Assembly (NCBI GenBank): GCA_900299025.1
Contig: OMIE01000085.1
Location: forward strand, 1-47,838
Direction of reading: 5' to 3'
DNA from: Burkholderiaceae bacterium
GTDB taxonomy: Bacteria > Pseudomonadota > Gammaproteobacteria > Burkholderiales > Burkholderiaceae_E
Length of the DNA: 47,838 nt
Within the stretch, counting starts at the first letter, position 1, and the number at the start of each line of letters is the position of its first letter. Below the pieces are notes generated by a model. That model ran no database searches and was not told the origin of the DNA. It saw only the letters and a list, made by a program, of their open reading frames with translations. A program made the translations under genes and the position numbers. Below, in pieces: positions 1-47,838 of the stretch.

Positions 1-155
1 CCAATAGCTCTTCCTGAGGTGCCGTGACAATTGGCAAAATTTGCGGCTAATGCCGCTCCGCTTCCCGACACTGAACTTGCCGATACGGAAAACGGGATTG
101 TTGCTACGACAATGCCAATCATTCCGGCCACACGCTTGATCCAGCGCTCACTCAT
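1..155 (-). CDS. c-type cytochrome, N-terminal part, with atypical haem motif
   Basis: Only the first 51 codons lie in the window; the gene runs off the left edge. The ATG at 155 follows a strong AAGGGGGAG ribosome site. Residues 1-28 form a signal peptide: a short basic stretch (SERWIKR), a hydrophobic core and an Ala/Ser-rich cleavage region, as expected for periplasmic export. The haem region reads AANFANCHGTSGRA. In sulfide-dehydrogenase-type (FccA-like) and related small cytochromes c this position normally reads C-A-N-C-H-G-T. Here the first Cys is Phe, encoded TTT, one base from TGT. The family call rests on NCHGT plus the signal peptide; the exact subtype cannot be judged from this fragment. 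A point mutation, a sequencing error or a true single-Cys haem site are all possible. Confidence 0.7.
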   Translation of the reverse strand, partial: MSERWIKRVAGMIGIVVATIPFSVSASSVSGSGAALAANFANCHGTSGRAI

Positions 156-203
156 GACGGTCTCCCCCTTAATGAAACAAACAAAAAAAGCCTTGCTGCA
201 AAA

Positions 204-245
204 ACCTACGCAAAGACAACTTCCACCTACGCAGAGACAACTTCC
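204..245. repeat. 21-bp tandem duplication across the clpA stop codon
   Basis: Positions 204-224 and 225-245 are two abutting 21-bp copies that differ at one base. Read on the minus strand, the first-transcribed copy encodes the last ClpA residues EVVSA plus TAG, and the second copy, just past the stop, would encode VEVVFA plus TAG. The clpA 3' end has therefore been duplicated in frame, and the outer copy is now untranslated. Confidence 0.85.
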
Positions 246-2557
246 GGCGCTTCTTCTCCTGCATCAGACGATGGCTTCATTGCATCGGAAGCCCCTGCAA
301 TCACCAACTTAACCTGATCGCCTTCATCGAGATCAACGGTGACTTTGCCACCTTGAACCAATCGACCAAACAACAACTCATCGGCAAGCGCCCTACGAAT
401 CGTGTCCTGGATGAGCCGTTGCATCGGGCGGGCACCCATCAGTGGGTCAAAGCCCTTCTTAGCCAAATAGGCGCGGAGTTTCTCGCTGAATATCGCTTCA
501 ACCTTTTTCTCGTGAAGTTGCTCTTCGAGTTGCATTAAGAACTTATCAACCACACGCAAAATAATCTGCTCATCGAGCGCTCTGAAACCAATAATCGCGT
601 CAAGGCGGTTACGAAACTCGGGCGTGAACATCCGCTTGATTTCAGCCATTTCGTCACCAGCCGCCGTAAGATTCGAGAAGCCAATCGAACGCTTTTGCAA
701 ATCGGCAGCACCAGCATTGGTTGTCATGATAATAATGACGTTACGAAAATCAGATTTTCGACCGTTATTATCGGTGAGCGTGCCGTGATCCATAACTTGT
801 AGCAGGATGTTAAACACGTCAGGATGGGCTTTCTCGATCTCATCGAGCAAGAGAACAGCATGCGGCTTTTTCGTAATCGCCTCGGTCAGCAGGCCGCCTT
901 GATCAAAACCCACATAACCGGGAGGCGCTCCGATAAGACGAGATACCGCGTGTCGCTCCATATACTCCGACATATCAAAGCGAATCAGTTCAATACCAAG
1001 AATAAAGGCGAGCTGACGAGCCACCTCGGTCTTGCCGACGCCGGTTGGTCCTGAAAACAAGAACGAACCAATTGGCTTTTCAGGCTTACCAAGACCCGAT
1101 CTCGCCATCTTGATTGCCGCAGCCAAGGCTTCGATCGCCGCATCCTGACCAAAGACTGTGTTGGTGAGGTCACGATGTAAGTGCTGCAGTTTGCTGCGAT
1201 CGTCTGAGGACACCGATGCGGGCGGGATTCTTGCAATTTTTGCAACGATATCCTCAATCTCCAGCTTGCCGATCGTTCGTTTTTGTTTACTCTTCGGCAG
1301 TATGCGCTGCGCGGCGCCGGCTTCGTCGATCACATCGATGGCCTTATCAGGCAGGTGCCGGTCGTTGATGTATTTCGCCGATAACTCGGCCGCTGCTGAC
1401 AGAGCAGCCGCCGAATACTTAACACTGTGGTGCTCCTCAAACCGTGATTTAAGACCGCGCAGGATTTGGACGGTTTGCTCTATTGTTGGCTCACCGACGT
1501 CAATTTTCTGAAACCGTCTGGATAAGGCGTGGTCTTTTTCAAAAATACCCCTGTACTCGGTAAAGGTAGTCGCCCCGATACACTTAAGTTGACCCGAAGA
1601 AAGCGCTGGCTTCAAAAGATTCGATGCATCGAGCGTGCCCCCGGAAGCAGAGCCAGCACCGATAAGCGTGTGGATTTCATCGATAAACAAAATGCCGTTA
1701 GGGATAGCCTTTAATTGCTTCAGCACGAGCTTAAGGCGCTGTTCAAAGTCACCCCGATATTTGGTTCCTGCCAGGAGTGCCCCCATATCGAGTGCATAAA
1801 CCGTTGCGTCACCAAGAATATCGGGTACGTCTTTTTGTGTGATGCGATACGCCAAACCTTCAGCGATGGCAGTCTTACCAACACCGGCCTCGCCAACGAG
1901 TAGTGGATTATTTTTTCGGCGACGACACAAAATCTGGATTACGCGCTCGACTTCGGCTTCGCGCCCAATTAGCGGATCAATACGCCCTTCTTTCGCTGCG
2001 GCATTCAAATTATTTGTGAACTGATCAAGCGCGTTGGGCTGTCCTGGTTGCGCAGCGGCTGCCTGCTCTTCGCCCTCACCCTGCTTGGCCTCTTCCTGGC
2101 CCTGCTCCTTGGACTGAGGAGCCTTAGTGATCCCATGCGAGATGTAGTTCACAACATCAAGCCGTGTGATGCCCTGCTGATGTAAGTAGTAAACAGCGTG
2201 CGAATCCTTCTCACCAAAAATAGCCACCAACACATTGGCGCCGGTCACTTCCTTTTTCCCGTTGGATGTGGACTGCACATGCATGATTGCACGCTGTATG
2301 ACCCGCTGAAACCCTAGCGTTGGCTGCGTATCGATATCGTCGGTACCAGGAACTACAGGGGTGTTTTCTTTGATGAACCCGGTCAAATTTTTCCGTAAAT
2401 CATCGATGTTGGCGGCACAAGCGCGCAGCACCTCAGCAGCGGAAGGATTATCGAGTAACGCGAGCAAGAGATGCTCAACGGTAATAAACTCGTGACGCTG
2501 CTGCCTAGCCTCAACGAAGGCCATATGCAGACTAACTTCTAATTCCTGAGCAATCAT
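227..2557 (-). CDS. clpA: ATP-dependent Clp protease ATP-binding subunit ClpA
   Basis: ClpA is the AAA+ unfoldase that feeds substrates to the ClpP peptidase in the cytoplasm. The 776-residue product has the family layout: two Clp_N repeats (about 1-145), an acidic/Gln-Ala-rich linker (about 150-180), the D1 module with Walker A GEAGVGKT (222-229) and Walker B ILFIDE, and the D2 module with GPTGVGKT (503-510), VLLLDE and a C-terminal small domain. E. coli ClpA is 758 residues. I chose the ATG at 2557 because the protein then begins [14 protein letters not shown], matching the family start; it overlaps the clpS stop by four bases (ATGA) behind a GGAGG site, which implies translational coupling. 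An upstream in-frame ATG at 2575 would add six residues and is unlikely. The 3' end carries a 21-bp tandem duplication. Confidence 0.97.
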
Positions 2558-2862
2558 GCTTCCTCCATCATGCACTGCAGCGGGTGTTGATGCTGCCTTG
2601 CAAAACTACAAACTTGTTCGACCTTGGTGGCCGCAATATCGCGCGGGAAAAGTCCACAGACCCCTTTGCCCTCTTGGTGCACTTTCAGCATGACCTGCGT
2701 TGCCTTCTCACGCCCCATCTTAAAGAACTTTTGCAGCACGAGGATCACAAATTCCATGGGCGTGTAATCGTCATTGAGCAGGACGACCCGGTACATGGGC
2801 GGTGGTTTCGTCTTGGCCTCTTGTTTGTCGAGAACAAGACTTGGTGAATTTGAATTTGGCAT
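2554..2862 (-). CDS. clpS: ATP-dependent Clp protease adaptor ClpS
   Basis: ClpS binds N-degron substrates and hands them to the N-domain of ClpA. The 102-residue product has a flexible N-terminal tail followed by the conserved core: [20 protein letters not shown] (about 23-42), [18 protein letters not shown] and the [16 protein letters not shown] segment. The family is usually 100-110 residues, so I start at the ATG at 2862; a longer reading frame upstream (to 2937) adds a Trp/Arg-rich stretch not typical of ClpS. It is the first gene of a clpS-clpA operon, and the stop and start codons overlap. Confidence 0.96.
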
Positions 2863-3015
2863 GACCGCGATTTTAAGCCGTAGCCAGGGGTTTCGGTGGC
2901 ACTGAACCCATGGATTTGATTGTTGTTTTCCTGTCATAAAACGACGGAAAACAACGGTTGCCGCCCAAAAATCTTTACAAAGCCCGCAAAAGCGTCACGA
3001 AGTTGTTATTCGCAC

Positions 3016-3044
3016 TTGACGTTAAGCCCTTTAGACCAGAGAAT
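3016..3044 (+). promoter_or_regulatory. putative sigma-70 promoter of the cold-shock gene
   Basis: TTGACG at 3016 and GAGAAT at 3039 are separated by 17 bases. The first hexamer is a good -35 match; the second matches TATAAT at four of six positions. Transcription from here would give a leader of about 85 nt before the cold-shock start codon at 3137, in keeping with the long leaders of cspA-type genes. This is inference from sequence only. Confidence 0.4.
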
Positions 3045-3136
3045 CCATGCGTGATTAAGGGTTTTTCCTTGCACGTTTCAGTTTTCGATCATTCGATCGG
3101 GATGTTTTGAAGTCTTTTTGATGGATGGGTTTTGCA

Positions 3137-3343
3137 ATGGCGACCGGTACGGTGAAGTGGTTCAATGACGCCAAAGGTTTTGGCTTTATCACGCCTGATG
3201 AGGGCGGCGAAGATTTGTTTGCGCATTTTTCAGCGATCCAAATGAACGGATTTCGTACGCTGAAAGAAGGACAACGTGTGCAGTTTGACGTGGTCCAGGG
3301 TCCGAAGGGGAAACAAGCATCCAATATTCAGGCCCCAACCTGA
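3137..3343 (+). CDS. cold-shock domain protein (CspA family)
   Basis: This small cytoplasmic RNA/ssDNA-binding protein (68 residues) is a single five-strand cold-shock domain. It shows TGTVKWFND at the start, the RNP1 motif KGFGFI (about 15-20) and the RNP2-like segment DLFAHFSAI (about 28-36). Csp proteins act as RNA chaperones. The ATG at 3137 gives the canonical MATGTVKWF start; the frame is open a further four codons upstream but lacks a better site. The gene is divergent from clpS, has its own probable promoter and is followed by a strong intrinsic terminator, so it is a single-gene unit. Which csp paralogue this is cannot be told. Confidence 0.95.
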
Positions 3344-3364
3344 ACGGTCGCTGAACAGCCCAAA

Positions 3365-3395
3365 AAAGAACCGGCCTCCTGGCCGGTTTTTCTTT
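3365..3395 (+). terminator. intrinsic terminator after the cold-shock gene
   Basis: An 8-bp GC-rich stem (AACCGGCC, loop TCCT, GGCCGGTT) is flanked by an A-rich stretch on the left and TTTCTTT on the right. It lies about 25 bases after the stop codon. Confidence 0.88.
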
Positions 3396-3559
3396 GTGAC
3401 CTCCGGCGAGTATGGAGATCATGTTGCGCCTTGCCAACAGACCATGGGCAACCCGAAGTTAGAACATTACACTCACGAACTGCTGTCAACCAAAGCATCC
3501 GCTGAACGTTGAAGCATATGACCACTTGGTCAATATCAACTTTCCAAGAAGAGGAAATC

Positions 3560-3676
3560 ATGAAAAAATTGATCGCTATCCTGATGGCCAGCATGTTCGC
3601 TGTTGGTGCTGCTTACGCTTCTGACGCCAAGAAAGACGACAAGAAAGCCGACGCTAAGAAAGAGCAAAAGAAGTAA
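3560..3676 (+). CDS. small exported Lys/Asp-rich protein, 38 residues
   Basis: A short gene with a good ribosome site (AGAGGAAATC before the ATG). Residues 1-20 form a textbook signal peptide: MKK, a hydrophobic core LIAILMASMFAVGA and an AYA cleavage site before SDA. The predicted mature part is only about 18 residues, almost all Lys, Asp and Ala (KKDDKKADAKKEQKK), so it would be a highly charged, disordered periplasmic peptide. It stands alone, with weak promoter-like hexamers (TTGAAG at 3509, AATATC at 3532) upstream and two intrinsic terminators downstream. I do not recognise a characterised family; Lys/Ala-rich exported peptides of this kind occur in Burkholderiales but I can give no function. 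The signal peptide, ribosome site and terminators make a real gene likely. Confidence 0.75.
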   Translation: MKKLIAILMASMFAVGAAYASDAKKDDKKADAKKEQKK

Positions 3677-3683
3677 TCGAAAG

Positions 3684-3707
3684 GCGACCATTTGGTCGCT
3701 TTTTGTT
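3684..3707 (+). terminator. first terminator after the small exported protein
   Basis: The stem GCGACC / GGTCGC with loop ATTT (3684-3699) is followed by a T-run beginning at 3700. It lies eight bases after the stop codon at 3676. Confidence 0.85.
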
Positions 3708-3725
3708 TTTGCTTTTTGGTTTTCT

Positions 3726-3755
3726 AAGGCAGGTATATCCTGCCTTTTTATTTTT
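3726..3755 (+). terminator. second, tandem terminator
   Basis: The stem AAGGCAGG (3726-3733), loop TATAT and CCTGCCTT (3739-3746) is followed by a T-rich run. It sits about 40 bases beyond the first terminator, so the small gene is closed by two in series and the next gene is insulated from it. Confidence 0.8.
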
Positions 3756-3809
3756 GCAGGTTTATCGTTCCATAAACCGATAATGAGTCTTTGGAGAACA
3801 AAGGCTGCT

Positions 3810-4316
3810 ATGAGCTTGTTCGACAAATCCGTAGGCAGTCAACCTGCTTACTTTCTACTTTTAGCGCTTCAGATCAGTACGGCGCTGATGCTGGTTTTTG
3901 CCACATCCCAAGGGTCGGCCCGTGCTCAAGATCGAAATCCGCCGCTTCCGCAAATCGAACTTCGAGCGGGTATGCACCGAATCGTTGCCGAGGTAGCGGC
4001 TAATGACGAGACGCGATCACGAGGCCTGATGTTTCGTGAGCAACTCGCCCCGAATCACGGCATGTTATTTATCTTCCAGCAAGCCTCGCCCTACTGCTTT
4101 TGGATGAAAAACACACCGCTTGCGCTGAGCATTGCCTTTTTGCGAGATGACGGCACGATCACCAATATCGCAGACATGCAAGCACACAGCGAAAAGAGTC
4201 ATTGCGCCCGCGAGCCCGTGCGCTTCGCACTCGAAATGGAGCAGGGCTGGTTTGTGCGCAAAGGCCTGCGCGAGGGCAGTCGAATTGGCCATCCAAAGCT
4301 CTTCGGCTCACCTTAG
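3810..4316 (+). CDS. DUF192 family exported protein
   Basis: The 168-residue product has an N-terminal hydrophobic export segment (about 13-38, ending SARAQ) and then a DUF192 domain. Family marks are RGLMFRE, NHGMLFIF, the FWMKNTPLALSIAFL core, a following I..I.DM segment and the C-terminal G..RIG. DUF192 proteins are small periplasmic or secreted beta-barrels with no firmly known biochemical role. I chose the ATG at 3810, preceded by AAAGG at suitable spacing; an in-frame ATG at 3783 lacks a site. The gene is convergent with xseA. Confidence 0.85.
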   Translation: MSLFDKSVGSQPAYFLLLALQISTALMLVFATSQGSARAQDRNPPLPQIELRAGMHRIVAEVAANDETRSRGLMFREQLAPNHGMLFIFQQASPYCFWMKNTPLALSIAFLRDDGTITNIADMQAHSEKSHCAREPVRFALEMEQGWFVRKGLREGSRIGHPKLFGSP

Positions 4317-4343
4317 GCCTAGTTGCTTAATTACTGGCCATCG

Positions 4344-4379
4344 TCAAGCGGCTGTCGATGTTCAAGCAACTGTCGTATC
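4344..4379. repeat. imperfect 18-bp tandem repeat between DUF192 gene and xseA
   Basis: TCAAGCGGCTGTCGATGT (4344-4361) is followed directly by TCAAGCAACTGTCGTATC. In addition, AGTTGCTT at 4321 and AAGCAACT at 4364 are perfect 8-bp inverted repeats, so the convergent 85-bp spacer can fold. No clear T-run follows. Confidence 0.6.
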
Positions 4380-4401
4380 GTCAACGAAGCAACACATCGT
4401 T

Positions 4402-5703
4402 TCAATCGCCCGTGCCGGTAACTTCAACCTGAATGAGCCCCTCGGCAAGGCTGACATCGAGCATGTCGCCAGGGGCCAGTGCCGTGGCCTTGCGAACGAG
4501 GCGTCCATGTTCATCAGTGACCAGCGCATAGCCACGCTCAAGTATTCGTTGTGGACTGAGAAGCTCGAGTTGTTTGCTGAAAACATCGAGCTGAGATTCC
4601 CGAGACTTCATGGTGGTTTCCAGTGCCTGCCCAAGCCTCCGAGCCCTCAATGCCAAGGCTTCACCAAGTCGGTCCAAGTCTGGGGAGCGCAAACGCAGAC
4701 TTAGCCGTTGCAGCCATTCGGCCCGCTCCTGTAACCGCTCAGACGGTGCCTTAAGTTGCCGTGCCAGGCGGTCGGTGTGCTGCTCAAAGCGGCGCAGGCT
4801 TGTCTGCCAGCGCAGTTGCATGGTTTGCGCAACATGCTGGAGTTGCCGCTCAAGGCTTTGCCAGCTTGGACAAGACTGGGTCGCCGCCGCCGTGGGAGTT
4901 GGCGCGCGCCAATCCGCAGCGAAGTCGGCAATCGTCACATCGCTTTCATGGCCAATACCCGCAATCACTGGGATAGGGCTGGAGGCTATACAACGAGCCA
5001 GCGTTTCATCGTTAAAGGCCCACAAGTCCTCGATCGAACCGCCTCCCCTCACAAGCAACAAAACATCACAATCCTTGCGCTCGTTCGCTTGCCTAAATGC
5101 CTCAATCAATTCCTTGGGCGCCGACAGCCCCTGGACCGATGCCGGATAAATGATCACCGGAATCGATGGCATTCGCTGGCCGAGGGTTGCGAGCACATCG
5201 CGAAGGGCTGCGGCCTGCAAGGACGTAATGACGCCAATGGCCCTCGGCAGCTCGGGCAAAACCCGCTTTCTTTCCTGATCGAAGAGACCCTCTGCCTGGA
5301 GCTTTTGTTTGAGACGAAGAAACTGCAATTGCAAGTCGCCTTGACCTGCGGGACGCATTTGTTCGATTTGCAGTTGGATGTCACCACGCGGCTCATAAAC
5401 CGAGAGCTGCGCTAAAACCTCGACCATGTCGCCTTCTTTAGGCCGAAACCCCATGAACTGGGCCTTATTGCGGAACATGACACAGCGAATTTGCGACTGT
5501 CGATCCTTCAAACTGAAGTAATGATGCCCGCTACTCGCAACGCTTAGATTCGAAATCTCCCCTCTTACCCGGAGCAAAGGAAATTGTCTCTCCAGTAGCC
5601 CTGCGATCCGCCGAACAAGCTCGGAAACAGCGAGTACTTCGGGGCCTTTTAAAGCGCCAAGCCCGAGCGAATCGGCATTGCTTTGGAGAAAACCAGCTTT
5701 CAT
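4402..5703 (-). CDS. xseA: exodeoxyribonuclease VII large subunit
   Basis: XseA is the catalytic large subunit of exonuclease VII, which degrades single-stranded DNA to oligonucleotides; its small-subunit partner XseB is encoded at 31.4 kb. The 433-residue product shows an N-terminal OB-fold (about 25-125, with VRGEISN and HHYFSLKD), the catalytic core with GVITS, RGGGSIEDLWAFND and GHESDVTIADFAAD.RAPTPTAAA, then a long Arg/Gln/Leu-rich coiled-coil and a C-terminal LERGYALV segment. I chose the ATG at 5703, which has GGAAAG four bases upstream; a GTG at 5730 would add nine residues. Inverted repeats at 5727-5747 lie just ahead of this start. Confidence 0.95.
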   Translation of the reverse strand: MKAGFLQSNADSLGLGALKGPEVLAVSELVRRIAGLLERQFPLLRVRGEISNLSVASSGHHYFSLKDRQSQIRCVMFRNKAQFMGFRPKEGDMVEVLAQLSVYEPRGDIQLQIEQMRPAGQGDLQLQFLRLKQKLQAEGLFDQERKRVLPELPRAIGVITSLQAAALRDVLATLGQRMPSIPVIIYPASVQGLSAPKELIEAFRQANERKDCDVLLLVRGGGSIEDLWAFNDETLARCIASSPIPVIAGIGHESDVTIADFAADWRAPTPTAAATQSCPSWQSLERQLQHVAQTMQLRWQTSLRRFEQHTDRLARQLKAPSERLQERAEWLQRLSLRLRSPDLDRLGEALALRARRLGQALETTMKSRESQLDVFSKQLELLSPQRILERGYALVTDEHGRLVRKATALAPGDMLDVSLAEGLIQVEVTGTGD

Positions 5704-5726
5704 CGGACTTTCCGTCCGAATACTTT

Positions 5727-5747
5727 CCACAACTTCGGACGTTGTGG
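5727..5747. promoter_or_regulatory. inverted repeat ahead of xseA
   Basis: CCACAAC and GTTGTGG are perfect 7-bp arms around TTCGGAC, 24 bases upstream of the chosen xseA start. Nearby CGGAC/GTCCG pairs (5704-5719) give a second small inverted repeat. It could be an operator or mRNA structure; no regulator is identifiable. Confidence 0.35.
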
Positions 5748-5897
5748 GGAGAGCAAGAGAAAAACCCTTGAAATGCCCTGATTAATTTGATAAGCCATTG
5801 ATTCTAAAGGATTTTAATTTGACTATTTTTTCAGCAGATGATTCAAACGCTGAATTTTCAAGCCTTTGGAAGGTTTCGGGACAGGCTTTGCACATAG

Positions 5898-5906
5898 TTA
5901 TCCACA
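5898..5906 (+). promoter_or_regulatory. DnaA box TTATCCACA
   Basis: This is an exact match to the high-affinity DnaA box consensus, in the divergent xseA/exbB spacer next to an AT-rich stretch. It is single, so it is more likely a regulatory or titration site than an origin, or chance. Confidence 0.4.
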
Positions 5907-6062
5907 GAAATTGTGCATGATTAACGAAAGCCCTGTAAGCATGCACAGCTTGCGGATTTGCTCACACAGACATTCGGGCGGACAATTCGTAGGGTGCACC
6001 GACCTCAAACCTGAAATGATACTTAAGTTGAAACAATTGAACGGTCTGAGGGCTGTCAAGCC

Positions 6063-6752
6063 GTGATCGACATATTCCGTCAAGCCGGTTGGCCTGCGTG
6101 GATTTTGCTCGCCATGTCGGTGGCGGCGCTCGCGATTGTGATCGACCGATTATGGGTGATGCGTCGATCACAAGTGCTGCCGACTCAAGCCTTGGCGACT
6201 GCAAGCGACTTGCTTGTCCTCGTCCGAGGTCGCCCCGACGAACATCCAGACCTGATGCAAGCGCAAAGCGCGCTTGAAAAGTCATCGATGGCGGGTAAAG
6301 TCTTGATAGCCGGGCTCAACGCAAGGCATGACGATCGATCGAGTCAAGAACTCGCTGTGCAAATTACCGGACAAGCCATGGTGCGAGAACTTGAGCGGGG
6401 CCTCAGTCTTTTGGCCACGCTTGCCAGCCTTGCGCCGTTGGTCGGTCTGCTCGGCACTGTTGCAGCCATGATTGAGGCATTCGGCGTCCAATCGGGCGAT
6501 CAAGCCGATCCTCAGGCCTTGGCTGCGGCGATTGCCATGGCACTGCATGCAACCGGGCTAGGACTCGGGCTGGCTATCCCGGCCACGCTTGCACACCGCT
6601 TATTGCGCGAACGTTGTGATGGACTCGTGGCGGATTTGGAAATGATGGCGCAGCGTTGGCTGCACCAATTAGGCCAGCCACTTCGACAAGAGCGCGCGGA
6701 GCAAGCCAGTGTGGATCATCACAGGTCAGTTTCTTCAGGAGGGGATTCGTGA
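6063..6752 (+). CDS. MotA/TolQ/ExbB proton channel family protein
   Basis: An inner-membrane ion-channel subunit that, with an ExbD/TolR partner, couples proton-motive force to envelope work. The 229-residue product has three predicted membrane segments: about 9-30, 112-138 and 158-182. The family core is visible in LLATLASLAPLVGLLGTV and in AAIAMALHATGLGLGLAIPA. The start is GTG at 6063 with GAGGG upstream. The stop overlaps the next start by one base (TGATG), so the pair is probably coupled. The order exbB-exbD-lpxK-kdsB-adk is a known betaproteobacterial arrangement. No TonB gene lies nearby, so whether this unit powers TonB transport or another envelope function is not shown. Confidence 0.9.
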   Translation: MIDIFRQAGWPAWILLAMSVAALAIVIDRLWVMRRSQVLPTQALATASDLLVLVRGRPDEHPDLMQAQSALEKSSMAGKVLIAGLNARHDDRSSQELAVQITGQAMVRELERGLSLLATLASLAPLVGLLGTVAAMIEAFGVQSGDQADPQALAAAIAMALHATGLGLGLAIPATLAHRLLRERCDGLVADLEMMAQRWLHQLGQPLRQERAEQASVDHHRSVSSGGDS

Positions 6753-7273
6753 TGGCCTGGATGGGCTTCAGAGATCGACCCAGCTTGTTTTCGATTCGTG
6801 CAAAACCTGAGCCAGATATCAGTCTCATTGCGCTGATTGACCTGTTGCTTGTGGTCTTGATGTTTGTCTTAGTGACCAGCACCCTTAGTAAGTGGTCGCA
6901 ACTCGGTTTAAATTTGGCCTCAAGCCGAGCCGGTACGGAGATCGCACGAACAGGACTTCGAGTGGCTGTGCTACGCGATGGCAGCATTCGGATCGGGGAC
7001 ACCCAAGCACTCAGCGGCCTTGATGCGGGCGCACTCGTGAGGGCCTTTATCGAGGCTCGACAAACATTCAACGCTAAAAATAATGCCAACGCGACGGTGG
7101 ACCCGTCGAATCCTGACCCCACCAAGCAAAGCGATGCCGTAACGCGTGCTAACGCCCCAAACTTGATGATTTACGCCGACCGCCTCGCACCCCATGGCGC
7201 CGTGGTACGCGTCATGGATGCAGCTCGGCAAGCGGGCATTGAGCGCGTTGGACTCGTTACGCAAAAAGACTAA
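6752..7273 (+). CDS. ExbD/TolR family biopolymer transport protein
   Basis: The membrane-anchored partner of the preceding ExbB-like subunit. The 173-residue product has a short cytoplasmic N-terminus, one membrane helix (about 24-44) containing the family's essential Asp (D30, in LIALIDLLLVVLMF), and a periplasmic domain ending in APHGAVVRVMDAARQAGIERVGLVT. ExbD proteins are usually about 135-145 residues. The excess is an Asn/Asp/Pro-rich stretch at about 105-135 (NAKNNANATVDPSNPDP) inserted in the periplasmic domain, so it looks like a disordered insertion. The ATG at 6752 has GGAGG seven bases ahead. Confidence 0.88.
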   Translation: MAWMGFRDRPSLFSIRAKPEPDISLIALIDLLLVVLMFVLVTSTLSKWSQLGLNLASSRAGTEIARTGLRVAVLRDGSIRIGDTQALSGLDAGALVRAFIEARQTFNAKNNANATVDPSNPDPTKQSDAVTRANAPNLMIYADRLAPHGAVVRVMDAARQAGIERVGLVTQKD

Positions 7274-7322
7274 GACGCTTGGCGAATCGACCCATGTTCC
7301 GGGTCGATCGTCTAGCTCGCCT

Positions 7323-8528
7323 GTGACCGCGCAGCACGCGGGGCCAGCAACCTTCAGGTCCTCACTCGAGCAGGCCTTATTGGCTGCCTGGTTTCCTTCA
7401 GAGGCGCACCCATCGGCGAAACGTAACGCACTTGTACCGAGAGGAGCAGCCAGCGCTGTGATTGGGGCGCTCGTGTGGCTTGTCACACGATCCTGGCTTG
7501 GCTTGGCTGCAGCGAAGGCCGTCGAAAGACTTGCAAGCAAACGACGCGCGAGGATCACGATTGAGCAGGATCAAAGACCAGCGGTTGTCATCGTGGGCAA
7601 TTTAGTGGCCGGCGGATCGGGAAAGACACCCTTGGTGATTACGCTTGCAAAGGCCTTGCGCCAGCAAGGACTGCGCATCGCCATTTTGTGCAGTGGTTTT
7701 GGGGGGAAGCTCGAGGGCCAACTCAAAACCGATCACTACGCAAGCCCCTTCGAAGCATGGCGCGCAGGCTGGTCCGATGAAGCAGTCCTGTTGGCCATCG
7801 AAAGCGCATGTCCCTTATTTGTCGGGCGTGATCGCAGCGCAGCCCTTGCGCTGTGCTTAAGTCAAGAAGCGCAACTCGACTTGATTCTTTCAGACGACGG
7901 GCTACAACACCAAGGTCTTAAACGCGCCTACGAAATCCTGCTTATCGACACACGCGGTCTCGGTAATCGCCGTTGCTTGCCTGCAGGCCCGCTGCGCGAA
8001 GCTCTCAAAGACAGGAAGCCCTCGGACTACTTACTGCTTCGCAAGCCAAGCTCAAGATCTGGACCAAGACAGGACTTCATGCCTTCGCAAATCGAAATCC
8101 ATGCACTTGCAAAATCGAGTCAGTGGCTTCCAGAACCAGGCCTTGTGGTCCTGGATCGTCGCGATTGGCTCGCTGGTCGCGTTGATGGGATCTCATTGGC
8201 GCAGTTTGCCGAACGTGTTCGTGGAGCGAACTTACTGGGGGTTGCAGGAATCGCTCAAGCCGAGGCACTAGCCAATGCCTTGTCTGAGCAAGGGATTGAG
8301 GCTCACTGGCAGTTTCCGGGTGATCATAGAGCCTTAGATCTTGATGGGGTGTTGGCCAAAGCCTCAGCCCGCGGACAGTCGATTGATGCGATCGTGTTGA
8401 CCGCCAAAGACGCCGTAAAATACGGCGATCTCCCCTTAACGGTCTATGTGTTGTTTCAGACCCTTAGTGCCCCCGAACCTCTTTGTCTGGCATTGGAGCA
8501 TATCGCGCGTGGACAATCGACTTCTTGA
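7323..8528 (+). CDS. lpxK: tetraacyldisaccharide 4'-kinase
   Basis: LpxK phosphorylates the 4' position of the lipid A precursor at the inner membrane. It shows an N-terminal membrane-associated helix region, a P-loop VGNLVAGGSGKTP, the SDDGLQHQGLKR segment and LPAGPLRE, with a final ALDLDG...VLTAKDAVKY part. The start is uncertain: the frame is open from an ATG at 7194 inside exbD (444 residues), whereas the family is usually 325-350. I give the first GTG after the exbD stop (7323, 401 residues), which has no clear ribosome site; a start further in is possible. The segment usually reading S-R-G-Y-G-G is C-S-G-F-G-G here. Its 3' end overlaps the next gene by 20 bases. Confidence 0.88.
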   Translation: MTAQHAGPATFRSSLEQALLAAWFPSEAHPSAKRNALVPRGAASAVIGALVWLVTRSWLGLAAAKAVERLASKRRARITIEQDQRPAVVIVGNLVAGGSGKTPLVITLAKALRQQGLRIAILCSGFGGKLEGQLKTDHYASPFEAWRAGWSDEAVLLAIESACPLFVGRDRSAALALCLSQEAQLDLILSDDGLQHQGLKRAYEILLIDTRGLGNRRCLPAGPLREALKDRKPSDYLLLRKPSSRSGPRQDFMPSQIEIHALAKSSQWLPEPGLVVLDRRDWLAGRVDGISLAQFAERVRGANLLGVAGIAQAEALANALSEQGIEAHWQFPGDHRALDLDGVLAKASARGQSIDAIVLTAKDAVKYGDLPLTVYVLFQTLSAPEPLCLALEHIARGQSTS

Positions 8529-8730
8529 AATTCTTGCCTGTCCGATTTGCAAAAACAGCCTGAGACACGACCGGCAAGCGCTTGAATTGATCTGTGAACA
8601 CGATCACTTGGCCTTTCCAATCCGCGATGGTATTCCGGTGATGTTGCTTGCCGAAGCGCGATCAACCGAGTCCGAACGATCCGAAGCACAAGTGCCTTCT
8701 CGGGGTGCTGATGAGCAGGCAGGCGCTTGA
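8509..8730 (+). CDS. Trm112-like (UPF0434) zinc-ribbon protein
   Basis: A 73-residue protein starting with GTG at 8509 inside the end of lpxK. It has the family start DNRLLEILACPICKNSL followed by ELICEHDHLAFPIRDGIPVMLLAEAR. The C-P-I-C pair and C-x-H region resemble the zinc-ribbon layout of Trm112 proteins, which in eukaryotes activate methyltransferases; the bacterial role is not firmly known. It sits between lpxK and kdsB as is usual in proteobacteria. The last ~20 residues are a polar Ser/Glu-rich tail. Its stop overlaps the kdsB start (TTGA). Confidence 0.9.
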   Translation: MDNRLLEILACPICKNSLRHDRQALELICEHDHLAFPIRDGIPVMLLAEARSTESERSEAQVPSRGADEQAGA

Positions 8731-9491
8731 AGACCTGGATACTTATCCCCGCAAGGCTCGGTTCAAGCCGCTTACCCCGTAAGCCCTTAGCCGATATTGA
8801 AGGTCGCCCGATGGTTATACGGGTGCTTGATCAATGTCTCAAAGCGAGTGCGCATCGAGTCATCGTGGCAACCGATAGTGAAGAAGTCGCGCAATGCGTT
8901 GAGGGCTTCGGCTATGAAGCCATCATGACGCGAAGCGATCATGTCTCAGGTACCGATCGGCTCGCCGAGGCTGCTGCACGCTTGCATATTCCTGATGACG
9001 ACATCGTTGTGAATGTACAAGGCGATGAACCTCTGATAGAACCCGAACTCATCAATGCGCTAATTGACAAGCTTGCCTCAGCGCCAGAAGCAGCCATGGC
9101 GACCGCCGCTCATCCACTCGATGATCCCGTCGGCATCCACAGTCCCCATGTGGTAAAGCTCGTGCTCAATCATCGCGATGAGGCCATGTATTTTTCTCGT
9201 GCCACGATTCCCTTTGACCGGGATCAACGTCGCGAAGGCCTTGGTGAGGCCTTGTTGCGACATGTTGGCATTTATGCATACCGTCTGCCTTTCTTGCAAA
9301 GCTTTCCGAACCTTGCTTCGCCCGCTTTAGAACAGCTTGAAGCGCTCGAGCAGTTAAGAGCCTTATGGCACGGATACCGGATCAGCGTTTATCGCATGGA
9401 AGCGGCCGCCCCGCCAGGCGTTGATACGGCTGAAGATTTGGAGCATGTCAGGGCCCTCGTTCGCAAGAGGCTGCAAAAGCGCGCGAACTGA
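8727..9491 (+). CDS. kdsB: 3-deoxy-manno-octulosonate cytidylyltransferase
   Basis: KdsB makes CMP-Kdo from CTP and Kdo for the LPS inner core. The 254-residue product begins with the nucleotide-binding motif ILIPARLGSSRLPRKPL, and continues with VIVATDSEEV, VNVQGDEPLI and HVGIYAYRLPFL, all KdsB marks; family length is about 250. The start is TTG at 8727, overlapping the preceding stop by four bases, which suggests coupled translation in the exbB-exbD-lpxK-kdsB unit. No upstream in-frame ATG fits the family start. Confidence 0.96.
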   Translation: MKTWILIPARLGSSRLPRKPLADIEGRPMVIRVLDQCLKASAHRVIVATDSEEVAQCVEGFGYEAIMTRSDHVSGTDRLAEAAARLHIPDDDIVVNVQGDEPLIEPELINALIDKLASAPEAAMATAAHPLDDPVGIHSPHVVKLVLNHRDEAMYFSRATIPFDRDQRREGLGEALLRHVGIYAYRLPFLQSFPNLASPALEQLEALEQLRALWHGYRISVYRMEAAAPPGVDTAEDLEHVRALVRKRLQKRAN

Positions 9492-9587
9492 AGCAAACGG
9501 CTTCCCATCAATTGACCGATCAATCGATTTGCGATTACCCTCGGTTAGCGTTGTCGATGAATCCGCTCTTATTGAGTAGGGAAGTAA

Positions 9588-10289
<702 letters not shown>

Positions 10290-10349
10290 GGCTTGCGAGC
10301 TTTTCGCACTCACAAACCCTAAGAATTCAAAACAAGCCTTTTGCCAGCT

Positions 10350-10369
10350 GCTGCCCAAAGCTGGGCAGC
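10350..10369 (+). other. perfect hairpin in the adk-hppA spacer
   Basis: GCTGCCCA and TGGGCAGC pair perfectly around AAGC, with no T-run after. It precedes the terminator-like hairpin at 10416 and could form part of a folded hppA leader or stabilise the adk mRNA end. Confidence 0.55.
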
Positions 10370-10415
10370 ACGTTGTAAGCTTAGATTCGGCACAGGCAGG
10401 ACGCTTCGCCGAATT

Positions 10416-10436
10416 ACCGGATCGCGTCCGGTTTTT
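10416..10436 (+). terminator. intrinsic terminator between adk and hppA
   Basis: The stem ACCGGA / TCCGGT with loop TCGCG is followed by TTTT. It ends only 35 bases before the hppA start codon, leaving little room for a separate promoter, so it may work as a leader terminator for hppA as well as ending adk. Confidence 0.7.
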
Positions 10437-10471
10437 GCATCGTCGATTAAAAAAACTGAGAGGAGACAACG

Positions 10472-12721
10472 ATGAGTGAGGCAACATCAACAGGACTATG
10501 GCTGTCCTTGATTTGCGGCTTGGCGGCCGTCCTTTATGGAATCGTTCAAAGTCGCTGGATTTCGTCACTACCCGCTGGCAACGGAAGAATGCAGGAAATT
10601 GCCGCTGCCATTCAAACTGGCGCCAGCGCCTATCTCAATCGGCAGTATCGTGCGATCGGCATTGTTGGCGTGGTGTTGTTTATCGTGATCTGGGTGGTAC
10701 CGGGGCTTGGTACCACCACTGCAATTGGTTTTGCGATCGGTGCAATTTTGTCGGGTGCCGCCGGCTACATCGGTATGAATGTGTCGGTGCGTGCCAATGT
10801 GCGAACCGCGCAAGCCGCAACCCAGGGTCTGAATGAGGCACTCGCGGTAGCCTTTAAAGGTGGCGCTATTACCGGCATGCTGGTGGTTGGGCTGGGCCTG
10901 CTTGGCGTGGCTGGCTACTACTTCGTCCTGGTAAAAATGGGTGCGGAAGGCGCATCACTCCACGATGTAATCAAACCACTCATTGGCCTGGCCTTTGGTA
11001 GCTCGCTTATTTCAATTTTTGCCCGTTTAGGTGGCGGTATTTTCACCAAGGGCGCCGACGTGGGCGCAGATCTAGTCGGAAAAGTCGAGGCAGGCATCCC
11101 TGAAGATGACCCCCGTAATCCGGCTGTGATCGCCGACAACGTCGGTGATAACGTTGGAGACTGTGCAGGCATGGCAGCCGACCTCTTTGAGACCTACGCA
11201 GTCACCTTGATTGCCACCATGTTGCTTGGTGCCCTGATGCTCAAAGGTGCCGAAGCGCAGGCTGTGCTCTACCCGCTGGTTTTAGGCGGCATGTCAATCA
11301 TCGCATCGATTATTGGTGCTGCTTTCGTGAAAGCCACCCCGGGTGGCAAGATCATGAATGCCTTGTACAAGGGCTTGATCGTGGCCGGCGTGCTCGCACT
11401 GGTGGTCGCCTATCCGTTGACAGGTTGGGTGTTTACCGGTGCAGACCTTGCGGCCTCCAATACCTCGGTCATGAATATCTGGCTTTGTGTACTGGTTGGC
11501 TTGGTGCTTACCGGCGCTATCGTCTGGATTACCGAGTACTACACCGGCACCGAATACAAGCCGGTGCAATACGTCGCGCAGGCATCCACCACAGGGCATG
11601 CCACCAACATCATCGCTGGTATCGCGGTCTCGATGAAGTCGACCATGTGGCCTGTACTCTTTGTTTGCGTCGCAATTCTCGAGTCCTATGCCTTAAGTGG
11701 CTTATACGGCGTTGCGGTTGCAGCAACCGCCATGTTATCGATGGCAGGCATTGTGGTCGCGCTTGATGCGTATGGGCCCATTACCGACAACGCAGGCGGT
11801 ATTGCTGAAATGGCCGAACTGCCCGACTCCGTGCGTAACATCACCGACCCACTCGATGCGGTGGGCAACACAACCAAGGCAGTGACCAAGGGCTACGCGA
11901 TTGGCTCTGCGGGGCTGGCTGCACTTGTGCTTTTTGCGGACTACACCCACGCACTTGAAAGCGCTGGCCTGGATACCACCTTCGATTTATCCAACGAGCG
12001 GGTCATTATTGGTTTATTTATTGGCGGTCTGATTCCTTACTTATTCGGTGCCATGGCTATGGAGGCTGTGGGTCGTGCCGCCGGATCGGTGGTTGAGGAA
12101 GTACGCAGGCAGTTTCGTGAAATCAAGGGCATCATGGAGGGCAAGGCCAAGCCTGAGTACTCCAAAGCGGTCGACTTACTCACCGCAGCAGCGATTAAGG
12201 AAATGATCGTGCCATCGATTCTGCCCGTCGTGGTGCCAATTCTGGTTGGTGTGTTCTTGGGCCCAGCGGCGCTTGGCGGGGTTCTCATGGGCACCATCGT
12301 GACCGGCCTTTTCGTCGCGATTTCGATGTGTACAGGCGGTGGCGCCTGGGATAACGCGAAAAAGTATATTGAAGAAGGCCATCACGGTGGCAAGGGCTCT
12401 GATGCACACAAAGCCGCGGTGACCGGCGACACCGTGGGCGACCCCTACAAGGACACCGCAGGCCCTGCAGTCAACCCGCTCATCAAGATCATCAACATCG
12501 TGGCGCTCTTGTTGGTACCCGTGATGGGCATGATTTGGGGTGGCGATGCCAAGACAGCCAAGGCTGCTCATGCAGCACCCGCTGCAGTAAGCGCGCCGGC
12601 GTCAGGCCCCTCTGCAGTCAGCGCACCGGCTCCAACAGCACCGGCAGGCGTCAGTGCGCCAACTGCGACGCCTGCAGCAAGTTCTGCCGGAGCGCCGAGC
12701 GAGCCTGCCAAGACGAAGTAA
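10472..12721 (+). CDS. hppA: membrane-bound H+-translocating pyrophosphatase, K+-independent type
   Basis: An integral inner-membrane pump that couples hydrolysis of pyrophosphate to ion transport. The 749-residue product has many membrane helices and the catalytic signatures [18 protein letters not shown] and [19 protein letters not shown] (from about 212), plus the C-terminal [15 protein letters not shown]. In [11 protein letters not shown] the residue is Lys at 469. In this family Ala at that site marks K+-dependent enzymes and Lys marks K+-independent ones, which are proton pumps, so I infer an H+-PPase. The final ~55 residues are an Ala/Pro/Ser-rich tail with three SAP repeats that is not part of the usual enzyme. 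The ribosome site is GAGGAG. A terminator-like hairpin lies in the leader. Confidence 0.96.
12584..12676. repeat. tandem repeats encoding the Ala/Pro tail of hppA
   Basis: Three imperfect 30-33 bp units encode [21 protein letters not shown] and [10 protein letters not shown]. They lie in the C-terminal extension after the last membrane helix. Confidence 0.75.
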
Positions 12722-12761
12722 TCCAAGCTGATGAAGCGCACCGAAGGACAGCGAAAAGACC

Positions 12762-13376
12762 ATGCAAAAGTTCTGTGATTACTACTTTGTCTGCACCTCA
12801 CCCTGGACTTATCTGGGGCACGAGCGTTTTGTCGCCATGGCCGAGAAGCATCAGGTGGCGATTCGGGTTAAACCGATGAACCTCGGACAGATTTTCCCGG
12901 CATCTGGAGGTCTTCCCCTGGCTAAACGTGCCCCGCAGCGGCAGGCTTATCGATTGGTCGAACTTGAGCGCTGGCGCCAACGGAGCGGCTTGCCACTGAC
13001 CATTCACCCGAAGTTTTTCCCTGCTGATGACCGACTCGCAGCGCGGTGCGTGATTGCAGCCGATGAATTGCTTGGCAACAAAGCCGCCCTGATGGTAGCT
13101 GGCGCCATGCTCAAATCGGTTTGGGCTGATGAAGCCAATATTGCGGATGAAAACGATATCCGTGCAGCCTTGCAAAGGATTGGTTTTGAGGCCGATGATT
13201 TGCTCACTAAAGCGGCAAGTGAATCTGCCCATGCGCGCTACGAAGCAAACACTCAGGAAGCACTGCAGGCTGAGGTTTTTGGTGCACCCTGGTATGTTTT
13301 CGACAGTGTACCCTTCTGGGGGCAGGATCGGCTTGATTTTCTTGAGCGTGCCTTTGCGGCTGCGAAGGACGACTGA
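12762..13376 (+). CDS. DsbA-fold 2-hydroxychromene-2-carboxylate isomerase family protein
   Basis: The 204-residue protein has the HCCA-isomerase/kappa-GST layout: an N-terminal thioredoxin half (CDYYFVCTSPWTYLGHERF, where the Ser of SPW takes the place of a DsbA active Cys), a helical insertion with DRLAARCVIAADE, and a C-terminal FGAPWYVFDSVPFWGQDRLDFLE that holds the cis-Pro loop. Characterised members use glutathione to isomerise 2-hydroxychromene-2-carboxylate in naphthalene breakdown, but no aromatic-degradation genes surround this one, so the substrate is open. It follows hppA by 40 bases with a GAAGGA site and may be read from the same transcript. Confidence 0.85.
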   Translation: MQKFCDYYFVCTSPWTYLGHERFVAMAEKHQVAIRVKPMNLGQIFPASGGLPLAKRAPQRQAYRLVELERWRQRSGLPLTIHPKFFPADDRLAARCVIAADELLGNKAALMVAGAMLKSVWADEANIADENDIRAALQRIGFEADDLLTKAASESAHARYEANTQEALQAEVFGAPWYVFDSVPFWGQDRLDFLERAFAAAKDD

Positions 13377-13433
13377 CTGGGGCCCAACCCTGATTCGTGG
13401 TCAAAAATGGCCCCCCCTTAACGCCAAGCGCCT

Positions 13434-14240
13434 CTAAAGTTTTTCCGTCTCACCTTGCTTGGGTTGCCAAGTGAGCAATCGTTTTTCGATCAAGCTCACC
13501 AAAGCATCAAGGATCAGGGCGCAACAGGTGAGGACCACAATCCCTGCGATCACTGTATTGATATCGAAGGTCCCTTCGGCTTGCAGAATTAAGTAACCCA
13601 CCCCGCGGGCAGATCCCAGGTACTCACCAACCACTGCCCCGACAAAAGCCAAGCCGACCGAGGTGTGGAGCGAAGAAAACACCCAGCTTGTCGCAGAAGG
13701 TAAATACACCGCGCGTAAGAGTTGTCGCTGACTTGCACCAAGCATTTTTGCATTGGCGAGAATGACAGGGCTCACCTCGCGAACACCTTGATATACATTG
13801 AAGAACACAATAAAGAACACGAGCGTAATGGCCAACGCGACCTTCGATGCCATACCCAAGCCGAACCACACACTAAAGATGGGGGCAAGAATGACCCGAG
13901 GCATGGAGTTAAGCGCCTTAATATAGGGATCGAGAATCGCTGCAGCGGTGGGGCTCAGTGCCAGCCAAAGACCCATCAATAGTCCGAAAACGGTGCCGAT
14001 GACAAAGGCCATCAGTGTCTCAAGTAAGGTGACCGCTAGATGGCTGTAAATGTCCGCCTCAATCACAAACCAAGAGAAGACTTGAGCGGCAACCTTCAAG
14101 GGCTCACCGATGAAAAATGCAACTTGGGGATCGCGTGCTGCGATATGCCAAATGCCTAACACTGCCACAAGCAAAGCGAGCCGCGCGGTCAACAAACCGA
14201 CACCACGTTCAAGATTCATCGTGCTTGAGCCCCAAAACAT
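13434..14240 (-). CDS. ABC transporter permease, taurine/nitrate/sulfonate type
   Basis: The membrane subunit of an importer of the TauC/SsuC family. The 268-residue product has about six membrane segments and the cytoplasmic EAA-type loop NAKMLGASQRQLLRAVYLPSA, which docks on the ATPase. It is the last gene of a three-gene minus-strand operon (binding protein, ATPase, permease). Start choice is between ATG 14240 and ATG 14219 (MNLERG); neither has a strong ribosome site. The substrate cannot be read from the sequence. Confidence 0.9.
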   Translation of the reverse strand: MFWGSSTMNLERGVGLLTARLALLVAVLGIWHIAARDPQVAFFIGEPLKVAAQVFSWFVIEADIYSHLAVTLLETLMAFVIGTVFGLLMGLWLALSPTAAAILDPYIKALNSMPRVILAPIFSVWFGLGMASKVALAITLVFFIVFFNVYQGVREVSPVILANAKMLGASQRQLLRAVYLPSATSWVFSSLHTSVGLAFVGAVVGEYLGSARGVGYLILQAEGTFDINTVIAGIVVLTCCALILDALVSLIEKRLLTWQPKQGETEKL

Positions 14241-14256
14241 GAACGCGGGTCGCCGA

Positions 14257-15141
14257 TCAAAGTTTGGCCTCCTCGGATGGCAGTCCTGGCAACTGTTGCC
14301 GATACCCCTTTAAGACCTCGTCGCGCAAAACATCCCAAATCGCCGCATGAAGTGCATTGAAACGCGCATCGAGTCGAATCTCGGCAACATCGCGCGGACG
14401 CGGCAGATCAATGACAAATTCCCCGATGGGTCGGCTTGCCGGGCCAGCCGACATGACAACCACCCGATCACTCATGGCGATCGCTTCATCCAAATCGTGC
14501 GTTATAAAAAGCACAGCTTTGCGCTTGGCAGACCAAAGCGCTAAGACTTCGTTCTCCATCAATTGGCGGGTTTGAATATCGAGCGCAGAAAAAGGCTCAT
14601 CCATTAGAATCAAATCGGGGTCAAGAATTAAGGTTTGGGCGAGCGATGTGCGCTTTCGCATGCCACCAGACATCTGATGGGGAAAGCGATCCTCAAAACC
14701 TGCAAGTCCAACGCGGGCGAGCCAGGCTCTCGCCTGATCCTCTCTCTCAACCTGCGAAACACCGCGAAATTCAAGCCCCGCAGCTACATTCTCAAGAGCC
14801 GTGCGCCAGGGCATGAGGCTTTCGGTTTGAAACATATAACCTGCGCGTGGATTAATCCCCCGCAGGGCCTGCCCAAAAACTTCAACCCGACCCGCCGATG
14901 GCTCAAGAAGGCCAGCTGCGATATTGAGTAGGGTTGACTTACCGCAACCCGTGGGCCCAACCACTGAGACAAACTCGTCGCTTGCGATACGCAAATCAGT
15001 CGCGTCAACCGCGGTATAGCGCTGGCCTGGTTGATCTCGGGATACAAAGGTGACCCTTAGACCCTGAAGCAATAAGGCATCAGGTCCCTTTTGCGACCTC
15101 TCGGGCGCTGATGCCAAGGGCGAAGCGCTACGCTCTTCCAA
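14257..15141 (-). CDS. ABC transporter ATP-binding protein, taurine/nitrate/sulfonate type
   Basis: The ATPase subunit of the same importer. The 294-residue product shows Walker A GPTGCGKST (about 62-70), a Q-loop in GYMFQTESLMPWRT, the signature MSGGMRKR, Walker B LILMDEPFSALD and the H-loop FITHDLDEAI. The TTG start at 15141 overlaps the upstream binding-protein gene by 14 bases, which suggests coupling. About 25 residues precede the first strand and look disordered, so a start further in is possible. Confidence 0.92.
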   Translation of the reverse strand: MEERSASPLASAPERSQKGPDALLLQGLRVTFVSRDQPGQRYTAVDATDLRIASDEFVSVVGPTGCGKSTLLNIAAGLLEPSAGRVEVFGQALRGINPRAGYMFQTESLMPWRTALENVAAGLEFRGVSQVEREDQARAWLARVGLAGFEDRFPHQMSGGMRKRTSLAQTLILDPDLILMDEPFSALDIQTRQLMENEVLALWSAKRKAVLFITHDLDEAIAMSDRVVVMSAGPASRPIGEFVIDLPRPRDVAEIRLDARFNALHAAIWDVLRDEVLKGYRQQLPGLPSEEAKL

Positions 15142-16264
15142 GTTTGGCTAGCGCCTTCTTCGCAAACTCATTGGTATAGGTTTTAGCTAAGTCAACCTTT
15201 GTCTTATCCCACTTCGGTGTTGATGCTTCAAGCAGCTTCAGAGCTGTTTTACTACCCTCGTCGGGGATCAAACCATCGCGCGAAATCGAGTCTCGAATCG
15301 CATTAAAGGTTGCGAGATAAATACCTCGATCACCAAGCAGATAGGATTCAGGTACTGTCCGAATGAGCTCTGATGGGCCCACCGACTCAATCCAGCGGTT
15401 TGCACGAATAATTGCCGATGCAAGTGCTTGCGCAGTGTTGGGGTACTTTTGTACAAATGTGAGTGGTGCGTAAAGGCATGCTGCAGGCATCGGACCGCCG
15501 AGGAAGTCCTGGGTACCTTTCATCGTTCTCATATCAGCAACAATGCGAATGTCACCGCTTTGCTGAAGCATGGTCATGACCGGTTCAACATTTGAGATTG
15601 CGTCAATCTGCCCAGAACGCAAGGCCGTCACCGCGCCTGCGCCCGTACCCACGCCCACAAAAGAGACATCGCTAGCCTTAAGGCCAGCGTTTGCGAGCAT
15701 ATAACTCGCCATCATATTGGTTGAGGAGCCAGGCGCAGACACGCCAATCTTTTTCCCCTTTAAATCGGCAACACTCTTGTATCCCGCCATGGTTTTACTG
15801 GAAACGCCAATGGCCATTTGCGGCGCACGACCCTGCAAGACGAATGCTTGAAACATCTGGCCTTTTTGCTGCAGATTGATGGTGTGTTCGTAGGCACCCG
15901 ACACGACGTCGGCCGATCCGCCAACCACCGCTGCGAGCGCTCTTGAGCCGCCCGCAAAATCGCTGATCTCGACATCAAGGCCTTCAGCTTTGTAAAAACC
16001 TTTGAACTCAGCGATCGAAAGCGGCAAGTAATAAAAAGAAGCTTTACCACCAACCGCTATTGAAACTTTCGTCTTTTCAAGTGCTTGGGCACGGGCGCTT
16101 GCACCGGTCAATCCGATGGCGGGAACAGCAGCTAGGCTAGCCATTGAACCAAGCGCCTTGAGATGCTTGCGTCGAGCCCACATGGCATCGGATACCCGGT
16201 CCAACTCCTTCCGATGCATGATCTCGATAACCTCCCCAAATTTTTCGTGGGATTTGATGCTCAT
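15128..16264 (-). CDS. ABC transporter substrate-binding protein, NMT1/SsuA type, Tat-like signal
   Basis: The periplasmic receptor of the importer. The 378-residue product has an unusually long N-region before a twin-arginine-like motif (WARRKHLKALG, about 29-39), a hydrophobic stretch and an ARAQ cleavage site near 60. The mature part shows the NMT1/THI5-like layout: FYYLPLSIAEFKGFYKAEGLDVEI, GGSADVVSGA, DLKGKKIGVSAPGSSTNMMASYML and IDAISNVEPV. Members bind sulfonates, nitrate, aromatic acids or thiamine precursors; the ligand here is unknown. The ATG at 16264 has GGAG upstream; M28 would give a standard-length Tat signal. It diverges from a short-chain dehydrogenase gene. Confidence 0.9.
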   Translation of the reverse strand: MSIKSHEKFGEVIEIMHRKELDRVSDAMWARRKHLKALGSMASLAAVPAIGLTGASARAQALEKTKVSIAVGGKASFYYLPLSIAEFKGFYKAEGLDVEISDFAGGSRALAAVVGGSADVVSGAYEHTINLQQKGQMFQAFVLQGRAPQMAIGVSSKTMAGYKSVADLKGKKIGVSAPGSSTNMMASYMLANAGLKASDVSFVGVGTGAGAVTALRSGQIDAISNVEPVMTMLQQSGDIRIVADMRTMKGTQDFLGGPMPAACLYAPLTFVQKYPNTAQALASAIIRANRWIESVGPSELIRTVPESYLLGDRGIYLATFNAIRDSISRDGLIPDEGSKTALKLLEASTPKWDKTKVDLAKTYTNEFAKKALAKLGRA

Positions 16265-16282
16265 CGCTTGGTCTCCAGTGTT

Positions 16283-16311
16283 CTTGATTTATAAGCTGTA
16301 AGTTTATCAAG
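16283..16311. promoter_or_regulatory. inverted repeat in the divergent ABC/SDR spacer
   Basis: CTTGAT and ATCAAG arms flank an AT-rich 17-bp centre, in the 102-bp spacer that must drive both the ABC operon (minus) and the dehydrogenase gene (plus). It is a possible operator; the arms are short. Confidence 0.3.
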
Positions 16312-16366
16312 CGAGGCTAAACTTCCAATTTTGACGGGTCTTTAAACAAGAAGGGAAGGAATAGCT

Positions 16367-17131
16367 ATGCAAATTGAAGGTCAAGTTGCACTGATTACCG
16401 GGGGAGCCTCGGGTTTGGGTGGCGCAAGTGCGAAGATGTGGGTTGATCAAGGCGGTTTGGTGTTGATCGCCGACGTCAACGCGGCCTTAGGTGAAGCATT
16501 CGCTCACAGCCTTGGCCCCAAGGCACGCTTTATTAGCTGCGATGTCAGCTCAGAAAGCGACGCACAGGCAGCTGTTGATGCGGCAAAGACCATGGGCAGC
16601 CTGTCTTGTCTAATCAATTGCGCAGGCATCGGTAAGGCGATGAAAACCGTTGGCAAAGACGGCGCGCATCCGCTTGATCATTTCATTCGTGTCGTCAACG
16701 CCAACCTGATTGGAAGTTTTAATATGCTTCGCCTGGCCGCTGCTGCCATGGTGAGCAATACACCCAATGCCGAAGGCGAACGCGGCGTGATTATTAACAC
16801 CGCTTCGGTTGCGGCCTATGACGGTCAGATCGGGCAAGCCGCCTACTCGGCCTCCAAGGGTGGCATTGTCGGGATGACCTTGCCAATTGCACGCGATTTA
16901 TCGCGAGACGGTATTCGTGTGGTGACGATTGCGCCTGGGCTCTTCGAAACACCGCTGCTCGCTGCCTTGCCTGAAGACGCTAAGGCATCGCTTGGCCGTC
17001 AGGTCCCCTTCCCGCCACGCCTTGGGCGACCCGATGAATACGCGCAAATGGCCAGACACATTGTGGAAAATTGCATGCTAAATGGCGAAACCATCCGGCT
17101 AGACGGTGCAATCCGGATGGCGCCTCGTTAA
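16367..17131 (+). CDS. short-chain dehydrogenase, type II 3-hydroxyacyl-CoA dehydrogenase-like
   Basis: A 254-residue NAD(P)-dependent SDR. It shows the cofactor motif TGGASGLG (11-18), an acidic residue after the second strand (LIADVN) that favours NAD, NCAGI, a catalytic Ser in [14 protein letters not shown] and the YSASK pair (Y160, K164), followed by APGLFETPL. The sequence around [12 protein letters not shown] and [12 protein letters not shown] resembles 17-beta-HSD10-like 3-hydroxyacyl-CoA dehydrogenases of fatty-acid and isoleucine breakdown. The exact substrate is an inference. The ATG at 16367 has a GGAAGGA site. It is alone between a divergent ABC operon and a convergent amidase gene. 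Confidence 0.88.
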
Positions 17132-17164
17132 TGAGTGTCGGGCCACGCTTTATCGGCGGATTCA

Positions 17165-17193
17165 GTGTTGGCCGATGCACGATCGGCCAACAC
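17165..17193. terminator. hairpin between convergent SDR and amidase genes
   Basis: GTGTTGGCCGA and TCGGCCAACAC form a perfect 11-bp stem around TGCACGA. There is no T-run on either side, so this is a strong structure that may protect or help end both transcripts rather than a canonical terminator. Confidence 0.6.
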
Positions 17194-17207
17194 ATGATTT
17201 GCTGATG

Positions 17208-18554
17208 CTAGTCCGGTAAGCCAACGCCCTGGGATTCGAGCCAACGGCCGAGTGCAATCACAAGCGCATCGGCCTGCGCGCGTCCCACGATTTGCAGACC
17301 GAGCGGCAATACGCCGCTTCGAGCAAACGGAATGGTTAAGGTGGGCAAACCCACCATGCTAAAGGCCGCTGTCTGGCCCAGGACGGCATCGCGCACTGGC
17401 ATGGTTCCCCCGGCCACTGACACGGTGGTTTGACCGCGACGCGGTGGCGCAACCGCGGTTGTGGGCATGATGAGGGCATCTAAGTCAGCAAGACAGGCGT
17501 GTAAGTCGCGCCGAACAGCCTCGCGTTCTTGCATCGCATCGACATACTGCAATGCCGACATTTGTTCGCCAAGTTTCATCGGGGTGAGCACCGATTCGGA
17601 AAACCCCTCACCGCCGTGGGCGAGAACAGACCGATGGATCCAAGCCGCCTCCGGTCTTACGATCGCGCTATAGCAAGCCCAGGCGCGATCAAGCACCGAT
17701 TTCAGTTTGACCTCGCGGATTTCCGCCCCCTGCGCGCGCAGCCCTGCCACTTGCCGCTCGAAGGCTTGCGATACATCTTCGGCAAGTCGCGGTGCGAGCC
17801 AGTCTTGCGGAATTCCAAAACAAGGCGCTCGCCCAACAGCACCATGTGCAGCACTACGCTGCGACATGACCTCGTAGAGCAAGGCGCAATCGGCAGTCGT
17901 CTTGGCAAGTGGGCCCGCGTGATCGCAGGTCCAACTCAAATGCAGCGCACCGGCCAATGGAATGGCGCCAAAACTCGGCTTAAAGCCCGCGAGACCGCAA
18001 AACGCAGCCGGGATGCGCACCGAGCCCCCGGTATCGGAGCCAAGTCCGGCCAAACCAATCCCAACGGCGGTTGCAGCGCCTGCACCACTCGACGAACCAC
18101 CGGCTTGATGTGCATGAGCAAAGGGATTCAAGACATCGCCCGTCCATGGGTTTTCGCCCGTCGCACCGAGCGCAATTTCATGCATGTTGGTTTTGGCAAG
18201 AATCAAGGCACCTGCTTCACGCAAACGATTCACCGCCGTGGCCTCATCCATACCAAGCTCGGGTAGGGCTGCACGGGTGCCAGCGCGCATGGGCGTGCCT
18301 CTAACTTGATACAAATCTTTGATCGTTATGGGAATGCCGTGTAAGGGCCCCAAGGGAATTTCACTGCCACCAGCCGATGCTCGCCGCTGATCGTCCATGG
18401 TCTTTGCGGTTTGCTCTGCGAGCTCCCAATCGACCCAAGCGATTGCGTTTAATACGGCGTGATTTTGAGCAGCTTCTTTCGCTTTCGCGATCAAGTCAAC
18501 GCTAGTGGTCTTCGCTTCACGAAGTAGGGCAAGACTTTCGATGATTGATAACAT
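17208..18554 (-). CDS. amidase signature family protein
   Basis: A 448-residue serine amidohydrolase. The amidase-signature triad is complete: Lys79 (in TIKDLY), Ser154 (GGSSSGAG) and Ser178 (GSDTGGSVR), the same numbering as GatA. The remainder gives the usual fold through GLPTLTIPFARSGVLPLGLQIVGR. GatA of the tRNA amidotransferase is close in family, but there is no gatB or gatC nearby and the context is a single gene, so a stand-alone amidase or related hydrolase is more likely; the substrate is unknown. I start at the ATG at 18554, which sits behind GGAAGGAGGAACG; the frame is open seven codons further. Confidence 0.88.
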   Translation of the reverse strand: MLSIIESLALLREAKTTSVDLIAKAKEAAQNHAVLNAIAWVDWELAEQTAKTMDDQRRASAGGSEIPLGPLHGIPITIKDLYQVRGTPMRAGTRAALPELGMDEATAVNRLREAGALILAKTNMHEIALGATGENPWTGDVLNPFAHAHQAGGSSSGAGAATAVGIGLAGLGSDTGGSVRIPAAFCGLAGFKPSFGAIPLAGALHLSWTCDHAGPLAKTTADCALLYEVMSQRSAAHGAVGRAPCFGIPQDWLAPRLAEDVSQAFERQVAGLRAQGAEIREVKLKSVLDRAWACYSAIVRPEAAWIHRSVLAHGGEGFSESVLTPMKLGEQMSALQYVDAMQEREAVRRDLHACLADLDALIMPTTAVAPPRRGQTTVSVAGGTMPVRDAVLGQTAAFSMVGLPTLTIPFARSGVLPLGLQIVGRAQADALVIALGRWLESQGVGLPD

Positions 18555-18630
18555 ATTGTCGTTCCTCCTTCCCACATCATGCCCGAGCTCAAGTCAAAGC
18601 AAGGCTGGAAAAACCCTAGGAGTTTCATTC

Positions 18631-18918
18631 ATGCCGCAAAAGCGTTTCAGCAGCGGGGCGATTCGCGAAGCGCGCTACGACCCTAGCGAAAAACAACTCG
18701 AACTCAGTTTCAATAACGGCAACATCCGCGTCTACCGCGCCGTACCCGGTGCCGTTTGGGAGCGACTTTGCGCTTCACCCAATCCCGCGAGTTACTGGGA
18801 AGACCGAATTGCCGAGGAATACCCTGAGAGCAAAGCAGCTTCGGTCAGCAAAGCTGGTGCCCGCGCACAACTCGACGCTTTGTTCGGATCGGCCAAAGGC
18901 ACTGAACATGAGCCTTGA
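18631..18918 (+). CDS. KTSC domain protein
   Basis: The 95-residue protein consists of one KTSC domain: SSGAIREARYDPSEKQLELSF, then NIRVYRAVPGAVWERLCASPNPASYWEDRIAEEYP. KTSC is named from its occurrence at the C-terminus of some lysyl-tRNA synthetases, and its function is not established. The ATG at 18631 follows AGGAG. It ends ten bases before the earP start, so KTSC, earP and efp may form one transcript; a link to EF-P or translation would be inference from position and name only. Confidence 0.85.
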   Translation: MPQKRFSSGAIREARYDPSEKQLELSFNNGNIRVYRAVPGAVWERLCASPNPASYWEDRIAEEYPESKAASVSKAGARAQLDALFGSAKGTEHEP

Positions 18919-18927
18919 GCAGTACGC

Positions 18928-20046
18928 TTGAAAAAGCTCAAGGTTTTCATGTTTTGCCAGGTCATCGACCACCTGGGCGATATCGGCGTTTGTCTGCGCT
19001 TAGCGCGATCGCTAAAGGCGTTAGCCGATTGGGATCTGCGCATCTTCTGCAATCAGGCTGACAAGGCTCGGTTGCTCATCGACCCGCAGGTCGACCGGGT
19101 TGAATGGCATGCCTGGCCCACCGACGAGGCATGCTTTGAGCATGTGCCGGAGGTGATCCTCTGCGCTTTTGGTTGCGACCTGCCGCTTGGCGTGAGGCGC
19201 CAGCTTGAGCTTCAAGACAAGAACCTCGCCCTGCCCAAGACCTTGTGGGTTCACCTGGACTATTTGACCGCAGAGCCCTGGGTCGAGGACTTTCATGGAC
19301 TCAGTTCTTACAAGCCCGATGGACTCATCCAACAATTCTACTTCCCGGGTTTCGGCGAAAAAACTGGTGGTTTGCCTGGTGACCCACCTGCTTTGTTGCC
19401 ACCAAGCCAAGCCGAAACATCAGCACTTCGGGTCTTTGCCTATGTCTATAAACATGCACCACTGATGAGTTGGCTGCACGCGCTAAGCCTCCCAATTGAC
19501 CTCTCGACCACGGAGGACCTAGCCAACGATTGGCAGACAGAAATGCCAGCAACTTGCGGTACGCCAACATCGAGTGAACCGGCTGACGAACTCGGCATAG
19601 CGCGGATCCAATTCAAGACGCTCGCCCCCTGCACTCAGACAGCCTGGGATCACACCATGTTGAGCTGTGAGCTACTCTTTGTTCGCGGCGAGGACAGTTG
19701 GGTGCAAGCGATGAGAAGCGGTATCCCATGGCTTTGGCAGCCCTACCCCCAAGAGCTTGAGACCATGCGCGCAAAAATCCAATCGCTTCTCAACATCATG
19801 TCTGAGCAACTGCGCGTATATCAGCACTGGCCTTTGTGGCGCGATGCACAACTTGCCTGGGGACTAGGTGAGGAGCTCGACTCAAAAGGCTTTGCTGATT
19901 TATGCCGGGAGTTAGGGAGCTGGCAGAAAATGGCCCAAGCCTGGGCCGCTTATTGCAACCGACTGCCAAGGCTCGACCAAGGTCTTTGTCACATGATTGA
20001 CAAGCATCGCAGCGCGCTGAACGCTTATAATGAAAGGCTTTGCTGA
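18928..20046 (+). CDS. earP: EF-P arginine rhamnosyltransferase EarP
   Basis: EarP transfers rhamnose from dTDP-rhamnose to Arg32 of elongation factor P, which activates EF-P for rescue of polyproline stalls. The 372-residue product shows the N-terminal donor-domain motif QVIDHLGDIGVCLRLARSL (both Asp residues of the family's active site are present), LPKTLWVHLDYLTAEPWVEDFHG, and the C-terminal LLFVRGEDSWVQAMRSGIPW followed by QPYPQE, the nucleotide-sugar site. The start is TTG at 18928; a later in-frame ATG would cut into the first strand. efp follows 20 bases downstream, and that EF-P carries Arg32, so enzyme and target agree. Confidence 0.95.
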   Translation: MKKLKVFMFCQVIDHLGDIGVCLRLARSLKALADWDLRIFCNQADKARLLIDPQVDRVEWHAWPTDEACFEHVPEVILCAFGCDLPLGVRRQLELQDKNLALPKTLWVHLDYLTAEPWVEDFHGLSSYKPDGLIQQFYFPGFGEKTGGLPGDPPALLPPSQAETSALRVFAYVYKHAPLMSWLHALSLPIDLSTTEDLANDWQTEMPATCGTPTSSEPADELGIARIQFKTLAPCTQTAWDHTMLSCELLFVRGEDSWVQAMRSGIPWLWQPYPQELETMRAKIQSLLNIMSEQLRVYQHWPLWRDAQLAWGLGEELDSKGFADLCRELGSWQKMAQAWAAYCNRLPRLDQGLCHMIDKHRSALNAYNERLC

Positions 20047-20066
20047 GCTAATCTTTGGGTGTCACC

Positions 20067-20627
20067 ATGAAAATCGCGCAGGAAATTCGCACTGGCAACG
20101 TCATCATGATGGGCAAAGACCCGATGGTGGTCTTGCGTGCGGAGTACAACAAATCGGGCCGTAACGCTGCTGTGGTCAAGATGAAACTTAAAAATCTCTT
20201 GAACAATTCCGGGACCGAAACCGTCTTTAAAGCCGACGAAAAGATGGAGGTTTTAGTCCTTGAAAAGAAAGAGGTCACCTACTCATACTTCGCTGACCCG
20301 ATGTATGTCTTTATGGACGCTGAATACAATCAGTTCGAAGTCGAAGCAGACAGCATGGGCGACGCCTTAAACTACCTCGACGATGCCATGCCGTGTGAAG
20401 TCATTTTTTACAACGGACGTGCGATTTCTGTCGAGCTGCCAACCGGCTTAGTACGCGAGGTTGAATACACCGAGCCTGCAGTACGCGGTGATACCTCAGG
20501 CAAGGTCATGAAGCCAGCACGCGTAAAGCCCACGGGATTTGAAGTGCAAGTGCCTGCCTTCGTTGAGATCGGCGACAAAATCGAGATCGACACGCGTACT
20601 GGCGAATACCGTAACCGCGTCAAGTGA
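20067..20627 (+). CDS. efp: elongation factor P, Arg32 type
   Basis: EF-P binds the ribosomal E site and relieves stalls at consecutive prolines. The 186-residue product has the three-domain family layout: the KOW-like first domain [15 protein letters not shown], a middle OB domain, and a C-terminal [18 protein letters not shown]. The tip of the loop in domain I reads NKSGRNAA with Arg exactly at position 32. Lys here would call for EpmA/lysylation; Arg marks the EarP/rhamnose type, and earP lies directly upstream. An in-frame TTG at 20055 is ignored because the ATG at 20067 gives the family start. Confidence 0.98.
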
Positions 20628-21002
20628 TCAGGCGACCTGCCCGTCGAGGGTTTGGGTAATTAGGTCGTTGTCGATGGCGAATTGCTGCAAAAACTCATAG
20701 GCTAAAGGCTCAACGCCATAGAGCCTTCCGCTTACGAGTACAGCCCGCAAGCTAGCAACTTGGCCTGAAGCTGCTTGTGCTTGCCTCGGATGCGGGACAA
20801 AAACTGGTAGGACCAGCGAAGAGTAAGCTGTACTTGGGCCCGATGCCATGGATACGGCACGGTCTCTTGGCGATCCTTGGTCGTCGCGAAATTGGGCCAT
20901 GATGCCCGCGAGTCGTTCTGCCCAGTCAGAAGGCCGAAAAACACGTTGGTCCCGAGTGAGTCCCAAGATGTGGAACGAGGGCTTGGTTTCAAGTGGAAAC
21001 AT
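20628..21002 (-). CDS. DUF3579 family protein
   Basis: The 124-residue protein has the DUF3579 marks TRDQRVFRPSDWAERLAGIMAQF near the start and VEPLAYEFLQQFAIDNDL near the end. DUF3579 genes sit next to argD-argF in many Burkholderiales; function is unknown. This member is about 20 residues longer than I expect because of a polar stretch after the first motif (RDDQGSPRDRAVSMASGPST) that looks like an insertion. The gene diverges from argD, and its stop codon abuts the efp stop codon (convergent, no spacer). The ATG at 21002 has only a weak ribosome site. Confidence 0.78.
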   Translation of the reverse strand: MFPLETKPSFHILGLTRDQRVFRPSDWAERLAGIMAQFRDDQGSPRDRAVSMASGPSTAYSSLVLPVFVPHPRQAQAASGQVASLRAVLVSGRLYGVEPLAYEFLQQFAIDNDLITQTLDGQVA

Positions 21003-21093
21003 TCAACGATCATCAGCCTGACACATGCCGCGATTATAGAATGCGAGCTTTACACAACAATTTCTGGACGCCGCAACCGAGGCGCAAGACACC

Positions 21094-22281
21094 ATGAGCC
21101 AAGCATCCGCCCTGATGACGACCTATGCACAGTTACCCATAGCTTTTGCTTACGGCAAAGGTGTTTGGCTTTACGATGAGCAGGGACGACGTTATCTCGA
21201 CGCTTTATCGGGTATCGCCGTCAACACGCTTGGGCATGCGCACGCGGGTTTGGTCGCCGCACTCAGCGATCAAATCAACAAGATTATCCATAGCTCTAAT
21301 CTTTTTAGAATTCCATTGCAACATGAGGTAGCAAGCTTCTTGACCCGTATCTCGGGGATGGATAATGCTTTTTTCTGTAACTCAGGATTAGAGGCTAACG
21401 AAGCAGCTATAAAAATTGCGAGGCTTTACGGACACAACCGCGGCATTGACCGACCCGAGATTGTCGTCTATGAAAAAGCTTTTCACGGACGCTCGCTTGC
21501 CACTTTGTCAGCAACCGGCAATGAGAAAGTCCAAAAGGGTTTTGAACCGCTGGTTGAGGGATTTGTCCGGGCCCCGCTCAATGATCTTGGCGCTATCGAA
21601 CAAATTGCCCGCGACAGGCCGAAGGTTTGCGCAATTTTTATTGAGGCAATCCAGGGTGAAGGTGGCATCAACCCCGCAAGACTTGATTACCTAAAGGGTT
21701 TGCGCCAGATCTGTGATCGCCAGGGATGGCTGCTGATGATCGATGAGGTGCAATGCGGCCTGGGCCGAACTGGTAGGTGGTTTGCGCATCAATGGGCTGA
21801 AATTGTTCCGGACGTTATGCCACTTGCGAAAGGTCTTGCCTCCGGTGTTCCTGTGGGTGCAGTGGTTGCACGTGGCGTCGCAGCAGAAACCTTCAAGCCC
21901 GGCAACCATGGCACGACCTTTGGCGGCAACCCGCTTGCGATGCGCGCTGCGCTCACAACCCTGCAAACGATTGAAAATGAGGGCTTGCTCGAGCATGTTC
22001 AGCGGGTTGGTGCTTATTTGCACGAACGCCTCAGCGACGGGCTTTCTGGTCAGCAATCGGTGATCGACATACGCGGCCGAGGGCTGATGCTTGGCATCGA
22101 GCTCGACAGGCCCGCGGGAGTCCTTGTGAAGCAAGGGCTTGAACAAGGCATCGTATTTAACGTGACTGCTGACACCGTTGTGCGTTTGCTCCCCCCCTTA
22201 ATCTTCGATCAACGCGATGTTGACTATCTGCTCGAGCGTCTGCTGCCACTTATAAGGCAGCACCTGCAAGCAAATCACTGA
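21094..22281 (+). CDS. argD: acetylornithine aminotransferase
   Basis: ArgD is a PLP enzyme that makes N-acetylornithine in arginine synthesis, often with succinyl-diaminopimelate activity. The 395-residue product has the class III layout: LSGIAVNTLGHAH, FFCNSGLEANEAAIKIAR, the FHGRSLATLSATGN segment, the cofactor Asp in MIDEVQCGLGRTG and the Schiff-base Lys at 246 (LAKGLASG), then HGTTFGGNPLA. The ATG at 21094 has a GAGGCG site. argF follows 22 bases after the stop, so the two are probably one operon. Confidence 0.95.
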   Translation: MSQASALMTTYAQLPIAFAYGKGVWLYDEQGRRYLDALSGIAVNTLGHAHAGLVAALSDQINKIIHSSNLFRIPLQHEVASFLTRISGMDNAFFCNSGLEANEAAIKIARLYGHNRGIDRPEIVVYEKAFHGRSLATLSATGNEKVQKGFEPLVEGFVRAPLNDLGAIEQIARDRPKVCAIFIEAIQGEGGINPARLDYLKGLRQICDRQGWLLMIDEVQCGLGRTGRWFAHQWAEIVPDVMPLAKGLASGVPVGAVVARGVAAETFKPGNHGTTFGGNPLAMRAALTTLQTIENEGLLEHVQRVGAYLHERLSDGLSGQQSVIDIRGRGLMLGIELDRPAGVLVKQGLEQGIVFNVTADTVVRLLPPLIFDQRDVDYLLERLLPLIRQHLQANH

Positions 22282-22303
22282 GCCGAAACGAGGAGTAGTT
22301 TCC

Positions 22304-23227
22304 ATGGCCCATGCCATCAAGCACTTTTTGCAATTCAACGATCTCAGTGTCGACGAGTTGCAATACTTATTTTCGCGAACCGCCTTAATCAAAGAAAAAT
22401 TTAAACGATATGACCCTCATCACGTACTGAGTGATAGAACTTTAGTCATGATTTTCGAGAAGGCTAGTACCAGAACCCGCCTTTCTTTCGAGGCAGGCAT
22501 GCATCAACTGGGCGGTGCTGCAATTTATCTCAACACTCGAGATTCGCAACTGGGTCGCGGAGAACCGGTTGAAGACGCGGGCGAAGTGATTTCGCGCATG
22601 TGCGACATCGTGATGATTCGAACCTACGAGCAATCAATCATCGAACGATTCGCCTCTCGGTCAAGAGTACCGGTCATCAATGGGCTCACCAATGAGTTTC
22701 ACCCCTGCCAGGTTTTAGCCGACATTTTCACCTGGGTGGAGAAGCGTGGAAGCATCAAGGGTGCAAGCGTTGCATGGATTGGCGATGGCAACAATATGGC
22801 AAATACATGGGCGCAAGCGGCTGAACTACTCGACTTCAGCCTACACATTTCGACACCGCCTGGTTATGCCATTGACGCCTCGCTCGCAGGTGTCAAGGCT
22901 AGTGCGTACAAGCACTTCGATGATCCTATGCAGGCTGCCAAGGATGCCGATCTTGTCTGTACCGATGTGTGGACCTCGATGGGCTTTGAGACGGAAGACG
23001 ACGTTCGAAAGCAAGCATTTGCCGACTGGCGAGTCGATGCGGAAATGATGGCTGTTGCAAGGCCCGATGCGATGTTCATGCATTGCCTGCCTGCCCACCG
23101 TGGGGAAGAAGTGAGTGCTGATGTCATTGACGGCCCACAGTCGGTTGTCTGGGACGAAGCGGAAAATCGCCTCCATATTCAGAAGGCGCTCATGGAATAT
23201 CTTTTACTTGGACGTCTTGACAGCTAG
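22304..23227 (+). CDS. argF: ornithine carbamoyltransferase
   Basis: ArgF joins carbamoyl phosphate and ornithine to give citrulline. The 307-residue product shows the carbamoyl-phosphate motif STRTRLSFEAG, then MIRTYEQS, FHPCQVLADIFT, a WIGDGNNMANTW segment and the ornithine-site HCLPAHRGEEV. Length fits the anabolic enzyme (about 305-315). The ribosome site is GAGG before the ATG at 22304. It follows argD directly, as is typical in betaproteobacteria. Confidence 0.97.
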   Translation: MAHAIKHFLQFNDLSVDELQYLFSRTALIKEKFKRYDPHHVLSDRTLVMIFEKASTRTRLSFEAGMHQLGGAAIYLNTRDSQLGRGEPVEDAGEVISRMCDIVMIRTYEQSIIERFASRSRVPVINGLTNEFHPCQVLADIFTWVEKRGSIKGASVAWIGDGNNMANTWAQAAELLDFSLHISTPPGYAIDASLAGVKASAYKHFDDPMQAAKDADLVCTDVWTSMGFETEDDVRKQAFADWRVDAEMMAVARPDAMFMHCLPAHRGEEVSADVIDGPQSVVWDEAENRLHIQKALMEYLLLGRLDS

Positions 23228-23300
23228 GCCCGCCCGACCGCTCCACGTCCGACTTTACATCGGACCTTAAAGCCCGAGCTCTGCTTAAACAGCCGGATAC

Positions 23301-24314
23301 CTAGGCATTGGTTTTAGGCCTGCGTCCGTAAAAGGGGTATTGGGGATCTGAGTACCCAGGCGTGGAAGGATGCCCTGGTGCTACGAGTGAATCGACGAGT
23401 TGCTCGTCATCGTCGTTCCATGACAAATGGATCGCAGGTAAATAATCGTTCCATTGTTTAAGCGTTCGAGGCCCGGCGATCACTGAACTCACGATTTGGT
23501 TTGCCAGTAACCATTGAACCGCAAAGGCAACGAGGCTGCACGACTTCTCAGCACAATGAGCTGCCAGTCTTTGTGCAACCTGCAATGACTCCTCGCGCCA
23601 TTCAGTCTGCATCATTCTACGATCAAGCCGTCCTGCTCTAGTTTCTGCAGCAGGCTGCACCCCAGGCTGATACTTGCCACTCAGTACGCCACGGGCAATC
23701 GGACTGTAAGGAACGACGCCAAGACCAAACGCCTCACAAGCGGGGAGGATCTCGACTTCAGGAACCCGGTTGAGCAAATTGTAGTAAGGCTGACAAAGAC
23801 TGGGGCGCGGCACTGACATCTGATCGCAAAGTGCAACAAGTTGTGCAATCCGCCAGCCGCGCATGTTGGATACAGCCCAATAGTGGATCTTGCCAGCGCG
23901 CATTACATCGTCAATCGTCGCCAGAGTCTCGGGCCAGTTTGTGTCGTCCCAGTCCCGATGCAAGTACCAAATATCCAAGTGATCCGTTTTGAGACGACGC
24001 AAGGAATCGTCCAGCGCGCGCATCATCCAGCGTCGCGAGTAAGCACGATGGTTTGGGTCATCGGACATCGCATTGCCGAGCTTACTCGCAAGGATCCAAC
24101 GATCGCGCTGCCCTGCCAAAAGCTCACCGAGCATCGTCTCGCAAGCACCCTTGCTGTATACATCGGCAGTATCGATGAAGTTAACGCCCTGCTCACTCGC
24201 GGCTGCCAGTATCGACGCCGCCTCGCTCGCATCTGTTTGATCGGCAAACATCATCGTGCCAAGACAAAGTTCAGAAACCTTCAGATTGCTCGATCCGAGT
24301 CGGCGATACCGCAT
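23301..24314 (-). CDS. aldo/keto reductase
   Basis: A 337-residue NADPH-dependent oxidoreductase of the AKR superfamily ((alpha/beta)8 barrel). The catalytic tetrad is complete: D48 and Y53 (in FIDTADVYSKG), K78 (ASKLGN) and H119 (YLHRDWDD). The layout (YRRLGSSNLKVSELCLGTMMF start, VPYSPIARGVLSGKY, then VIAGPRTLKQWNDY) fits the Tas/YajO-like group; the substrate is unknown. I start at the ATG at 24314 behind GGAGTT; the longer frame overlaps the preceding gene. It lies 37 bases after the ECF sigma gene on the same strand, in the place where an anti-sigma gene would often be. Confidence 0.9.
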   Translation of the reverse strand: MRYRRLGSSNLKVSELCLGTMMFADQTDASEAASILAAASEQGVNFIDTADVYSKGACETMLGELLAGQRDRWILASKLGNAMSDDPNHRAYSRRWMMRALDDSLRRLKTDHLDIWYLHRDWDDTNWPETLATIDDVMRAGKIHYWAVSNMRGWRIAQLVALCDQMSVPRPSLCQPYYNLLNRVPEVEILPACEAFGLGVVPYSPIARGVLSGKYQPGVQPAAETRAGRLDRRMMQTEWREESLQVAQRLAAHCAEKSCSLVAFAVQWLLANQIVSSVIAGPRTLKQWNDYLPAIHLSWNDDDEQLVDSLVAPGHPSTPGYSDPQYPFYGRRPKTNA

Positions 24315-24351
24315 GGTTAACTCCCAAATCAACGAAGCATTTGCACCGAGT

Positions 24352-25416
24352 TTAGTCCTCACGCTGCATCAGAAGCCGTTTGCGAGCGCGGTGAACTCTA
24401 ATCCAGCAATTGTTCTCGCTGATACCGAGACGATTTGCCACCTCTAAGGACGGACGGTCTTCAACAACCTGCATCACAAAGGCTTCACGCATACCGGGCG
24501 CCATCTCGCTAAGGCCCTTTGCGACGCGATTGAGTCGCTGTCGCCTTGAGCAAATCTCCATCGGATCCTCGTGGGCACGGACGCCCATCACACCACAGCG
24601 AGCCGCCCAATCGAGCTGTTCCTCGGCAGATGCTGAGTCATCGTCGATCCAGTCCGCATGCGTGTAATGGCATTCGGCGCGAAAGCGATCGTGGATTTTG
24701 TGATCGAGAATACCGCGCAGCCAAGAGCGGACCGAACCCCGGCCTCGGTAGCTTGCCCTGCTCTGGTAAGCGGCAATGAGAGCTTCCTGGACCGCATCCT
24801 CTGCCCACTCGTGGCTGCGCACCCGCAGCCTTGCCATCCGCATCAATGCCTTGCGATGTTCTTCGAGGCGGGCGGGGTAGAACTCATGGCTGATATCCAC
24901 AGCAGGCGGAAGCACAGCTTGGGATTGGACTTCTGATTCGCTATCTGTCTGGGGCTGGGGATCGGCATCCGAAGCTGCGTCGGCCTGCCTCTCTGTGAAG
25001 GTATGGCCATCTGCATCCGCATCGATACAGGCAACAGGATCAGCGTCGATGCAGGCTTGGACGTCCACACCGATGTCGGCTTGGTCATCCCCATCGATGT
25101 AGGATTGGACATCCGTGTCGATGTAGGCTTCGGCATCAGCATCGTTATCGATGCTGGCTTCAGGATCGTTATCGGCATCCGTCAATGCGCCTTTGTAGCC
25201 ACCGGTATCAGTGCCGATGAAGATCTGGGCATCACTGATGGCATCGCTGGCCGAGGCTGTGCTCGCTTCTTGGCGATCGATGACATCGGACTGATCTGCG
25301 GTGCGTGGTACTTTGGAAGTAGCGCGTCCAAGGCCATGCCTTGAAGCGGCTTGCGGTGAATGTCTCGCGCGCTTTGTCCGCTTGATACTTACTAAGTTGC
25401 TGCTTGGTGCTTGCAT
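24352..25416 (-). CDS. ECF-type RNA polymerase sigma factor with Asp-rich N-terminal repeat extension
   Basis: The C-terminal ~165 residues are an ECF sigma factor: region 2 at about 191-244 (LMRMARLRV, EWAEDAVQEALIAAYQS, then SVRSWLRGILDHKIHDRFR) and region 4 at about 297-351 (LSEMAPGMREAFVMQVVED, then the helix-turn-helix LEVANRLGISENNCWIRVHRARKRLL). Ahead of it is an extension of roughly 175 residues. It begins basic (KRTKRARHS), and then carries five 8-residue repeats of the form I-D-x-D-x-x-A-x (99-138) within a long Asp-rich acidic tract. ECF factors are usually about 160-200 residues. I start at ATG 25416 behind GGGAG; ATGs lie further upstream, and a GTG just before region 2 could give a core-only form. 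The usual downstream zinc-finger anti-sigma gene is absent. The target promoters are unknown. Confidence 0.85.
   Translation of the reverse strand: MQAPSSNLVSIKRTKRARHSPQAASRHGLGRATSKVPRTADQSDVIDRQEASTASASDAISDAQIFIGTDTGGYKGALTDADNDPEASIDNDADAEAYIDTDVQSYIDGDDQADIGVDVQACIDADPVACIDADADGHTFTERQADAASDADPQPQTDSESEVQSQAVLPPAVDISHEFYPARLEEHRKALMRMARLRVRSHEWAEDAVQEALIAAYQSRASYRGRGSVRSWLRGILDHKIHDRFRAECHYTHADWIDDDSASAEEQLDWAARCGVMGVRAHEDPMEICSRRQRLNRVAKGLSEMAPGMREAFVMQVVEDRPSLEVANRLGISENNCWIRVHRARKRLLMQRED
25003..25152 (-). repeat. 24-bp tandem repeat array inside the sigma gene
   Basis: Five units of exactly 24 bp (25003-25122) encode IDTDVQSY, IDGDDQAD, IGVDVQAC, IDADPVAC and IDADADGH; a related 30-bp unit (IDNDADAEAY) precedes them. 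Copies share ATCGAY..GAY and CAAGCC-type cores but have drifted, so the array is old enough to have mutated while staying in frame. Confidence 0.85.
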
Positions 25417-25563
25417 GTTTAGGCTCCCTGGGTTGAATGAAGCAGCCATGCTGATCATCCAAGGTCTCCAAAGCCTCACGCTGCCAACACTTCTTGATCG
25501 CATTTCGATCACTTTCTAATCACCGCCGAATCACCGCGATGCAAAGCGGCACACCGACAACCT

Positions 25564-25597
25564 GGGCTTGACCGAAACAAGGGCTTGACCGCAACAT
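25564..25597. repeat. 17-bp tandem direct repeat upstream of the response regulator
   Basis: GGGCTTGACCGAAACAA and GGGCTTGACCGCAACAT abut with two mismatches, ending seven bases before the response-regulator start codon and inside the divergent spacer with the sigma gene. OmpR-family regulators bind direct repeats, so an operator is possible, though the 17-bp spacing is longer than the usual 10-11 bp. Confidence 0.7.
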
Positions 25598-25604
25598 TGG
25601 TCGC

Positions 25605-26348
25605 ATGCAAGAGGACAACCGAATTATGTTGGTCGAGGACTTGAAGGACTTCAGGCAATTGCTTGCAGCCCAGCTGCGAAATCGACACTTGGAAGTAATC
25701 GAGTTTGAAGACGGTCTCCAGGCCAAGCGCTTTCTCAGCACTGAGCGGCCTAGCGTTGTGTTACTCGATATGAATCTACCCTTGCTTGACGGCGTTGAAC
25801 TCCTAAAGTGGATGCGTGGCGAGGATATTCAAGCAACCGTGATTATGATTTCTGGAAGTGAGGACGAACTTGACCGCGTACTTTGCCTCGAGCTCGGTGC
25901 AGATGACTTCCTGGTCAAGCCCTTTAGTGCTCGGGAGTTATTAGCGCGTATTCGGGCGGTTCAACGCAGGCGGCAGGTCGGGCTTCAACCGGGAAACCCG
26001 AGCTCAAAAGCTTTGACAACAGAGAAGGACAATCAAGCGGCCACGACGAGGCAAATTCGTGCTGGTCGCTTGATGCTTGACACAGAACGCCACCGCGTTG
26101 AACTTGACGGTCAATTACTAGAACTTACGACCATCGAATTTCGATTGCTACATTGCTTTATGAGCCAACCACAGCGGGTTTTTAGTCGAGCACAGTTGCT
26201 TGACGCAGCCTGGGGCCGTGATTATGTGGGCTATGAACAAGCGGTCAACAACCACATTTTGCGCTTGCGGCGTAAGATTGGCGATTCCGTGGAGGCACCC
26301 CTACACATACAAACCGTCAAGGGCGTTGGGTACCGCTTCGAACCTTAG
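25605..26348 (+). CDS. OmpR/PhoB-family response regulator, orphan
   Basis: The 247-residue protein has a receiver domain (about 5-120) with the acidic pair ED (11-12), phospho-acceptor D55 (VLLDMNLP), S83 and K105 (LVKPFSAREL), a polar linker (about 125-150), and a C-terminal winged-helix domain (LTTIEFRLLHCFM, FSRAQLLDAAWG, NNHILRLRRKIG, IQTVKGVGYRFEP). It would activate or repress transcription after phosphorylation. No histidine kinase gene is adjacent. There is no clear ribosome site before the ATG at 25605. It diverges from the ECF sigma gene across a 188-bp spacer with 17-bp direct repeats. Confidence 0.93.
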   Translation: MQEDNRIMLVEDLKDFRQLLAAQLRNRHLEVIEFEDGLQAKRFLSTERPSVVLLDMNLPLLDGVELLKWMRGEDIQATVIMISGSEDELDRVLCLELGADDFLVKPFSARELLARIRAVQRRRQVGLQPGNPSSKALTTEKDNQAATTRQIRAGRLMLDTERHRVELDGQLLELTTIEFRLLHCFMSQPQRVFSRAQLLDAAWGRDYVGYEQAVNNHILRLRRKIGDSVEAPLHIQTVKGVGYRFEP

Positions 26349-26362
26349 TAAAAAGTATCACG

Positions 26363-26407
26363 CATATCGCCCTTATCGTCCATATAGCCCGTATCGCCCA
26401 TATCTCT
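26363..26407 (+). repeat. 9-bp tandem repeat, five copies, after the response regulator
   Basis: Units CATATCGCC, CTTATCGTC, CATATAGCC, CGTATCGCC and CATATCTCT follow one another from 26363, 15 bases after the stop codon. The 111-bp spacer between the response regulator and the acetyltransferase gene holds this array and otherwise looks like pyrimidine-rich sequence. Confidence 0.8.
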
Positions 26408-26459
26408 TACATCTCCTCCACGCTTCACTGCTCGCTCATCCCTTATATTTCTCATTGAA

Positions 26460-26951
26460 ATGCAATCAATAACTATCGTTTCCATTGACTTTAATCATGC
26501 AAAGCACGAAGCCGACCTCGTCGAATTACTCGACCGTTATGCCAGTGGACCAAGCGGGCGAGGCTATGGCCTCGAGCCTCATGTCAAGCAACATATAGGC
26601 CCATTGCTGGCGAGCCAATCGCACTATCGCGGCTGGCTTGCTTATCGAAACGAGGAAGCCCTGGGTCTGGTCAATGCCTTTTTAGGGGTCTCGAGTTTTC
26701 GGGCGAAATTGCTCTTAAATATCCACGATATCTGCGTTCACCCTCAGGCACAGCACCAAGGCATAGGGACGGCCTTGCTTGAACATGTTGAGACTGCAGC
26801 GATTAGTGAAGGATGCTGCAAAATAACGCTCGAAGTGCTCCAAGGCAACCAAGCAGCAGTAGGTGCATATCTCAAAGCAGGATTTAAGCCCTACCAGCTC
26901 GATCCCCAAATGGGTCAAGCCATGTTTTTTGAAAAATATATCGGTATATAA
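26460..26951 (+). CDS. GNAT-family N-acetyltransferase
   Basis: A 163-residue acetyl-CoA-dependent acetyltransferase. The family core is visible in LLNIHDICVHPQAQHQGIGTALLEHVE (strand 4, the Q-x-x-G-x-G/A pyrophosphate loop and helix 3), then CKITLEVLQGNQAAVGAYLKAGF (motif B). The substrate is not recognisable. There is no Shine-Dalgarno sequence before the ATG at 26460. yajQ begins 13 bases after its stop with a strong site. Confidence 0.88.
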   Translation: MQSITIVSIDFNHAKHEADLVELLDRYASGPSGRGYGLEPHVKQHIGPLLASQSHYRGWLAYRNEEALGLVNAFLGVSSFRAKLLLNIHDICVHPQAQHQGIGTALLEHVETAAISEGCCKITLEVLQGNQAAVGAYLKAGFKPYQLDPQMGQAMFFEKYIGI

Positions 26952-26964
26952 AAGGAGTTGAACC

Positions 26965-27450
26965 ATGCCATCGTTTGATGTCGTATGTGAAGCCAACATG
27001 GTTGAAGTTAAAAATGCTGTTGAACAATCTAATAAAGAGATCAGTACTCGATTCGACTTTAAGGGATCTGACGCACGCATCGAACTCAAAGATCTTGAAC
27101 TTAGTGCCTTTGCAGACGACGACTTTAAACTCTCTCAGGTGCGCGATGTACTCTGGTCAAAATGTGCCAAACGACAGCTCGATGTCCGCTTTTTGGATAG
27201 CGGCGATATACAAAAAATCGGCGGCGATAAGGTGAAGCAAGTCATAACCGTTCGAAAGGGCGTGGCAAGCGATGACGCGAAGAGAATCGTCCGCTTGATC
27301 AAGGACAGCAAAATCAAAGTTCAGGCGAGCATCCAAGGAGAAAGCGTTCGCGTGAGCGGCTCAAAACGCGATGATTTACAAGCGGCGATTGCGCTCTTGA
27401 AAAAAGAGGTGCAAGACCTTCCTTTGGACTATAACAATTTCCGAGACTAA
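26965..27450 (+). CDS. yajQ: YajQ family cyclic-di-GMP-binding protein
   Basis: A 161-residue cytoplasmic protein with the duplicated ferredoxin-like fold of YajQ. The start [19 protein letters not shown], then [11 protein letters not shown], and the end [15 protein letters not shown] are strongly conserved in the family. A Xanthomonas homologue binds cyclic di-GMP and affects transcription with a LysR-type partner; other members bind nucleotides or RNA. Which applies here is not known. The ribosome site is AAAAGGAG. Confidence 0.95.
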
Positions 27451-27508
27451 AAAAGAATAGGCGCTTGGCACGGGTCGATTAAAACAATCGAGCGATTGCT
27501 TCGTGTAG

Positions 27509-27588
27509 TGAACGCAGATTTAGCTTGGTGAGCGCTTGCTGCATGTAGCAAGCGCAGATTCATCTTGGTGAACGCAGACTAAGCTTGA
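27509..27588. repeat. three ~20-bp repeats in the yajQ-folE2 spacer
   Basis: Copies beginning at 27509, 27549 and 27569 share a core of CGCAGATT-AGCTTGGTG, the last one slightly diverged. They lie in the convergent 142-bp spacer and flank the hairpin at 27532. Confidence 0.7.
27532..27555. terminator. hairpin between convergent yajQ and folE2
   Basis: GCGCTTGCT and AGCAAGCGC form a perfect 9-bp stem with loop GCATGT. There is no T-run, so termination by this element alone is uncertain; it sits between the ends of two convergent genes. Confidence 0.5.
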
Positions 27589-27592
27589 GCCC

Positions 27593-28423
27593 CTACCAAT
27601 TCGATGAACGCAACTCAGCCCATGCCGAGTGATTGTGGATCGATTCAAAGTTTTCGGCACGCACACAAAATGCGCTCACACCGTAGCGATCCTTGGACGC
27701 AAAAAGCGCCGCGGCAACATCTCGGACGAGGTCTTCGACAAACTTTGGATTGTCGTAGGCGCGTTCGGTAACGTGCTTTTCATCCACTCGCTTGAGCAAC
27801 CCATAAACCTCGCTTGAGGCCTGCGACTCGGCAATTGCAATCAACACTTCGGGAGAAAAATCACCAAGTCGAGCATTATTCAGTCTTGCTTCGAGTTGTA
27901 AATGCGAACGCTGGTTGTGGGCACCATAGGCCGATACCTCTTTTGAACAAGGGCATAGGCTTGTGACAGGAGCAGTAACCGAAAGCTCACAGTGGGCCTG
28001 TTCATGGCTACCACGAGTTTTTACATCGATCTGATAATCAAGTAGGCTTTCCACACCAGACACCGGCGCTATTTTTTTCAAGAAAAGCGGAAATTGAAAC
28101 TCAATCTGCCCTTCTAGCGCTTGTAAGCGATCGAGCATCGCATGATGCAACGTGAGCATGCCGGCAACATCAAGCGCAGGCCCCTGCCCCAAGCCCTCAA
28201 GGAGGGCAACGAAGCGGGACATATGTGTACCCTTTTGGTCGGCAGGCAGTGCGACATCAAGTGATGCCTGCATGACTGTGTGCTGCTCACCATCGCCTGC
28301 CCGCCAACGCAGGGGATAGCGAAGCCCACGAACCCCAACGCGTTGGATCGCTAAATTGCGCTGATCGCGATAAGCCTGCACATCAGGGATCGTCGAATCA
28401 TGCTTAAGGTCACGTGTATTCAT
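27593..28423 (-). CDS. folE2: GTP cyclohydrolase FolE2 (type IB)
   Basis: FolE2 converts GTP to 7,8-dihydroneopterin triphosphate, the first step of folate synthesis, without needing the zinc of FolE. The 276-residue product has the tunnelling-fold motifs MSRFVALLE, and TSLCPCSKEVSAYGAHNQRS with Cys157/Cys159 supplying the family's conserved catalytic Cys, then the C-terminal AYDNPKFVEDLVRDVA. I start at the ATG at 28423; a frame start at 28459 would overlap dxs. It lies 13 bases after dxs and is probably the last gene of xseB-ispA-dxs-folE2. I cannot see a Zur site in front of it. Confidence 0.95.
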   Translation of the reverse strand: MNTRDLKHDSTIPDVQAYRDQRNLAIQRVGVRGLRYPLRWRAGDGEQHTVMQASLDVALPADQKGTHMSRFVALLEGLGQGPALDVAGMLTLHHAMLDRLQALEGQIEFQFPLFLKKIAPVSGVESLLDYQIDVKTRGSHEQAHCELSVTAPVTSLCPCSKEVSAYGAHNQRSHLQLEARLNNARLGDFSPEVLIAIAESQASSEVYGLLKRVDEKHVTERAYDNPKFVEDLVRDVAAALFASKDRYGVSAFCVRAENFESIHNHSAWAELRSSNW

Positions 28424-28436
28424 AGAACGATCAAGT

Positions 28437-30353
28437 CTAACGCATCGGTTGAGCGACAAGCCGCGGAGACCTTGGTGAAAGTAGGCTCGAGAATCGCTTC
28501 AGGATCGAAGCCTCGATGCCCTCGCTGTTAAGCCCTTCAAGTGCAAGCAATTGCTGATGCTCGCCATGATCAATAAAACGGTCGGGCAGCCCCAGCATCA
28601 GCAAGGGTCGATCGATCGACAGGCCGAGCAGAGCTTCGGCCACCGCACTACCCGCACCGCCTGAAATCACATGCTCCTCAACCGTGACAAATCCCTGGTG
28701 GCTCTTTGCAAGTTGCTGTAGCAATTCCCTATCGATCGGCTTCACAAACCGCATGTCAACCAAACTCAGATTAAGCCGCTCAGCGACCGCTTTACATGCA
28801 TGCACCATCGAACCAAAGGCAAGGATGGCAAGCGAGGCACCTTCGCGAAGCACTCGGGCGCGACCAATCGCCAGCGCTTGCATGCTCGCCCGAGCTTCAG
28901 TCCCAGGGCCGCTACCGCGAGGGTAGCGCACAGCAACAGGTCCCTGGTGCATAAAGCCAGTGTGCAGCATTTGCCGGCACTCATCCTCATCGGAAGGCGT
29001 CATGACAACCAAATTGGGGATGCAGCGCAAATAAGCGATATCGTAGGCACCTGCATGGGTTGCGCCATCGGCTCCCACGAGGCCAGCGCGATCGAGTGCA
29101 AAAAGTATGGGTAAATTTTGCAACGCGACGTCGTGAATCAACTGGTCGTAGCCGCGCTGTAAAAAGGTTGAGTAAATCGCAAGCACAGGCTTCATGCCTT
29201 CACAGGCAAGACCTGCAGCGAAGGTCACCGCATGTTGTTCAGCAATCCCTACATCAAAGTAGCGATCAGGAAATCGCTTTTCAAATTCGACCAGCCCCGA
29301 ACCTTCGCGCATCGCGGGTGTGATGGCGAGCAAACGCGGGTCCAGGCTTGCCTGATCACAAATCCAATCCGAAAAAATCTGGGTATAAGTCGGTTTGCTC
29401 TGCTTGGTGCTTGGAACAATCCCTTGAAGCGGATCAAACTTGCCTGGCCCGTGATAAAGCACTGGATCTTGTTCAGCCAGCTGATAGCCCTTACCTTTTC
29501 GCGTGACAATATGCAAAAACTGCGGACCCTTTAGCTGGCGCATGTTTTGCAAAGTCGGGATGAGCGAATCAAGATCATGGCCATCGATCGGGCCAACGTA
29601 ATTAAAACCAAACTCTTCGAACATGGTGCCAGGCACCACCATCCCCTTTGCATGCTCCTCGACCCGGCGTGCGAAATCGAGCACTTCAGGCATCCTAGCT
29701 AACATGGCCTTGCCCATGTCTTTTGCCTTGGCGTAGAAGCGCCCAGACATCAGTCGTGCAAGATAACGATTCAAAGCACCAACCGCCGGCGAAATCGACA
29801 TATCGTTATCGTTTAGAACCACAAGTAAATCAAGGTCCTGATACACACCTGCATTATTGAGCGCTTCAAAAGCCATACCAGCACTCATCGCGCCATCGCC
29901 GATCACAGCGACATGCCTGCGACGATGTGAGCCGAGATGCTCGCCCTTTGCTCTTGAGGCAAGCGCCATGCCAAGCGCTGCCGAAATGGAAGTTGACGAA
30001 TGGCCGGTGCCAAAGGTATCGTATTCGGATTCGGAACGTTTTGGAAAGCCAGACAATCCACCCAATTGTTTCAGGGTTTGCATCGCCTCACGACGACCTG
30101 TAAGAATCTTGTGAGGATAGGCTTGGTGCCCAACGTCCCAAACAAGCCGATCTCGTGGCGTGTCAAAGACAAAATGTAAAGCGACGGCAAGTTCGACCGT
30201 TCCAAGATTTGCAGCAAGATGCCCGCCGGTCTTAGATACAGAATCAAGTACAAAAGCGCGTAATTCATCGGCAAGCCTTGGCAGTTGGCCACGCTTGAGC
30301 TGCCGAAGATCGCTGGGCGAATCGATCGATTCAAGTAAGCTATTAGTGGGCAT
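28437..30353 (-). CDS. dxs: 1-deoxy-D-xylulose-5-phosphate synthase
   Basis: Dxs condenses pyruvate and glyceraldehyde 3-phosphate in the first step of the MEP isoprenoid pathway, using thiamine diphosphate. The 638-residue product shows [36 protein letters not shown], the ThDP motif [18 protein letters not shown]...NDNDMSI, the catalytic-Glu region [30 protein letters not shown] and the C-terminal [16 protein letters not shown]. Family length is about 620-640. It lies 43 bases after ispA on the same strand. Confidence 0.97.
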
Positions 30354-30396
30354 CGTTGATATCGCCCTGGGTGGTGGCGCAAATAAACATCATTAT

Positions 30397-31365
30397 TTAG
30401 TGCTGACGCAACACAATAAGATCGGCAAGGCCTGCCAAATGATCAATGCCCTCACGATGCAAACTCGGATCAAGCCTGGCAGCCTGCGCCAGGCATTCAA
30501 GCGCTTGCCGGTGTAAGTCTTGGGCAAAATCGCCTGCTGCCGTGAGTCCCATCAAGGAAACATAGGTTGGCTTTTGCTGCGCCTTATCCTTGCCTGCGGT
30601 TTTGCCGAGCACTTCGGTGCTTGCCGATTCATCCAATACGTCATCAATCACTTGAAAAGCCAGGCCAAGATGCGCAGCGAACTGATTCAGTAGCGCTTCT
30701 ACCTTAGGGTCGAGTCTTTGCTTTTGCCGACAACAAATACCAAGTTGCACACTGGCTCTCAGCAAGGCCCCTGTTTTTAACTCATGCATCGATCGCAATT
30801 GCTGTAAATCGATGCATGACGCAGTGGCACCAACAACCGCGAGATCAATGGCCTGCCCGCCGACCATGCCTAGCGGACCGCTTGCCCTGGCAAGTGCACT
30901 TACCGCTTCTAGACATTGCTGCGAAGGCAAACCGGATTGATGGATGCCGGACAGCACTTCAAAGGCGAGCGCTTGCAGACCATCGCCGACGAGCATGGCT
31001 GTGGCCTCGCCGTAAGCTATGTGAACCGTCGGTTTGCCTCGGCGCAGCACATCGTTGTCCATACAGGGCATATCGTCGTGAACCAAGGAGTAAGCATGAA
31101 TCAACTCAAGGGCTACTGCAGCCTGCATACAGGCTTTACGATCGGCCGCCAAAGCCTCGCCGCTTGCAAGGCATAAAAGTCCTCGAACCCGCTTTCCACC
31201 GCCTAGACTTGCGTAGGCCAGCGCTTCAAAAAGCGGCGTGGCCTCAAGACTGCCCAAGCGTCGTAGTGGTTCGCTTGGCGCTTGTGTGGGTAGCGCTTCG
31301 TTGATTGCAGACTCGATCGCCTCGAGGCCGGCCTGCATCCACGCTCGAAAATCGGTGCAGGGCAT
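30397..31365 (-). CDS. ispA: farnesyl diphosphate synthase (short-chain polyprenyl synthase)
   Basis: IspA adds isopentenyl diphosphate to DMAPP and GPP to give farnesyl diphosphate. The 322-residue product has GGKRVRG (56-62), the first aspartate-rich motif DDMPCMDND (97-105), the GGQAIDL segment and the second motif DDVLD. The ATG at 31365 gives MPCTDFRAWM; the open frame extends to 31476, which would overlap xseB. It begins four bases after the xseB stop. Between xseB and dxs it is in its usual betaproteobacterial place. Confidence 0.95.
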   Translation of the reverse strand: MPCTDFRAWMQAGLEAIESAINEALPTQAPSEPLRRLGSLEATPLFEALAYASLGGGKRVRGLLCLASGEALAADRKACMQAAVALELIHAYSLVHDDMPCMDNDVLRRGKPTVHIAYGEATAMLVGDGLQALAFEVLSGIHQSGLPSQQCLEAVSALARASGPLGMVGGQAIDLAVVGATASCIDLQQLRSMHELKTGALLRASVQLGICCRQKQRLDPKVEALLNQFAAHLGLAFQVIDDVLDESASTEVLGKTAGKDKAQQKPTYVSLMGLTAAGDFAQDLHRQALECLAQAARLDPSLHREGIDHLAGLADLIVLRQH

Positions 31366-31369
31366 AAGG

Positions 31370-31636
31370 CTAAGAAAGGCCGTCTGCCTCGGGCGAGAAA
31401 GGTTTGAGCATGTCTTCCTCAAGAACCCGGACTTGTTGTTGGGCGGATGCCAGGGTTTGACGTGACCACTGCACAAGGGCCACTCCCTCTCGGTATGCCT
31501 TAATCGACTCCTCCAGGCTAAGACTGCCCGATTCCATGCGCCTCACCAATGCCTCGAGCGCCTCGCTAGCCTCTTCCCATGATTTTGGGCTTGGCTCGAG
31601 TGGCGCTAATTCACGAGATGGTCGACTCTTTGGCAT
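31370..31636 (-). CDS. xseB: exodeoxyribonuclease VII small subunit
   Basis: XseB is the small helical subunit that assembles in several copies on XseA. The 88-residue product has the conserved SWEEASEALEALVRRMESGSLSLEESIKAYREGVALV and a coiled C-terminal helix. I start at the ATG at 31636, giving a normal family length (about 80-90); the frame is open to 31819 but that region lies towards the divergent oxygenase gene. It heads the xseB-ispA-dxs-folE2 operon, away from xseA at 4.4 kb. Confidence 0.94.
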   Translation of the reverse strand: MPKSRPSRELAPLEPSPKSWEEASEALEALVRRMESGSLSLEESIKAYREGVALVQWSRQTLASAQQQVRVLEEDMLKPFSPEADGLS

Positions 31637-31773
31637 GGTCGCATTGGATTCTACGCCTCTTGGGGTATGCTTGGCGCCCCTACTGTCAGAGGGGGTTTCG
31701 GGAGTGTTCGCTTTGTCACGATTCGAAGCGATATCACGCCGGAGCTTTGGGACATCCTTGATGGAGCGTGCAC

Positions 31774-32889
31774 ATGTCAGCACCTGGACAGATCGGCGCC
31801 TTAAAGCGTCCGGCGACACAGCTGCCGGTATCGGCTTACTTCGATACCGGGCTGTTTCAACTCGAAGTTGAACGGCTATTCAAAGCCGGGCCTTCTTACC
31901 TTGGCCATGAACTGATGGTTCCCGAGCAAGGCGATTACTTCGCGCTCCCCGCCGAGGGGGAAGGTCGCGTTCTTGTCCACAACCAGCAAGGCATCGAATG
32001 CCTCTCCAATGTGTGCCGCCACCGACAGGCCATCATGCTCAAAGGGCGCGGTAAAGTCGAGCAAATTGTCTGCCCGCTCCATCGCTGGACCTACGACTTG
32101 CAGGGAACTTTGCTTGGTGCGCCTCACTTTGCCCAGCAGCCCTGCCTGGATCTGCCAAAAACGCCCATCCAGAACTGGAAAGGGCTACTTTTTGAAGGAA
32201 GGCGTGACATCGCAGCCGATCTAGCCAGCATGAAAGCTGGCGAGCACTTCAACTTTGAAGATTATTGCTTTGACCACGTCGAGATTCACGAGTGCGCCTA
32301 CAACTGGAAGACCTTTATCGAGGTCTATCTGGAGGACTACCACGTTGTACCTTTCCACCCGGGACTTGGACAATTTGTTTCTTGTGACGATCTCACCTGG
32401 GAATTCGGCTCTTGGTTTTCGGTACAAACCGTTGGTGTCCATCAAGGCTTGAGCAAGCCAGGAACTGCGACCTATGCGCGCTGGCATGACCAAGTCTTGG
32501 GCTATCGCCAGGGCAATCCACCACCCTTCGGTGCCATTTGGCTCACTTACTACCCCAACATCATGGTGGAGTGGTACCCGCACGTGCTAGTCGTGAGCAC
32601 CCTGATTCCTCGAAGTCCGCAGCACACCACCAATATCGTCGAGTTTTACTACCCTGAAGAAATCGTCCACTTTGAGCGCGAATTTGTTGAAGCGGAGCGC
32701 GCTGCCTACATGGAAACGGCAGTCGAAGACGACGAGATTGCTTTGCGCATGGATGCTGGTCGAAAGGCGCTTATGCAGCGCGGCATCAACCAGGTCGGAC
32801 CTTATCAAAGCCCGATGGAAGACGGCATGCAGCACTTCCATGAATTACTTCGTCGCCAATTACCTGAGTTGAATCAAGATGCACGATAA
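31774..32889 (+). CDS. Rieske non-haem iron oxygenase, alpha-subunit type
   Basis: A 371-residue ring-hydroxylating/demethylating-type oxygenase. The Rieske [2Fe-2S] ligands are C81, H83, C100 and H103 (CRHR...CPLHRWTYD). The mononuclear iron site is visible in FIEVYLEDYHVVPFHPGL (two His spaced four residues apart) with a later acidic ligand candidate in EDDEIALRMDAGR. It resembles the SRPBCC-fold oxygenases that act on quaternary amines or aromatic substrates, but no reductase gene is near, so the electron donor and substrate are unknown. The ATG at 31774 follows GGAG; a GTG at 31768 is a poorer choice. Its 3' end overlaps the next gene by 11 bases. Confidence 0.9.
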   Translation: MSAPGQIGALKRPATQLPVSAYFDTGLFQLEVERLFKAGPSYLGHELMVPEQGDYFALPAEGEGRVLVHNQQGIECLSNVCRHRQAIMLKGRGKVEQIVCPLHRWTYDLQGTLLGAPHFAQQPCLDLPKTPIQNWKGLLFEGRRDIAADLASMKAGEHFNFEDYCFDHVEIHECAYNWKTFIEVYLEDYHVVPFHPGLGQFVSCDDLTWEFGSWFSVQTVGVHQGLSKPGTATYARWHDQVLGYRQGNPPPFGAIWLTYYPNIMVEWYPHVLVVSTLIPRSPQHTTNIVEFYYPEEIVHFEREFVEAERAAYMETAVEDDEIALRMDAGRKALMQRGINQVGPYQSPMEDGMQHFHELLRRQLPELNQDAR

Positions 32890-33778
32890 GCACCTCATCA
32901 GCGTTGAAGCCCTGGCAAACCAAATTGACCAGGTCATACTGATCGACTGTCGATCAGACTTGTTTGATGCGTCGCTTGGCCAGCAACAATACGAGGCTGG
33001 CCATATTCCCAACGCAGCCTTTTTCGCCTTGCACGATGCGCTTTCCGGACCCAAGCGCCCGGGGAGCGGACGTCACCCGCTTCCTGATCAGGAAAGTCTG
33101 GTTCAGCGCATGCGCCAGCTTGGCACCAACAACGAGAGTCTGATCATTGTTTACGATGCCGGTGCGAGCGTTTATGCCGCAAGGTTGTGGTGGCTTTTGC
33201 GCTGGTGCGGACACGACGAGGTCAAGGTACTCGACGGCGGCTACGCTGCATGGGTCAACGCAGGCTATCCAAGCAGTACTAGTCAGGCAAGTACTGCGGG
33301 CGTACAGCAAAGCCAGGGCAGTTTCAGCTGCAGACCTTCGCTCGAGACCATCATCGAAAGCGATGCGCTGTTATTGAGCCTTGAAAGCGGTCGTTACTGT
33401 ATCGTCGATGCACGCGCTGCAGAGCGCTGGCGCGGCGATGTCGAGCCACTTGACCCTGTTGCAGGCCATATTCCCGGCGCACTCAACCGACCGAACACCC
33501 AAAACCTAAGACCCGATGGGCGCTTTAAGCCGGCCGAGGTCTTACGTGAAGAATGGCTCTCACTGATGACAACACAGGCACAACATACACCGGCTGCCGC
33601 AGGTGCCTCCGGCGGGGCCGCGCTTGTCCATTCGTGTGGCTCTGGGGTATCGGCTTGTCATAACCTGCTTGCAATGCGCCTCGCCGGGCTCGATAGGGAT
33701 TTGGTGCTACACCCTGGTTCGTGGAGCGAATGGTGTGCTGACCCCAAGCGACCCGTTGCCAAGGGCGATCGTCCTTAG
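32879..33778 (+). CDS. sseA: sulfurtransferase, two-domain rhodanese
   Basis: A 299-residue tandem rhodanese of the SseA/3-mercaptopyruvate sulfurtransferase type. The N-terminal inactive domain has LIDCRSD, YEAGHIPNAAFF and LDGGYAAW. The C-terminal domain has IVDARAAERWRG, AGHIPGALNRP, and the persulfide Cys253 in HSCGSGVSACHN. CGSGV favours mercaptopyruvate-type activity over thiosulfate (CRKGVT). A polar insertion with Ala/Gly (TPAAAGASGG) precedes the active-site loop. The start overlaps the oxygenase gene by 11 bases, so the two are probably coupled. Confidence 0.9.
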   Translation: MHDKHLISVEALANQIDQVILIDCRSDLFDASLGQQQYEAGHIPNAAFFALHDALSGPKRPGSGRHPLPDQESLVQRMRQLGTNNESLIIVYDAGASVYAARLWWLLRWCGHDEVKVLDGGYAAWVNAGYPSSTSQASTAGVQQSQGSFSCRPSLETIIESDALLLSLESGRYCIVDARAAERWRGDVEPLDPVAGHIPGALNRPNTQNLRPDGRFKPAEVLREEWLSLMTTQAQHTPAAAGASGGAALVHSCGSGVSACHNLLAMRLAGLDRDLVLHPGSWSEWCADPKRPVAKGDRP

Positions 33779-33849
33779 CGCAAACCGTAAGCGTTGTTGA
33801 AAAGCGATACCCACGGAGACAGTACCAAGGCTTCTTGCTGTCCACTCGA

Positions 33850-34626
33850 TTAATGCTGGTGCACGAGACGATGCGCAAGCATGATGGCTAAAACGCCGAG
33901 GGCGATCAGAACCAGCTGAAGCAGACTTTCGGCTGCCTGGCGCTGCTTATGCATGTCAGGCACCAGATCGGCCAGTGCCACGTAAATAAATGCAGCCGCC
34001 GAAATTGTTATTAAGTACGGCAGAAGCTGATGATGGCTTGATAACAGAGCCCAGCCCGCGATACCACCGACCACCGCAGCGAGCCCGGAGATAAGGTTGT
34101 AGATGATTGCTCGCCGCCTGCTATAACCTGCATTGATTAGAACGATATAATCACCAATCTCTTGCGGGATTTCGTGTGCAGCCACGGCCAATGCGGTCAT
34201 CCATCCGAGTCGGTGATCAACCAAGAAGGCCGATGCAATCAAAACGCCATCCACAAAATTGTGCAGCGAATCACCGATCAAAATAAGTAAGCCTTCAGGA
34301 CCTGCCTCATGCTGGTCATGACCATGATGATGCTCGTGCCCGTCGCCTTCATGATGATGGCCGTGCCTGAGAATCGCGAATTTCTCAAGCAAGAAAAAGC
34401 CCAAAAAGCCAAGACCAAGTGTCCAACCGAGCTTCTCAGGATCTTCGCCACTTGCAATCGCTTCGGGTAGCAAGTCGATGGTTGCAGCGCCGAGCAAGAG
34501 CCCAGCCGAAAGGCTCACCAAGCGTTGGGTGATCCTTGAAAGTACATGCAAGGAAAGCAGTCCCGCAGCGAGCGTGCTTAATGAACCTCCAACCAGTGTC
34601 GCTGCGATTATATGAAATAAAGTCAA
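33850..34626 (-). CDS. ZIP family metal transporter
   Basis: An inner-membrane importer of divalent metals, probably zinc. The 258-residue product has about seven or eight membrane helices, a His-rich cytoplasmic loop (RHGHHHEGDGHEHHHGHDQ) between helices 3 and 4, and the metal-path motifs HNFVDGVLIA in helix 4 and HEIPQEIGD in helix 5. The start is uncertain: the open frame runs to 34803, inside the upstream hydrolase gene, with no start codon of family position except a TTG at 34626, which gives MTLFHIIAATLVGG, the expected first helix. It follows the dienelactone hydrolase gene by 28 bases. Confidence 0.87.
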   Translation of the reverse strand: MTLFHIIAATLVGGSLSTLAAGLLSLHVLSRITQRLVSLSAGLLLGAATIDLLPEAIASGEDPEKLGWTLGLGFLGFFLLEKFAILRHGHHHEGDGHEHHHGHDQHEAGPEGLLILIGDSLHNFVDGVLIASAFLVDHRLGWMTALAVAAHEIPQEIGDYIVLINAGYSRRRAIIYNLISGLAAVVGGIAGWALLSSHHQLLPYLITISAAAFIYVALADLVPDMHKQRQAAESLLQLVLIALGVLAIMLAHRLVHQH

Positions 34627-34654
34627 GAACGTATCACTAGATATAAATTTAGCT

Positions 34655-35515
34655 TTATAACTGCTTGCCGAACCATGCCAGGCAACGCGACCAGCCATCT
34701 GCTGCCGCATCGGCACGGTAGCTGGCCCGGTAATCGGCATGGAAGGCATGCGGCGCTTCAGGATAAACGACGATATCCGATTGCTGAGAGGCTTGCGCTC
34801 CAAAAGACAAGCGGGTTTTCATTTCATCGACCTGCGACATTGGAATCCCCTCGTCTTTCCCGCCGTATAGACCAAGCACAGGCGCTTGCAGCTTGTCGGC
34901 CACATCGAGAGGATGACGAGGTGTGACCGCATTGGTACCTGTGGTGAGCCTGCCGTACCAGGCAACGCCAGCCTTGAGCTTGCTTTGATAGGCACTGTAT
35001 AGCCAAACGATACGCCCACCCCAACAAAATCCGGTGATACCGAGTTTTAAGCCATCGAATCCTTGTGTCTGGGCCCATAAGGCGGCTGAATCCAAATCCG
35101 CAAAGACCTGTTCATCGGCAACCTTGTTGACGACCTTCTCAAAAATCTCGGCAGGCGACTTGAGTACCTTGACATCACCATGCCGGATAAAAAGTTCTGG
35201 GGCGATCGCAAGATAGCCTTGCTTTGCGAAACGTCGGCAAACATCTTGAATATACTCATGAACGCCCCAGACCTCATGCACAACGAGTAACACCGCCTTA
35301 GGCTTCGATGATGCTGGCATCGCAACATAAGCTGGCATTTGAAAACCAGCGGAGGCTGGGATCATGACCGATCCAGCTTTAAGACCTTGACTGTCTGTTT
35401 TTTGGATCTGCGCCAAGAGCTCGCCCGCAGGCATCACCGCAGCAGCATAACTGCTTGCAATCACACTACCGCCGATCACTGAGCGGACAAAATCTCTTCT
35501 TGCCGATTCATTCAT
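34655..35515 (-). CDS. dienelactone hydrolase family protein, Tat-exported
   Basis: A 286-residue alpha/beta-hydrolase. The N-terminus carries a twin-arginine motif (SARRDFVRS) and a hydrophobic stretch to about 36, so it is probably exported folded. The catalytic triad is visible: Cys in GFCWGGR, Asp in GGKDEGIP and His in EAPHAFHAD, with the oxyanion region VHEVWGVHEYI. Classical dienelactone hydrolases act in chlorocatechol breakdown; periplasmic relatives have unknown substrates, and no catabolic genes lie nearby. It is upstream of the ZIP transporter on the same strand. Confidence 0.9.
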   Translation of the reverse strand: MNESARRDFVRSVIGGSVIASSYAAAVMPAGELLAQIQKTDSQGLKAGSVMIPASAGFQMPAYVAMPASSKPKAVLLVVHEVWGVHEYIQDVCRRFAKQGYLAIAPELFIRHGDVKVLKSPAEIFEKVVNKVADEQVFADLDSAALWAQTQGFDGLKLGITGFCWGGRIVWLYSAYQSKLKAGVAWYGRLTTGTNAVTPRHPLDVADKLQAPVLGLYGGKDEGIPMSQVDEMKTRLSFGAQASQQSDIVVYPEAPHAFHADYRASYRADAAADGWSRCLAWFGKQL

Positions 35516-35573
35516 TCAATTTGCTCCAATTAAAGCTCAAGGGTTTTATCGCTATTAAAAGCCGTACTTAAAA

Positions 35574-38393
35574 CTAGTGGGCTTCATCCCAGTTTTCACC
35601 CACGCCAATGTCAACCTCAAGTGGCACAGCCAATTGGGCAACATTCAACATGGCATCACGCACCAACTGGGTCAAGGCGTCGATTTCATCGTCGGCCACT
35701 TCAAAAACCAATTCATCGTGGACCTGCATGATCATCTGCGATCGCATCGCTTTTTCTTGCAGTTTGGCATCAACACTGATCATCGCCATTTTTATCAGAT
35801 CGGCAGCGGTTCCTTGCATCGGTGCATTGATGGCTGCGCGTTCGGCCGCCTGGCGGCGTGGCCCATTAGGCGATTGAATTTCGGCAAGCCACAGGCGACG
35901 ACCAAACACGGTTTGTACGTAGCCCATTTCTCTTGCCTCTTGGCGAGTTCGTTCCATATACTGGAGCACACCAGGATATCGTGCAAAATATCGATCGATA
36001 TAATGCTTCGCCTGCTGACGATCAATCCCCAGGTTTGACGCCAAGCCAAAAGCGCTCATCCCGTAGATCAGTCCAAAATTGATTACTTTGGCATAACGTC
36101 TCTGTTCGCTCGTCACCTCGGAAACTGGCACGGCAAAAACCTCAGCAGCCGTTGCTCGATGAACATCCTCGCCACGCGCAAAGGCAGAAAGTAATCCAGG
36201 GTCTGCCGAAATATGCGCCATGATCCGCAGCTCGATCTGTGAATAGTCGGCAGACAAAATCCGAAATCCTGAAGGCGCAATAAATGCTTCGCGAATTCGC
36301 CGACCTTCGGCGGTACGGATTGGAATGTTTTGCAAATTAGGATCGGTCGAGGCCAAACGCCCTGTCACAGCAACCGCCTGGTTATAGCTTGTGTGCACCC
36401 TGCCTGTGACAGGATGGATCATTTTTGGGAGCTTATCGGTATAGGTTGACTTAAGCTTGGCTAGCCCGCGCCATTGCAAAACAAGCCGCGGCAATGGATA
36501 GTCCTCCGCAAGCTTTCCCAAGACCTCTTCATCGGTTGAAGGCGCGCCTGAGGCAGTCTTTTTGAGGACCGGAAGTTTTAATTCTTGGAACAACAACTCA
36601 CCCAATTGTTTGGGCGAACCCAAATTAAAGCTGCGTTGCGCAGCCTGATGAGCCTGCGCCTCCAGTTCGCCCATCGTCACTTGCAAAGCCGCGCTTTGTC
36701 GGCTGAGTTTGTCTGGGTCAACCATGACCCCCTGGCGCTCGATCCTTTGCAAGACCTGCATCACCGGCACTTCGATGTCACGGTAAATCGAGTCAAGCGC
36801 GGGTTCCTTGGCCAGACGCGGACGAAAATGCTGACAGAGTCGATAGGTCACATCCGCATCTTCGGCTGCATAAACGCTTGCGCGATCAATAGGCACCTGG
36901 GCAAAGGGCAGTCTCGCTGCGCCCTTTCCCGTCACATCGTCGTAACTAATAGTTCGATGCTGCAAATGGCGCTCAGCCAGTGAATCCATGTCATGACTGC
37001 GGTGTGCCTCAAGAACATAAGAAGCAAGCAAAGAATCCTCAGCAACGCCCGCAAGCTTGATGCCGTGGTTCTCAAAAACATGCATGTCGTATTTAATGTG
37101 CTGGCCCAGTTTCTTGTGCCTGGGTGAGCAAAGCCACCCGCGCAAACGCTCAAGGACAAGGTCGCGATCAAGCTGACCAGATGTCTCAAGACCTTCATGG
37201 GCAAGCGGTATGTAGCACGCCTCATTTGGGGAAATCGCAAGCGAAATGCCCACAATGACCGCCCGCATGGGGTCAAGGTCACTGGTCTCGGTGTCGACTG
37301 CCGCTTCCTCACTGGCCATTAGCGCAGCGAGCCAGCGATCAAGCGCTGCGATACTTTGTATCGTTTCGTACTTGCTTTGATCAAAGGGCAAAGCTGCACT
37401 CGCAGAAACTTCCGTGACATCGGTCGATGGCGGCAGTTCGCCGATGCTCAGCCCAAGCGTTGAAGCCCCCGTATCGCCATCGATCGATTCGAGCTCGCGG
37501 AGCCAGGTTCTAAATCCGCAAGTCTTGAACAGTGCCCGCAAAGCCTCGACCTGCTCTTGGGCCAGTGAAAGGCCCTCGCCTGGACGACACCATGAGGGGA
37601 GATCGCAAGCACGCCTTACCGTGACTAAATCACGAGCGGTTGGTAGCCAGTCGAGTGCTTTACGCAAATTTTCGCCCACCGCCCCGCTAACTTGGGCAGC
37701 TTGCGCCATCAACTGATCGAGATTGCCATACTGAGCAAGCCACTTGGCAGCGGTCTTTGGACCGACTTTGTCGACCCCAGGTACATTGTCAACGGCATCA
37801 CCAACCAGACTCAAAAAGTCGATGATTTGATCCGGACGTACGCCAAATTTGGCAAATACAGCAACCTCATCAAGTACCTCAGGGCGTCCACCTTCTCGCG
37901 TCATGGTGTTGACGAGCCTGGTTTGGCCATCGACAAGTTGGGCAAGATCTTTATCACCCGTTGAAACCAGACTGCTCCAGCCGTGTTCTTTTGCCTGTAG
38001 GGTGAGTGTGCCAATCACATCGTCGGCCTCGATGCCTTCGACCATGATCAAAGGCCAACCGAGTGCCCGAACAAGCTCGTGAATCCTTGGGATTTGCAAA
38101 GCCAAATCGGGCGGCATGGCCGATCGGTTTGCCTTATACGCTGGAAAAATGTCATCGCGAAAAGTCTTTCCAGGCGCATCAAAGACCACGGCGCCATAGC
38201 GCGCGCCCCCATGAAGAGCGAGGTCAGATCGCAACTTGCGCAGCATCGCCACCATGCCATAAGTCGCACCTGTTGGTTCGGCCTGCGGGCTACGCATGTC
38301 GGGTAGGGCGTGAAAGGCACGGTAAAGATAGCTTGATCCGTCTACCAGAAGTAGCATCGGGACATCAGTGGCGCTGTGTTGATCAGTCATCAT
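35574..38393 (-). CDS. polA: DNA polymerase I
   Basis: PolA removes primers and fills gaps in replication and repair. The 939-residue product has all three domains: 5'-3' exonuclease (about 1-300: LLVDGSSYLYRAFHAL, GIEADDVIGTL, STGDKDLAQLV), an intact proofreading 3'-5' exonuclease (about 340-540: VDTETSDLD, GQHIKYDMHVFENHG, YAAEDADVTYRL) and the polymerase (TGRLASTDPNLQNIP, ADYSQIELR, RRYAKVINFGLIYGMS, MQVHDELVFEV). All key acidic residues are present. The start could be either of the first two Met codons. It diverges from thrB across a 69-bp spacer. Confidence 0.97.
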   Translation of the reverse strand: MMTDQHSATDVPMLLLVDGSSYLYRAFHALPDMRSPQAEPTGATYGMVAMLRKLRSDLALHGGARYGAVVFDAPGKTFRDDIFPAYKANRSAMPPDLALQIPRIHELVRALGWPLIMVEGIEADDVIGTLTLQAKEHGWSSLVSTGDKDLAQLVDGQTRLVNTMTREGGRPEVLDEVAVFAKFGVRPDQIIDFLSLVGDAVDNVPGVDKVGPKTAAKWLAQYGNLDQLMAQAAQVSGAVGENLRKALDWLPTARDLVTVRRACDLPSWCRPGEGLSLAQEQVEALRALFKTCGFRTWLRELESIDGDTGASTLGLSIGELPPSTDVTEVSASAALPFDQSKYETIQSIAALDRWLAALMASEEAAVDTETSDLDPMRAVIVGISLAISPNEACYIPLAHEGLETSGQLDRDLVLERLRGWLCSPRHKKLGQHIKYDMHVFENHGIKLAGVAEDSLLASYVLEAHRSHDMDSLAERHLQHRTISYDDVTGKGAARLPFAQVPIDRASVYAAEDADVTYRLCQHFRPRLAKEPALDSIYRDIEVPVMQVLQRIERQGVMVDPDKLSRQSAALQVTMGELEAQAHQAAQRSFNLGSPKQLGELLFQELKLPVLKKTASGAPSTDEEVLGKLAEDYPLPRLVLQWRGLAKLKSTYTDKLPKMIHPVTGRVHTSYNQAVAVTGRLASTDPNLQNIPIRTAEGRRIREAFIAPSGFRILSADYSQIELRIMAHISADPGLLSAFARGEDVHRATAAEVFAVPVSEVTSEQRRYAKVINFGLIYGMSAFGLASNLGIDRQQAKHYIDRYFARYPGVLQYMERTRQEAREMGYVQTVFGRRLWLAEIQSPNGPRRQAAERAAINAPMQGTAADLIKMAMISVDAKLQEKAMRSQMIMQVHDELVFEVADDEIDALTQLVRDAMLNVAQLAVPLEVDIGVGENWDEAH

Positions 38394-38462
38394 GGGATCA
38401 TTATCTCAGCTCAAAACGACCGCTGTAAGCTTCAGGTATCCCCAATTGCGGGATAATTGCTC

Positions 38463-39473
38463 ATGGCCGTTTTCACACCGATTGAACAGCAGCAACTTGC
38501 GCATTGGCTCGGCGACTTCGATCTTGGCCGGTTGCTAAGTTTCGAGGGCATTGCCTCGGGTATTGAAAACAGCAATTTTTTTGTTGACACCACAGCGGGT
38601 CGCTTTGTTTTGACCTTGTTTGAGCGACTTAGTGCTGATCAACTGCCCTATTACATTGATCTGATGTCACACCTGGCAGCGCATGGCGTTGCCTGCCCCA
38701 AACCGATTCCTAACCGCTTGGGCCATCGACTCGGCAGCCTCGCCGGAAAGCCTGCCGCCCTTGTCAGCTGTCTGCCAGGGCGCGCCAATATGCAACCGCA
38801 AGCCGCGCATTGCACAGCGGTTGGCCATCAGCTCGCACGCATGCATCTTGCCGCAAGAAGTTACCCCAACCGTCAAGCCAATTTGCGTGGCCTGTCCTGG
38901 TGGGAGCAGGTCGTACCGCTGCTTGAGGCTTTTGTCAGTCCCCAACAATGGGACCTGCTTCAATCCGAACTAAAGGCCCAGCAAGGCTTTCAGGCATCAA
39001 AGGCCTTTGCGGAATTACCGAGTTCAGCCGTTCACGCCGACCTCTTTCGCGACAATGTGCTCTTTGATGGGGAGCAACTTGGCGGCATGATCGATTTTTA
39101 CTTCGCAGGCGACGATACCTGGATCTTTGACCTTGCAGTCACTTGCAATGACTGGTGCACCGATGCCGCGAGCGGCGCCTGGGATGCGGTTCGTTTGCAT
39201 GCGCTGCTGGATGCTTATTGCAAAACAAGAGCCCCACAAAAAGCCGAGCTCGAAGGCTGGCCGCTTGCACTTCGGGCAGCAGCCTTCAGGTTTTGGGTGT
39301 CGCGATTGTTTGATCTTCACCTGCCGCGAGAAGCCACCCTACTCACACCCAAGGATCCAAGCCAGTTTGAACGGGTTTTAGTCGCAAGACGCGGCGATTA
39401 TCAGCAAGCCAGCTTGCATGAAAGCATGATGCGCGTTGATCAAGCATCACTTGACATGCCCCTGAAATTCTAA
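38463..39473 (+). CDS. thrB: homoserine kinase (type II, APH fold)
   Basis: This enzyme phosphorylates homoserine in threonine synthesis. The 336-residue product belongs to the aminoglycoside-phosphotransferase-like homoserine kinases: EGIASGIENSNFFVDTTAGRFVLTLFE near the start, the catalytic HADLFRDNVLFDGEQLGGMIDFYFAG, then the metal-site segment and LPREATLLTPKDPSQF at the end. It is unrelated to the GHMP-type ThrB of E. coli, and is the usual form in betaproteobacteria. I start at the ATG at 38463 (a TTG two codons upstream is possible). A GATAAT hexamer at 38452 lies so close to the ATG that a very short leader is possible. Confidence 0.94.
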   Translation: MAVFTPIEQQQLAHWLGDFDLGRLLSFEGIASGIENSNFFVDTTAGRFVLTLFERLSADQLPYYIDLMSHLAAHGVACPKPIPNRLGHRLGSLAGKPAALVSCLPGRANMQPQAAHCTAVGHQLARMHLAARSYPNRQANLRGLSWWEQVVPLLEAFVSPQQWDLLQSELKAQQGFQASKAFAELPSSAVHADLFRDNVLFDGEQLGGMIDFYFAGDDTWIFDLAVTCNDWCTDAASGAWDAVRLHALLDAYCKTRAPQKAELEGWPLALRAAAFRFWVSRLFDLHLPREATLLTPKDPSQFERVLVARRGDYQQASLHESMMRVDQASLDMPLKF

Positions 39474-39481
39474 GGAACAAT

Positions 39482-40264
39482 GTGCAAGTAAACCGGGTTC
39501 CCATCAAGCAGGGCATTCGCTGGATCGTTGAGGGACTGCGTTTGGTGCGGCAAAGTCTTGGCCCGCTAAGCATGCTAACCCTTGCCTATCTTTTTGCCCT
39601 GATGCTGCTCACGCTGATCCCAGTCGTTGGACCAGCAGCCCCGCTCATCATGGTGCAAGTGCTCTCGGTGGGATTGATGGAGGCCGTGCGCATGGCAGAT
39701 CGCGGCCAGGCACCACCGCTTTCAACGCTGTTTGCAGGCTTTCGAAACTATGGCGCGGTCGCTCGCAATCGGCTGATTGGACTCGGATTCATCAATGCTG
39801 CGGCAACATTGCTTGCCCTTGCAGCGGCAGCGACCGTTGATGACGGGAGCTTAATCCGTGTGGCGACAGGAAGTATGGATAGCGCTGAATTGCAAGCACT
39901 TGATGAGCAATTGCTTTGGGCGAGTCTAATTTTTGCTGCGCTTTATTTACCCGCACAAATGGCGCTTTGGTTTGCACCCATCTTCGCCGCCTGGCACGGC
40001 CTTGGGATCGCCCAATCGCTTTTTTACAGTTTCTTTACCGTCTGGCAAAACCGCGGTGCCTATGTCGCTTTCATGTTGGGCTGGTTTGCGATGGCCTTTG
40101 CCTCCTCGCTCGTGCTTCAAGCGATCAAATGGCTCGCACCCAATACACCGGTATTGTTATCGATTGTGCTCACCCCTCTGTCTTTGATCTTGATGACCGC
40201 ACTCTATGCCTCGTATTGGCCAAGTTACAGAGATAGCGTGGTTCGGACCGAAGCCTCGTTATAG
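39482..40264 (+). CDS. BPSS1780-type membrane protein
   Basis: A 260-residue integral membrane protein with about five or six hydrophobic segments: about 30-50, 55-72, 95-118, 142-165, 185-205 and 215-245. The start VNRVPIKQGIRWIVEGLRLVR... and the middle LMEAVRMADRGQAP and WFAPIFAAWHG fit the BPSS1780 family found beside thrB in Burkholderiales. The function is unknown. GTG at 39482 is the start, with AAGGA just before. Its stop codon and that of the convergent uvrD gene overlap within six bases. Confidence 0.85.
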   Translation: MQVNRVPIKQGIRWIVEGLRLVRQSLGPLSMLTLAYLFALMLLTLIPVVGPAAPLIMVQVLSVGLMEAVRMADRGQAPPLSTLFAGFRNYGAVARNRLIGLGFINAAATLLALAAAATVDDGSLIRVATGSMDSAELQALDEQLLWASLIFAALYLPAQMALWFAPIFAAWHGLGIAQSLFYSFFTVWQNRGAYVAFMLGWFAMAFASSLVLQAIKWLAPNTPVLLSIVLTPLSLILMTALYASYWPSYRDSVVRTEASL

Positions 40265-42607
40265 AAGCTGCAGTTTAGCCACCGAAAGCGCAAGCCACTT
40301 TAATCCCTGTCGCCCAAAATTAATTTGCGCTCTTGCATCCGCACCCCTGCCCTCGAGGCTAACGACCACACCGTCACCGAATCGATCATGGCGAACGCTC
40401 TGCCCGATACGCATTGCAGGCGCTGAGGATTTGGTCGTTGTAATGCTTTCATGTCTCGAAGCTTGTTCGACACCCAATGAGGACACGGAGGCTGAAGCTC
40501 CCCATGTTGAGCCAAACATGGCGCCTCCCGACTGCCCCCAGCGCTGTTGGGTGCGCGGACTAAGCCACTTCAAGTGCTGATCGGGAAGCTCTTCCAGAAA
40601 ACGCGAGCGCAGGTGATAACGGGTTTGGCCGTGCAGCATGCGTGTTTGTGCGAAGGACAAGTAAAGTCGCTCACGCGCTCTTGTGATCGCTACGTACATC
40701 AGACGCCGCTCTTCTTCAAGACCTTGGGCTTCGGATAAGGCGTTTTCGTGGGGAAACAAGCCCTCTTCCAAACCGGTAATAAATACATGCTGAAACTCAA
40801 GACCTTTCGCCGCATGGACCGTCATCATTTGCACCGCATCATCGCCAGCCAGTGCCTGATGCTCACCGGCCTCAAGCGAGGCGTGTGACAAAAATGCCGC
40901 CAAAGGACTCATGGTTTCGGCGATCGGCGCCATCGTGCCATCGTCTAGCGTGGCAGGACCAGTAAGCATGGCGGTCGCGCCATCAGCATCGAGCAATGAT
41001 CGACTACGCGTCACAAGACTTAAGGGCGTATCGGGCTGAAATCCTTGTTCCATGACAAAGCTTGCTGCCGCGTTGACCAATTCTTGCAAATTCTCTAAAC
41101 GTTCCTGTCCCTCTTTCTCAAGACTGTAGTGTTGCGCCAGACCACTTTGCTCGATCACAAGTTCGACCGCATAGGCTAGCGGCATCATTGCTGTGCTTTG
41201 TCGAAGGCTATGAATAAGTTGTTGGAATTGCCGCAACCGCGACAAGGCCGCGCTGCTGAGGTCTGAGGATGAAGCGCGACCGAGGGCACCCATCAAGGAA
41301 GTGGACTGTCGGCTTGCCAGATCTTGCAATTGCTCAAGCGATCGGGCACCGATACCGCGGGTTGGAAAATTCACCACCCGCAAAAATGCACCATCGTCAT
41401 CATCTTGCTCAATTAATCGCAAATAAGCGAGCGCATGCTTGACTTCCGCGCGCTCAAAAAATCGCAAACCGCCATAAACCCGATAAGGGATGTTGGCTGA
41501 AAAAAGCGCATGTTCGATCACCCGCGACTGCGCATTGGAACGATAAAGCACAGCGACATCGGAGCGACGATCACCGTCGCGAACAATGGCCTTGATTTGC
41601 TCGACAAGCCATTGGGCCTCGCCTGCGTCAGAAACCAGCTCTTGGACTCGTACCGCCTCGCCTTCGCCCGCGTCGGTCCATAAATCCTTGCCTAAACGCG
41701 CATGATTATGGGCAATTAAGGCATTCGCACAGTCCAAAATATGTCCCGCCGAACGATAGTTTTGCTCAAGCTTGATCAGGTTTTCCACCCTGAATTCACG
41801 CTCAAAAGCCATCATATTGCCAACGTCAGCACCGCGAAAGCCATAAATGCTCTGATCGTCATCGCCCACGGCAAACACCACATTACCCGCGCCAGCGAGC
41901 AACTTCAGCCAGCGGTATTGGAGACTGTTCGTGTCTTGAAACTCATCGACCAGAATATGACGAAAGCGCAACTGATAGTGCTCGCGCAATAACTGGTTGC
42001 GCTGCAAAAGCTCATAACTAAGTAGTAAAAGTTCAGCAAAATCAACCACACCCTCGCGCTGACACTGCACCTCATAGGCGGCATAGAGCTCAACAAAGCG
42101 ACGGTTGTAGTCATCAAATGCTTCAACAGCCGCTGCCCTTTGACCATTTTCTTTACATGCGTTGATGAAGTGCATCAGATTGCGCGGCGGAATCTTGTCC
42201 TCATCAACCTGCAAAGCCTTGAGCATGCGCTTGATCGCCGCAAGTTGATCCTGGCTATCGAGAATCTGAAAACTGGCTGGTAGGCCGGCATCGCGATAGT
42301 GGGCACGCAACATACGGTTGCAAAGGCCGTGGAAGGTGCCAACCCACATCGCCTTAGTGTTGATGGTCACCATGGCACTTAGCCTGGTAAGCATTTCGCG
42401 CGCGGCTTTGTTGGTAAACGTGACAGCGAGCAAGCCTTGCGGGCTCAGCTGCGAGCTTGAGATAAGCCAGGCGATGCGGGTGGTGAGGACACGCGTTTTA
42501 CCGCTACCTGCGCCAGCAAGAATCAGCGCATGCTGCGCAGGAAGGGTGACAGCGGCGAGTTGTTGCTCGTTGAGTCCGCGTAAAAGATCTGTCGTCAAAG
42601 TGCACAT
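40259..42607 (-). CDS. uvrD: UvrD/PcrA-type DNA helicase
   Basis: A superfamily 1A 3'-5' helicase used in nucleotide-excision and mismatch repair. The 782-residue product shows the Q-motif LNEQQLAAV, Walker A GAGSGKT (32-38), TFTNKAA, Walker B VDEFQDTN, GDDDQSIYGFRGA, the LEQNYRS motif and C-terminal MTVHAAKGLEF, VAITRARERLYL. The C-terminal tail carries the SGDGVV-type region (DRFGDGVV) seen in UvrD. E. coli UvrD is 720 residues. The ATG at 42607 overlaps a 24-bp palindrome; a TTG three codons on (42598) is an alternative. It lies 40 bases after the iclR-type gene. Confidence 0.95.
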   Translation of the reverse strand: MCTLTTDLLRGLNEQQLAAVTLPAQHALILAGAGSGKTRVLTTRIAWLISSSQLSPQGLLAVTFTNKAAREMLTRLSAMVTINTKAMWVGTFHGLCNRMLRAHYRDAGLPASFQILDSQDQLAAIKRMLKALQVDEDKIPPRNLMHFINACKENGQRAAAVEAFDDYNRRFVELYAAYEVQCQREGVVDFAELLLLSYELLQRNQLLREHYQLRFRHILVDEFQDTNSLQYRWLKLLAGAGNVVFAVGDDDQSIYGFRGADVGNMMAFEREFRVENLIKLEQNYRSAGHILDCANALIAHNHARLGKDLWTDAGEGEAVRVQELVSDAGEAQWLVEQIKAIVRDGDRRSDVAVLYRSNAQSRVIEHALFSANIPYRVYGGLRFFERAEVKHALAYLRLIEQDDDDGAFLRVVNFPTRGIGARSLEQLQDLASRQSTSLMGALGRASSSDLSSAALSRLRQFQQLIHSLRQSTAMMPLAYAVELVIEQSGLAQHYSLEKEGQERLENLQELVNAAASFVMEQGFQPDTPLSLVTRSRSLLDADGATAMLTGPATLDDGTMAPIAETMSPLAAFLSHASLEAGEHQALAGDDAVQMMTVHAAKGLEFQHVFITGLEEGLFPHENALSEAQGLEEERRLMYVAITRARERLYLSFAQTRMLHGQTRYHLRSRFLEELPDQHLKWLSPRTQQRWGQSGGAMFGSTWGASASVSSLGVEQASRHESITTTKSSAPAMRIGQSVRHDRFGDGVVVSLEGRGADARAQINFGRQGLKWLALSVAKLQLL

Positions 42608-42630
42608 CCGGGATGTCAGAACATCCCGGA
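42607..42630. promoter_or_regulatory. 24-bp perfect palindrome abutting the uvrD start codon
   Basis: TCCGGGATGT and ACATCCCGGA pair perfectly around TCTG, in the 40-bp spacer between the IclR-type gene and uvrD. The last base of the palindrome is the A of the uvrD ATG on the minus strand. It may be an operator or an mRNA hairpin that hides the start codon. No Shine-Dalgarno sequence is visible outside it. Confidence 0.7.
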
Positions 42631-42647
42631 TTGTCGCGCTTTTTATG

Positions 42648-43430
42648 CTACCAATCGACGGTTTGCGCCATTGATTCGGCAGCCTGCTTCATTTGCGGCA
42701 AGAACTCCATGGCTTGCTCGATTCTTAGGCGTCCGGTCGGAGCCTGCGCAGAAATCGAGGCAACCACCTTGCCATCGCCATCACGTACAGGAACGGCAAG
42801 CGCGATGATGCCGGGGATGTACTCCTCATCGTCGACAGCAAAGCCCTGTTTGCGCACCTTTTCGAGCTCAAGACTCAGTTTGCCCGGATCGCAAAGCGTG
42901 GCCGAGGTGTGCGGCAACATCGGCGCCAGTCTTAGTAAACGTTCGCGACTACGCTTGGGCATGTTGGCCAAAAAGAGCTTACCGCTTGCGCAGGCGTACA
43001 GTGGCACAAGGCTGCCAGCACCCAGATTCACGCGCAGGTTCCAGGAAACCTCAACCCGATCAAGATAAAGCACCGAATTCAGATTGGGAATTGTCAGATT
43101 GCAGGTTTCACCGAGTTGTTCAACCAACTCCTCCAAAATCGCATGTCTTGCCGCACTTTGCGGCGAATTAAGAAGAACCTGCCCGGCAAGACGGTTGAGC
43201 CGACCTGCGCTTGTGTACCGCTTGCTGCCCGGTTCTCTGCCGACCAGCCCAGCATGCTCGAGCGTACTTAAGATTCTGAAAACAGTGGGCTTGGGCAGGT
43301 TGACTGCCCTGCAGATATCGGCCAATTGCGGCGGCGCATCGGCTGTTGAGATGGCTTCGATGACTGAAATAGCCCGAAGTATTGCTGATCCGGCGGGTAC
43401 TGCCTCGCCTTTTGACGCGTCTAATCCCAT
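42648..43430 (-). CDS. IclR-family transcriptional regulator
   Basis: A 260-residue regulator: an N-terminal winged helix-turn-helix (about 15-75: PPQLADICRAVNLPKPTVFRILSTLEHAGLV) and a C-terminal effector-binding GAF-like domain (about 90-255: YLDRVEVSWNLRV, PLYACASGKLFLA, GFAVDDEEYIPGIIALAVPVRD, SISAQAPTGRL). IclR proteins usually control nearby catabolic genes, but here the neighbours are uvrD and leuS, so the target is unclear. The ribosome site GAGGAGAGGAG before the ATG at 43430 is strong. It diverges from leuS across a 219-bp spacer with a bidirectional terminator. Confidence 0.93.
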   Translation of the reverse strand: MGLDASKGEAVPAGSAILRAISVIEAISTADAPPQLADICRAVNLPKPTVFRILSTLEHAGLVGREPGSKRYTSAGRLNRLAGQVLLNSPQSAARHAILEELVEQLGETCNLTIPNLNSVLYLDRVEVSWNLRVNLGAGSLVPLYACASGKLFLANMPKRSRERLLRLAPMLPHTSATLCDPGKLSLELEKVRKQGFAVDDEEYIPGIIALAVPVRDGDGKVVASISAQAPTGRLRIEQAMEFLPQMKQAAESMAQTVDW

Positions 43431-43491
43431 GGCTCCTCTCCTCTCGTTGCTGTGTAGCCTGCCTTGCAGCAGACCCGATGAACATTCTTAA
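43429..43491 (+). other. Leu-rich micro-ORF, possible leader peptide of leuS
   Basis: A 20-codon frame from the ATG at 43429 begins MAPLLSLLCSLPCS, with five Leu codons (CTC, CTC, TTG, CTG, CTG) among its first 11. A terminator follows at 43568 and leuS at 43650. There is no clear ribosome site, and its first codons are complementary to the iclR-type gene's own ribosome site, so the Leu codons may be by-products. I treat it as a hypothesis, not a gene. Confidence 0.3.
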
Positions 43492-43567
43492 CTGACGTTC
43501 TGAAGACAATTCCGAAAACCAGAAATTACTCTCATTAAGGATTTTGAAAAACCACACTTTTAAAAAA

Positions 43568-43590
43568 CTGAAGGGGGGCTTCAGCTTTTT
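43568..43590. terminator. bidirectional intrinsic terminator in the iclR-leuS divergent spacer
   Basis: CTGAAG, loop GGGGG and CTTCAG form a stem flanked by A6 on the left and C plus T6 on the right, so it reads as a terminator on both strands. No gene ends here on either strand: both neighbours start from this spacer. It is therefore a leader terminator (attenuator) or the end of a short untranslated RNA. Confidence 0.75.
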
Positions 43591-43649
43591 TGAAGCACTC
43601 GGCCTATCAGCCATAATCTAGGGTTTTGCTTAACCATCGGTAGCCCAGC

Positions 43650-46403
43650 ATGTTTTCTGACCGTTACGAAGCCCATGCCATTGAGTCTCAGGTACAAGCC
43701 GACTGGCAATCGCGCGATGTTTATCGCGTGATCGAACACAACCCCAAGTACCCTCGCGGCAAGTATTACGCCTGCTCGATGCTCCCCTACCCCTCGGGGA
43801 AACTTCACATGGGTCATGTTCGTAACTACACCATCAATGATGTGATGGCGAGGCAGTTGCGTATGGCCGGCTACAACGTCCTGATGCCGATGGGTTGGGA
43901 TGCATTCGGATTACCAGCCGAAAACGCCGCCATGGCCAATAAGCTCGCGCCCGCACGCTGGACCTGGGACAACATCGCGAGCATGAAGGGCCAAATGCAG
44001 GCCATGGGGCTTGCGATTGATTGGTCAAGAGAAGTCGCAACCTGTTCGCCGGACTACTACCGATGGAATCAATGGCTGTTTTTGCAAATGCTGCAAAAAG
44101 GCATTGCCTACCTAAAAACCGGTACGGTGAATTGGGATCCTGTTGACCAAACCGTTCTTGCCAACGAACAAGTCATCGATGGTCGCGGCTGGCGATCGGG
44201 CGCACTGGTTGAAAAGCGCGAAATACCGATGTATTACCTGCGCATCACCCAGTACGCTGAAGAATTAATTCAAGACCTAGAACCTTTAGGCTGGCCTGAG
44301 CGTGTCAAGGTCATGCAGCGCAATTGGATTGGTAAATCCGTGGGTTTGCGTTTTGCCTTTCCGCACAACATTGAAGACGCGCAAGGCCAATGGGTTCAAG
44401 GCGGAAGACTTTATGTGTTTACAACACGCGCCGATACCATCATGGGCGTGACCTTTGTCGCGGTGGCACCTGAACACCCACTTGCGGCCGAGGCCGCAAG
44501 AAGGCGCCCCGAACTACAAGGGTTTATTGACGATTGCTTGCAAGGTGGTGTTGCGGAAGCTGATCTAGCAACCCGCGACAAGGACGGTCGCGACACGGGT
44601 TTGAGCGTGAGTCACCCGATCACAGGCGATCCGATTCCAGTTTGGATCGGCAATTATGTGTTGATGAGCTATGGCGATGGCGCTGTCATGGGCGTTCCGG
44701 CGCACGATGAACGCGACTTTGCCTTTGCTCAGCGCTTTTCGCTGCCTATCAAACAAGTCGTTGCCATCGAGGGGGAAACCTTTGATGTAAAGCAGTGGCA
44801 GAGTTGGTATGAAAACAAACAACTGGGTCGCTGCATTAATTCCGATGTATATAACGATCTAACTTATGACCAAGCAATCGATGCCATCGCGAGTGATCTT
44901 GAGGCAAGAGGACTTGGTGCGCGTCAGATTCAATATCGTTTGCGCGATTGGGGTATTTCAAGACAACGCTATTGGGGCACTCCGATTCCGGTGATCCATT
45001 GCGACGACTGCGGGGTCGTTCCCGTTCCAGAGAGCGATTTACCGGTTGTATTGCCAGACGATTTAATCCCCGACGGCAGCGGCAATCCGCTCAACAAGCA
45101 CCATCCTTTCTTGCTCTGTCAGTGTCCACGTTGCGAAAAACCTGCTCGCCGCGAGACCGACACGATGGATACCTTTATCGATTCCGCGTGGTATTACATG
45201 CGTTATTGCTCACCCGACGCCTCAAGCTCGATGGTCGATGCGCGCAATGACTACTGGATGCCGATGGATCAATACATTGGGGGCATCGAACACGCTGTGC
45301 TCCATTTGTTATACGCACGCTTTTGGACCAAGGTCATGCGCGATCTTGATGCTGGAGAAGCAAGTGCCAGTGATTCTGGAAGTCCTGGTGGGCAGGGTGC
45401 CGCGAGCCATGATGAACAGCGTTCCGCGAGCCCTAGCGGCCGGGGTCTGGTGACATGTTCTGAGCCCTTTAGCAATTTGCTCACGCAGGGCATGGTGCTC
45501 AACGAAACCTTTTATAGAGAAGACGAATCAGGCCGCAAGACTTGGTTTAACCCGGCCGATGTTGAAGTGAGCTTTGACGAGCGGGGCCGCCCCATCGGCG
45601 CCCAATCGCGCGTTGATCATCAAGCGGTGCAATTGGGCGGCGTTGAGAAAATGTCCAAGAGCAAAAACAACGGTGTCGATCCGCAACATTTAATTGATCG
45701 TTATGGTGCCGATACCGCAAGACTGTTTACCATGTTTGCATCACCACCCGAACAATCGCTCGAGTGGTCTGACGCAGGTGTGGAGGGAGCTCACCGCTTC
45801 TTAAGACGGGTTTGGGCAAGTTGCATGCAGGCCTTGGAAAAGCAGCAAATTAGTGCCAATCAAAGTATGAAAGCCAGCGAAATCGCGCATGACTCAACGA
45901 GTGCCGATCTGCGGCGTGAGATGCACCAATTGCTTAAGCAGGCAGATTTTGACTATCAGCGCAGGCAGTACAACACGGTTGTTTCAGCCTGCATGAAAAT
46001 GCTCAACACCCTTGAAGCTGCGCCTGATTCGGTGAGTGCGGCAGCACGATCTGAGGGCTTTTCAATCCTGTTACGCGTGATGTATCCCGTAGTCCCGCAC
46101 ATCACGGTTGCACTTTGGAAAGCGATGGGTTTTGAAGCAGTTGAAGGCGACTTACTCGATGCCAAGTGGCCAAGCGTTGATGAAAAAGCGCTCGTCAAGC
46201 ACACCATCAACCTGGTGCTGCAAATTAATGGCAAGCTGCGAGGCAACCTTGAGATTGCAGCCGATGCGTCCAAATCTGCGATCGAAGACCGAGCACGTCA
46301 TTGGATTGACGAGCAAGACGCCATTGCGCGCTTTGCACCCGGTCAAAGTATTCGCAAGTTGATTGTGGTGCCTGGTCGACTTGTCAACGTAGTCACAGAC
46401 TAG
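43650..46403 (+). CDS. leuS: leucyl-tRNA synthetase
   Basis: A class I synthetase that charges tRNA-Leu. The 917-residue product has the HIGH motif as HMGH (in [15 protein letters not shown]), the editing CP1 domain ([21 protein letters not shown]), the catalytic WGTPIPV and the loop [12 protein letters not shown], then a C-terminal anticodon/tRNA-binding part. E. coli LeuRS is 860 residues. Much of the excess is a 37-residue Ser/Gly/Ala-rich insertion (residues 568-604, coordinates 45351-45461) between FWTKVMRDL and [13 protein letters not shown], with no similarity I recognise. All catalytic motifs are intact. Confidence 0.97.
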
Positions 46404-46465
46404 CCTTCAAATGACAGCCCGACAGCAAGGATAAGCCTTCAATTGACTGCTCGCCGACAAATCCT
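46402..46465. repeat. 32-bp imperfect tandem duplication at the lptE start
   Basis: AGCCTTCAA recurs 32 bases apart (46402 and 46434), each time followed by a start-like codon and a similar coding run. The first copy reads ATG then TARQQG and stops at 46434; the second reads TTG then TARRQI and is the lptE start. The first looks like a decayed copy of the gene's start region. Confidence 0.65.
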
Positions 46466-46940
46466 GAGATACATCAGCCTTGGACTTTCAGCAGGGTTGG
46501 GCTTAGCGGGCTGTGGGTTTAAGCTTCGTGAACAAGTTGCGCTGCGCTTTGAAAGCATTTGGATTAATTTGCCCAAGCAGTCTGAATTCGGCGGTGAGTT
46601 AAGACGAGCGATTGTTTCATTGGGTGGTACCCGTATTGAAAGCGACCCGGAGAAAGCTCAACGACGTCTTTATGTCGACGAAGCGCTGCGAACGCGAGAG
46701 ATTATTGGCTTCACCGTAACAGGACGACCTCGCGATGTGCGTCTGCAATTCAAGGTGGTCTTCAGGGTTATTGACCAGTCAGGGCTTGAAACAGTGAGCC
46801 GAAGCGAAATCCTCTTACATCGTGATATTTCAACGAGCGATGTCCTGCAGGGCGCAAAACAGCAAGAGGAGCGCTTTTTGCAGCGAGATATGCAAGCTGA
46901 AGTGATTGAGCGGATCTTGCGCCAATTGCGAAGTGCCTGA
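46443..46940 (+). CDS. lptE: LPS-assembly lipoprotein LptE
   Basis: LptE plugs the LptD outer-membrane barrel and helps insert LPS. The 165-residue product has a lipoprotein signal with lipobox LAGC (Cys at about 23), then GFKLREQVALRFESIWINLP and a mixed alpha/beta domain ending ADVIERILRQL-like (EVIERILRQLRSA). The gene is in its usual place between leuS and holA. The start is TTG at 46443 with an AAGGA site; a mini-frame just upstream (46411-46434) is a diverged copy of the start. The stop overlaps the holA ATG (TGATG). Confidence 0.9.
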   Translation: MTARRQILRYISLGLSAGLGLAGCGFKLREQVALRFESIWINLPKQSEFGGELRRAIVSLGGTRIESDPEKAQRRLYVDEALRTREIIGFTVTGRPRDVRLQFKVVFRVIDQSGLETVSRSEILLHRDISTSDVLQGAKQQEERFLQRDMQAEVIERILRQLRSA

Positions 46941-47838
46941 TGGCAATTAAAGATCCAGTGATGACATCCAGGGCGCAAAGCATCGAAGCAAGACTGCGAG
47001 GGTCGAAACCACCTCCCTGGCTCTTGATTCACGGCGACGAGCAACTTGTGCACATCGAGACGGCTGACAGCATCCGAGCCTGGCTACGCCCTCTAGGCTT
47101 TAACGAGCGCGAGGTCGTCGAAGTGGACCGATCCTTCAAGCTCGAACAACTCGAGCGTGCGCTCCGATCGCGTGACCTCTTTGCCGCGGCAAAGCTTGTC
47201 GAACTGCGCTTTAGCGCCAAACCCCACAAGGCATGCCTCGATTGGCTGAGCGACTGGTCCAAAGCGGCTGACAGCGAAGTCTGCGTCATGGTTTCATGTG
47301 GCAAGTTGGACCGCAGCCAACTAACAAGCGCTTGGTTTCGAGATCTTCAAGACAAGGGCTGGGCCTTTGAAGCAGCAGGCATTCCCAGGCAAGCACTGGC
47401 GGGCTGGATTCGCGATCGACTCACACGCGAGTCGCTTCAAGCGAGCGACGAGGTCATTGACTTAATTGCATCAAGAACCGAGGGCAATCTGATCGCTTGC
47501 GCCCAGGAGATCAAAAAGCTCGCCATGCTCGAGCAATCGACCATCGATATGGCCATGGCCCAATCGAGCCTGACCAATGCGGCTCGTTGGAGTGCGTTTG
47601 ATCTTCAAGCGAGCTGTCTTCTTGGCGATCGCAAACGTGCATTAATGATGCTCGACGCGCTACACGCAGAAGCCGAACCCCCACCCCTCATGCTTTGGGC
47701 ACTTGCAGATGCCGCGCGCCAACTGCTTGCGCTGCATGAGTGCCTAGCTTCAGGACAGTCTAAAAGCCAGGCTTTCAGGGCGCTGCGGCTCTTCGGTACG
47801 CGGGAGCTTCCCTACACACGAGCCCTTGAGCGCATCAG
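46940..47838 (+). CDS. holA: DNA polymerase III delta subunit, partial at the right edge
   Basis: HolA is the clamp-loader subunit that opens the beta clamp. The first 299 codons are present; the gene runs off the window. It shows PWLLIHGDEQLVHIETADSIRAW and then the V-D-R-S-F-K and RDLFAAAKLVELRF strands of the first domain, IASRTEGNLIACAQEIKKLAML of the second, and the collar-domain helices ending in RALRLFGTRELPYTRAL. The ATG at 46940 overlaps the lptE stop by one base, and the leuS-lptE-holA order is standard in proteobacteria. Confidence 0.94.
   Translation, partial: MAIKDPVMTSRAQSIEARLRGSKPPPWLLIHGDEQLVHIETADSIRAWLRPLGFNEREVVEVDRSFKLEQLERALRSRDLFAAAKLVELRFSAKPHKACLDWLSDWSKAADSEVCVMVSCGKLDRSQLTSAWFRDLQDKGWAFEAAGIPRQALAGWIRDRLTRESLQASDEVIDLIASRTEGNLIACAQEIKKLAMLEQSTIDMAMAQSSLTNAARWSAFDLQASCLLGDRKRALMMLDALHAEAEPPPLMLWALADAARQLLALHECLASGQSKSQAFRALRLFGTRELPYTRALERI

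Follow-up and report, generated by a model that had tools for sequence, protein, structure and literature searches.

The window, by which we mean the whole stretch of 47,838 nucleotides analysed here, belongs to an assembly of 2.97 Mb in 180 contigs (genome G000), of which it forms one contig. Its minus strand carries a gene for an ECF sigma factor with a long N-terminal extension, an aldo/keto reductase gene follows downstream, and a response-regulator gene diverges from the sigma gene on the other side of an intergenic region that contains direct repeats (Table 1). For comparison a family set of 74 genomes was used, four of them in the genus: G000, G001, G002 and G003. A 40-bp tandem repeat was also seen at 27490-27575, between two ORFs of the window.

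Table 1. Features of the sigma factor locus, with positions in the window
Feature	Position	Strand	Basis or remark
Aldo/keto reductase	23301..24314	-	ATG 24314 picked by similarity to relatives; downstream neighbour
ECF sigma factor, 354 aa	24352..25416	-	ATG 25416, ribosome site GGGAG
Sigma-2 / sigma-4 core	24352..24900	-	Pfam, AlphaFold2, dN/dS
Acidic stretch, predicted unstructured	24901..25281	-	Charge, AlphaFold2
Five in-register 24-bp (8-aa) Asp-rich units	25006..25125 (about)	-	Tandem Repeats Finder, lag identity
Basic N-terminal head, residues 1-45, net charge +7	25282..25416	-	Charge count
GTGAT direct repeats, 11-bp period, candidate PhoB/OmpR-type box	25486..25534	-	Similar box conserved upstream in most homologues tested
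17-bp direct repeat, about two copies, TTGACC core	25564..25596	+	Just upstream of response-regulator start
OmpR/PhoB-type response regulator, divergent	25605..26348	+	ORF, profiles, synteny

The minus-strand ORF runs from 25512 to 24352 and encodes 386 residues when read from a GTG, or 354 when read from the ATG at 25416. In the 386-residue frame the Pfam matches above cut-off were Sigma70_r2 (residues 217-279) and Sigma70_r4_2 (331-380), and TIGR02937 (sigma70-ECF) scored 60.1 bits against a cut-off of 42.9, as for an ordinary ECF core. TIGR02943 was the best NCBIfam match, yet its 88.3 bits stayed below the cut-off of 162.2. A search of solved structures with the window sigma gave four weak ECF matches, all to the core, and of the 382 plasmid records that matched none covered 80% of the query; the ten plasmid matches listed start no earlier than query residue 159 and so cover the core. 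Over the last 101 codons compared with G001, dN/dS was 0.017 (dS 2.4, near saturation), indicating purifying selection on the sigma core. Both the window and G003 have a ribosome site before the ATG, and AGGGAG lies ahead of the ATG of G001. Since the GTG at 25512 falls inside the conserved repeat box, ATG 25416 is the most likely translation start, and a single start is supported by the sequence of the window sigma gene. A sigma-70 promoter scan of 25390-25640 found no promoter.

Close homologues of the sigma gene were taken as the loci of 37 of the 40 family genomes matching at E<=1e-30 (without G083, G088 and G097; loci L061-L063, being copies, were merged). An alignment-based scan of genome contigs gave 25 loci and a single-protein scan none. 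A divergent regulator gene was present in all 35 close homologues with upstream sequence. A histidine kinase gene lay beside the regulator in 32 of the 34 homologues that could be judged, L003, L055 and L065 being left out because their contigs end; the two exceptions were the window and G003. No kinase adjoined the regulator in any of the four genus genomes, and in G001 and G002 another gene follows the regulator. When the full-length kinase of G028 was compared with the genus, 22 matches were obtained at E<=1e-10, none of them starting before residue 165 of 487; the sensor part of the kinase thus has no match in the genus. The genus regulator resembles an orphan, with the aligned Asp-55 and Lys-105 retained. 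In G003 the regulator (L032:4640-5698) contains a Pro/Ala-rich repeat linker of roughly 100 residues between its two domains, and the window's regulator is without it. The G002 stretch aligned to the 17-bp repeat in front of the regulator is longer, with more such units.

Direct repeats of about 11 bp are the usual sites of PhoB/OmpR-type regulators, and the GTGAT repeats upstream of the sigma gene form what we take to be a box of this type. Three overlapping matches were found in the window against 0.10 expected, and three of the four matches in the whole genome at up to two mismatches lie in this box, counts that are descriptive because the consensus was drawn from the same sequences. Among 36 homologues (the window and G003 included, L003 omitted as it has no upstream sequence), the score of the best site was reached by at most 2 of 200 shuffles in 31, and the other five were weak (12-14 of 200). 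With start codons assigned by rule, and by hand for two genus members, the distance from box to ATG was 54-95 nt in 32 of the 36 and 15-114 nt overall; the window has 79 nt and G003 61 nt. Judged from synteny and the box, the divergent PhoB-type regulator is likely to control transcription of the sigma gene.

On the downstream side, the original prediction held that the sigma gene has no adjacent zinc-finger anti-sigma gene and that an aldo/keto reductase gene follows it, and both statements were borne out: no ORF with the ZAS motif of zinc-finger anti-sigma factors adjoins the gene, and the reductase does. The further idea that such an anti-sigma gene commonly follows related sigma genes applied to distant homologues. 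An adjacent downstream ZAS-motif ORF was found in 11 of the 14 members of a more distant comparison set (one of which, L090, falls in the close clade in the tree) vs. none of the 37 close homologues; under a narrower adjacency rule the counts were 7 of 14 and 0 of 37. A search for the zf-HC2 domain gave none in the four genus genomes, with the control positive in 5 of 14 genomes. TIGR02943-type ECF sigma factors, and distant homologues that have a short zinc-finger ORF downstream (L021, L024 and L025 among them), are homologous to the window sigma in the core; no ZAS-motif ORF adjoins the close homologues. The extension had been proposed to stand in for a lost anti-sigma factor, with the reductase gene in the place of the anti-sigma gene. 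Neither proposal was supported. The 34 homologues tested outside the genus have 8-64 residues before region 2 and likewise lack an adjacent zinc-finger anti-sigma gene, and the tail therefore did not replace one; the order of sigma gene and aldo/keto reductase is conserved synteny, found in 21 of the 37. Further neighbours carry names that we assume, such as GNAT or YajQ.

The extension of the window sigma, about 170 residues from ATG 25416 to region 2 (roughly 160-180 across the genus), contains a genuine Asp-rich 8-residue repeat. The identity of the extension DNA to itself at a lag of 24 was 0.431, a value reached by none of 1000 codon shuffles, whose maximum was 0.356 at lag 24 and 0.392 at any lag tested. 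Tandem Repeats Finder called a 24-bp unit (score 91, 25047-25137) and a 48-bp unit (score 114, 25039-25144), and raised lag-24 identity extends upstream to about 25180. The strict 24-bp register that had been claimed holds for five units, YIDTDVQS, YIDGDDQA, DIGVDVQA, CIDADPVA and CIDADADG, of which four have the motif I-D-x-D. No codon-position signal of protein constraint was detected between the repeat units, and the array DNA gave only weak partial matches elsewhere in its own genome when it was sought as a genome-wide repeat family. The predicted basic patch at the N-terminus was confirmed by charge count. Behind it, a segment of 130 residues spanning nearly the whole acidic stretch has a net charge of -31, matched by 1 of 1637 same-size main-ORF windows in a 320-kb sample of G000, a sample that includes the window itself so that this sole match may be the tract, and by 0 of 86 shadow-ORF windows. 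The coding frame of the tail is free of stops and is the most acidic of the six frames. In an AlphaFold2 model built from 22 sequences the core was confident and the tail unstructured, mostly with pLDDT <50. The suggestion that the basic head folds onto the array drew no support from this model; the alignment has one other long-tailed row (L066, the G003 gene), so the model speaks for disorder only weakly and does not argue at all against weak docking.

Tails could be read in three of the four genus members, the G002 contig stopping before the start codon. G003 has a complete sigma gene; in G001 the gene is split, one contig ending within a 42-bp array of the tail and another beginning inside the sigma gene. 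All three readable tails contain a tandem repeat, each with another period: 24 bp (8 aa) in the window, 42 bp (14 aa) in G001 and 36 bp (12 aa) in G003. In G003 the identity at a lag of 36 bp was 0.482, and 1000 codon shuffles gave at most 0.412 whatever the lag; the array was not called by Tandem Repeats Finder at score 50 and is visible by autocorrelation only. The original prediction had named absence of the array from close relatives as a point against it: acidic arrays recur in G001 and G003, and the 8-residue unit itself is absent there. In all three tails the first 45-60 residues are basic and the remainder acidic. The genome-background test, which covered the window and G003, showed that the net charge of -18 in a 118-residue tract of G003 was reached by none of 1368 main-ORF and none of 1322 shadow-ORF windows, and here too the coding frame was the most acidic of six. 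For G001 the sense frames were compared, and the tail, as far as the contig reaches, carries -13 in frame, the two remaining frames giving +17 and +38. Aligned to the window tail, the G001 tail beat all 300 shuffles. The score of the G003 tail was reached by 116 of 300, so its continuity with the window tail is judged from position and charge pattern. That three related species show one tail with differing repeats and a similar charge pattern is a new observation.

From ATG to region 2 we counted 184 codons in the window and 170 in G003, against 8-64 in the other 34 homologues. As the spacing from box to ATG is like that of the relatives and the stretch from ATG to region 2 is much longer, the extension was apparently added after the start codon. 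The three genus members cluster together in the tree, and their stem is long, at 1.87 changes per column with support 100/100. On this same stem fall the origin of the tail, the rapid evolution of the core and the absence of the kinase as a neighbour, a correlation that counts as a single event. In another genus, L015, L016 and L019 have the same sigma factor with a short acidic N-terminus of about 56-64 residues and a variable Asp-Leu run; their position in the tree is a different one and has modest support.

The reading we prefer, and hold tentatively at somewhat short of an even chance, is that of an ECF sigma factor from a family-level clade of Burkholderiales lacking an adjacent anti-sigma gene, which is switched by a regulator and bears an acidic tail, maintained by composition, that acts as a brake. 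The divergent PhoB-type regulator would bind the conserved 11-bp-period repeats and turn on transcription of the sigma gene. The tail, a basic head and an Asp/Glu-rich tract, would have been rebuilt repeatedly from different tandem repeats, with selection keeping its acidity and not its sequence. As an electrostatic or entropic brake it might occupy positively charged surfaces of the sigma factor in competition with DNA or RNA polymerase, and would thus tune sigma activity instead of serving as a specific sensor. Several findings weigh against this reading. The tail is seen in three species only, one of the tails is truncated by a contig end, and the three species share ancestry and are thus not independent trials. 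The genus regulator has no kinase alongside, 5 of the 36 boxes are weak, and 4 of the 36 box-to-ATG distances lie outside 54-95 nt. The lack of a codon-position signal between the repeat units counts against it as well.

A somewhat unlikely alternative is neutral minisatellite growth, in which repeats prone to slippage would have grown behind the start codon, tolerated by a disordered N-terminus and leaving a tail without function. Tandem arrays of all kinds numbered 21 in the 320-kb sample of G000 and 52 in a 239-kb sample of G003, and in-frame arrays within ORFs numbered 8, the sigma array included, and 29-30, respectively (30 if ORFs cut by contig ends are also taken in, 29 otherwise). Arrays being frequent in G003, repeat expansion itself may be mutational, and neutral growth is also favoured by the unconstrained codon positions between units and by the expanded repeat linker of the G003 regulator. 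Other counts speak against it. The sigma array alone was strongly acidic among the 8 in-frame arrays of G000 (acidic excess 11, the next 2), and the excess was at most 1 in 27 of 29 in G003, the other two, at 6 and 8, being clearly acidic. Neither was array density raised in the window genome, with 6.6 per 100 kb vs. 0-30 in samples of nine other family genomes, and the three different repeats that occupy this position each read as acidic in the coding frame. Expansion may therefore reflect a mutational tendency, most of all in G003, and acidity of the kind seen at the sigma tail is unusual. Arrays with a 22-bp period recur in G003 (L112, L114, L120, L123, L125 and L128), and five of these six lie within ORFs of at least 100 aa even though a 22-bp unit does not make up a whole number of codons.

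The tail could instead be a stability element, a disordered N-terminal degron that sets the lifetime of the sigma factor. A precedent exists in SigR' of Streptomyces, an unstable long isoform with a Clp-targeting N-terminal extension of 58 residues (PMC5472188). The window sigma resembles SigR' in being extended upstream of region 2, and its tail is unstructured in the AlphaFold2 model. SigR' is described there as a second isoform with a cognate anti-sigma factor, RsrA; for the window sigma a single start is supported. Acidity would not obviously be needed in a degron. We consider this explanation distinctly unlikely.

According to the original prediction the protein may be a self-contained sensor, with an Asp array that could bind Ca2+ or Mg2+ and thereby release the sigma factor. 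This would suit the high density of Asp (28 D in 172 residues) and the lack of zf-HC2 domains in the four genus genomes. On the other side, no EF-hand, RTX or other repeat family matched the sigma factor at E<=1, so that Ca2+ binding draws no support from a known family, the repeat unit is not conserved between species, and the tail-less relatives are also without an adjacent anti-sigma gene. Such a sensor is accordingly improbable, and control of transcription by the neighbouring regulator is better supported. Finally, it is barely plausible that the tail is untranslated and that the true start is one of the GTGs just before region 2 (residues 201 and 206 in the window frame, residue 180 at the matching place in G003), an outcome that the original prediction had named as a point against itself, since a motif test found no ribosome site at these GTGs in the window or in G003 and there are good ones at the upstream ATGs, the distance from box to ATG resembles that of the relatives, and the coding frame is stop-free with strong acidity in that frame only. 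We strongly infer, then, that the N-terminal tail is translated, which is very probable.

Parts of the preferred reading, a regulator-switched sigma factor with an acidic brake, have counterparts among known systems. Reviews describe ECF sigma factors that do without an anti-sigma factor and depend for their control on two-component systems or on extensions (PMC8999054, PMC8103513). Those said there to be controlled transcriptionally beside a two-component system include SigE/CseBC and SigQ/AfsQ1Q2 (PMC8999054). With these the window sigma shares the lack of an adjacent anti-sigma gene, an adjacent OmpR-type regulator and a candidate site before the sigma gene; unlike them, it has a divergent regulator, no kinase beside that regulator in the genus, and a long acidic tail. 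N-terminal extensions are described for the former ECF87-89 of Planctomycetes (PMC8103513) and for some ECF36 (PMC8999054). The window sigma is like these in having such an extension and differs in that its extension is an unstructured acidic repeat tract varying between species, whereas the ECF36 examples, as presented there, have transmembrane helices and DUF2275. OrbS is reported to have an iron-sensing region at the C-terminus (PMC9023288). A literature search for such acidic tails, judged from titles and the openings of abstracts, showed no such system among the papers listed. Region 1.1 of primary sigma factors, a folded domain, is likewise acidic and N-terminal, and it may shield surfaces that bind DNA. 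The acidic N-terminal segment of the window sigma is likened to it by this general description, region 1.1 being folded and belonging to primary sigma factors.

Within the family, the sigma gene of this genus retains its neighbouring regulator and a candidate binding site though the kinase is gone from beside them. It is conceivable, and we think rather unlikely, that in this lineage, without a kinase as neighbour, the sigma factor acquired an autoinhibitory tail encoded by composition and free of any fixed sequence, whose repeat number and type change freely, and that evolution uses it, where kinase input once acted, as a tuning knob for sigma activity. The three species provide three natural variants of one tail, so that control of the sigma factor by charge vs. 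by sequence is directly testable.
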